From positions 1 through 41,278 of the forward strand of contig CAMCZO010000015.1 in the NCBI GenBank assembly GCA_945887955.1: a stretch of 41,278 nt of DNA. Direction: 5' to 3'. The position numbers were made by a program, and so were the translations under genes. The DNA comes from Chitinophaga pinensis. Lineage in GTDB: Bacteria > Bacteroidota > Bacteroidia > B-17B0 > Aurantibacillaceae. The notes under the pieces were generated by a model. The model was not told where the DNA came from. It saw only the letters and a list, made by a program, of their open reading frames with translations, and did no database searches. Of this stretch, positions 1-41,278 are shown one piece after another (position 1 is the first letter of the stretch; each line of letters opens with the position of its first letter).

Positions 1-797
1 GAAAAGGTGATGTCGTTATATGATGTATCTGCAATTAAACTTCTGTTTTTATTTAAATAAACATAATCAATGTGCCAGTGATCAAAATTACCTGCTCCAG
101 TTGCCCAATTTCGGAATCTAAATTTAAAACCATCTTTTAAAAAATTAGTATCTGTAATTGCCACAAATCCTCTTTTAAAAACACTGTCATTGATGTTAGA
201 GTTATTATTTCCTTTAGAAAACCAGACTCTCGAAATCCATTTATTTTTATTAGGTTGATAAAAATCTAAAATTAATGAATCGTTTAACTCAGGTGGATCG
301 CCATTTCCACGGGCCTGATAATAAAATGATAAAGCGATGCTATCGGAAGGAAGAAGAATTTGATTAGCAGTTTGATGCAGATTGATGGGTTGAGATTCTA
401 ATGTATCAGCAGGAAAAGTAAGGTTTAGGTTGTTTAAGCTAGGAAGGTATGGATAACCAAATTTATTTAATCCATCGAAAGTAGCAACGCCAAAGCTTGG
501 AGGAGCAATAGGATAACCTATATTTACATATGTTGAGGAATCTTGCCAAAGCAATTGATTTGGATAATTATTTGAGTTAGCGTAATAAAAATCATCTAAA
601 AAAGGGATACTCAAGGAAACGATTTGATTTTTTTTATTTGGTTGCAGATAATTATTTATAGATGGAGGTAATAATTCAGAATATAAATAGTTAATGTTAC
701 TATTCAATGGTTTTAAGAACTCTTGAGCCATTATTGTTGAGCCTACAAAAAAAACAAAAAGTATGTAATTAGTTTTTGTTGGCATAAATTTATTCAT
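1..797 (-). CDS. Secreted T9SS-type surface protein, N-terminal part (cut by window edge)
   Basis: The frame is open without a stop from position 797 to the window edge, about 265 residues, and the C-terminus is outside. It starts with a basic stretch and a hydrophobic signal peptide (TNYILFVFFVGSTIMAQE), with cleavage likely before the Gln. The next part has the pattern of large Bacteroidota surface proteins: IPFLDDFYYAN, PPSFGVATFDGL, then a jelly-roll-like segment ending in FDHWHIDYVYLNKNRS. Such proteins usually end in a T9SS sorting domain, which cannot be seen here. The ATG at 797 overlaps the end of the PASTA gene by 8 nt; a second in-frame ATG at 785 also keeps the signal peptide. Function unknown. 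It is probably translationally coupled to the gene before it. Confidence 0.75.
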   Translation of the reverse strand, partial: MNKFMPTKTNYILFVFFVGSTIMAQEFLKPLNSNINYLYSELLPPSINNYLQPNKKNQIVSLSIPFLDDFYYANSNNYPNQLLWQDSSTYVNIGYPIAPPSFGVATFDGLNKFGYPYLPSLNNLNLTFPADTLESQPINLHQTANQILLPSDSIALSFYYQARGNGDPPELNDSLILDFYQPNKNKWISRVWFSKGNNNSNINDSVFKRGFVAITDTNFLKDGFKFRFRNWATGAGNFDHWHIDYVYLNKNRSLIADTSYNDITF

Positions 798-1383
798 CGT
801 AATCAGAAATAGAATCTGCTGATGTATTAAAATACAAATCTTTTTTACCAATAATTAAATTTATTACAGTGCCTTTTTTAACTGGGTCGCCTGCTTTTAT
901 TTCAATGCCTTTTATAGATTGAAAAATTACACATCCATCACAATGGGATGGTTTTTCTTCAATTTTCCCAACTTTTAAGCCATGAGTTTGTATAATAAAT
1001 TTAGCTTGCCGCTCACTTCTATCAATTAGTTTTGGCATAATAATTTGAGGAGCTACCATCGCAGTTATGTATAAATAAATTGTTCTATTGTATTTAACTT
1101 TTGAATTAGCTTTAGGTTCTTGTCTTAATACTATCCCCTTTTTTTCTTTTGGATCGAAAACACTATCAATAATTATATAAGACACATCTTTATCTTTAAT
1201 AAATTTTGTTAAGTCTGTAACACTTTGATTTGAAAAATCAGGAACTAAAGTAAATTCACCGTGTTTGGTATAGAACTTTAAATATTGAATAATAATAAAA
1301 AATAAAGTAAATAGAACCAATAAAATAAGCATCGAGTGGATGAAAAAAGCTTTAGATTTAATAAATAAAAGTATATTTTTCAT
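790..1383 (-). CDS. Membrane-anchored PASTA-domain protein
   Basis: This 197-residue protein has one N-terminal membrane segment at about residues 13-35, then an outer part with two PASTA-like repeats (about 45-108 and 113-180). The repeats show the usual pattern: a start such as LVPDFSNQSVTDLTKFI, a G/D-x-V turn, then a last strand (TIYLYITA, TVINLIIG). PASTA domains in peptidoglycan synthases and Ser/Thr kinases bind cell-wall or beta-lactam ligands; stand-alone anchored forms are common in Bacteroidota and their job is poorly known. The gene follows a four-helix membrane protein after 34 nt and overlaps the next secreted-protein gene by 8 nt, so the three probably form one transcript. Confidence 0.85.
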   Translation of the reverse strand: MKNILLFIKSKAFFIHSMLILLVLFTLFFIIIQYLKFYTKHGEFTLVPDFSNQSVTDLTKFIKDKDVSYIIIDSVFDPKEKKGIVLRQEPKANSKVKYNRTIYLYITAMVAPQIIMPKLIDRSERQAKFIIQTHGLKVGKIEEKPSHCDGCVIFQSIKGIEIKAGDPVKKGTVINLIIGKKDLYFNTSADSISDYDE

Positions 1384-1417
1384 GTTTTAACTGCTGTATT
1401 AATTGGCTTTTAGGCCA

Positions 1418-1843
1418 TTAAGCATCTTGAAACTTATTATCGCGAATTAGCACTTTAAATAAAACAATTACAAATGCACCAATAGTCTGCTCAGCAATTT
1501 GCCATGAGCAATTCATTAATAGATGTTGTGAATTTAAGTTTTTTGCAAGTGAAATATGGATAATAGTAGCAATGATAAATATAGTAAAACCCGATAGAAT
1601 GCCTACTAATAAACCTTTTAAGAATATATTTCTAAATCTCTTCATTAATGAAGATTCAAAAATAAGATAAATACCAAAACTGAGTATTAGGTAGGTTATC
1701 GCAGCAAAACTAATAAACAACCCTACAGGAAATTGAATGCGTTTAAAATCATTTAAAAATATACCATGCCAAGCATAAAATAATGAAAACATTACTAATG
1801 CACAGCTTATCCAAGAAGTAAAAAATCTTAAATTAAAATTCAT
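1418..1843 (-). CDS. Small four-helix integral membrane protein, unknown function
   Basis: This 141-residue protein has four predicted membrane helices at about residues 8-28, 38-62, 72-96 and 115-133. Between helices 2 and 3 lies a basic loop (MKRFRNIFLKG), which suggests that loop faces the cytoplasm. I see no catalytic motif and do not recognise the family; the size and layout resemble DUF4199-like proteins, but I cannot confirm this. It is the first gene of a probable three-gene minus-strand unit with the PASTA protein. It is divergent from the lipoprotein gene at 1930, and the 86 bp between them must hold both promoters. Confidence 0.6.
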   Translation of the reverse strand: MNFNLRFFTSWISCALVMFSLFYAWHGIFLNDFKRIQFPVGLFISFAAITYLILSFGIYLIFESSLMKRFRNIFLKGLLVGILSGFTIFIIATIIHISLAKNLNSQHLLMNCSWQIAEQTIGAFVIVLFKVLIRDNKFQDA

Positions 1844-1917
1844 TTACGTAACAAATTTATTAAAAAAAAATGAATGTTTTGTATGGTTTTTTGTTAATTT
1901 ATCAAATTAATAATTTT

Positions 1918-1925
1918 TATATTTG
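1918..1925 (+). promoter_or_regulatory. -7 box (TATATTTG) just upstream of the lipoprotein start
   Basis: The sequence is an exact match to the Bacteroidota -7 consensus TAnnTTTG. A TTG for the -33 element lies at 1891-1893, a 24-nt spacer that is a little long. Transcription would begin close to the ATG at 1930, giving an almost leaderless mRNA. No experimental support. Confidence 0.35.
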
Positions 1926-1929
1926 TTTT

Positions 1930-3519
1930 ATGCTGCATATAAAAAAAATAGGTTTTCTTTCTTTTCTTGTTTTTTTTAGTTGCTTAAAACAACCTAATAC
2001 AAATTGGGATTCTGATTTTGTATTGCCTATTGCTAATAGTTCTTTAAATATTAAAAATTTTTTTGGTGATACTCTTTTAAAACCAGATAATAATGGACTT
2101 TTGAGTTTTGTATTCAATCGCGAATTATTGGCTATTAAACTTGACTCTTTAATTAATATACCCGACACTTCAATTATCCAAAATTTCGTTAATCCTTCGC
2201 CATTTCCTTCTTTAATTAATCCGGGACAATCACTTATTGTTTTTCAACCCTCAGATCTAAGATTCGACATAGGAAATAATGTTTCCATAAAAACATTTGT
2301 TATTAGAAAAGGTAATTTAAAAGTTAAATTTAGTAATGATTTAGATCAACCTCTCGATCTAGTTTATGCCATTTCTAGTGCTAAAAAAAACGATTCAATA
2401 TTTAAAATAAGAGAAACTATTCCTCCAGGTATAAATTCATTAATTAAAAATTATGACTTATCGGGTTATACTTTAAATATGCGCGGCATTTCGGGCAATG
2501 CATATAATACTATAATTCAGAATTATAATATTTCTTTAAATCCAAATGCTTCAACTACAACTGTAAACCCAGGAAAAGGGGCCAAAATAGACTTAACTTA
2601 TACCCAAATTAGTCCTGATTTTGTGGAGGGATATTTTGGTCAACAAAACATATCAATACCTGAGGATACTTTACGATTTAATTTTATGGAAACTCTCCAA
2701 GCTTCTAATTTTTTGCTTAGTGAGGCAAATGTGGCTTTTCATATTATTAATGAATTTGGTGCTGAATTTAGCGGCAACTTAAATAATATTAAATCTATTA
2801 ATTCATCAAATAATTCAATTGTTAATTTAAATACCACTCTATTATCTAATTTAAATATAAATAGAGCTACAAAATCAGCATTCAGTTTATTTCCATCTAA
2901 TAAATTTATTTCATTAAATTCTCAAACTAATAACGTGGCTGCTTTTATTTCTAATTTACCTAATAAGTTAACATTTAAGGGTAGTGTAAGTTTAAATCCT
3001 TTAGGAAACATTTCTGGTTATAATGATTTTGCATTTTATAATACTGGAATAAAAGTTTTAGCTGATATTAATATTCCATTAAGATTTAAAGCAAATTATT
3101 TTAGATTAAAATCTATTGCTAAGGTTGATTTTAGTAATGTAAATCAGCTAGATCAGGTTAAACAGGGTAATTTAATCATTAATACCATAAATGGATATCC
3201 TTTTAAAGCGAAACTACAAGCTTACTTACTCGACGATCAAAATTTAATAATGGATTCATTGTTTTTGCCTAATGAAAACATATTAGAATCTGGAATAATT
3301 AATTCTCAAAATGAAGTAATTTCCTCATCTTCATCAAATATCAATATTCCAATATCTGATTATAAAATTAAATTATTAAAAAAATGCAAATCTATTCAAT
3401 TTGTTACTTATTTTATTACGCCAACTAATAGCTCAGATATTAAAATAATGGAAAATTATGAGTTTAAAATAAATATTGTGGCAGAGCTTAGCTATAATAT
3501 ATCTATTAAAAGGAATTAA
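1930..3519 (+). CDS. Large beta-rich lipoprotein, unknown function
   Basis: I place the start at the ATG at 1930 and not at the in-frame ATG at 1870, because 1930 gives a clean lipoprotein signal (MLHIKKIGFLSFLVFFSC) with the lipidated Cys at residue 18. The mature protein has about 510 residues, is rich in Asn, Ser and Ile, and has regular alternating hydrophobic patterns typical of beta-sandwich folds. No catalytic motif or known domain is recognised. The gene sits 75 bp upstream of a TonB-dependent receptor on the same strand. A lipoprotein next to a receptor suggests a cell-surface partner, but the sequence does not look like SusD. A decayed second copy of this gene is at 8281-8553. Confidence 0.7.
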   Translation: MLHIKKIGFLSFLVFFSCLKQPNTNWDSDFVLPIANSSLNIKNFFGDTLLKPDNNGLLSFVFNRELLAIKLDSLINIPDTSIIQNFVNPSPFPSLINPGQSLIVFQPSDLRFDIGNNVSIKTFVIRKGNLKVKFSNDLDQPLDLVYAISSAKKNDSIFKIRETIPPGINSLIKNYDLSGYTLNMRGISGNAYNTIIQNYNISLNPNASTTTVNPGKGAKIDLTYTQISPDFVEGYFGQQNISIPEDTLRFNFMETLQASNFLLSEANVAFHIINEFGAEFSGNLNNIKSINSSNNSIVNLNTTLLSNLNINRATKSAFSLFPSNKFISLNSQTNNVAAFISNLPNKLTFKGSVSLNPLGNISGYNDFAFYNTGIKVLADINIPLRFKANYFRLKSIAKVDFSNVNQLDQVKQGNLIINTINGYPFKAKLQAYLLDDQNLIMDSLFLPNENILESGIINSQNEVISSSSSNINIPISDYKIKLLKKCKSIQFVTYFITPTNSSDIKIMENYEFKINIVAELSYNISIKRN

Positions 3520-3570
3520 TAATGACTAAATGCAAAGTTTTCAAAATTTAATTTTTAGTTTTTGTATCTT

Positions 3571-3578
3571 TAAATTTG
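3571..3578 (+). promoter_or_regulatory. -7 box (TAAATTTG) before the TonB-dependent receptor
   Basis: This is an exact TAnnTTTG match 16 nt before the ATG at 3595. I see no convincing -33 TTTG at the expected distance, so the receptor may have its own weak promoter or be read through from the lipoprotein gene. Confidence 0.3.
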
Positions 3579-3594
3579 AAAAAATCTCTTTTAA

Positions 3595-6426
3595 ATGAAA
3601 GTCAAATCTTCTTTAACTTATTTGAAGTTAATTATATTTATTTTTTTTGTTTCATTTAATAATTTATATAGCCAGAAATTGACTGGTAAAATAGTAGATC
3701 CAAAAACAAATGAGCCTCTTGTTGGAGCAATAATCGAAATTAAAGGTACTAATTTTAATACTTCAACTGATGCTGATGGTAACTTTTCAATGCTTACTCC
3801 AGCAACACCTTTTACGTTAGCAGTAAATAGTTTAGGTTATGTTACATTAGTTCAAGTTATTTATTCTATTGAAGAGCCGGTAAATTTAAAGTTGAAATCT
3901 GAGCAAATTAACCTAATGGAAGTAGATGTTATAGCCCGTGGCTTTACAGAAAAGCAGAAACAATCTGCATTAACTGTTGAATCGCTAGATGCCGCGGCAA
4001 TTAAAGCAACTTCTGCTGCTAATTTTTATGAGGGACTTGGCCAATTAAAAGGAGTTGATTTAACCTCAGCAAGCATTTCTTTTCGGATAATTAATACACG
4101 TGGATTTAATAGTACATCACCTGTGCGATCTTTACAAATAATTGATGGGGTAGATAATCAATCGCCGGGTCTAAATTTTTCTTTGGGTAATTTTTTAGGC
4201 GCATCAGAATTAGATGTGCAAAAAGCAGAAATTATTGTTGGAGCAAGTTCTGCTTATTATGGACCAAATGCCTTTAATGGTGTAATTAGTATGATTACTA
4301 AAAATCCGTTTATTAAACCGGGTATCAATGTTTTATTAAAGGTTGGGGAGAGAAATCTCATCGAAACTGGCTGCCGATATGCCGAGTCTTTTAAAAATAA
4401 AAAAGGCGAAGAAAAAGTAGCTTTTAAATTTAATTTCTCTTATTTGCGTGCAAACGATTGGCAGGCAAATAATATGGAACCCGTATTTGGATCTACTGAT
4501 ACAAAAAAAAATTGGGGTGGTTATAATGCTGTTAACCGATATGGTGATGAAATAGTTTACAATGCAAATTCAAAAGGACAAAAAGTTGGCTATCCTGGTC
4601 TTGGAAATTTTTATAGAACTGGCTACGAAGAAAAAGATATTGTTAACTATGATTCGAGAAATCTCAAATTAGCCTCAGCTATTCATTATAAAATAAAACC
4701 GGCAACTGAATTGGTTTATTCCTTCAATTTTGGAAATGGCACAACCATTTATCAGGGCGACAATCGTTATAGTTTAAAAGATATTAAATTTTTTCAAAAT
4801 AGAATTGAACTTAGGGAGCAGGATAAATATTTTATTAGAGCTTACGCCACCAACGAAGATGCCGGAAACTCTTATGATGCAATCACAACAGCTATCTTAC
4901 TTCAAAATGTTTCTAATAGTAATGCTGAATGGGGCAATAAGGCTTATCGAAATTATTATGCAGCTTACGTTGCGCCTAGTGTAAAAAAACTTCCTGGTTT
5001 TCCAACTATGGGACCTTATATCGGACCCGGTAATCCAAATAATTTCTTTTATAATTTTCAAGCCGCTGATTCAATTATGAATATAAATTCTAATCAAATG
5101 CAGGTATGGCATAATCAAGCTCGAAATGATGCAGATAATAAAGGGGTTCCTTTTTTAATTCCCGGTACTCAGGCCTATAAGGATGCATTTAACGAGATTA
5201 TTTCTAAACCTTTAGGTCAAGGAGGATCTAAATTAGTTGATAGATCTGCACTTTACCACATTCACGGAGAGTATAAATTTATCACGAAACCATTTGATCT
5301 TACAATCGGATCAAATTTTAGATTATTTAAACCAAATTCAGCAGGAACTATTTTTAGTGACACCGCCAACATAGTTATAAAAAACTACGAATACGGATTT
5401 TATTCTGGAATGGAAAAAAAAGTTTTAGATGGAAAGATTAAGTTTAATTTAACCCTAAGAATGGACAAAAATAAGAACTTTGATTTTATTTTTTCACCAG
5501 CCGCTTCAGTTGTTTATAATCTTTCTAAAGATAATATTTTCCGCCTTTCTTTTTCAGCCGGAATAAGAAATCCTACTTTGCAAGATCAGTATCTTTATTA
5601 TAATGTTGGTAATGCTATCTTACTTGGTAATTTAAATGGTTTTGATTCTTTGGTCACAATAGAATCGATTAAGAGTTATTTTAATGAAGCTTATACTGAT
5701 AAAAATAAATTAGATTATTTTAATGTCTCGAAAATAGTTCCTGAAAAAGTAAAATCAATTGAATTGGGATACAGAACCTCTTTATTCGATAGGCTATTAG
5801 TGGATGCAAGTTGTTATTTTAGTATTTATAAAGATTTTATTGGTTACCAACAGGGGGGAGATGTTAAATTTAATCCAGGAAATGCGAATGAAATTTCAAG
5901 TATCATTTTCTATAGGGTAGCCGCAAATGCAATAAATATTGTAACCACTCAAGGATTATCTATTGGAGCAACTTATTATATGAAAAAGTACTTTTCGATA
6001 ACAGGTAATTACAGTTATAATGAATTGAATAAAAAGGGTACGGAAGATCCTATTATTCCCGCATTTAACACACCTAAAAATAAATTTAATATTGGTTTTT
6101 GTGGTCGTGATATTAAATTTAAAATCAGACTGCCTTCAAAATCTTTAGAAGATAAAAAATACCTATCATTTAATGATTTTGGATTTAGCATCAATTATAA
6201 ATGGGTTGAAGGATATGATTTTACTGGTTCACCATCGTTTACTGGGAATGTTCCTCAATATGATATGTTAGATGCTCAAATTAGTAAATATGTTCCAAAA
6301 ATAAAAACAACGTTTAAGTTAGGTGGATCTAATTTACTTAATAATCTTTCTTTTCAAGTATATGGTGGTCCAAGAATAGGTCGATTAATTTATTTTTCTG
6401 CATTACTTGAATTAGACCGTAATTAA
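3595..6426 (+). CDS. TonB-dependent receptor with N-terminal carboxypeptidase-like domain
   Basis: This is a 943-residue outer-membrane beta-barrel receptor. It has a signal peptide ending at about residue 26 (FNNLYSQ), a CarboxypepD_reg-like beta-sandwich at about 29-114 (LTGKIVDPKTNEPLVGAIIE, then TDADGNFSM), a plug at about 125-240 (VRSLQIIDGVDNQSPG; GASSAYYGPNAFNGVISMIT), then a long barrel with alternating aromatic strands and Asn/Tyr-rich loops. The family imports large or scarce substrates across the outer membrane using TonB energy. The substrate cannot be read from the sequence. No SusD-type gene is adjacent; the only neighbour on this strand is the lipoprotein at 1930-3519, a candidate partner. 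The final residues (LLELDRN) do not end in the usual terminal aromatic. Confidence 0.9.
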   Translation: MKVKSSLTYLKLIIFIFFVSFNNLYSQKLTGKIVDPKTNEPLVGAIIEIKGTNFNTSTDADGNFSMLTPATPFTLAVNSLGYVTLVQVIYSIEEPVNLKLKSEQINLMEVDVIARGFTEKQKQSALTVESLDAAAIKATSAANFYEGLGQLKGVDLTSASISFRIINTRGFNSTSPVRSLQIIDGVDNQSPGLNFSLGNFLGASELDVQKAEIIVGASSAYYGPNAFNGVISMITKNPFIKPGINVLLKVGERNLIETGCRYAESFKNKKGEEKVAFKFNFSYLRANDWQANNMEPVFGSTDTKKNWGGYNAVNRYGDEIVYNANSKGQKVGYPGLGNFYRTGYEEKDIVNYDSRNLKLASAIHYKIKPATELVYSFNFGNGTTIYQGDNRYSLKDIKFFQNRIELREQDKYFIRAYATNEDAGNSYDAITTAILLQNVSNSNAEWGNKAYRNYYAAYVAPSVKKLPGFPTMGPYIGPGNPNNFFYNFQAADSIMNINSNQMQVWHNQARNDADNKGVPFLIPGTQAYKDAFNEIISKPLGQGGSKLVDRSALYHIHGEYKFITKPFDLTIGSNFRLFKPNSAGTIFSDTANIVIKNYEYGFYSGMEKKVLDGKIKFNLTLRMDKNKNFDFIFSPAASVVYNLSKDNIFRLSFSAGIRNPTLQDQYLYYNVGNAILLGNLNGFDSLVTIESIKSYFNEAYTDKNKLDYFNVSKIVPEKVKSIELGYRTSLFDRLLVDASCYFSIYKDFIGYQQGGDVKFNPGNANEISSIIFYRVAANAINIVTTQGLSIGATYYMKKYFSITGNYSYNELNKKGTEDPIIPAFNTPKNKFNIGFCGRDIKFKIRLPSKSLEDKKYLSFNDFGFSINYKWVEGYDFTGSPSFTGNVPQYDMLDAQISKYVPKIKTTFKLGGSNLLNNLSFQVYGGPRIGRLIYFSALLELDRN

Positions 6427-6535
6427 ATTTACATCATTACCTTAATTTTAAAATTGTTTATTGTTTTTAATTGATTGAAAATAGATTGGTTAATTTTTAT
6501 GGTTGATCGATTTAATTATTTTATTATAAATAAAT

Positions 6536-6567
6536 AAGGGGTTATTTTCAGATGAAAACAGCCCCTT
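6536..6567 (-). terminator. Hairpin terminator between convergent genes
   Basis: The hairpin has arms AAGGGGTTATTTTC and GAAAACAGCCCCTT around an AGAT loop, with one wobble and one A-C mismatch in the stem. On the minus strand it is followed by a T-rich tract (TTATTTATTTAT), so it fits best as the terminator of the hydrolase-fold gene. It may also stop transcripts of the plus-strand receptor gene. Confidence 0.7.
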
Positions 6568-6588
6568 ATAAATTATAGTCTTTAAGTA

Positions 6589-8163
6589 TTATTGAATAAT
6601 TATTTTTTTACTCAGTATAGTTTTATTTCCTAATTCGATTTTTGAAAAGTAAAGACCTTGATTTAATTGGTTTCGGTTTAAAGTAAATTTGTTAGTATTT
6701 AAACCATCTATACTTATAACAATGCGACCAGTTGCATCATAAAGATCAATTTTTTTAATGATGTTATTACCTTCAACCAAATAATTGATTTCAGAGGTTA
6801 CAGGATTTGGATAAATATTTAAATCATTTCTATTAGATAACTCATTAATACCAACACTAGAAACACAACCTGCTAAATTTAAGGCGCAAACAAGTCTTGG
6901 GTTTAAAAATCCTTGAATAGTATCCATGTATTTTCTGCCTTTTGTTGCAGACATATCAGGATTTTCAAGCTTCAATTTACATGCCAAAGGGGTTCCATTT
7001 AGAGTACCTGAGTATGCATTATAAGATGCAATAAAAACTGGTTCGTTCCACCAATCCCATGGTGCGCTTTGTTCTATTTGAGGGTTTGCATTGGCTCCTG
7101 TACATGACATGTTAGGCCCTGGTGTTGGGGTAATGTGAGTGTATAAGCCAGGAATTCCTGCACTGTTTGCAATAGCTTTGGTTGAATATACATCGTTATA
7201 AACTGAGTTTTGAAATATAGCTTGGTTACCTAACCTTGTTGATCTTTTTGTAGCATCGAAACTTCCACTCGCTTCAACAACAAATTGTCCGGTTGCTGCT
7301 ACGATTACATTTCCTGTTTTGTAAGGAGCATAAGGGTCTTTGTATGCATGTAAGCATATTATTGGAGTTTCGCCTGCTTCTATCCATGAGCTATCTCCTG
7401 CAGCTCCGCCTAAGCTAAAAGCAACATTAATTGATGAGCTTTGTGTAGCGTAGTTTGGAGTGTTCAATACGGTTACATCTGTACCATCAAAATTTCCGGC
7501 AGTTAATTGATTTACATAAGATGCAGGAGGTGTTGCAGATTGATTAATAAACTTTGATAAATTTAATTCTGCAGTTTTGTTTAGGCTTCCGTATGCAAGA
7601 GCTAAATAAGCGCCGGCACCGAATCCACCTACTGCAATTCTGTTTACATCTATTTTATAAACATTAGTAGTTGCTGCGTCATTTTTAAAGAAACGCACAC
7701 AGTTTTTTGCATCTTGTAATCCACGGTAAACAGCATTAAGAAGTGTTCCTGTTCTTACATCTTGATTGGCTGAAAGTGCATTCCATCCAAGTCGATAGTC
7801 GGCAGAAACAGCCACATAACCTCTTTTGGCAAATTTCATACACATTTCAACAACGGCGCTATCGGTTCTTTTACCTATAGCCATTCCGTTGGCTACAGAA
7901 GGTAAGAAACTGCCTGCATGCAATACAATTATCAGTGGACGAGCAGTTAAAACGTCACCTGTAGGCTGATAAACATCCATCACAAGAGGAATTGAACTTG
8001 GCGATCCTGTTAATACGGAAATATTATTCCCATAGGTAACATTGGTTGAAACAGTAACAGAAGAGAATGTCTCTGATAGGTAACGAGCACCTGCCTGCGA
8101 ATAGGTTTTGGTTGTAAACGCAAGCATACAAAAAGTTAAGAGAATGGGTAGAGTTTTTTTCAT
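6589..8163 (-). CDS. Secreted alpha/beta-hydrolase-fold protein with T9SS sorting domain
   Basis: This 524-residue protein has a signal peptide (residues 1-22, ending TKTYSQ), an alpha/beta-hydrolase core at about 55-350, a short cysteine-containing linker, and a type A T9SS C-terminal sorting domain at about 448-524 (IYPNPVTSEINY; GRIVISIDG; KKIIIQ). It should be exported by T9SS to the cell surface or medium. The core has the carboxylesterase-like strand and turn LIIVLHAGSF (77-86), DYRLG (122-126) and a late LHAYKDPYAPY segment where the acid or His region would lie. The nucleophile elbow reads VGGFGAGAY, with Gly where the catalytic Ser of GxSxG is expected. It may therefore be a non-enzymatic relative or use another residue. 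Substrate unknown. Confidence 0.8.
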   Translation of the reverse strand: MKKTLPILLTFCMLAFTTKTYSQAGARYLSETFSSVTVSTNVTYGNNISVLTGSPSSIPLVMDVYQPTGDVLTARPLIIVLHAGSFLPSVANGMAIGKRTDSAVVEMCMKFAKRGYVAVSADYRLGWNALSANQDVRTGTLLNAVYRGLQDAKNCVRFFKNDAATTNVYKIDVNRIAVGGFGAGAYLALAYGSLNKTAELNLSKFINQSATPPASYVNQLTAGNFDGTDVTVLNTPNYATQSSSINVAFSLGGAAGDSSWIEAGETPIICLHAYKDPYAPYKTGNVIVAATGQFVVEASGSFDATKRSTRLGNQAIFQNSVYNDVYSTKAIANSAGIPGLYTHITPTPGPNMSCTGANANPQIEQSAPWDWWNEPVFIASYNAYSGTLNGTPLACKLKLENPDMSATKGRKYMDTIQGFLNPRLVCALNLAGCVSSVGINELSNRNDLNIYPNPVTSEINYLVEGNNIIKKIDLYDATGRIVISIDGLNTNKFTLNRNQLNQGLYFSKIELGNKTILSKKIIIQ

Positions 8164-8280
8164 AAAGTCTAATTTTTAAATGTTTAATTTTTTATGTAAT
8201 TTGAATTATTCTAAAATTATAACAATAATTTAATTAATCCAATTTATTTTATCAATCTTTTAGTTATTTATAGACTTAAG

Positions 8281-8553
8281 TTTTTTTTGGTGACACTCTT
8301 TTAAAACCTCATAATGATGGAATTTGAATTTTGTATTCAAGCGCGAATTATTAGTCATTAAACTTGACTATTTAAATAATTTTCCAATATCTGATTATAA
8401 AATAACAAAATTAAAAAATTAAATCTATTCAATTTGTTACATACTTTTACTACACCAACTAATAGCTCAGATATTAAAATAACGGAAAATTATGAGTTTG
8501 AAATAAATTTAGTGGCAGAAATCAGTTATTATATAGATATAAAAAGGAATAAA
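8281..8553 (+). pseudogene. Decayed, internally deleted copy of the 1930-3519 lipoprotein gene
   Basis: Bases 8281-8372 resemble 2064-2155 of the lipoprotein gene (for example GAATTTTGTATTCAAGCGCG against GAGTTTTGTATTCAATCGCG). Bases 8380-8553 resemble 3345-3519, including an identical run CCAACTAATAGCTCAGATAT. About 1.19 kb of the middle is missing at the junction near 8372-8380. Point differences and short indels break the frame, and there is no start codon or signal peptide. It lies between two minus-strand genes and ends like the parent gene (AAAAGGAAT then stop-like sequence). It is the relic of an old duplication, not a working gene. Confidence 0.85.
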
Positions 8554-8609
8554 CAAAAACAATGAAAAGTATTAATTTTTACTTTAATCCTAAATTGACC
8601 TCCAATAAA

Positions 8610-9104
8610 TTATTTAATCAAATGAATTTGACCTGAATATTTCTTATCAAAGGACTTATATTTTCCATAAGCTGAGTAAGAATGTTCTTGTACAGTTTCT
8701 CCATCATCCATAAAGGTAGGGCAATCTCTAAAGTCTAGTGTAAAAATACCGTCACCAGCTTTATCTCCTGGCTCATTTAAAGTTACTCTGTAGGAAGATC
8801 CTTGACCCCCACATTCTCCTGCGCCTTCTTCGGTAGGAATTTCTGAAATAGTCCCTTTAAGTGGGCGTTTATTTGAGCCGTATATATTATAACCATAAGC
8901 AGTATTCCCTTGGATTTTTTCTATCACTAACTTTAATGGTTTATCTTTTAATGTACCAGTCCAATTACCTTTTATGTAATTGAAATTAGGATTTAAATCA
9001 ACAATTATAGAATTAGTTATTAATGTTGCAGAAAATGTTGAGGGTCGAACTTTAACAAAGTCGAAAACTAACAGTATTGTTACAAGGATTATTATTTTTT
9101 TCAT
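8610..9104 (-). CDS. Small secreted protein, possible lipocalin-like beta-barrel, unknown function
   Basis: This 164-residue protein begins with a basic and hydrophobic signal sequence (MKKIIILVTILLVFDFVKV). The mature part is beta-rich: GNWTGTLKDKPLKLVIEKI followed by NTAYGYNIYGSNKRPLKGTI, then a Gly/Glu-rich turn with ECGGQGSS and a final strand (KKYSGQIHLIK). The W-T-G-T-L start and paired strands recall lipocalin-like or beta-clip proteins of Bacteroidota, but the similarity is by pattern only. Two cysteines (in GECGGQ and DCPTF) could form a disulfide. It stands alone, downstream of a small membrane-protein gene on the same strand. Confidence 0.6.
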   Translation of the reverse strand: MKKIIILVTILLVFDFVKVRPSTFSATLITNSIIVDLNPNFNYIKGNWTGTLKDKPLKLVIEKIQGNTAYGYNIYGSNKRPLKGTISEIPTEEGAGECGGQGSSYRVTLNEPGDKAGDGIFTLDFRDCPTFMDDGETVQEHSYSAYGKYKSFDKKYSGQIHLIK

Positions 9105-9200
9105 TTTTTAAATTTAAAAGATTGTTTTACTAGTTCCTTAGAGACATTAAATATAATAATTAAAAATTTAATTGTATAAAATAAAAAAAAATTATCTACT

Positions 9201-9221
9201 TTGAAATTATATATATTTCAA
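9201..9221 (-). terminator. AT-rich hairpin downstream of the 53-aa membrane protein
   Basis: The inverted repeat TTGAAAT / ATTTCAA has a 7-nt loop. On the minus strand it is followed within about 10 nt by a run of T. It fits as a weak terminator for the small gene at 9287-9448. The stem is AT-rich, so confidence is low. Confidence 0.35.
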
Positions 9222-9286
9222 GATGAATTTTGTCAAATTCACTTAGTCTAGATTAAGTCATTAAAATATTATAATTGCTGTAATAA

Positions 9287-9448
9287 TTAATTTTTCATTA
9301 AAAAATATATTATTATAGCAATAGCAACTAAAATAAATATAATTGTACTACAACCAGAACCTAATGTATCCATAAATCCATCCCCCTTATCTCGAGATAC
9401 TAGACCAATTATAAACGCTACAATTATTAAACCAATTAGAATTGTCAT
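9287..9448 (-). CDS. 53-aa membrane protein with two helices, unknown
   Basis: This short ORF reads MTILIGLIIVAFIIGLVSRD, then KGDGFMDTLGSGCS, then a second hydrophobic helix (TIIFILVAIAIIIYFL) and a basic end (MKN). It therefore makes a helical hairpin with a short charged, glycine-rich loop. Support beyond the reading frame comes from a well-spaced promoter at 9474-9505 and a hairpin at 9201-9221. Similar tiny phage-shock-like or toxin-like membrane hairpins exist in many bacteria, but I cannot place this one in a family. No RBS is visible, as is normal for this phylum. Confidence 0.6.
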   Translation of the reverse strand: MTILIGLIIVAFIIGLVSRDKGDGFMDTLGSGCSTIIFILVAIAIIIYFLMKN

Positions 9449-9473
9449 AGTTTTATATTTTATAAATCATAAA

Positions 9474-9505
9474 TAAATATAAAAATTAGTAATATAATAA
9501 CCAAA
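9474..9505 (-). promoter_or_regulatory. Promoter for the 53-aa membrane protein
   Basis: On the minus strand this reads TTTG, 20-nt spacer, TATATTTA, close to the Bacteroidota -33/-7 consensus. The expected transcript start is about 18-20 nt before the ATG at 9448. Confidence 0.45.
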
Positions 9506-9649
9506 TAAAATTTTGATTAAGTTAATTTAAGATTTATAAATTTAGTGAAAATTAATTTCAGAAAATCTAAAATTGGCGGTCTAATTCATGTTATGTTTAA
9601 TAAATTATTTGTTTTTTATATTTAAATTACTAATTTTAAAATGTTTGTA

Positions 9650-9678
9650 TTTGAGCTAAAAAAAAACAGCATATTTTG
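9650..9678 (+). promoter_or_regulatory. Promoter for the SH3-like lipoprotein
   Basis: TTTG (9650-9653), a 17-nt spacer and ATATTTTG (9671-9678) approximate the -33/-7 consensus. The ATG follows 38 nt later. Confidence 0.4.
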
Positions 9679-9716
9679 AAAAGCTTTATTAATAAGAGAG
9701 ATAATTAAAAATTTTT

Positions 9717-10202
9717 ATGAAAAAAAACATTTGCTTAATAGTATTTGCTTCATTTATTTTTACCAGTTGTGGTCCTACTGCAGAAGAAATTGAATCTAAA
9801 GTAAGAAAAGATTTAAAAAAAGAACAGGATTCTATTTCAACTATTGAATTAGAAGCTGCTAAAGTTTTGGCTCTAGAAGAGATGGAAAGAGTCGCTTTAG
9901 AAGAAAAGAAAAGAATTGATATAGAAAATAAAAACCTCGAAAGGTTTTTTAGCAATGTTCTAGGTGTTAAAGTTAAGGTCAATAGAGCTTATTTTCATAG
10001 TGAGCCTGTCATTTCAAGTATTCGAAAATCCTATTTGGTAATGGGTGATAGAGCCAGTATAATTAGAATGAAAAATGGTTTTGCCTATATTGAATTTTAT
10101 AATGAAAATTCGGGAAAAAGTACAAATGGTTGGATTAAATTAATTGATTTTGAGGATGACTCTGATCTTTTAGATCCTATGCGTGATCCTGATAATAATT
10201 AG
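9717..10202 (+). CDS. Lipoprotein with coiled coil and SH3-like domain
   Basis: The 161-residue product has a lipoprotein signal with lipobox FTSC at residues 15-18. A charged helical, probably coiled-coil stretch follows (about 22-75, rich in Glu and Lys). The C-terminal domain of about 60 residues looks like a bacterial SH3 fold: VKVNRAYFHSEPVISSIRKS, then YLVMGDRASIIRMKNGFAYI and a closing NGWIKLIDF. Such domains often bind peptidoglycan or proteins in the periplasm. The gene stands alone and is convergent with the nucleotidyltransferase gene at 10241. No known partner. Confidence 0.65.
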   Translation: MKKNICLIVFASFIFTSCGPTAEEIESKVRKDLKKEQDSISTIELEAAKVLALEEMERVALEEKKRIDIENKNLERFFSNVLGVKVKVNRAYFHSEPVISSIRKSYLVMGDRASIIRMKNGFAYIEFYNENSGKSTNGWIKLIDFEDDSDLLDPMRDPDNN

Positions 10203-10230
10203 TAATTTTTTTTAGCTGTTTCTTCAATTT

Positions 10231-10248
10231 TAATTGATTTTCAATTGA
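10231..10248. terminator. AT-rich hairpin at the convergent gene ends
   Basis: TAATTGA / TCAATTGA pair around a TTT loop. It overlaps the stop codon of the nucleotidyltransferase gene and lies 29 nt after the lipoprotein stop. It is a weak candidate for a bidirectional terminator. Confidence 0.3.
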
Positions 10249-11635
10249 ATTCATTTATTTTTATATCTAAAAATTTTTTAGCTTCTTCAAAATTATTACC
10301 AACCAAACCATCTAAAATAGCCTCTTTTAGTGCGTTTTTTAAAAGACCTATTTTTTTACTTGGCATTATATTATAAAGAGTCATAATTTGTTCGCCTGTT
10401 ATTGGTGGTTGCCAATTTCTGATTTTGTCTTTTTCTTCAATTTCAATAAGTTTTTGTCTAACAATTTCGAAGTTATGTAAATACTTTTTTACTTTATTTG
10501 GATTCTTGGTTGTAATATCGCTTTCGCATAAAATCATTAAATCTTCGATTTTATCGCCAGCTTCAAATAATAATCTTCTGATGGCACTATCGGTAACTTC
10601 TGTTTTAGCTAAAACAATTGGTCTCAAATGAAGTTCAACTAATTTTTGAACGTGTTTCATTTTTTCATTTAAGGGTAACTTTAAGTTAGCGAATATTTTA
10701 GGGACCATTCTCGCACCTTTATCTTCATGGCCATGAAATGTGAAACCATGCCCTTCTTCAAATCTTTTAGTGGCAGGTTTTGCAATGTCGTGCAATATGG
10801 CCGCCCATCTTAACCAAAGGTTATTACTTTTTTCGGCTACATTATCTAAAACCTCTAATGTATGATAAAAATTATCTTTGTGAGAAAGGCCATTTATAGT
10901 TTCTGTACCCTGAAGTTTAACTAGTTCAGGAAAAATCAAATCAAGCAAGCCAGAATTTAATAGTAATTTAAATCCAACAGATGGTTTTTGTGAAAGAATA
11001 ATTTTATTAATTTCATCAGCAATACGCTCTGCTGAAATTATTTTAATTCGATTTTTATTTTTTGATATGGCCTCGAATGAAGGCTCATCAATTTGAAAAT
11101 TTAGTTGAGAAGCAAATCGAATGGCGCGCATCATTCTTAATGGATCGTCGCTATATGTGATATCTGGATTGAGCGGTGTTTTAAGTATTTTATTAGTTAA
11201 GTCGTTTAATCCATTAAAGGGATCGAGCAGTTTTCCAAAATTATTTTTAGATAAGCCTATGGCTATTGCGTTAATTGTAAAATCTCGTCTATTTTGATCG
11301 TCTTCTAAACTGCCATCTTCTACAATAGGATTACGAGAATTGTGATTATAACTTTCTTTTCTTGCCCCAACAAATTCGATTTCTAAATCATGAAATTTGA
11401 TTTGTGCAGTTCCAAAATTTTTAAAAACAGAAAGGTGTGCTTCTTCGCCAAGTTTTTGATGCAATAAATTAGCCAAATCTATACTTTTACCAAGGGTAAC
11501 AACATCTATATCTTTACTTTTTCTTTCTAAAAAAAAATCTCGAACATATCCTCCTATAGCATACGTGTCAATATTTAATTCATCAGATGATTGTTGAATT
11601 AGTTTAAAAATAGGTTCATTTAGAAAAGAATACAT
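10241..11635 (-). CDS. CCA-adding-type tRNA nucleotidyltransferase with HD domain
   Basis: The 464-residue protein has a class II nucleotidyltransferase head: GGYVRDFF (28-35) and DID (42-44) supply the metal-binding carboxylates, then RRDFTINAIAI (116-126) and DDPLRMMRAIRFASQL (163-178), all hallmarks of tRNA CCA-adding enzymes and poly(A) polymerases. An HD domain follows, with H282-D283 and HGHED (301-305), a metal phosphohydrolase fold. In Bacteroidota this is the usual enzyme that builds or repairs the tRNA 3' CCA end; CCA and poly(A) activity cannot be told apart by eye. It is the last gene of the likely dnaX operon, 35 nt after proline dehydrogenase. Confidence 0.9.
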   Translation of the reverse strand: MYSFLNEPIFKLIQQSSDELNIDTYAIGGYVRDFFLERKSKDIDVVTLGKSIDLANLLHQKLGEEAHLSVFKNFGTAQIKFHDLEIEFVGARKESYNHNSRNPIVEDGSLEDDQNRRDFTINAIAIGLSKNNFGKLLDPFNGLNDLTNKILKTPLNPDITYSDDPLRMMRAIRFASQLNFQIDEPSFEAISKNKNRIKIISAERIADEINKIILSQKPSVGFKLLLNSGLLDLIFPELVKLQGTETINGLSHKDNFYHTLEVLDNVAEKSNNLWLRWAAILHDIAKPATKRFEEGHGFTFHGHEDKGARMVPKIFANLKLPLNEKMKHVQKLVELHLRPIVLAKTEVTDSAIRRLLFEAGDKIEDLMILCESDITTKNPNKVKKYLHNFEIVRQKLIEIEEKDKIRNWQPPITGEQIMTLYNIMPSKKIGLLKNALKEAILDGLVGNNFEEAKKFLDIKINEFN

Positions 11636-11670
11636 TTTTGTTTTTGAAGAATTTATTTTAATTTGTTTTT

Positions 11671-12834
11671 TTATTTCAAATTCGATCTTCTTTTTTTTTC
11701 TTTAATAATTAAATTTAGTTCGCGTCCTGTTTGACCTTTAACACTTGTATTTTCTTGCGCTCTTCGAATTAAATAAGGCAAAACTTCTTTAACTGGCCCA
11801 TAAGGAACGTATTTAGCTACATTGTATCCATTTACTGAAAGGTTAAAGCTGATATGATCGCTCATGCCTAAAAGTTGTGAAAAATAAATTCGTTTATCGT
11901 TTGGAGAAATATTTTTTTGTTCCATTAAATTTAATAAAAGAGTGCTACTATTTTCGTTATGTGTTCCAGCACAAATAGCCATATTATCAATATTATTAAT
12001 ACAAAAATGAATAGCTTCATCGAAGTCATGGTCTGTAGCTTCTTTATTTTTATGAATGGGTGATTGATAATTCATTTCGATAGCTCTTGCACGTTCTTTT
12101 TCCATATAGGCACCCCTTACTAATTTTGCACCAAGACGATAGTCATTTGTTTTTGCTTGATCTAAACTAACTTTCAAATAATTTAATCTATTATCAAGGT
12201 ATAGTTGAAAGGTGTTATAAACGATTATTTTTGATTTATTACAAATTAGCATATTTGTATTTGCCAGTTCGTCAATTGCATTCTGAATCCAACTTTCTTC
12301 GGCATCAATTAAAATTGCTTGATTGTTTTCGAGCGCTGATAAACAAATATTATTCACCCTATTTTTAACTCTCTGCCATTCATTCTCTTCTTCAGTTGAA
12401 AGTTGAATTTTCGCGCTAACTTTTTCTAATATTTCAAATCTTGCGATGCCAGTAATTTTAAAAACACAAAAAGGGATATTTGCATCTTTTTTTGCTTTTT
12501 GAATTGTTTCGAGAGTTTCGTTTAAACAATGGTCAAAGTCACTTTCGTTTTCTTTACCCTCTACGCTATAATCAAGTATGGTGCCAATATTATATTTAGC
12601 GAGTTCAGCAATGGTTAATTCACAATCGTGAATATTTTCGCCACCAACAAATTGTTTAAAAATAGTTTTTTTAATTAAGTTTTTAAATCCAATAGTTAGT
12701 GCCAAAGGACCAAGTTTAGCACCTAATTTTACCATAATAGGGTTACTTATAATTTTAAATAACCAGTAAGATTGAACTAAACCTGAATTAGTTTTTGCTT
12801 TAAAAGCATTTTCAGTATTGTTAAATGAAATCAT
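11671..12834 (-). CDS. Proline dehydrogenase (FAD-dependent)
   Basis: This monofunctional PRODH oxidises proline to pyrroline-5-carboxylate and passes electrons to the respiratory chain. I choose the ATG at 12834 (MISFNNTENAFKAK), not the upstream in-frame ATG at 12852, because family members begin this way and it avoids overlap with the M16 gene. The product has 387 residues and a TIM-barrel fold. Recognisable blocks are LDYSVEGKENESDF, LVRGAYMEKERARA, ICAGTHNE and the C-terminal LIRRAQENTSVKGQ, whose arginines bind the proline carboxylate. There is no P5C dehydrogenase domain, unlike proteobacterial PutA. The gene lies 7 nt after the M16 peptidase gene and is probably co-transcribed with it. 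Confidence 0.92.
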   Translation of the reverse strand: MISFNNTENAFKAKTNSGLVQSYWLFKIISNPIMVKLGAKLGPLALTIGFKNLIKKTIFKQFVGGENIHDCELTIAELAKYNIGTILDYSVEGKENESDFDHCLNETLETIQKAKKDANIPFCVFKITGIARFEILEKVSAKIQLSTEEENEWQRVKNRVNNICLSALENNQAILIDAEESWIQNAIDELANTNMLICNKSKIIVYNTFQLYLDNRLNYLKVSLDQAKTNDYRLGAKLVRGAYMEKERARAIEMNYQSPIHKNKEATDHDFDEAIHFCINNIDNMAICAGTHNENSSTLLLNLMEQKNISPNDKRIYFSQLLGMSDHISFNLSVNGYNVAKYVPYGPVKEVLPYLIRRAQENTSVKGQTGRELNLIIKEKKRRSNLK

Positions 12835-12841
12835 AAAAAAA

Positions 12842-15799
12842 TTAGTGCCCAAATACTTCCTTTAAAGTTAAAAATTTAACAGGACCATATTTTTCTAATA
12901 TTTTCAAATCAAGCCCATCTTTTTTCCCTAGCACTAAAATAGTTGTAGGTTTATTTTTAATATTTAATAGTTGAAATTTTTTAATGTCATTAAAAGTATA
13001 GTTTTGAACTTTTTCAAAAATAGTTTTACGAATATCTATTGAGTTACCAAGTTCTTTTGCTTCGAGATAATTAAAAATAACGTTAGATTTAGATATTCGC
13101 TGTGTTCTCATTTCTTGAAGGATAGATTCTTTTGCCGAATTAAAACTTGCCTCGGCTTTAGGCATAGTATTTAATAGATCGCTTAAGCCCTTTAAGGCAT
13201 CACCTAATTTATCGGCTTGAGAACCGATGTAAGATAAATTATAATAAGTTTTAGATAACTTATTGGGTTGATTATATCTCGAATAAGTAGAGTAGGCTAG
13301 TGCTTTTGATTCTCTGAGGTCTTGAAATAAAATACTACTCATGCCACCACCAAAATAATTATTATATAGTGAAATAATAGGCACATTTTCAGATGTATAT
13401 TTTTCACCATTTGAAAGCATGATAATTTCAGCTTGTTTCATGTCATAGTCTACAATGTAGACATTGTTTGTTAATTTTTTTTCTTCAAACAATTTAGGTT
13501 TTGGAAGTGGAAGAAGGGTTTTGGGTACTTGATGATAAAGATTAATAATTGATTTTAATTCTTCGGTTTCTTTAGGACCATAATAAATTATTTTGTGTTC
13601 GTATGAAGTTAATGTGCTAATTATATTTATAATTTCTGATGATTTGATTTGGTTTAATTCAGTATCAGTTAAAACATAAGAAAATGGATTGATTTCACCA
13701 TAACGAGCATAATTTGACAGTCCTCGATTTAGGATTAATTTCTTTTGTAATTTATAATCATTTCGTTCTTTAATACCATCGGCTATAAGATTTGTTAGCA
13801 CTGATTCTTCAATTATAGGCTTAGATAAAACTTTTTCAAATAAGTTTATTGCTTTTTCGAAATTATCATTTAATCCAACTAAACTTACCCAAACATTTTC
13901 GTTATCAGAAAATACATTAAAAGAACATCCATATTTATATAATTCTTGTTTTACTTCTGCAGCTTTTAAATCAATTGTAGAAAGATATTGAATAGCTTTA
14001 ATAGCGATAGGTAAAAGGCGATTGTTATTACTTCCCATATCAAATTTATAATATAATTCGAAAAGATTATTTTCTACATTTTTATTATAAAATAATGGTA
14101 TTGATGAGTTGATTTGAAGTTTTGTTATGTCTTTATCGTAATCAATAAATTTGGGGTTAACTGGGACCGGAATTGATTTTTCTAATTTTTTTACAAATGA
14201 AGAGCTGTTGTTTCTATCAACTTCAACAGGAGTTATACTAGGTTTTTCTACTTTTTTTAATGTGGTGTCTTCGCCAATTCTTTTATAAGCCACAACATAA
14301 TTATTATTTGAAAAATATTTATTTGAAAAATCAATTAAATCTTGTTTTGAAATTTTAGAAATTCGATTAATAAAATTTACTGATTCTTCCCATTTTAAAT
14401 TATTTACGAATGAATTTAACAACCATCCAGCTCGAGCTGAGTTACTTTCTAATTCTTTAGTTTGTTTTAATTTTAAGTCTGTAATTATTGCAGGGATTAA
14501 CCAATCTGGAAATTCACCTTTTTTTAATAATTCGATTTGAGTTAGAATTAGTTTTTCGACATCTTCTATACTTTGTCCTTCTTTAGGTTCTCCGCTAAAT
14601 CCAAAAAAACTATAATCTTTTAAAGGATAAAAGAAACAACTGCTAGATAATACTTTTTGAGCTTGATTTAAGTTTAAATCCATTAATCCTGCTGAGCCAT
14701 TAAATAAGATACCTGAAATTAATTTACATTTATCAGCATCGGAAGAACCTTCTCCTGCAAAACTCCAAGCAAAATTAACGTTGGCTGGATTAGGGCCTAC
14801 AATTTCATTTACTATTTTTTTTGTTATTGGTAATTCTGATTCATATTCATATGCTTGCACTGGTTTTGACTCATACTTTCCAAAGTTTTTATCAATTTCA
14901 ATAATTACTTTATCTGGATCAAAATCACCACTCATAATAATTGCCATATTATTTGGCACGTAATATTTGTTGTAGTATTTATTAATTTCTACCATTGAGG
15001 GATTTTTTAAATGTTCAATAGTTCCAATGGTGGTTTGGGTTCCGTAAGTGTGATTACGCCATAAACTTGCAAATAATGATTCCCAAACTTTGTCATCATC
15101 ATTATCAATACCTCTGTTTTTTTCTTCGTAAACAGCTTCTAATTCGGTATGAAATAATCGTAACACCGGTTTTCTAAATCTTTCTGCTTCTATTTTCAGC
15201 CAATTATTTATTTGATTGCTAGGTATATCATTTACATATACTGTTTGATCGAAAGAGGTAAACGCATTTGTTCCATCAGCTCCAATGTTTGCAAGCATTT
15301 TGTCGTATTCGTTAGCAATTGCGTATTTAGCTGCTTGTCCACTAACACTATCAATTTGGTGGTAAATAATTTTACGTTTATTTTCGTCAGAAACGCTTCG
15401 ATATAATTCGTATAACTGTTCAATTTTTTTTATTTCGATGTTTTCTTTTTTAAAATCTTTTGTTCCATAAACGTCTGTGCCTTTAAATACCATGTGTTCT
15501 AAATAGTGCGCTAAGCCAGTTGAATTAGAGGGATCGTTTTTACTACCAGCTTTAACTGCAATATAGGTTTGAATGCGAGGTGCATCTTTATAAACAGATA
15601 AATATACTTTTAAGCCATTATTCAAAGTATAAATCCGAGCATTTAAAGGATCGTTCAGAACGGATTCGTAATGTGATATGCCTTTTAATTCTACTTTTGG
15701 AGATGGAGATCCTTTGTACTTTTTTTCTGATATTTGAGCTTTATTAACTAAAAATAAACAAATTGAAAATAAGAGAATATAATATTTATGGATTTTCAT
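12842..15799 (-). CDS. Secreted M16-family zinc metallopeptidase (two-half, pitrilysin-like)
   Basis: The 985-residue protein has a signal peptide (residues 1-22, ending LVNKAQ) and two M16 halves. The N-terminal half has the inverted zinc motif HYLEH (98-102) and the downstream acidic helix FHTELEAVYEEKNRG that supplies the third ligand. The C-terminal half lacks HxxEH, as usual for the inactive half that closes the chamber; it has the YFGGGMSSILFQDLRE signature of M16C domains. It should degrade peptides in the periplasm or on the cell surface. It sits between dnaX (19 nt) and proline dehydrogenase (7 nt), which suggests one transcript but not a shared function. Confidence 0.92.
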   Translation of the reverse strand: MKIHKYYILLFSICLFLVNKAQISEKKYKGSPSPKVELKGISHYESVLNDPLNARIYTLNNGLKVYLSVYKDAPRIQTYIAVKAGSKNDPSNSTGLAHYLEHMVFKGTDVYGTKDFKKENIEIKKIEQLYELYRSVSDENKRKIIYHQIDSVSGQAAKYAIANEYDKMLANIGADGTNAFTSFDQTVYVNDIPSNQINNWLKIEAERFRKPVLRLFHTELEAVYEEKNRGIDNDDDKVWESLFASLWRNHTYGTQTTIGTIEHLKNPSMVEINKYYNKYYVPNNMAIIMSGDFDPDKVIIEIDKNFGKYESKPVQAYEYESELPITKKIVNEIVGPNPANVNFAWSFAGEGSSDADKCKLISGILFNGSAGLMDLNLNQAQKVLSSSCFFYPLKDYSFFGFSGEPKEGQSIEDVEKLILTQIELLKKGEFPDWLIPAIITDLKLKQTKELESNSARAGWLLNSFVNNLKWEESVNFINRISKISKQDLIDFSNKYFSNNNYVVAYKRIGEDTTLKKVEKPSITPVEVDRNNSSSFVKKLEKSIPVPVNPKFIDYDKDITKLQINSSIPLFYNKNVENNLFELYYKFDMGSNNNRLLPIAIKAIQYLSTIDLKAAEVKQELYKYGCSFNVFSDNENVWVSLVGLNDNFEKAINLFEKVLSKPIIEESVLTNLIADGIKERNDYKLQKKLILNRGLSNYARYGEINPFSYVLTDTELNQIKSSEIINIISTLTSYEHKIIYYGPKETEELKSIINLYHQVPKTLLPLPKPKLFEEKKLTNNVYIVDYDMKQAEIIMLSNGEKYTSENVPIISLYNNYFGGGMSSILFQDLRESKALAYSTYSRYNQPNKLSKTYYNLSYIGSQADKLGDALKGLSDLLNTMPKAEASFNSAKESILQEMRTQRISKSNVIFNYLEAKELGNSIDIRKTIFEKVQNYTFNDIKKFQLLNIKNKPTTILVLGKKDGLDLKILEKYGPVKFLTLKEVFGH

Positions 15800-15818
15800 A
15801 TAATTAGATTTTAATTTT

Positions 15819-17534
15819 TTAGTATTCGATTTCTAGATCAAATGTTTTTTTTAAATTGGTTATAATAGGATTTTTTTCTACCATGTCTTTATATACATCA
15901 ACTGGTTTGAAAGCTTTTATTTTGGTTTCTATTTTTGATGTATAAATTTCGAGCGTAATTTTATTGTTTTCAAGAAGCGATCTTAAGCTATCTAAAACAT
16001 GGTGTTTTTCTAAAATGAGCTGTTCTTTTTGAATTTCATTATTAGTTGTAATAGTAATTACATTATTTTCAAATTGAACTTCGGAAGTACTTAAAGAAAT
16101 TGATAATTGACGTGCACCCTCTATTAGCTTTAGTTCAGCATATTTTAATATAGCCACTTTTACATCTTCGTTAGTGATGGTTTTTATTTTATTTATGATT
16201 GTAGATTCTTCACTAATTGGATTTAATATTATTGGCTTAACTTCAATGTTAGTTTTGATTTCGTTAAGACTAAAACCTGATTTTATTTTTAATTGTTCAA
16301 TCGAAATAATTGGTTTATTCGCATATTTTATTTGGTTTTCTTTTTCTATTTTGGTAATTGGAGTTGGATTTTTTTGAATTGAAGCTGAGCTGTTTTCGAA
16401 TACATTTTCTAAATCATCCTTTTTTTTTTCCGTATCGGCTGATACGGTAAGAAAGGTAAGCTGAAAAAGTGCCATTTCTACTAAAAGCCGTTGATTTTTG
16501 GCGCTTTTATAATTAACATCAGTTTTGCTAATGATAGAGAGCGATTTAAGTAGAAAATTAATACTGCAATTTTGAGCTTGTTTGAGGTAGTTTTGTTTTA
16601 AACTTTCGCTTACTTCAATTAAAACTATTGTTTGTGGATCTTTGCTCACTAAAATATTTCGAAGATGTTCGCCAAGTCCAATAATAAAATGATGAGCATC
16701 AAATCCCTTTTTTAATATATTATCAAATGTTACCATTATTTCTGGTAAATTACTGCTAAGAAAAGCATCTGTTATTTTGAAATAGTAATCGTAATCTAAG
16801 ATGTTTAAATTTTCAACGATTTGTTTGTAGGTTAAATTATTGCCAGTAAAGGCAACCATCTGATCAAATATAGAACAAGCGTCACGTAAACCTCCATCTG
16901 CTTTTTGTGCAATCACATGTAATGCTTCGGGCTCAAAAGTAACCTGCTCTTTATTAGCCATAAAAGCTAAGTGATTACTAATATCTTCGGTTTTAATTCG
17001 ATTAAAATTAAAAACTTGGCAACGAGACAAAATGGTAGGAATAATTTTTTGTTTTTCGGTTGTTGCTAAAATAAATTTAGCATGCTTAGGGGGTTCTTCT
17101 AATGTTTTTAAAAAAGCATTAAAGGCCGAATTGCTTAACATGTGAACCTCGTCGATAACATATACTTTATATTCGCCTAATTGAGGGGCAATTCGAACTT
17201 GATCAACTAAATATCGAATATCGTCTACCGAATTATTACTCGCTGCATCTAATTCGTAAACATTTAATGAGGCCCCTGAGTCAAAAGATAAGCATGATTC
17301 ACAATTATCACATGCTTCGCCTAGATCAGATATTTTTGTACAATTAATTGTTTTTGCAAAAATACGCGCACAGGTTGTTTTTCCAACACCACGTGGACCG
17401 CAAAATAAATATGCTTGGGCCAACTGTTTATTAAGGATAGCGTTTTTTAAAGTATTTGTAATATGATTTTGTCCAACAACTGTATTAAATTGTTGAGGAC
17501 GATACTTACGGGCAGATACAATAAAATTATCCAT
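15819..17534 (-). CDS. dnaX: DNA polymerase III subunits gamma/tau
   Basis: DnaX is the AAA+ motor of the clamp loader. The sequence has Walker A GPRGVGKT (46-53), four zinc-binding cysteines (65, 75, 78, 81), the DAASNNSVDDIR segment, Walker B YVIDEVHML (125-133) and sensor/Arg-finger region TILSRCQ (167-173). At 571 residues it includes a C-terminal extension, so it corresponds to the tau-length product. Residues 360-440 are low-complexity, and the last 130 residues form a separate small domain that probably contacts the polymerase or helicase. I did not find a clear slippery site for a gamma-length product. It is the first gene of the 17534-10241 operon. Confidence 0.95.
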   Translation of the reverse strand: MDNFIVSARKYRPQQFNTVVGQNHITNTLKNAILNKQLAQAYLFCGPRGVGKTTCARIFAKTINCTKISDLGEACDNCESCLSFDSGASLNVYELDAASNNSVDDIRYLVDQVRIAPQLGEYKVYVIDEVHMLSNSAFNAFLKTLEEPPKHAKFILATTEKQKIIPTILSRCQVFNFNRIKTEDISNHLAFMANKEQVTFEPEALHVIAQKADGGLRDACSIFDQMVAFTGNNLTYKQIVENLNILDYDYYFKITDAFLSSNLPEIMVTFDNILKKGFDAHHFIIGLGEHLRNILVSKDPQTIVLIEVSESLKQNYLKQAQNCSINFLLKSLSIISKTDVNYKSAKNQRLLVEMALFQLTFLTVSADTEKKKDDLENVFENSSASIQKNPTPITKIEKENQIKYANKPIISIEQLKIKSGFSLNEIKTNIEVKPIILNPISEESTIINKIKTITNEDVKVAILKYAELKLIEGARQLSISLSTSEVQFENNVITITTNNEIQKEQLILEKHHVLDSLRSLLENNKITLEIYTSKIETKIKAFKPVDVYKDMVEKNPIITNLKKTFDLEIEY

Positions 17535-17652
17535 TATTATTTTCTAAAAATACACTTATTATGCGTTTTTTTTTAAATTAATTGCGATTAAAAAAGGTTA
17601 AATTATTAACTGATTGTTTATAATTAAGGTCTAAAAAACTTAAATTAGAGGA

Positions 17653-18348
17653 TTGAAAAGCAAAATCTATATATTTCTGGTTGCTAGCTTCTTTTTTAAC
17701 GCTGCTTTTTCACAAAAAATTATTAAAGGGATTGTTGTCGAAAAAGACACGAATTTGACCATGCCTTTTGTTTACATTATTAATAAAAGTAATGGCAATG
17801 GAACAATGAGTGATAACGAAGGACGATTTTCATTAGTTAGTAATGTTGACGACACATTAATTTTATCATATGTTGGTTTTGCAAAATCATTTATACCAGT
17901 AAAAAGTTTATTATTGAATTCAAAAGCATTGCTTAGAATTAGCATGATTAAAATGCCCATAAATTTGAAAGAAATTAATATAACTTCATTTAGAATAAAG
18001 CCATACGAGAGAGATTATATGAATGATATTATTGATAGAAGTAAAGTTAAAACGCTAGATTATTTTAATAGTCCTTTTACCGCTTTGTATAATCAATATA
18101 GCAAAGAAGGTAAGCAATTAAGAAAGTTAGCTAAAATTTTTGAAGATTTGATTGAGGAAGAGCAGGTGCAGAAAAAGTTAAGTCGTGAAATATTAACTAA
18201 TTTAACTGGAGATAAAACCATAGATTATTATAAATTTAGAAAGTATTGTTATAATGTAAATAATTATTTTATTATAACTCACGATGGAATTGAATTATAT
18301 TCGAAGGTGATGGACTGTTATAAACGTTGGAAAAGAGAAGGTAATTAA
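17653..18348 (+). CDS. Secreted protein with carboxypeptidase-like regulatory domain (TTG start)
   Basis: The product of 231 residues has a signal peptide (KIYIFLVASFFFNAAFSQ) and a CarboxypepD_reg-like beta-sandwich at about 22-105 (IKGIVVEKDTNLTMPFVYI; GTMSDNEGRFSLVS; LILSYVGF). A basic helical C-terminal half follows (RDYMNDIIDRSKVK; GKQLRKLAKIFEDLIEEEQ). The start must be the TTG at 17653: an in-frame stop lies at 17641, and the first ATG (17761) would remove the signal peptide and the first strand. AGAGGA sits directly before the TTG. This pattern is frequent in Bacteroidota envelope proteins of unknown role. The gene is divergent from dnaX. Confidence 0.75.
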   Translation: MKSKIYIFLVASFFFNAAFSQKIIKGIVVEKDTNLTMPFVYIINKSNGNGTMSDNEGRFSLVSNVDDTLILSYVGFAKSFIPVKSLLLNSKALLRISMIKMPINLKEINITSFRIKPYERDYMNDIIDRSKVKTLDYFNSPFTALYNQYSKEGKQLRKLAKIFEDLIEEEQVQKKLSREILTNLTGDKTIDYYKFRKYCYNVNNYFIITHDGIELYSKVMDCYKRWKREGN

Positions 18349-18484
18349 GTGTTTTATTAAAATACAGCTTTAATAAATAAATTAAATAATAAAAGCGAAT
18401 TAAGTAATTGATTCCCTTTTTAGGTATTTATAACGACATTAATCCCAAATAAAAATTAAACGTTTAGGGAATTAAGTGTTGTTT

Positions 18485-18739
18485 TTATTTTAATGAAGCT
18501 ACTTTTTTTGCTAATTTAGATTTGATGTTACCAGCTTTATTCTTATGAATTACGCTCTTTTTAGCCAATTTATCTAACATGCTAGATACTTTAGGTAATA
18601 ATTTTTCTGCTTCATCTTTAGAGGTAGCCGTACGTAATTTCTTTACTGCAGAACGAGTAGTTTTAGCATAATAACGATTTTCGGTTCGTTTTGCTTCGTT
18701 TGATCTAATGCGCTTAATAGATGATTTATGATTTGCCAT
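18485..18739 (-). CDS. rpsT: 30S ribosomal protein S20
   Basis: The 84-residue protein binds 16S rRNA early in 30S assembly. It starts [18 protein letters not shown] and continues with basic helices ([37 protein letters not shown]), the normal S20 pattern and length. I start at 18739; an upstream in-frame ATG at 18778 would add 13 residues not found in S20. It stands alone and is convergent with the gene at 17653. Confidence 0.97.
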
Positions 18740-18884
18740 GTCTTTAATTTCTTTTTTCAACAAATTTTTGGAAGGCAAATATACGAATTTTTTTTAATAT
18801 ACAAATGATAAATAAAAACGACCATAAATTGAGATTTCAAGTGTGTTTTGAAGGTATCTTAAAAAACTAATCAGTATTTATTAA

Positions 18885-19541
18885 TCATTTTTTATAATCA
18901 TATTCTAATTGTAATAAATTAATTTCTTGAATTAAACGCATTATTTCTAAGGAATCTGTTGCATCATAAAATCCACGAATATGTCTTTCATTATCAATTA
19001 ATGCAATATTTTGTGTATGTATAAAATCATTTTCATCAGCATTTCCTGTTTCATTATTAAGCAAATACCCTTTTCGTGCTAAATAATATAAATCTTTTTT
19101 TTGCCCAGTTAAAAATAGCCATTTTTTATCTGTAACCCCATATTGGTTTGAATAATCAAGTAAGGCATTAACGCTGTCTATTTCTGGGTAAACTGTGTGT
19201 GATAAAATTAAAAAGTTAATATTATTTTTATAAGTTTTGTATACTTTTTTTAAATTGCTATTCATTTTTGGGCAAATGCTTTTACAGGTAGTAAAAAAAA
19301 ATTCAGCTATATAAATTTTGTTTTTTATAGTATTAGAATTTACTTTTTCATTAAATTGATTTGTAAATTCAAAATAAGGTATTGTGTGATAAGAAGAATC
19401 GTTTATTTTATTACTATGTTTTGGACCGAAGTATGCCAAATATCTGCTAGGCTTATTGGTTTGATAAGAAACTAAATACCAAGCCAAAAAGGCTATTGGA
19501 ATAAATATTAAACCATACAATAATTTATTTTTGTTCAACAT
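18885..19541 (-). CDS. SCO1/SenC/PrrC-type copper chaperone or thiol protein
   Basis: This 218-residue protein has a membrane anchor at about residues 8-25 and a thioredoxin-like domain outside. The copper site is complete: C86-K-S-I-C90 in FFTTCKSICPKM, and the distal His175 in FIHTQNIALID. SCO proteins deliver copper to the CuA site of cytochrome c oxidase, or act as thiol-disulfide reductants. No oxidase gene is in the window. It lies 14 nt downstream of ruvB on the same strand, so it is probably co-transcribed with it. Confidence 0.9.
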   Translation of the reverse strand: MLNKNKLLYGLIFIPIAFLAWYLVSYQTNKPSRYLAYFGPKHSNKINDSSYHTIPYFEFTNQFNEKVNSNTIKNKIYIAEFFFTTCKSICPKMNSNLKKVYKTYKNNINFLILSHTVYPEIDSVNALLDYSNQYGVTDKKWLFLTGQKKDLYYLARKGYLLNNETGNADENDFIHTQNIALIDNERHIRGFYDATDSLEIMRLIQEINLLQLEYDYKK

Positions 19542-19555
19542 TATTAATTAAATTA

Positions 19556-20581
19556 TCAGTCAAATAAGCCGCCTGGTTTTTTCCAAACTTTTTTTCCTAA
19601 ATGTTTATATGCCATTTCTGTTGCTTCTCGCCCTCGAGGTGTTCTCATCAAATAACCTTCTTGAACCAAAAACGGCTCATACACTTCTTCAATAGTGCCA
19701 GACTCTTCGCCCACTGCTGAGCTAATGGTGCTAATACCTACTGGCCCACCTTTAAATTTATCGATAATACAAGTAAGAATTCTTAAATCCATTTCGTCTA
19801 ATCCATTTTTATCAACATTTAAGGCTTTTAGAGCGAAAGTTGCCATTTCTATATCGATGGTGCCATCTCCTTTAATTTGTGCAAAATCTCTCACTCTTCT
19901 TAGTAATGCGTTTGCAATTCTAGGAGTTCCTCTACTTCTTCGAGCAATTTCATAAGCGGCTTCATCTTTAATTTCAACGTTTAAGATGGCTGAACTTCTT
20001 TGAACAATTCCGGTGAGTACTTTGCTGTTATAATAATTTAATCGGCTTGTAATTCCAAAGCGAGCTCTGAGCGGAGAGGTGAGTAATCCACTTCGAGTGG
20101 TTGCACCAACTAGCGTAAATGGATTTAATTTTATTTGAACAGTTCGAGCATTTGGACCACTATCAATCATAATGTCAATTTTATAATCCTCCATTGCTGA
20201 ATACAAATACTCTTCAACGATAGGACTCAAACGATGTATTTCGTCTATAAATAATACGTCGTAAGGTTCTAAATTAGTTAATAAACCTGCTAAATCGCCG
20301 GGCTTATCTAATACTGGGCCACTGGTTACTTTTAAATTAACTCCTAAATCGTTAGAGATAATATGTGCTAAGGTTGTTTTGCCCAATCCAGGAGGTCCAT
20401 GAAGAAGCACATGATCTAGGGCTTCATTTCGTTGTTTTGCTGCTGCAACAAATACACGTAAATTATCTACAACGCTTTCTTGGCCACTAAAATCTTCAAA
20501 AGCAATAGGCCTTAAGGCGCGTTCTATGTCTTTATCACTTGTGTTTAAATTTTCTTCGCTCGCATCAAGATTAGAATTCAT
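19556..20581 (-). CDS. ruvB: Holliday junction branch-migration helicase RuvB
   Basis: The 341-residue AAA+ ATPase drives branch migration with RuvA. It has Walker [10 protein letters not shown] (62-70), Walker [10 protein letters not shown] (110-118), the sensor segment [18 protein letters not shown] and the C-terminal winged-helix motif ([33 protein letters not shown]). Length is normal. It sits between the TerB/DnaJ protein and the SCO1-like gene; ruvA and ruvC are not here. Confidence 0.97.
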
Positions 20582-20653
20582 GCACTAAAGGTAAATTAAT
20601 AATTGTGAGATGATTGCTATAAATTGTAGGAATTAATAAACAAAAAAGAATGT

Positions 20654-21379
20654 TTATGAAAAACCTCTTTGTTTTTTAATGTTCTCATAAGCTTCTAAAA
20701 CCTTTTGAAATTTTTCTTTGGCAGCTTTTTGAACATCTTCACCTAAAGAGGCTACTTTGTCGGGATGAAATTTAATAGCAACTTTACGATATGCTTTTTT
20801 TATTTCTTCGGTTGTTGCTTCGGGTTCAATTTCAAGAATTTTATAATCACTATTAACATCTCTAAAATACATGGCTTTAAGCGAATTAAAGTCTGCTGAG
20901 TTTAGCCCTAAATAATTAGAAATAGTTTCAATGGTTTTAAGTTCTAGTTCGTGAACATGGCCATCGGCTTGAGAAATTCCAAAAAGATAATGAACAATTT
21001 GAATGCGTTGAGCATGAGGCATATGTTGTTTTATCTGATTACAAACATCAAAAAGAGGGATTTCTTTTTTTAAAATCTCTTTTAGCATTAAAATTTGTTG
21101 GGCAGCATTTTCTCGTCCAAATTGCTTAGTAAAGAAATCTTTAACAAAATCTAATTCACTTTTTAGCATTTTGCCATCACTTTTCATCACCGCGGCCGAT
21201 AAAACCAGCAAACTCATAGCAAAATCGCCATTGCTTGTTCGTTGATTAGTTTCTATATTCAGTGTTTCTGTTCCATCAAATGCAGATCCTAATGCAAACC
21301 CAATAATGCCCCCTAAAGGCCCACCTAATGCCCAGCCTAAGCCACCACCTAACCATTTACCAAATTTTATTTTAGCCAT
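20654..21379 (-). CDS. TerB-like/DnaJ-domain protein (DjlA-type)
   Basis: This 241-residue protein has a glycine-rich hydrophobic N-terminus (GKWLGGGLGWALGGPLGGII) that may insert in or lie along a membrane. A helical TerB-like domain at about 50-165 contains the acidic KSDGKMLKSELDFV and QADGHVHELEL motifs. A J domain follows at about 178-238 with the HPD tripeptide at 205-207, which stimulates the DnaK ATPase. The order matches DjlA co-chaperones. It is next to ruvB on the same strand, 72 nt away. Confidence 0.9.
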   Translation of the reverse strand: MAKIKFGKWLGGGLGWALGGPLGGIIGFALGSAFDGTETLNIETNQRTSNGDFAMSLLVLSAAVMKSDGKMLKSELDFVKDFFTKQFGRENAAQQILMLKEILKKEIPLFDVCNQIKQHMPHAQRIQIVHYLFGISQADGHVHELELKTIETISNYLGLNSADFNSLKAMYFRDVNSDYKILEIEPEATTEEIKKAYRKVAIKFHPDKVASLGEDVQKAAKEKFQKVLEAYENIKKQRGFS

Positions 21380-21672
21380 TTTTTAATTTTAAAATTTGCA
21401 ATAAAGATACTCAGAACTCTTGAAATGTTTACATTACTGATAATTTTAAATAAAATAAAGCTAAACTAGGGGGGCTTTTTTTTAAAAAGCAGAAACTAAC
21501 TAAATATAATTAAGGGTTTGTTATTACCATATAAAAAAAAGAACTTTATCTGACAATAGTGAATAATTTGTAAAAGGCTGAATAAGACTTGAATTTTTAA
21601 AATTTCAGCAATTAAATCAAATATTTAATATATATTTTGTAACTTTACTGACTTAATCGAATTAAATAAAGC

Positions 21673-22536
21673 ATGAGGCAGCTAAAGATAACTAAATCAA
21701 TTACAAACCGCGAAAGCGCATCTCTTGATAAATATTTACAAGAAATTGGTCGAGAAGAATTAATAACAGCGGAAGAAGAAGTAGTTCTTGCAAAAAAAAT
21801 TAAAGATGGAGATCAAAGTGCATTAGAAAAATTAACTCGTGCTAACTTGCGTTTTGTGGTATCTGTTGCAAAACAATACCAAAATCAAGGTTTAAGTTTA
21901 CCTGACTTAATTAATGAAGGAAATTTAGGTTTAATTAAAGCCGCTCGTCGTTTTGACGAAACTCGTGGATTCAAATTTATTTCATACGCTGTTTGGTGGA
22001 TTCGTCAAAGTATTTTACAGGCTTTAGCCGAACAAAGTCGTATTGTTAGATTACCTTTAAATCAGGTAGGTTCATTAAATAAAATAAACAAAGCTTTTAG
22101 TAAGTTAGAGCAGCAGTTTGAGCGTGAGCCTACTGCGGATGAACTAGCTGAGGTTTTAGATTTACCAATTGATAAAGTAAGTGATACCATGAAAGTTAGT
22201 GGCCGTCACGTGAGTATGGATGCTCCATTTGCTAATGGAGAAGAGAGTAGTTTGTTGGATGTTTTGGTTAATTTAGATTCTCCAAAAGCCGATACCGGTT
22301 TAATGAACGAATCTTTAAGTAAAGAAATTGATCGTGCTTTAAGCACATTAACCGAAAGAGAGCGCGATGTTGTTAAATTATTTTTCGGTATAGGATTAAA
22401 CCACGGATTAACTTTAGAAGAGATTGGAGATAAGTTTGATTTAACTCGAGAACGTGTTCGTCAAATTAAAGAAAAAGCAATTCGCCGTTTACGCCATAGT
22501 AGCCGCAGCAAATTATTGCAACAATATTTGGGATAG
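21673..22536 (+). CDS. rpoD: Primary sigma-70 factor
   Basis: The 287-residue protein has the compact form of RpoD typical of Bacteroidota, without the long region 1.1. Region 1.2 is [15 protein letters not shown]. Region 2 carries [19 protein letters not shown] and the -10-recognising [14 protein letters not shown]. Region 4 has [20 protein letters not shown]. It directs RNA polymerase to the -33/-7 promoters seen elsewhere in this window. Codon use is less AT-biased than in the neighbours, which fits a highly expressed gene. Its 293-bp upstream region has a possible -7 TAACTTTA at 21640-21647 but no clear -33. Confidence 0.97.
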
Positions 22537-22565
22537 TTTTTTTAAACTCAGTTAATATCTGACAG

Positions 22566-22690
22566 ATGAAAAAAATAATTTTATTATTTTTTATTATTTC
22601 ATTTTTTCATTATTGTTTTTTTCTTGACAATCACTCGGTGTTTTGGAAATAGGTTTTAAAATTAAACCATACAAAGCAAAAGCAAATTAA
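22566..22690 (+). pseudogene. Remnant of a secreted-protein gene (start and end joined)
   Basis: An ATG at 22566 opens a strong signal-peptide-like stretch (MKKIILLFFIISFFHYCFFL) that soon stops. In another frame the sequence reads SLGVLEIGFKIKPYKAKAN and stop (ends 22690), which looks like the last beta-strand of a protein. The two parts do not join in frame, so this looks like a gene whose middle was deleted. The C-terminal part is the same sequence as the direct repeat at 26403-26462. Confidence 0.4.
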
Positions 22691-22703
22691 TCAAAAAATT
22701 AAA
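22644..22703 (+). repeat. 60-bp direct repeat, copy 1
   Basis: It is identical to 26403-26462 at 58 of 60 positions; the differences are G/A at the tenth base and C/A at the forty-ninth. Both copies encode KIKPYKAKAN followed by stop in the same frame. Confidence 0.9.
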
Positions 22704-22751
22704 CATCGAATACAATTAATAGAAGTATTTAATTGTTATGTTTGATTAATT

Positions 22752-22877
22752 TATAATCCTGAACAAACTTTATTTTTGGAACAAGCAAAAAAATATGGCG
22801 CTTTAACTATTAATGGATTAAGTATGTTGCAACTTCAGGCAGAAAAAAGTTGGGACATTTGGAACGATAATCACTAG
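22752..22877 (+). pseudogene. aroE: Remnant of shikimate dehydrogenase, 3' end only
   Basis: The frame reads YNPEQTLFLEQAKKYG, then ALTINGLSMLQLQAEKSWDI, then WNDNH and stop. This is the conserved AroE C-terminus (YNP-x-T-x-FL...G...NG...ML..QA..S..IW). The codon before Leu-Ile is a TGA where YD would be expected, and no upstream AroE sequence (NADP-binding domain, catalytic Lys/Asp) is present. It is a short relic of the aromatic amino-acid pathway gene. The functional aroE must lie elsewhere, or be missing. Confidence 0.85.
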
Positions 22878-22886
22878 TTTAATGTG

Positions 22887-22978
22887 TTCTCGATACAAAA
22901 ATTCAAGGAGGCAGAATTTTTAACGAACTGACAAAGTCGCTTCGTTTTATTTGCTTTTTTGCAAATTAATATCGAGAA
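22887..22978. repeat. Hairpin repeat with TTCTCGATA/TATCGAGAA ends, unit 1
   Basis: The 92-bp unit is bounded by perfect 9-bp terminal inverted repeats. It contains GAGGCAGAATTTTT, AACTGACAAAG, TCGCTTCGTTTTATTTGC and the inner hairpin TTTGC-TTTTTT-GCAAA. It resembles the palindromic intergenic repeats common in Bacteroidota. Confidence 0.85.
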
Positions 22979-22996
22979 GTGGTTTTATTATTAAAG

Positions 22997-23095
22997 TTCT
23001 CGATACAAAAAATTAAAGAGGCAAGAATTTTTCACTCGAACTGACAATTCACAGTCGCTTCGTTTTATTTGCTTTTTTGCAAATATTATCGAGAA
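22997..23095. repeat. Hairpin repeat with TTCTCGATA/TATCGAGAA ends, unit 2
   Basis: The 99-bp unit has the same 9-bp terminal inverted repeats and the same inner hairpin as unit 1. It adds CACTCGAACTGACA in the left half. It lies 18 bp after unit 1. Confidence 0.85.
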
Positions 23096-23110
23096 GCGTT
23101 TTTTAATGCG

Positions 23111-23216
23111 TTCTCGATACAAAAAATTCAAAGAGGCAGAATTTTTCACTCGAACAGACAGGTTTTATTGTGCATTGTCGCTTCGTTGTATTTATTTTTT
23201 TAAATATTATCGAGAA
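23111..23216. repeat. Hairpin repeat with TTCTCGATA/TATCGAGAA ends, unit 3
   Basis: The 106-bp unit is the most diverged: the inner TTTGC/GCAAA hairpin is lost and GGTTTTATTGTGCATTG is inserted in the middle. The termini are intact. It lies 15 bp after unit 2. Confidence 0.85.
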
Positions 23217-23247
23217 GTGTGTTTGTTATTATGATCAAGACAACCCA

Positions 23248-23279
23248 TTTGTTTTTACAATCTATTTGTTGTAGATTTA
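23248..23279 (+). promoter_or_regulatory. Promoter for the truncated DUF7948-type gene
   Basis: TTTG (23248-23251), a 20-nt spacer and TAGATTTA (23272-23279) match the -33/-7 pattern with one mismatch. The ATG follows at 23301, so the truncated gene may still be transcribed. Confidence 0.45.
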
Positions 23280-23300
23280 TATAAATTAAAAATTAAAACT

Positions 23301-23891
23301 ATGAAAAAACACATAACCAAACCAAGCGCTATTATTTTTTTAATTTTATTGAGTACAAGTATTTTCGCCAATAAAACGCCTAATTACCCCAAAGGCTTTA
23401 GCCCTAAAACTAAAAGCAGTATTAGCTTTACCGAGAACAAAGGGCAAATACATGATCAAAATTATAAATCACGCCCCGATGTTTTATTTGGTGGCAGCGA
23501 TGGCAATCTTGTTTTTCATTTAAAAAATAATGGCATTTCTTATCAGTTAAATAGAGTAGACACTTGGAAAAAAGAAAGCGATTTAATTAAAAATCATCCT
23601 GATGCTAAAATACAATTTGACGAAAAAAAATTAGTTGCCGACCAAACTACTATTTACCGTTTAGATATTAATTGGTTAAATGCCAATACAAATGCCGAGC
23701 TAATAAAACAAAACCCACTTGATGGCTATAATAATTATTATTTAGAAAATTGCCCAAATGGGGTTTTAAACGTTAAAAGCTACCAACAAATAATTTATCA
23801 AAACATTTATGATGGCATTGATTTAAAATGGTATGAAAAAATTACATTTATAATATCTAAGGGATTACTGCAGTTTACTCTAGACATTTAA
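23301..23891 (+). pseudogene. 3'-truncated DUF7948-type secreted protein gene
   Basis: The 196-residue frame has a signal peptide (residues 1-23) and the typical start of large Bacteroidota surface proteins: ISFTENKGQIHDQN, DVLFGGSDGNLVFHLKNNG, GYNNYYLENCPNGVLNVKSY, then QNIYDGIDLKWYEK at 167-180. In full-length relatives this continues (x-G-x-LxYDF-V-x-PGA) into many repeats and a T9SS sorting domain. Here, from about position 23841, the reading continues with unrelated residues (ITFIISKGLLQFTLDI) and stops. The break marks the left edge of the less AT-rich unit that follows. A short exported product could still be made. Confidence 0.75.
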
Positions 23892-23927
23892 CATTTTTTT
23901 TATATGTTTACACAAAATTTTTGATTC

Positions 23928-25676
23928 ATGAAGATTATTTCCTTTTTAGCACTGTCATTAATTGTTTTTAACCTTGCTTCCCAGAATGTGACAAAAGACA
24001 TGTGGAATGGCTCGGATGGTTGTCCTAAATGCTACGGAGGCTACATTTCAAAAAATAGGTCGTGTGATAATTGTGACGGGAATGGTCAGATAAATTTTGA
24101 AGAGACTTGTCCTATCTGTAAGGGATCACCGGGGCAGTGCCCAATAAATGACGAAAAAAATAGGCTTATGTCAGAATACAAAAGCTGGCTAAAGACCGAA
24201 TGTACCGGAATATGTCATAATTGCCATGGTGACAAGAAAGTCCCAAAAGAATCCGGGGAAAGAAAATGTTCGGCTTGCAAAGGGTCTGGATACTGCAGCA
24301 AGTGTAATGGCCAGGGCCAGGTTTATCAAGTTTCCTGTAAATTTTGCAAAGGTAGTAGGTATTGTCAAAACGACGGGTGTAACATGGGAGAAATAGCTGA
24401 CTTCAAAGATATTAATTGTCCGGATTGCAATGGCACAGGAAAATGTTTGAAAAGATATCCCTCGAACGATAACAAATGCCATGGTACAGGTTCAATAACT
24501 TTTAAAATCCAGAAGAATCCTAAAATCACACAAGCAGATAAAAATGACTTGGCCGAATATGCAGCTCAGCAAATAAAGGAAAGGGGCGAATATGAATTAC
24601 AAATGAAACAGAAATCTAAATTAAACACACTTAAAGCAAAACAAGAAGATGCTAAAAATTTAAGTTTGACAGCAAACCAATTTTTCAATCAAAATAAATA
24701 CAATGAAGCGTTAAATTACTACAACCAATCGTTAAATGCTTTTCCTGATGGTATCATTGAAATCAAAAAACAAATGGTTTTAATTATTCTAGATAGTATC
24801 AAGTTGCTTGATTCGTATTCATTCGATTACCTTGATTTCCCCAAAACAGGCATTGCTGATTTTAGAAAGAATTACAAAACTCAAATATTAAATTACTATG
24901 TGGGCCCCCCTTCCACTTGTAAGGTTACCTTAAGTTGCAATGGAAAAGGGAAATTAGGACTCCAATTGGATGGAATTAGCAATCAACGATTAGCAGATAC
25001 AATTATTGCTAAGCCTTTTAATTACCCCCAACCAGCTGCAAAGTATGGATATTATGTGAATGCAAAAACAACGTTTGATTATCAAATCGAAACAAAAACA
25101 CGTGCCATGAGCGTTACGATTAAAGATGGATGCAGGAAAATAAATGACCAGTCGGTTAACTTATATCAACTTAAACGAATATTACCTGACTCCACAGATG
25201 GCAAATACTTTTTTGATGTTGGAACAATAGCTATAGATGGTATCACAAAAGAAATGGCTCCGCAATTTAAATCTTATAAATCCTGCGGCGGTCCGGGCAC
25301 GGCATTGTTATCCTTACTTGTACCTGGCCTTGGAAAATCCGTGATAACACGTTCGGCAAAAGGATTAGGTACTCTAATACTTACTGGAGGCTTAGGGGTA
25401 GCGGGGCTGGTTTTAAAAAACAAATCCGAAGTGAACTATAGCAATTACATGATTTCTCAAAGTCAAATAGAAATGGATTCAAATTATGAAAAATATAAAA
25501 ACAACATGATAGGTATGAAACTATCTCTTGGCACTGCTGCTGCAATTTGGCTTTTGGATATTTATACTGTTTACCAACAAGGGAAATACAATAAGATGAA
25601 AGAGCGAAGATTAAACCCTTCCTTAACCATTAATCAAAATCAAAAAAGCATCAATCTTGCCATTCAAATCAAATAA
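23928..25676 (+). CDS. Secreted cysteine-rich DnaJ-like zinc-finger protein with TPR-like and C-terminal membrane segments
   Basis: The 582-residue protein has a signal peptide (1-19, ending LASQ). Residues 32-187 carry a long array of DnaJ-type knuckles: CPKCYGGY, CDNCDGNGQ, CPICKGSPGQC, CHNCHGDKK, CSACKGSGYCSKCNGQGQ, CKFCKGSRYC, CPDCNGTGKC and NKCHGTGS. Residues 205-280 are helical, with a TPR-like unit (ANQFFNQNKYNEALNYYNQS). Then comes a beta-rich region (about 325-440). The C-terminus (455-552) has LLSLLVPGLGKSV and two hydrophobic helices, like DUF5683-type proteins. There is no J domain. Zinc binding in the envelope is inferred. A six-base gap separates it from the lipoprotein gene, so they form a unit. 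Base composition is less AT-rich than in the flanking genes, which suggests transfer. Confidence 0.75.
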   Translation: MKIISFLALSLIVFNLASQNVTKDMWNGSDGCPKCYGGYISKNRSCDNCDGNGQINFEETCPICKGSPGQCPINDEKNRLMSEYKSWLKTECTGICHNCHGDKKVPKESGERKCSACKGSGYCSKCNGQGQVYQVSCKFCKGSRYCQNDGCNMGEIADFKDINCPDCNGTGKCLKRYPSNDNKCHGTGSITFKIQKNPKITQADKNDLAEYAAQQIKERGEYELQMKQKSKLNTLKAKQEDAKNLSLTANQFFNQNKYNEALNYYNQSLNAFPDGIIEIKKQMVLIILDSIKLLDSYSFDYLDFPKTGIADFRKNYKTQILNYYVGPPSTCKVTLSCNGKGKLGLQLDGISNQRLADTIIAKPFNYPQPAAKYGYYVNAKTTFDYQIETKTRAMSVTIKDGCRKINDQSVNLYQLKRILPDSTDGKYFFDVGTIAIDGITKEMAPQFKSYKSCGGPGTALLSLLVPGLGKSVITRSAKGLGTLILTGGLGVAGLVLKNKSEVNYSNYMISQSQIEMDSNYEKYKNNMIGMKLSLGTAAAIWLLDIYTVYQQGKYNKMKERRLNPSLTINQNQKSINLAIQIK

Positions 25677-25682
25677 TAAATC

Positions 25683-26210
25683 ATGAAAAAGTACACTATA
25701 TCCTTACTAATTATTTTGTCAATGACTAATTGCACAAAAGAACGTTTAAATAATTTCGACCTCAATGCTAAAAATGGAGCACAGGATACCCGAATCGCTT
25801 TGCAAGAGTTTAAAGTGATAAAAGACGACAATGGCAACGGAATCGTTAATGTAAATGAGACAGCTTACATTCAACTTTTCTTAAAAAATGATGGTCCTGC
25901 TTATGCATCAGAAGTTGTAGTTACATGTATCCCAGAAAACACTCAAGCCTCATTCACAGGTGAAAATAACAATATAAAAGTGGGAGGGGCCAATGTCATA
26001 AGTTCTGCTTCAAAGGATGTTTTGGTTCAGCAATTCACTTCAAACCTTGGTGTGGGTTATACCCTGGTAATTGAGGCTGGGGCCATACCAACTAGTGAAA
26101 AGTTAAGGGTGAAGTTAAGCTATAATGTTAGAAATGTAAATGGATATAACGATTGGTCAGCGCCATCGAATTTAACTCAGGAAAGTACTATTTCAATCCC
26201 GGTTTACTAA
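25683..26210 (+). CDS. Lipoprotein with CARDB/Ig-like domain
   Basis: The 175-residue product has a lipobox (MTNC, Cys at residue 17). A single beta-sandwich domain follows at about 38-175: IALQEFKVIKDDNGNGIVNV, then NETAYIQLFLKNDGPAYASE and VVVTCIPEN. The DDNGNGIVNVNE loop looks like a calcium-binding turn, as in CARDB-type adhesion modules with D-x-N-G-x-G-x-x-N-x-x-E. It starts 6 nt after the cysteine-rich gene and is very likely co-translated with it. The simplest reading is a surface lipoprotein that works with that protein. Function unknown. Confidence 0.75.
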   Translation: MKKYTISLLIILSMTNCTKERLNNFDLNAKNGAQDTRIALQEFKVIKDDNGNGIVNVNETAYIQLFLKNDGPAYASEVVVTCIPENTQASFTGENNNIKVGGANVISSASKDVLVQQFTSNLGVGYTLVIEAGAIPTSEKLRVKLSYNVRNVNGYNDWSAPSNLTQESTISIPVY

Positions 26211-26402
26211 TAAAATCGACGTCACTATTTGCTCCTTCTTCAAACTTTTCGAAAGGCATCTTCATATAGGTGGTCATCATTAGGTTTCGGGACAGTGGTA
26301 TTATTTTTTTTAAATTTCTCATTCAGAGACCCAACTGACGGTGTGTAAGCTTACATATTCTTGGGCCAATTTAAAAGAGAAAATTATTAAATTTAGCTAT
26401 TG
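26211..26402. other. Intergenic stretch with a possible decayed coding remnant on the minus strand
   Basis: This stretch has no intact gene. On the minus strand one frame reads PSVGSLNEKFKKNNTTVPKP then NDDHLYEDAFRK, and a second frame continues FEEGANSDVDF. That looks like one coding segment broken by a frameshift, but I do not recognise it. The plus strand shows only short frames. Confidence 0.3.
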
Positions 26403-26462
26403 TGGAAATAGATTTTAAAATTAAACCATACAAAGCAAAAGCAAATTAATAAAAAAATTAAA
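26403..26462 (+). repeat. 60-bp direct repeat, copy 2
   Basis: It matches 22644-22703 at 58 of 60 positions and is in the same orientation. Here it follows the open stretch RKLLNLAIVEIDF, so it also looks like a gene 3' end. It directly abuts the inverted repeat at 26459-26556. Confidence 0.9.
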
Positions 26463-26556
26463 TTAAGTATCCTTGAAAAGTATAGGGGTGGGGGTACTTA
26501 GTTATTGTATTATAATTAAAAGCTTTTCTACCTTATTTATACCTCAAATTAAATTT
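26459..26556 (-). repeat. Inverted repeat, left copy, next to the photolyase cluster
   Basis: The minus strand here aligns along its whole length with 36095-36178. The 30-bp core 26498-26527 is identical to 36114-36143 in reverse complement. Outside the core the copies differ by a 9-12 bp insertion and scattered changes. Confidence 0.9.
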
Positions 26557-26624
26557 ATTTTAAACACCAGGTTTAAATGAAACAAAAAACTAATTTCAAA
26601 TTTTACTAAAAAAAAATTTAAGAA

Positions 26625-27917
26625 TTATTTTAACCACAAATTTCTAAATGTTTTATTTTTGTCATAATCATTTGCTTGCTTCTCAATATTAAAATATCGG
26701 TTACCACGTGGGTCGTTACCAACACCTGCCAAATAAGCCCAATTGCCCCAATTGCTGCAAACATCATAATCTATCAATTGTTGCTCAAAATAAGCAGCAC
26801 CATAACGCCAATCTAATTTTAAATCGTTGCATAAATAGCTGGCTACGTTTTGTCGGCCACGGTTACTCATAAAACCTGTTAGTTTTAATTCTAACATATT
26901 CGCGTCCACAAATTCAACTCCTGTTCTTCCATCTATCCATTGCTGAAGCAACTCCTGATTATGTTCGTTTAAGGTGTCTTTTTTAGTTTGAATACCATGT
27001 TGTAAAAAATATTTATAATTATATTTTTTCATCATAAAACGAAAGTAATCTCTCCATAATAATTCAAACTTTAGCCAATAAGTTGATTCGTTGGCTGAAT
27101 ATAGACTTTCATACTCTTTTAACTGCCTGTAAATTTCTCTCGGCGATAAACAACCCAAAGCTAACCAAGCCGAAAATTTAGTGGAATAATTTTCTCCTAC
27201 CAGGCCATTGCGAGTTTCTTTGTAATTGAAAATATTTTTAGTATCAAAAAAATATGTTTGTATGCGTTTAATGCCTTCTGTTTCGCCACCTCTAAATTTA
27301 ATAGCCGCCCGTTTATCTATTAATACTTTTTGTAAGCCCAATTGCTCTAATAAAGGTAATTTTAAAGCAGAAATAGCGGGCGACTTAATAAAAAGAGGTT
27401 TTTCAAAAATAGGCCGAATGCTTGATTCTTGTTCTACTTTTTTTCTAAATGTGGTAAACACATCTGGTATATCTTTTATCGAGAATGGTAAATCTAATGC
27501 GTGATATAAGGTGCTTGTACTAAATGTTTCAAACTCACAATGAACTTTCCATAATTTTTTTTCTAGTAGTTCTTGTGTAACTTTTTCTTCGTGAGCTACT
27601 TCTCGCTTTGCAAATACTTTTTTAGCGTTATAAACTTGTGCGAGTTTAAAAATTTCTTCCTCGGGCTTACCAATTACTATAATTAATCCAGAACCTTTGG
27701 CGCGCAAACTATTATCTAAATTTTGTAAAGCTTCTAAAATAAATTGTGCTCTAAAGCAGCCTGTTCGTTTAAAACCGAATTCACTTAAATTAAAATGAGC
27801 TTCATCAAAACAGTAAACGGGAACAATTTCTTGACTTTGTTCAATAGCTCTAACTAAAGTTTCGTTATCATGAAGACGCAAATCGGAACTAAACCAAACA
27901 ATAGAAGTTTTTATCAT
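26625..27917 (-). CDS. DASH-type cryptochrome/photolyase
   Basis: The 430-residue flavoprotein has an N-terminal photolyase Rossmann domain (IVWFSSDLRLHDNETLVRAI at 5-24; DASH-like FSTSTLYHALDLPF at about 132-145). Its FAD-binding C-terminal half has GGETEGIKRIQTYF, YSTKFSAWLALGCLSPREIY, FELLWRDYFRFMM and the DASH signature at the end (GVGNDPRGNRYFNIEKQAND). DASH cryptochromes repair UV-induced pyrimidine dimers mainly in single-stranded DNA and may sense blue light; FAD and a folate antenna are usual. It is the last gene of the cluster, and its ATG overlaps the stop of the preceding photolyase-related gene by 4 nt (ATGA). Confidence 0.93.
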   Translation of the reverse strand: MIKTSIVWFSSDLRLHDNETLVRAIEQSQEIVPVYCFDEAHFNLSEFGFKRTGCFRAQFILEALQNLDNSLRAKGSGLIIVIGKPEEEIFKLAQVYNAKKVFAKREVAHEEKVTQELLEKKLWKVHCEFETFSTSTLYHALDLPFSIKDIPDVFTTFRKKVEQESSIRPIFEKPLFIKSPAISALKLPLLEQLGLQKVLIDKRAAIKFRGGETEGIKRIQTYFFDTKNIFNYKETRNGLVGENYSTKFSAWLALGCLSPREIYRQLKEYESLYSANESTYWLKFELLWRDYFRFMMKKYNYKYFLQHGIQTKKDTLNEHNQELLQQWIDGRTGVEFVDANMLELKLTGFMSNRGRQNVASYLCNDLKLDWRYGAAYFEQQLIDYDVCSNWGNWAYLAGVGNDPRGNRYFNIEKQANDYDKNKTFRNLWLK

Positions 27918-29455
27918 AACTCATTTATATGTTTTAAATAATAATCTGCTTGTTCTAACAAGTCTGCTTTAACTTGAGGGTCCATGCGTCTCCAAACATT
28001 ATACATCATACCTATGCGCGGATTTTTTGCTAATTTATTTTCGTGTTTATCATAAAAATTCCAATATAAACTATTAAAAGGGCAAGCTTTATCGCCCACT
28101 TTTTTTGTTTTATTATAATAACAAGATCCACAATAATGACTCATTTTATGAATATACGTGGCAGAACTTACATAGGGTTTAGTGCCCACAATACCGCCAT
28201 CGGCAAACTGGCTCATGCCTCGTGTGTTTGTGATTTGAACCCATTCCAAGGCATCAATGTAAATTCCTAAATACCATCCATCAATTTCGTTAGGATGAAT
28301 TCCTACTAATAAAGCAAAATTTCCTGTAATCATTAATCGTTGTATGTGATGTGCATAACTATATTGCAAAGATTGGTTGATGCTGTGTTTTAAACAACTC
28401 ATTTTTGTTTTGCCTGTCCAAAACCAATCGGGTAATTTATTAGTATGTTCAAAATAATTAAGTGTAGCGTACTCGGGCATTTTGTTCCAATAAATACCGC
28501 GCATGAACTCACGCCAGCCAATAATCTGTCTCACAAAACCTTCCAATTGGTTAAATTCAATTTCTTTGGGACGTTTTTTCCGCTCGGCAATTGCAAGATT
28601 TATAACTTCTAAAGGCGATATCAATTTTGTGTTTAATGAAAATGAAATACGAGAATGGTAAAGCGACCATTCAGAGGGAGTCATCGCATCTTGAAAAGTA
28701 CCAAAAAGCGGTAAACATTCTGATACAAAAAAATGAAGTAACTCTAAAGATTGTTTACGATTTATGGGCCAAATAAAATTTTTAGAATCAATTGTACCAA
28801 TTGTTTTTACAGTTGTTTTTTTTAGTTCGTTGAGTATAGCAGATACATCATTATTAAATAATAATGGAGGTGTTGCTTTATGATCAGAAGGGATTTTTTT
28901 TCTGTTGTCGCTATCATAATTCCATTGTCCGGTTAAGGGCAGCAAGCCATCCATTAGAACATTGTGTTTTTTACGCATGTAGCGATAAAAACTTTCCATT
29001 AAAAAGGTTTTCTTTCCTTTAAAAAAGTCACCTAATTCATTTCTAGTACTTAAAAAATGTTCAGAATCAACAACAGAATGGGTAATTGATAATTGATTTG
29101 CAAAATGTTTTAAAAGTTCATCTAAACGATATTCATCGGGCTGTTGGTATTCAAAATGGGTAAATAAATGTTTTTTTATCAAAAGTTGACAGTTTTTTTC
29201 GAAGCTTTGATAATTAGTCGTGTCGTTTAAATAAATATAAATCACGTTATGCTTCTGTTTTTTTAATTCGCTTGCAAATGCTTGCATGGCAGCAAAAAAA
29301 CCTACTACTTTTTGAATGTGATGCGTGGCATAATCAGTTTCGGTTCGTATTTCCATAAGAACATACGTTAGATTTTCATCCAATTCTTTAAACCATGAAT
29401 GGTTACTATTTAATTGGTCGCCAAGAATAAGCCTTAAAGTTTTATTTACTTTCAT
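27914..29455 (-). CDS. Iron-sulfur photolyase-related protein (prokaryotic 6-4 photolyase type)
   Basis: The 513-residue protein starts LRLILGDQLNSNHSWF, as in the FeS-BCP/PhrB group of deoxyribodipyrimidine photolyase-related proteins. Four cysteines fit the 4Fe-4S site of that group: C354 (KMSCLKHS), C442 and C445 (HYCGSCYY) and C458 (KACPFN). Other family blocks are FVRQIIGWREFMRGIYW and MITGNFALLVGIHPNEIDGW. The best-studied member repairs 6-4 photoproducts with FAD, a lumazine antenna and the cluster. The gene starts 1 nt after the DUF2256 gene and overlaps the DASH gene by 4 nt. Confidence 0.92.
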   Translation of the reverse strand: MKVNKTLRLILGDQLNSNHSWFKELDENLTYVLMEIRTETDYATHHIQKVVGFFAAMQAFASELKKQKHNVIYIYLNDTTNYQSFEKNCQLLIKKHLFTHFEYQQPDEYRLDELLKHFANQLSITHSVVDSEHFLSTRNELGDFFKGKKTFLMESFYRYMRKKHNVLMDGLLPLTGQWNYDSDNRKKIPSDHKATPPLLFNNDVSAILNELKKTTVKTIGTIDSKNFIWPINRKQSLELLHFFVSECLPLFGTFQDAMTPSEWSLYHSRISFSLNTKLISPLEVINLAIAERKKRPKEIEFNQLEGFVRQIIGWREFMRGIYWNKMPEYATLNYFEHTNKLPDWFWTGKTKMSCLKHSINQSLQYSYAHHIQRLMITGNFALLVGIHPNEIDGWYLGIYIDALEWVQITNTRGMSQFADGGIVGTKPYVSSATYIHKMSHYCGSCYYNKTKKVGDKACPFNSLYWNFYDKHENKLAKNPRIGMMYNVWRRMDPQVKADLLEQADYYLKHINEL

Positions 29456-29456
29456 A

Positions 29457-29603
29457 TTACTTTTTTGTTCGTTCGTTTCTGCATCTGTTACTGCAATATT
29501 TTACATCGCTCCAATTCTTTTCCCATTTTTTTCGCCAAGTAAATGGTTTGCTACATGACAAACACAGTTTACTGGGTAAATTTTGTTTTTTAACTCCTTT
29601 CAT
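29457..29603 (-). CDS. DUF2256-type zinc-ribbon miniprotein (48 aa)
   Basis: The short frame reads [48 protein letters not shown]. The pattern CxxC-x2-FxWRKKWx3Wx3KYCSxxCR is the DUF2256 signature: four cysteines in two pairs that should bind one zinc. DUF2256 genes are typical small neighbours of photolyase genes; the function is not known, and DNA contact or protein docking is only a guess. It starts inside the end of a 28-codon frame and ends 1 nt before the ATG of the iron-sulfur photolyase gene, so translation is probably coupled. AAAGGAG occurs just after its ATG, not before it. Confidence 0.9.
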
Positions 29604-29676
29604 AACTAACTTTATTAAAGCCCGCAGATTTAAATAATTTCTGCAGAGTATTATTTAATTGTAAGATATCAATCAT
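29590..29676 (-). CDS. 28-codon overlapping frame between DUF2071 and DUF2256 genes
   Basis: The ATG overlaps the stop codon of the DUF2071 gene (ATGA), and the frame ends 14 nt inside the DUF2256 gene. It reads [20 protein letters not shown] then NKVSYERS, a possible amphipathic helix. It could be a leader for translational coupling or the relic of a longer gene. The tail resembles the L..AGF..V end of methyltransferases. Evidence is only position and overlap. Confidence 0.3.
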
Positions 29677-30386
29677 ATTTTTTCTCTTTTCCAATTTACT
29701 TCCACACCAGAACCCTCAGCAATAAAAACAGAATGAGGTTTAATCGTATTTAAATAACCAAAAGCATTACCATACATAGCTTTAAAATCACAGTTAATAT
29801 CTGATTGCAACACTGTATTTACTTTCCAACTGGGGTGATGAATTTTATATTCCTCTGTTTCTTGTTTGTTTACTTTGGCATAGCCATAATAATGCTCGTA
29901 AATAAATTCTTCTAAACTACCTGCAACGATTGCGTTTGAAGTATTTTTAGCTTCTACGTAAATACGATTCCAATCTTTATTGACTTGCCATTGGTACTCA
30001 ATCTTTTTAAGTTCATTCGTAAAACTCCAGTCGTGTTTAGTGCGAACGGTACTATAACTTTCATTATATAATTTGTTTGCTAAATAAGCCACTATTTTAT
30101 AAGGAACGGTTTCATTAATAAACACAACACCACGTTTAAACACCTCATTATTTTTTCTTTTAACATAAAAACGTAAATTAATTTCTTCAAAAGTTCCGAA
30201 GTAGGGAATGGGTATATTAAACAGCTTTGTGTTTTTAAACATAAAACCAACTAAACTGATGTAGGCATTATTTTCAAATAAGTCTAACTCAATTCCTTTT
30301 GGTAAATAGGGTAATAGCAAACTTTTTGGCACTAGGTAATTGGCCATGATTATATTTTCCCAATTTGCTTTTAAAAAAATTGCCAT
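29673..30386 (-). CDS. DUF2071 (YqjF-like) protein
   Basis: The 237-residue protein has the family start: ANWENIIMANYLVPKSLLLP, then YLPKGIELDLFENNAYISLV, GFMF and FEEINLRFYVKR. Later blocks are GVVFINETVPYKIVAYLANK and EEFIYEHYYGY. DUF2071 proteins have a fold related to acetoacetate decarboxylase, and their substrate is unknown. They recur in Bacteroidota photolyase clusters. The gene is 17 nt after the photolyase gene. Confidence 0.88.
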   Translation of the reverse strand: MAIFLKANWENIIMANYLVPKSLLLPYLPKGIELDLFENNAYISLVGFMFKNTKLFNIPIPYFGTFEEINLRFYVKRKNNEVFKRGVVFINETVPYKIVAYLANKLYNESYSTVRTKHDWSFTNELKKIEYQWQVNKDWNRIYVEAKNTSNAIVAGSLEEFIYEHYYGYAKVNKQETEEYKIHHPSWKVNTVLQSDINCDFKAMYGNAFGYLNTIKPHSVFIAEGSGVEVNWKREKI

Positions 30387-30403
30387 ATTAATTTTTTCAG
30401 TAT

Positions 30404-31900
30404 TTATTTTTTTAATTTTTTTGTTAAATGCGATTTTGGATTACTAACATGTTTTTGTAAAATACGTTTACCCTCCGTTTTTACATCGTCTGTTTTTCTG
30501 AAACTCCAAACAATATCGCTAGCGTATTTGCGCGTTGACTCAATATCTACAATAGGTGCGGGATAATTTTTACCGATTTCGCAGTCATATAATTGTTGAT
30601 CCATCAAACTTAGTTTCCAAGGCTCGTGAATTAAATGTGATGGAATATGTTGTAGTTCTGGAATCCATTGTTTGATAAAAATGCCTTCAGTATCGTGTTC
30701 ATCAGAATTTTTTATGGGGTTATAAATACGAATAGTGTTAATTCCTGTAACACCAGATTGCATTTGTAATTGAGGATAATGGATACCCGGTTCGTAATCT
30801 AAAAACTGCCGTGCTAAAAAATGTAGTTCACGCCAATCTTGCCACAAATTAAATACAAAGAATGAAACAACCATTGCCCGCATTCTAAAATTAATATAAC
30901 CAGTTTCTACTAGGCATCTCATACACGCATCTACAATAGGGACTCCTGTTTGCCCTTGTTGCCATGCTTTTATGTACAATTCGTTTTTAGGTTTAATAAG
31001 TATGTCGTAAGCACGATTAATATTTTCAAACTCCATGCGGCATTCGTCTTCAAATTTTTGAATGAAATGGCAATGCCAATGCAAGCGCGAAATAAAATTA
31101 GTTAAAGCACGTTTGTTTTGTGAATTGCTATAATGTTGCTTTGTGTATTGATAAACCATGCGCATACTAATATTACCATATGCTAAATACGGCGATATGC
31201 GGCTACAAGATTTTCTACTTAAACTGGGTTTTGAAATATTTTTACTGTAATTTATATAACGTTCTTTTATGAAGCTATCCATATATCTCCAAGCCCAGTA
31301 TTCACCTCCATGTTGAAATTTTTTATTGGTTGTGGTTATTTCTGCACTTAACTCTTTACCTTTTAAAGTAATATATAATCCTTCCTCTAATTTTATAATA
31401 TTCCAATTAGTTTCATCAATTATTTTAGGGATTTCGGTCATTTTTTGTTGCCAACGCTCTTCCCACTTAGATCTACTTTTTAGTTTTCGAATAATGCCGT
31501 TGGTTTGAAATTCTTTCCACACAATAGCATTAGATTTAAAAAAAGAGTGCATTAATACATCTCTATCATAACTAATTTTATTTCCAATTTCTTGGTGAGA
31601 GAATACGGTATTAATGGAGAAATATTTGGTTATTTCAGTAAATACATTAATAACTTCATTATGAAAAATAAAGAGTTGTGCATTTATGCCTTTCAATTTT
31701 TCTTGCATATCCTGTAAAGACTGATAAACAAAACGCCAGTGTCTAACATCGCTATCATCATTAGACATTAACGAAGGCTCAAAACAATAAATCAACAAAA
31801 TAGGAATTGATTTTTGTTGTGCGGTGAATAAAGGTTCATGGTCTGTAAAACGCAAATCACGCTTAAACCAAACTATATTAATTTCTGTTTTTTGTGACAA
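30404..31900 (-). CDS. Photolyase/cryptochrome family flavoprotein
   Basis: The 498-residue protein has an N-terminal Rossmann domain ([18 protein letters not shown] at 8-25) and a helical FAD domain: [69 protein letters not shown] and [13 protein letters not shown]. The order and RMR/W-rich blocks are those of photolyases and cryptochromes. The class is distinct from both DASH and the iron-sulfur group. It could be a repair enzyme or a blue-light receptor; I cannot decide from sequence. It is 21 nt downstream of the flavin reductase gene. Confidence 0.88.
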
Positions 31901-31921
31901 TTTTTAAAATTAAAATAACTA

Positions 31922-32569
31922 CTAAACCTTAACTGGAAATGTATTTGGCTTTGCATAACTTAATCTACTTATTTTTTTAGTTGTGTGATAACTATCTAAG
32001 CCACTACAAGTGATTGTTCCTGTAGCTTCTATATCTACAAAGCCATCTATATTAATACAATTTTCTGGTAAATAAACATCTTGTATTTCGCCAATAATAA
32101 AAATAGTTTCATTAATTGAAAAATTAATTTTCTCTTTAAAAGCTACACCTAATTTAATATGGGACTCTAAAACATAAGGTGAAAAAAAATTTGGGTGATA
32201 CTGCTCGTTTAAGCCAGTTGCTGCGAATTCAGAAATTTCTACTGGATAACGCGCTGAAGTTTGATGTGCCTGTTTGTAAATGTTTTCGTTAATGTGATTA
32301 ATTGTGTAAAAACCAGTTTCTAAAATATTGTTTAAGGTGTGCCTTTCAGCAGAATCGGGTCTTACCACAAAACCTATTAATGGTGGGTTGGCACCAATAT
32401 GAACTAATGAATTAAAAATAGCTAAATTAGTTTGTTCGGTTTTGTTTTTTGTACCAATTAAACACACACTTTTAAAACCTCCTAAACTATTAATAAAAAC
32501 AGCACGTTGGCGCTGTTCCATTTCCATAATATTTTTATAAGAGAAATGCGTTTGCATACTATTATCCAT
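31922..32569 (-). CDS. Flavin reductase-like FMN-binding protein
   Basis: The 215-residue protein has a split-barrel flavin-binding fold: INSLGGFKSVCLIGTKNKTE, QTNLAIFNSLVHIGANPPLI and GFVVRPDSAERHTLNNILET. It could reduce or carry flavin for the neighbouring photolyases, which need reduced FAD, but this is inferred from position. It overlaps the end of the SDR gene by 8 nt. Upstream in-frame Met residues at positions 1, 4 and 15 leave the start uncertain by a few codons. Confidence 0.88.
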   Translation of the reverse strand: MDNSMQTHFSYKNIMEMEQRQRAVFINSLGGFKSVCLIGTKNKTEQTNLAIFNSLVHIGANPPLIGFVVRPDSAERHTLNNILETGFYTINHINENIYKQAHQTSARYPVEISEFAATGLNEQYHPNFFSPYVLESHIKLGVAFKEKINFSINETIFIIGEIQDVYLPENCINIDGFVDIEATGTITCSGLDSYHTTKKISRLSYAKPNTFPVKV

Positions 32570-33251
32570 TTTTTAAATTATTCATTCCGCCATCAACGGC
32601 AATGGTTTGTCCGCTTATCCAGTTCGATTCATTACCTAATAAAAACACAATAGCATTGGCTATATCAGCCGCTTCGCCTATTTTGCGTAAAGGATTTCGT
32701 TTTTGCATGGCTTCTACTTTTTCGGGTGAGTTTACGAATTTATCTCCTAAAGGCGTATTTACTAATGAGGGGGCAACGCAGTTTACACGAATAGTGGGGG
32801 CTAATTCTGCTGCTAAAGCTTTAGTTAAGCCTTCGAGTGCGCCTTTTGCCATAGATATTGATGAATGAAAAGGCAAGCCTGTACTAACTGCCACAGTACT
32901 AATAAATACAATGGAAGCTAAATTTACTTTTTTAATGTTGTTTAAATAGGCTTGCGTAAAAGCCACTGCTCCCAGTGAATTGATGTTTAAATCGGCATTA
33001 AATTCTTCTGCTGTTAGTCGATGGAATGGTTTTAAATTGATTGTTCCTGGAAAATAGACAAGGCCATGTATTTCTTCATTAATTAAAGGAAAACTTCCAA
33101 AGGCATAACTTTCAATTTGATAAAATTCATTGTAATTATATGTATTGGGTTTGGTACTAATACCAATTACTTTATGTCCTTTATCTTGTAATATTTTCGC
33201 GGTGCATTGTGCAATAGCGCTTGACGCGCCTGCAAATAAGAATGTTTGCAT
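32562..33251 (-). CDS. SDR-family Rossmann protein lacking the catalytic Tyr
   Basis: The 229-residue protein has the SDR fold: nucleotide loop AGASSAIAQ (7-15), NxxG-like NINSLGAVA (89-97), catalytic-region Ser118 (IVFISTVAVS) and Lys136 (SISMAKGALEG), and the C-terminal WISGQTIAVDGG. The Tyr of YxxxK is replaced by Ile132, and the usual GxxxGxG turn is GASSAIA. It may bind NAD(P)(H) but lack normal dehydrogenase activity. Related SDRs in other photolyase clusters show, from memory, the same loss. It starts 1 nt after the TIGR03643 gene. Confidence 0.88.
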   Translation of the reverse strand: MQTFLFAGASSAIAQCTAKILQDKGHKVIGISTKPNTYNYNEFYQIESYAFGSFPLINEEIHGLVYFPGTINLKPFHRLTAEEFNADLNINSLGAVAFTQAYLNNIKKVNLASIVFISTVAVSTGLPFHSSISMAKGALEGLTKALAAELAPTIRVNCVAPSLVNTPLGDKFVNSPEKVEAMQKRNPLRKIGEAADIANAIVFLLGNESNWISGQTIAVDGGMNNLKNG

Positions 33252-33252
33252 A

Positions 33253-33606
33253 TTATCGTTTTGAGATTTTATTTGTTGTTATTTTACGTTGTAAATTGCA
33301 TTTGAATCTATTAATACCTTGTAAACGTTTAGCTAGGTGTTTTGTTTTACAATTTTCAACACGTTTACGCCAAAGTTTATAGCTACTAAATTTCAAGTTT
33401 TTTTTCATTAACACTTTTACCTCTGCCTCGTTTAATCCAAACTGAAATTTTATAGCGTCAAATGGTGTTCTGTCTTCCCAGGCCATTTCTATAATTCTAT
33501 TAATTTCTGTAGGGCTTAAAACTTTCTTTTCTTCAATTTCTTTTTCCTGCATATAAGCCCAAGGTGATGGCAAGTCGCTGTAGTAGCAATAGTTGTTATT
33601 TTCCAT
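33253..33606 (-). CDS. TIGR03643/DUF2805 family protein
   Basis: I start at the ATG at 33606 (MENNNYCYYSDLPSPW), which overlaps the SRPBCC stop by 11 nt; the longer frame from 33657 adds residues not expected. The 117-residue product has the family core LSPTEINRIIEMAWEDRTPF, DAIKFQFGLNEAEVKVLMKK and SSYKLWRKRV, a helix-turn-helix-like segment with a basic tail (KCNLQRKITTNKISKR). This family is a regular member of photolyase clusters; its role is unknown and nucleic-acid binding is possible. Confidence 0.9.
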   Translation of the reverse strand: MENNNYCYYSDLPSPWAYMQEKEIEEKKVLSPTEINRIIEMAWEDRTPFDAIKFQFGLNEAEVKVLMKKNLKFSSYKLWRKRVENCKTKHLAKRLQGINRFKCNLQRKITTNKISKR

Positions 33607-34063
33607 GATTAAATAGTTCTTCAATTTTTTTAAATCTGAAATTAAATATCTTTTCAACTTCGTTTCTCACAAACAAAGCATTGGCAATACGACCGATAAA
33701 CCCTAAGGGTAATTTGTAATGAACAATATCCGTCATTTCAATGCCTCCTTCTACTACTTTTAAGAAATGTTTGTGATGCCATAAGGCATATGGGCCAAAA
33801 CGTTGTTCATCAATAAAATATTCTTTGTGTTTTACTTGTGTAATTTCGGTAACCCAATGTAAAGGAATACCAGCAATAGGCTTGATGTAATATTCTATAA
33901 TTTGTCCAGCATACATCGTATCAATATCACTTGTTTCTCCCACAATATTGAAACCCATGTGCAGAGGCGTTATTTTAGCTAAATTTTTTGGCGAACGCAT
34001 AAAGTCCCAAACGGTATCTATGTCGCTTTTTAATAATTGGGTGGTTTTATAAGTATGGAGCAT
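33596..34063 (-). CDS. SRPBCC-family ligand-binding protein
   Basis: The 155-residue protein has the START/SRPBCC pattern: TTQLLKSDIDTVWDFMRSPK, NLAKITPLHMGF, then HWVTEITQVKHKEYFIDEQR and FGPYALWHHKHF, ending in the long C-terminal helix (VRNEVEKIFNFRFKKIEELF). Such proteins bind hydrophobic ligands in a deep cavity. It is the first gene of the photolyase cluster, just downstream of the promoter at 34101-34133. Confidence 0.88.
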   Translation of the reverse strand: MLHTYKTTQLLKSDIDTVWDFMRSPKNLAKITPLHMGFNIVGETSDIDTMYAGQIIEYYIKPIAGIPLHWVTEITQVKHKEYFIDEQRFGPYALWHHKHFLKVVEGGIEMTDIVHYKLPLGFIGRIANALFVRNEVEKIFNFRFKKIEELFNHGK

Positions 34064-34100
34064 ATTTTATTTTGTTTAACGATATGTTAAAAAGTTTAGA

Positions 34101-34133
34101 CAAATGTAATTGTTTTTATGTCTCTAATAACAA
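34101..34133 (-). promoter_or_regulatory. Promoter of the photolyase cluster
   Basis: On the minus strand: TTG (34133-34131), a 22-nt spacer and an exact -7 TACATTTG (34108-34101). Transcription should begin about 30 nt before the SRPBCC start codon. All cluster genes downstream lack comparable gaps, so this may be the main promoter. Confidence 0.5.
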
Positions 34134-34150
34134 TTTTAAATACGTTTTTA

Positions 34151-34198
34151 TTGATAAAACCGATAATCTTATTTTGATAATCTTATATTTGATAAACC
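34151..34198. promoter_or_regulatory. GATAA-repeat region, candidate operator between divergent genes
   Basis: GATAA occurs at 34153, 34162, 34176 and 34191. Two copies are the identical 11-mer GATAATCTTAT (34162-34172 and 34176-34186), 14 bp apart. The flanking copies read TTGATAAAAC and TTGATAAACC. The region lies upstream of both divergent promoters and contains the -7 of the phosphatase gene. A regulator-binding role is inferred. Confidence 0.4.
34184..34191 (+). promoter_or_regulatory. -7 box (TATATTTG) for the SpoIIE-type phosphatase
   Basis: It is an exact TAnnTTTG match, 16 nt before the TTG start at 34208, and lies inside the GATAA-repeat region. No -33 TTTG is seen at normal spacing, which may mean that an activator is needed. 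Confidence 0.4.
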
Positions 34199-34207
34199 AT
34201 TATTATT

Positions 34208-35620
34208 TTGATAGAGCAAAAATTAGTATCGGAAACCTCTGATTGGCAAATTGAAATGACACGAATTGCCACAAAGCATCATGTTATTGTTTGTTGGGTG
34301 GCAATAATATTGAACCCGCTTTGGTTTGTTATAGATTACTATACAATGCTTAACCAATGGGAAAATTTTTTGATTATTCGTTTGGCTGTTGCCTTATTTA
34401 CTTTTATAGCAGTTTTTTTTCGTGATAAAATAAAAATAAGTACAGAAGCATTAATTTTTATTCCGGTTTTCGGTATTGCAATTCAAAACGCATACATGTG
34501 GAGTTTTATGGATGTGCCAATGTTTCAGAAGCACGCCTTTGCATATATAGCTCTTTTTATTGGTGTGGGAATGCTCGCACTATGGAAGCCAATATGGTCA
34601 ATATTAGTACTCGTATTAACACTTTTAGCAAACATTTTTTTTCTAAAAATGTTTAGCAATCTATCCTTTCAAGAAATTTTGATTAACGGAGGTTTATTGG
34701 TGGCAACAGTTGCGCTATTTTCCGCAGTTTTAATTCAGTCGCGTTATTCATTAACAAAAAAAGAAATTTTAGCACGTCTTAAATTAATCGAATCCAATAA
34801 AATTCTTGAGCTCCAAAAAAACATAATCGAAGAAAAAAATAAAGACATCACAGATAGTATAAACTATGCAAAGAAAATTCAAGAAGCCATTCTTCCTTCT
34901 TTTGCCTTAAAACAAAAATTATTTCCAGAGGCCTTTATTTTATTTCTGCCCCGTGATATTGTTTCAGGAGATTTTTATTGGTACTCTGAAAAAAATGGAA
35001 AAAAAATAATTGCGGCTGTTGATTGCACAGGACATGGTGTGCCGGGCGCTTTTATGAGTATGATTGCAAATGTATTTTTGAATCAGATTGTTAACGAAAA
35101 AGGACTAACAAAACCTTCTGATATTTTAAATCAATTACGCGAATTAATAATTGAAGCGCTAAAACAAACTGGAACAAGCGGAGAAAATCAAGATGGAATG
35201 GATATTTCTCTTTTGTCAATTGATAATGAAAGTGGCTTAGCTGAATATGCAGGGGCAAACAATCCCTTGTGGATTATAAGAAATGAAACTCAGGATGCGA
35301 ATTCCTCCCCAAGTGTAATCGAAATAAAAGGAAATAAGCAACCGATTGGAATTTATTCGGGACCCGCCACCCCATTTACAAATCATGAAATAAAATTAAA
35401 TACAGGAGACTTTCTTTATTTATTTACTGACGGGTTTGCCGATCAAATTGGAGGTCCGCTAGAAAAAAAATACAAACATAAAAATTTTAAAGAGCTAGTG
35501 ATTTCTGTAAATCAAAATACGGCTATTGAACAAGAATCCATTTTTTCTAAAACTACGAAGGAATGGAAGGGCGCGCTTGATCAAACAGATGACATTCTTG
35601 TGATTGGGATTAAAATTTAA
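34208..35620 (+). CDS. Membrane-bound SpoIIE-type PP2C protein phosphatase
   Basis: The 470-residue protein has about six N-terminal membrane helices (residues 26-175), a coiled-coil linker (about 185-225, ending NYAKKIQEAILP) and a SpoIIE/PP2C catalytic domain. Metal-binding and active-site motifs are present: SGDFYWYSEKNG (253-264), AAVDCTGHGVPGAFMS (269-284), EYAGANNPLW, FLYLFTDGFADQIGG and the C-terminal DDILVIGI. It should dephosphorylate a Ser/Thr phosphoprotein, often an anti-anti-sigma factor, in response to a membrane signal. The frame opens with TTG at 34208; an in-frame ATG at 34256 (MTRIATKHH) is an alternative that also keeps all helices. It is divergent from the photolyase cluster. 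Confidence 0.9.
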   Translation: MIEQKLVSETSDWQIEMTRIATKHHVIVCWVAIILNPLWFVIDYYTMLNQWENFLIIRLAVALFTFIAVFFRDKIKISTEALIFIPVFGIAIQNAYMWSFMDVPMFQKHAFAYIALFIGVGMLALWKPIWSILVLVLTLLANIFFLKMFSNLSFQEILINGGLLVATVALFSAVLIQSRYSLTKKEILARLKLIESNKILELQKNIIEEKNKDITDSINYAKKIQEAILPSFALKQKLFPEAFILFLPRDIVSGDFYWYSEKNGKKIIAAVDCTGHGVPGAFMSMIANVFLNQIVNEKGLTKPSDILNQLRELIIEALKQTGTSGENQDGMDISLLSIDNESGLAEYAGANNPLWIIRNETQDANSSPSVIEIKGNKQPIGIYSGPATPFTNHEIKLNTGDFLYLFTDGFADQIGGPLEKKYKHKNFKELVISVNQNTAIEQESIFSKTTKEWKGALDQTDDILVIGIKI

Positions 35621-35693
35621 ATGAAAAATAAATATCGAGTGTATTTGTATTCAAATAAATGATGAAAACAATATCAGAAAATTAAAAGCTAGT

Positions 35694-35722
35694 ATAGCGG
35701 TTTGCTATTTGATTTTTTTTTA
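35694..35722 (+). terminator. Hairpin plus T-run after the phosphatase gene
   Basis: ATAGC / GCTAT pair around a GGTTT loop and are followed by TTGATTTTTTTTT. The stem is short, but the T-run is strong. It lies 74 nt after the stop codon. Confidence 0.55.
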
Positions 35723-35778
35723 ATAAAGCCATTCTTTTTTTATTTTGTATTACATGAAATTCAGTTTCTAAATTAATT

Positions 35779-35967
35779 TTATCCAAGCCATACTAAGAAA
35801 TGAAAAACTAATTTTTCTGTTATATAAATTAACGCCATACCAAGCAAGAATAATAATAAAGCAAAAATGCAAAGCCCAACGCATCCATAATTTAAAACAA
35901 TTTTAATTTGAGTAAACAAAAATAATATAAAAATTAATAAGAGTAAAAGCGATATTATTTTTATCAT
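35779..35967 (-). CDS. 62-aa membrane protein, unknown
   Basis: The short product has two hydrophobic helices (IISLLLLLIFILFLFTQI and GLCIFALLLFLLGMALIYI) joined by a short NYGCVG turn, and ends with an amphipathic segment (EKLVFHFLVWLG). No family is recognised. A well-formed promoter at 35983-36013 supports expression. It stands alone, convergent with the phosphatase gene. Confidence 0.5.
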   Translation of the reverse strand: MIKIISLLLLLIFILFLFTQIKIVLNYGCVGLCIFALLLFLLGMALIYITEKLVFHFLVWLG

Positions 35968-35982
35968 ATTTTTGTTTATTTA

Positions 35983-36013
35983 TAAATGTATAAACAATTT
36001 TTGTTATTCAAAA
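35983..36013 (-). promoter_or_regulatory. Promoter for the 62-aa membrane protein
   Basis: On the minus strand: TTTTG, an 18-nt spacer and TACATTTA. It differs from the -33/-7 consensus only in the last -7 base. The ATG follows 15 nt after the -7 box. Confidence 0.5.
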
Positions 36014-36094
36014 GTATTTTAATCTTCTAAATCTAATATTACATCAATAAAATTGGTCGTTCTCTTGTATAAAATAAGCAGACTATTTTGACGT

Positions 36095-36178
36095 AAATTT
36101 AAATTTGAGGTACAAAAGCTTTTAATTATAATACAATAACTAACTAACAGCCCCTATTATTTTAATGTTACTTAATTT
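36095..36178 (+). repeat. Inverted repeat, right copy
   Basis: It is the reverse complement match of 26459-26556. The segments AAATTTGAGGTA, the identical 30-bp core (36114-36143), CCCCTAT and TTACTTAATTT occur in the same order in both. The surrounding 35968-36294 holds otherwise only the two promoters of tiny genes. Confidence 0.9.
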
Positions 36179-36238
36179 CACTCTTAAAAGAATAAAAGCT
36201 CTGTAGTAAATTAGCTATTAAGTAACTGGTAGCTTTTT

Positions 36239-36269
36239 TTTGATATATGGAAATAAATTAATATATTTA
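36239..36269 (+). promoter_or_regulatory. Promoter for the 33-aa membrane protein
   Basis: TTTG (36239-36242), a 19-nt spacer and TATATTTA (36262-36269) fit the -33/-7 pattern with one mismatch. The ATG lies 25 nt after the -7 box. Confidence 0.5.
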
Positions 36270-36294
36270 CTAAACACTTAAAAGAATAAGGCAA

Positions 36295-36396
36295 ATGTCG
36301 TGTCCACAACAAGCAGCTTTAATTATAATCATTACTTTTATATTTTGTGCATACATCATAATAGAAGCAATAGTAAGAATTTTTAAGAAAAAATAA
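36295..36396 (+). CDS. 33-aa single-helix membrane peptide
   Basis: The short frame reads MSCPQQAALIIIITFIFCAY then IIIEAIVRIFKKK. It is one hydrophobic helix with a polar N-terminus (Cys, Gln) and a strongly basic end, so the C-terminus should be in the cytoplasm. The promoter at 36239-36269 supports a real gene. Size and charge resemble small membrane regulators or type I toxins, but no antitoxin RNA was identified. Confidence 0.5.
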   Translation: MSCPQQAALIIIITFIFCAYIIIEAIVRIFKKK

Positions 36397-36479
36397 AAAG
36401 AGTAAAGTATAATTATGCTATTTAGATTGTATTACTAAAATGCATTAGTGAGTTTGATTCAAAAAAAAATAGTAATTTA

Positions 36480-36824
36480 TCAATCCCTCAGGCAACGCAC
36501 AGATAAGCCAAAGACCTTGTATTCGTCTTTCCTGCGCAAATCGCCATCCTCGAGGTTCAAGTTGCGGCCCCAAGCGCAATCAGTATCGAACTCTGATGAA
36601 CTAAACCAGTACCCGTTTTCGCCAATGTCGAAGAATCTCATTTTCCCGTAGCCACGAAAACCGCCCGGAAGCCCTTCAAAGCCAGAAATGTTGGTGCCGT
36701 TGCCATCATCATCCCAGTTTGTTGTGCTTTTCATTTTAGCGCCCGCTTCTTCTTCTCCGCCCAAATTATCGCTTAGTATCGTCCACTCTGCATCTGTTGG
36801 TATGTGGTAGCCTTTTGGAGCCAT
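36480..36824 (-). pseudogene. 5'-truncated FISUMP-domain protein fragment
   Basis: The 114-residue frame is the C-terminal half of a Fibrobacter succinogenes major paralogous (FISUMP) domain: MAPKGYHIPTDAEWTILSDN, KMKSTTNWDDDGNGTNISGF, LPGGFRGYG, NGYWFSSSEFDTDCAWGRNL and the usual end FGLSVRCLRD. Normal proteins have a signal peptide and the first half of the domain; here both are missing and the upstream DNA is unrelated AT-rich sequence. Base composition is much less AT-rich than around it, which suggests a transferred or recombined fragment. FISUMP proteins are surface proteins of unknown function. Confidence 0.75.
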
Positions 36825-36907
36825 ACATTTAAAATAAGTTTAAGCACAAATAACATAATTTAATTTAGCTACTGTGGGGATATGTTGGGAAGAATATTCA
36901 AATAAGA

Positions 36908-36936
36908 AACCCTTAACTATTGATAGTTAAGGGGTT
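36908..36936 (-). terminator. Strong hairpin after tRNA-Arg
   Basis: AACCCTTAACTAT / ATAGTTAAGGGGTT pair with a TG loop and one bulged base. On the minus strand it starts 14 nt after the tRNA end and is followed by TTTCTTATTTG. It can also work on the plus strand (GTTTATTTTATTT follows). Confidence 0.75.
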
Positions 36937-36950
36937 GTTTATTTTATTTG

Positions 36951-37024
36951 TGATCCCGTAGGGATTCGAACCCCAAACCTCCTCATCCGTAGTGAGGTGC
37001 TCTATCCAGTTGAGCTACGGAACC
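36951..37024 (-). tRNA. tRNA-Arg (anticodon ACG)
   Basis: The minus strand folds as a cloverleaf: acceptor GGTTCCG/CGGGATC (with two G-U pairs), D arm GCTC..GAGC, anticodon stem CCTCA/TGAGG with loop CTACGGA, and T arm GGGGTTCGAATCCC. The anticodon ACG (plus-strand 36988-36990) reads CGN arginine codons after A34 is modified to inosine. The discriminator is A73. CCA is not encoded, consistent with need for the CCA-adding enzyme. Confidence 0.97.
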
Positions 37025-37137
37025 TTAAATTAGGGTACAAATATACAATTTTTTAATAATTTTATGATTTTATAATTAATTGGTGTTCAAATTAATTTAG
37101 TTACTTTGTATTAATTATTTTTTTTAAACGTTCAAAA

Positions 37138-37947
37138 ATGCAAGAAATAATAGAGTCAGCTTGGTTAAACAGAGAATTGTTAAAGCAAAAAGAAACTTTA
37201 CAAGCCATAAATGAAGTAATTAATCTTTTAGATACCGGAATTATTCGAGTGGCCGAGCCCAAAGAAAATGGCGAGTGGGTTGTAAACGATTGGATTAAAA
37301 AGGCAGTCATTTTATATTTCCCAACCCGAAAAATGTCTACAATTGAATTGGGACCATTTGAATACCATGATAAAATGCAACTTAAAAAAAATTATGCGGC
37401 ATTAGGTGTAAGGGTAGTGCCTAATGCTATTGCAAGATATGGTGCTTTTTTAGCTAATGGTGTAATTATGATGCCAAGTTATGTGAATATTGGCGCTTAT
37501 GTGGATTCTGGTACCATGATAGATACATGGGCAACGGTTGGTAGCTGTGCGCAAATTGGCAAAAATGTTCACCTTAGTGGCGGAGTTGGTATTGGTGGGG
37601 TTTTGGAACCAGTTCAAGCTGCACCTGTAATTATTGAAGATGATTGTTTTATTGGCTCTCGTTGTATAGTGGTTGAAGGGGTTAGGGTTGGTAAACAAGC
37701 CGTTTTAGGAGCTAATGTGGTATTAACACAATCTACAAAAATAATAGATGTTACAGGAAATAAACCTATCGAAACAAAAGGATATGTGCCCGAACGCAGT
37801 GTTGTTATCCCTGGAAGTTATACTAAGCAATTTCCTGCAGGAGAATTTCAAGTGCCATGCGCATTAGTTATTGGTCAACGTAAAGCCAGTACAGATTTAA
37901 AAACCTCATTAAATGATGCATTAAGAGAGCATCAGGTGGCTGTTTAA
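37138..37947 (+). CDS. dapD: 2,3,4,5-tetrahydropyridine-2,6-dicarboxylate N-succinyltransferase
   Basis: DapD adds succinyl-CoA to tetrahydrodipicolinate in the lysine and diaminopimelate pathway. The 269-residue protein has the helical N-terminus (IIESAWLNRELL), then the left-handed beta-helix of hexapeptide repeats: NGVIMMPSYVNIGAYVDSGT, MIDTWATVGSCAQIGKNVHL, SGGVGIGGVLEP, IIEDDCFIGSRCIVVEGVRV. It is a homotrimer in known cases. Length is normal. The gene is monocistronic and divergent from tRNA-Arg. Confidence 0.96.
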   Translation: MQEIIESAWLNRELLKQKETLQAINEVINLLDTGIIRVAEPKENGEWVVNDWIKKAVILYFPTRKMSTIELGPFEYHDKMQLKKNYAALGVRVVPNAIARYGAFLANGVIMMPSYVNIGAYVDSGTMIDTWATVGSCAQIGKNVHLSGGVGIGGVLEPVQAAPVIIEDDCFIGSRCIVVEGVRVGKQAVLGANVVLTQSTKIIDVTGNKPIETKGYVPERSVVIPGSYTKQFPAGEFQVPCALVIGQRKASTDLKTSLNDALREHQVAV

Positions 37948-37967
37948 CCAAAATTTATTTCTTTTTT

Positions 37968-38666
37968 TTATTCAGAAATTAATTTCAAATCCTCAATAAG
38001 TTTTAAAACAAAAGCAAGTTGTTGCTCTCGGCTAATGTCGCTGTTGTCTATTACCACTGCATCTTGAGCCTGAATAAGAGGGTTTTCTTGACGATTAATG
38101 TCTTCATTATCGCGATCAATTAAACTTTGTTTGACTTCTTCTAAACTAAAATATTGTTGTTTACTAAAATATTCATCCTGTCTACGTTTTGCTCTTATGT
38201 CGGTATTAGCAGTCATAAATAATTTTAATTCAGCTTTAGGAAAAACATGGGTTCCAATGTCTCGCCCATCTAAAATAAAGCCTTTCCCTTCGCCCATTAT
38301 TCTTTGCAGAGCCACCATTTTTTCGCGAACTTCTTTTATAGAACTTATTTTACTTACTATGCTACTAACTTCCATCGTTCGGATGTTGGATTCGATGTTA
38401 TGCCCATTCAAATAAACGTCGGATTGTTGAGTATGTTGATTAAACTCAAAACTTACATCTATTTTATTGAGATTAGCTAAAAGTAAGTTATTATTAATGT
38501 TTTGATCTTGATCTATGATGCCATTTTTCAGAGCATACCAGGCAACAGCCCTATACATAGCTCCAGTATCTATGTATTTGTAATTTAGCTCTTGAGCAAG
38601 CGCTTTTGCTAAAGTGCTTTTGCCACAACTGCTATATCCATCTATTGCTATGGTAATTTTATGCAT
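37968..38666 (-). CDS. cmk: (d)CMP kinase
   Basis: The enzyme phosphorylates CMP and dCMP. The 232-residue protein has the P-loop AIDGYSSCGKST (7-18), the CMP-binding YIDTGAMYRAVAWYAL, the GKGFILDGRDIGTHVFPKAE block and the lid segment ANTDIRAKRRQDEY. Length is typical. It is convergent with dapD and divergent from purA, with no evident operon partner. Confidence 0.95.
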   Translation of the reverse strand: MHKITIAIDGYSSCGKSTLAKALAQELNYKYIDTGAMYRAVAWYALKNGIIDQDQNINNNLLLANLNKIDVSFEFNQHTQQSDVYLNGHNIESNIRTMEVSSIVSKISSIKEVREKMVALQRIMGEGKGFILDGRDIGTHVFPKAELKLFMTANTDIRAKRRQDEYFSKQQYFSLEEVKQSLIDRDNEDINRQENPLIQAQDAVVIDNSDISREQQLAFVLKLIEDLKLISE

Positions 38667-38758
38667 TGCGATAAAATTACAAAAACAATTGCCAATTTGA
38701 ATTAAATTTTATTTTTACAAAAGTTATTAAAAACCTCACATTACTTTATCTTTTATAA

Positions 38759-38766
38759 TAAATTTG
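38759..38766 (+). promoter_or_regulatory. -7 box (TAAATTTG) for purA
   Basis: It is an exact TAnnTTTG match, 22 nt before the ATG of purA. No clear -33 TTTG is seen upstream. Confidence 0.35.
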
Positions 38767-38788
38767 CTTTTTAAATTTTTGATATAGT

Positions 38789-40063
38789 ATGATAAATAAA
38801 GCGGATGTATTACTAGGATTGCAATGGGGAGATGAAGGTAAAGGTAAAATTGTGGATGTTTTAACTCCAAATTATGATATTATTGCTCGATTTCAGGGCG
38901 GACCGAATGCTGGCCATACACTAGAGTTTAATGGCATTAAACATGTTTTACATACTATTCCTAGCGGCATTTTTCATCCAACGGCTATTAATGTAATTGG
39001 AAATGGTGTTGTGATTGACCCAGTAATTTTTAAAAAAGAAATAGAGGCTTTATTAAAATTAGGGGTTGATGTTAAATCAAAATTGCTTATTAGTACAAGA
39101 GCACATTTAATTTTGCCATCGCATCGATTATTAGATGCTGCAAGCGAGGCAGCGAAAGGTAAAAATAAAATTGGCTCTACTTTAAAAGGTATTGGTCCAA
39201 CATATATGGATAAAACCGGGCGTAACGGTTTGCGTATTGGTGATATTGAAACAAATGAGTTTAAAGAAAAGTATGATACTTTGGTAGAGAAACACAAACA
39301 AATACTATCCTTTTATAATTATGAATACAATTTACAAGAACTTGAACCAATTTGGTTTGAAGCAATTGAATTTTTAAAACAATTACAATTTTCAGAAACA
39401 GAACATTATATAAACTCAGCCATTAAAGATGGTAAACGGGTTTTAGCAGAAGGCGCACAAGGCAGTTTGTTAGATGTTGATTTTGGCTCTTATCCTTTTG
39501 TAACAAGTAGCAATACCATTTGTGCAGGAGCTTGTAATGGCTTAGGAATACCACCAAATAAAATAGGAAACGTAATCGGTATCTTTAAAGCCTATTGCAC
39601 AAGAGTAGGAAGTGGTCCATTTCCTACGGAATTAGAAAATGAAACTGGTGAAAAAATAAGACAAATAGGCAAAGAGTTTGGAAGCACAACTGGTAGACCA
39701 CGTCGGACAGGATGGCTAGACATTCCGGCATTAAAATATGCAGTGATGATAAATGGCGTAACAGAATTAATGATGATGAAAGCCGATGTGTTGAGCAATT
39801 TTGAAAATATAGAAGTTTGTACTCATTATAATTATAACGGCAAGGTGATTGATTATTTACCTTATAACATCGATCCAAGTTATTTAAAACCAATTACCGT
39901 TGCATTAAAAGGTTGGGCCGAAGATTTAACTGCTATTGATAATAAATCAAAATTACCTCAAACTTTACTTGAATATATTCAGTTTATTGAAAAGACAGTT
40001 GAGATTCCCATTTCAATTGTGTCAGTTGGCCCAGATAGGACACAGACGATACGAATGAAATAA
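38789..40063 (+). CDS. purA: Adenylosuccinate synthetase
   Basis: PurA joins IMP and aspartate, using GTP, in AMP synthesis. The 424-residue protein shows the P-loop LQWGDEGKGKIVDVL (11-25) with Asp14, GGPNAGHTL (37-45) with His43, then GSTLKGIGPTYMDKTGRNGL, AEGAQGSLLDVDFGSYPFVT, YCTRVGSGPFPTE and STTGRPRRTGWLD. Length is normal. It ends only 3 nt from the convergent GH3 gene. Confidence 0.97.
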   Translation: MINKADVLLGLQWGDEGKGKIVDVLTPNYDIIARFQGGPNAGHTLEFNGIKHVLHTIPSGIFHPTAINVIGNGVVIDPVIFKKEIEALLKLGVDVKSKLLISTRAHLILPSHRLLDAASEAAKGKNKIGSTLKGIGPTYMDKTGRNGLRIGDIETNEFKEKYDTLVEKHKQILSFYNYEYNLQELEPIWFEAIEFLKQLQFSETEHYINSAIKDGKRVLAEGAQGSLLDVDFGSYPFVTSSNTICAGACNGLGIPPNKIGNVIGIFKAYCTRVGSGPFPTELENETGEKIRQIGKEFGSTTGRPRRTGWLDIPALKYAVMINGVTELMMMKADVLSNFENIEVCTHYNYNGKVIDYLPYNIDPSYLKPITVALKGWAEDLTAIDNKSKLPQTLLEYIQFIEKTVEIPISIVSVGPDRTQTIRMK

Positions 40064-40066
40064 ATT

Positions 40067-41206
40067 TTATTTAATTAAACCTAAACAAATTTTCATTCTA
40101 ACAATTCTTTTTACTGAGTTATCTACCTTTAATTTAAATACTTGGTTTGCTTTGTATTTATTTAAGATTTCGTTGTATGCAATTTTAATTTCTAATGGCA
40201 TTAAAATAATATCACAACCAGCATCGATAGTTTTAACTGCAGCATTTTTTATCTGACTAACGCCACCCATATTCATAGCATCAGTAACAATTAATCCTTT
40301 AAAATTTAATTTGTTTCTTAATAACTTGGTTACAATCGTATCAGAGGTTGTAGCAGGCATTCCTTTTGAATCATATTCTTTATTATTAGTAATGGCAATA
40401 TGAGCAATCATAATAGAAAGAACGCCCGATTGTATTAATGGGGGATAATTTTCTAATTCTTTTAGTTCACCATTTATTGTTTGTAATGTTTTGTGTGTAT
40501 CGCCCGAAACTAATCCATGGCCAGGAAAATGTTTGGCTGTTGCAATAATATTTTTAGATTGTGTTTCTTTTACAAAAGCAGTTGACCAAGGAATTAAATT
40601 CTCTATCTTTTCACCAAAGCCTCTGTAACCAACAGTAGTGTTACCAGAAACATCAATAACAGGAGCAAAATTATAATTAATACCTATTTCATTTAAATCT
40701 TTTGAGATTAGGCTTGCCACTTCAATAGCTTCTTCTATGGTTTTTACTTCTTGCGCTTTTTTTACTGGTGTTGAACCAATAATTTTTCGATTAATTAAAC
40801 TTGGCTCAGCATCGGCAGAATATAAAAAAGGAAGATAATTTTTCTTTTTATTTATAGCATTAAACTCTATTATCCATGATTTAAATTCTTCTTTTGTTCC
40901 ATTTAACATTAACATTCCACCAATCATTCTCTTTTTAACTAATTCATCAATCTCTAATTTGGTTAAGCCCATCCTTCCAACAGCAGGCATTAACAATTGA
41001 GCTACCTTGGAGCTATCATCCATTAAGTTAAATACAAGGTTTGTTTTGTTATCTAAATCAACATTTGATTCAAGAAAATTATTCAATGAAAATTCTGTTT
41101 GAATTTTTCGAGATGCTGTTGCTGCAGTAAAATTCTCATTTTGAATTTGAGAGCAACCAAATAATGAAAAAAAAATAAAAATAAAAAAAAGGTATTTATT
41201 AATCAT
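40067..41206 (-). CDS. GH3 beta-N-acetylhexosaminidase-like lipoprotein (NagZ-type)
   Basis: The 379-residue protein has a lipobox (LFGC, Cys18) and one GH3 TIM-barrel domain. Key motifs: NYNFAPVIDVSGN (178-190), ATAKHFPGHGLVSGDTH (222-238) holding the Asp-His dyad typical of NagZ-type enzymes, and LIVTDAMNMGGV (305-316) with the nucleophile Asp309. The family cleaves N-acetylglucosamine from muropeptides or chitin-like sugars. Here the lipid anchor places it in the envelope, unlike cytoplasmic NagZ. Many Bacteroidota homologues carry an extra C-terminal beta-lactamase-like domain; this one does not. Confidence 0.92.
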   Translation of the reverse strand: MINKYLFFIFIFFSLFGCSQIQNENFTAATASRKIQTEFSLNNFLESNVDLDNKTNLVFNLMDDSSKVAQLLMPAVGRMGLTKLEIDELVKKRMIGGMLMLNGTKEEFKSWIIEFNAINKKKNYLPFLYSADAEPSLINRKIIGSTPVKKAQEVKTIEEAIEVASLISKDLNEIGINYNFAPVIDVSGNTTVGYRGFGEKIENLIPWSTAFVKETQSKNIIATAKHFPGHGLVSGDTHKTLQTINGELKELENYPPLIQSGVLSIMIAHIAITNNKEYDSKGMPATTSDTIVTKLLRNKLNFKGLIVTDAMNMGGVSQIKNAAVKTIDAGCDIILMPLEIKIAYNEILNKYKANQVFKLKVDNSVKRIVRMKICLGLIK

Positions 41207-41224
41207 AATATAATATTATTAAAT

Positions 41225-41232
41225 CAAAATTA
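41225..41232 (-). promoter_or_regulatory. -7 box (TAATTTTG) for the GH3 gene
   Basis: On the minus strand this is an exact TAnnTTTG match, 18 nt before the ATG at 41206. The nearest TTG upstream is 26 nt away, longer than usual. Confidence 0.35.
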
Positions 41233-41278
41233 CGACTGGAGTTGATAGAAATTAAAAGCAATACAAATAGTTTTACAC

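Follow-up and report, generated by a model that had tools for sequence, protein, structure and literature searches.

Two adjacent genes in the window, the whole 41,278-nt stretch of DNA analysed here, code for a cysteine-rich protein of 582 aa and a putative lipoprotein of 175 aa. The larger protein joins eight cysteine knuckles to a membrane end, its cysteines are nearly all invariant among homologues, and the two genes recur as a pair that is under purifying selection and bears signs of transfer. We tentatively suggest that the larger protein is an envelope-anchored zinc-knuckle holdase or assembly factor which lacks a J domain and works with its lipoprotein, the two genes forming a horizontally moved module.

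The cysteine-knuckle protein and the putative lipoprotein

The two ORFs (23928..25676 and 25683..26210, both on the + strand) were found as described in an earlier note on this DNA, with a gap of 6 nt between them. From its N-terminus, the 582-aa protein comprises a predicted signal peptide (residues 1 to ~19), the knuckle domain (~32-188; 24021..24491, +), a helical, TPR-like segment (~200-290), a beta-rich region (~330-450) and a DUF5683-like membrane end (~455-550), which is followed by a C-terminal beta hairpin (membrane end and hairpin at 25260..25673, +). The N-terminal signal was judged by eye, and the hydropathy peaks at residues 1-22, 477-498 and 527-548 would agree with a signal peptide and a pair of membrane helices. 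The TPR-like unit listed in the earlier note was recovered as a weak match (Pfam, 0.002 in the 582-aa protein and 1e-5 in one homologue).

The count of at least eight DnaJ-type knuckles proved accurate: residues 25-190 contain eight CxxC motifs (at positions 32, 46, 61, 96, 114, 123, 137 and 164), all of which read CxxCxG (8/8) and four of which read CxxCxGxG in full. Upon 20,000 composition-preserving shuffles of these residues, eight CxxC arose in 48 shuffles, and neither eight CxxCxG nor four CxxCxGxG arose in any (0/20,000 each). This region holds 22 cysteines in 166 residues, 21 of which are invariant across three homologues, compared with 49 of the 144 other residues (34%). The Pfam domain DnaJ_CXXCXGXG (PF00684) matched residues 123-188 over the whole domain length (2.9e-6, 27.9 bits, below the gathering cut-off of 32.7), and both full-length homologues matched it as well (best 2.3e-6). 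Since this score lies under the cut-off and the spacing of the knuckles is not that of DnaJ, the term 'DnaJ-type' is best taken as naming a motif rather than the family to which the protein belongs. No J domain (PF00226) was detected by Pfam in the protein or its homologues, in agreement with the earlier note, and the cysteine-knuckle protein had no match to a family whose role in the cytoplasm is defined. A sequence search of solved structures gave nothing beyond generic TPRs and a weak match to DnaJ, and AlphaFold modelling based on the three homologues was poor (pLDDT 31.7 and 48.9), the 31.7 model being too poor for zinc sites.

The knuckle protein can be set against several known systems. 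It shares its CxxCxGxG motifs with the central domain of DnaJ/Hsp40 but differs in its sub-cut-off score, the lack of a J domain with its HPD motif, its probable export and its knuckle spacing. With four or more CxxCx(G)x(G) motifs and the J domain lacking, it displays the features by which J-less DnaJ-like zinc-finger proteins are defined in sequence, as do the plastid proteins BSD2, ZnJ2, ZnJ6, LQY1 and PSA2. ZnJ2, which has no J domain, acts as a holdase and hands nothing on to DnaK (PMC5818400). ZnJ6 is associated with the thylakoid, coordinates zinc through cysteine residues and shows both holding and oxidising activity (PMC7865324). LQY1, with two bound zinc ions, is active as a disulfide isomerase (PMC6805722); PSA2 is located in the thylakoid lumen (PMC4806229). 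ZnJ6 and LQY1 are membrane-associated and PSA2, being lumenal, is topologically outside. Whereas the plastid proteins carry four motifs, the window protein is bacterial, has eight with another spacing, adds the TPR, beta and DUF5683-like parts, and is encoded together with a lipoprotein. Our literature search on exported bacterial CxxCxGxG proteins returned nothing relevant. A tandem CxxCxGxGxCxxCxGxG is present on an exported Bacteroidota lipoprotein at locus L011 (G242:C39; 1480-1845, - strand), indicating that exported knuckles are rare but not unique. This protein, another candidate for exported zinc knuckles, is 50% identical over 34 aa to the second half of the window knuckle domain, but it is a stand-alone lipoprotein of 121 aa with four motifs and no TPR, beta region or membrane end. 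One further match (L005, genome G053) was an ordinary DnaJ and was rejected as a relative.

The 175-aa product of the second gene has a lipobox that, by eye, is weak in the window (MTNC) and better in relatives (FSGC, LQGC). Its putative beta-sandwich-like fold comes from a low-confidence model that contains strands only. The earlier note had called it CARDB-like; no CARDB match was found by Pfam in the window lipoprotein or its relatives, which gave only sub-threshold matches to ASH (0.016) and DUF11 (0.007), suggesting only a weak Ig/DUF11-like resemblance and not CARDB. A sequence search of solved structures returned nothing convincing. Two other lipoprotein matches, in G014 (L008) and G047 (L007), were discarded as chance matches or as a beta domain common to a large protease-like protein.

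Pairing across genomes and the shared membrane end

Conserved pairing was the earlier note's own test for a two-gene system, and both genes are present at all three full-length loci (the window, L001 and L002, from distantly related genomes), 5-6 nt apart, with the L002 lipoprotein copy interrupted by a contig end. The L001 and L002 knuckle proteins are 70% and 56% identical to that of the window. These relatives came from scanning each species through one genome, with a degenerate pattern that finds close relatives only; three knuckle-bearing loci were found in all. No full-length relative was found in the remaining 86 genomes of the window's family, in 394 other genomes of the phylum or in 196 others of the family of genome G481. 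A profile of the lipoprotein matched in four of the 87 genomes of the window's family, in each case with a membrane-end protein directly upstream on the same strand (4/4). Beyond the three full-length loci, three genomes carry a knuckle-less membrane-end protein with a related lipoprotein downstream; one of them, G037, provides an independent test, as this genome was in the building set of neither profile. The partnership goes with the TPR/beta/membrane-end module and not with the cysteine domain. At two loci (L058, 6941-8899, and L059, 7988-9876), a third exported protein follows the knuckle-less pair, the two being alike by eye (CDCNK...). Histidine-kinase and LytTR genes are divergently placed next to the knuckle-less pair of G024, and similar-looking genes are found in G046.

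The assignment of the membrane end to a DUF5683-like class stood in part. The 582-aa protein itself gives no direct match to DUF5683 (PF18935), and the likeness is supported through its relatives and by profile comparison: relatives within the membrane-end profile matched PF18935 at 4.4e-5 and 3.1e-4, below the cut-off, and alignment of this profile (A3) with the canonical parB/dapB-linked DUF5683 gave 92% in hhalign. Both share the same hairpin signature (SLLVPGLG..., Y..Y and a C-terminal hairpin). Unlike this parB-dapB-linked Bacteroidota membrane protein, the window protein falls short of the reporting limit, has large, probably exported N-terminal domains fused on, and lies in another gene neighbourhood. 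No functional paper on DUF5683-like proteins was found in the literature searched.

Proteins with other N-termini share this part of the architecture. By profile comparison, residues 249-573 of the 582-aa protein align with a 475-aa protein of G481 whose N-terminus differs (25% identity, 308 columns, hhalign 95.5%), and for residues 410-553 the counterpart is the end of a 761-aa protein of G482 (hhalign 96.4%). The part from the TPR through the beta region to the membrane end is thus a reusable chassis on which the knuckle domain is one head among several. Other exported beta-domain proteins adjoin this membrane end: PKD lipoproteins lie upstream at L030, a fibronectin-like lipoprotein lies downstream at L016 and, at ~20 loci, there is a Kelch-like gene directly upstream, confirmed as Kelch by Pfam and with a T9SS tail at L031. 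The latter arrangement is strongly recurrent: at L031-L055, in ~20 other Bacteroidota genomes, the DUF5683-like gene starts a few nt past the end of the Kelch-like gene. Pairing with an exported beta-domain protein looks like a general habit of the module, with partners that are not homologous throughout and with some members (L061 and L025) devoid of such a neighbour.

Transfer, selection and surroundings of the pair

Comparison of the window with L001 by blastn yielded a match confined to the pair (23917-26213), which extends from 11 nt before the first ATG to 3 nt past the last stop. Between these hosts, which do not share a family here, the pair is less diverged (pS 0.47-0.54, pN 0.13-0.15) than RuvB (pS 0.67, pN 0.22), suggesting that the two genes were transferred horizontally as a cassette, a reading that is based on three loci. 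The earlier note had described the pair as less AT-rich than its flanks, and its composition is indeed outlying: its GC3 is 0.33 compared with a host mean of 0.208 (sd 0.042) in a 400-kb sample of genome stretches, and the two genes rank 4 and 5 of 313 host genes. At L002 the pair is instead more AT-rich than its neighbours (GC3 ~0.36 versus 0.47-0.56), and at L001 its composition matches the surroundings. Searches for a phage, plasmid or viral origin of the pair gave no matches.

The dN/dS of the two genes between the window and L001 (0.23 and 0.16) points to purifying selection. Apart from its cysteines, the knuckle region changes fastest (52-65% identity versus 68-79% at the membrane end), a pattern that would be expected if a fixed metal or disulfide frame carried an adapting surface.

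In the window, the pair sits in a rearranged spot. The DUF7948 gene directly upstream (23301..23891, +) is truncated, as had been noticed earlier, with a Pfam match to positions 1-121 of 214 that ends ~87 nt before the pair (homology ends near 23840). The repeats reported around the pair were also recovered: a 63-bp direct repeat flanks it (22641..22703 and 26400..26462, both +, the second copy at 95%) and occurs nowhere else in the genome, and three ~115-bp repeats with ends TTCTCGATA/TATCGAGAA lie upstream (22886..23224, +). We consider the spot rearranged since the segment bounded by the 63-bp repeat holds, besides the truncated DUF7948 gene, a 3′ remnant of aroE (shikimate dehydrogenase; 22749..22878, +; 3fbt, 4.9e-8). 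At L001, a tRNA-Lys lies ~145 nt downstream of the pair and no convincing direct repeat was found in the flanks, so the two loci have no insertion signature in common in the form of the window's 63-bp repeat.

A 74-bp repeat (26460..26533, +) has a second, inverted copy at 36108-36178 (84%). It adjoins both foreign-looking patches of the window, occurs nowhere else in the ~440 kb examined and may mark a recombination habit. The other patch is a truncated ORF with a Fib_succ_major domain (36480-36824, - strand; GC 0.49, GC3 0.53, genome average ~0.31), which adjoins a tRNA-Arg (36950-37024). Between the patches, photolyase genes cluster in a row (26625-31900, - strand), coding for CRY-DASH, a photolyase-related DPRP protein, DUF2071 and a further photolyase.

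Possible functions of the pair

For a holdase or assembly factor, the signal peptide would export the knuckle protein and the DUF5683-like end would hold it in the membrane, thereby placing the knuckle domain, TPR and beta region outside the cytoplasm. As the J domain is absent, DnaK would not be recruited. The knuckle domain may bind unfolded or cysteine-containing clients, acting as a holdase or a thiol-dependent assembly factor like the plastid J-less zinc fingers; at the outer membrane or surface, the lipoprotein would serve it as partner or client. The knuckle spacing unlike that of DnaJ and the sub-cut-off Pfam score argue against a holdase, and the cysteines could be paired in disulfides instead of ligating zinc, given an oxidising periplasm. 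Since knuckle-less relatives keep the lipoprotein, its role may be tied to the membrane-end module instead of the knuckles. A wider proposal, which we regard as rather doubtful, is that the pair is a mobile envelope chaperone or assembly system independent of ATP and Hsp70, in which an exported J-less eight-knuckle protein and its dedicated lipoprotein represent one branch of an undescribed DUF5683-like class whose members vary in their heads and each pair with an exported beta-domain protein. Most known knuckles of DnaJ type come from the cytosol and from plastids. A conserved bacterial form located outside the cytoplasm and travelling among distant hosts with a single fixed partner would indicate that folding, assembly or sensing in the Bacteroidota envelope includes a step independent of ATP. 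One membrane end with changing heads and changing surface partners would also offer a route to the function of DUF5683-like proteins.

Retention of the same partner by knuckle-less relatives makes it about as likely as a holdase, and possible to the same tentative degree, that the protein acts as an all-purpose anchor in the envelope and, as a scaffold for surface structures or adhesion, organises or displays its beta-domain partner. The knuckles would then be one exchangeable head for recognition, kept stable by zinc or disulfides and devoid of chaperone activity. The different N-termini carried by the membrane end (L061, L016) and its varied exported neighbours, be they Ig/DUF11-like, fibronectin-like (L016) or PKD (L030) lipoproteins or the Kelch propeller (L031, with ~20 similar-looking loci), are consistent with such an anchor. 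Against it stand the lack of any adhesin-type domain in the pair, as far as found, and the purely putative surface location of either protein. Caspase-like genes near two membrane-end relatives (L061, L066) suggest a different role, that of a mobile conflict or stress module for defence, competition or regulated cell death, whose knuckles would sense redox state or zinc. The patchy distribution and mobility of the pair would agree with it, as would the two-component kinase/regulator adjoining the G024 relative and the similar-looking genes adjoining that of G046. We consider it unlikely, given that PADLOC gave no match up to E 0.1, that no phage, plasmid or viral match was obtained, that both proteins lack nuclease, toxin and effector domains, and that housekeeping genes surround the pair in the window and L001.

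The density of nearly invariant cysteines (22 in 166 residues) would also suit a metal-handling pair, in which zinc or other thiophilic metals of the envelope are buffered or sensed by the knuckles, with the lipoprotein relaying the signal. This is quite improbable, as structural knuckles hold zinc tightly and make poor buffers, and no metal transporter, efflux or metal-regulator gene was recognised beside the pair at any of the three full-length loci. Finally, the broken genes in the repeat-bounded segment (the aroE remnant and the truncated DUF7948 gene) could make the pair a decaying or accidental passenger of a repeat-rich spot. This last reading is highly improbable and largely refuted: both frames are intact, dN/dS is 0.16-0.23, the cysteines are invariant, and three hosts share the gene order and spacing.
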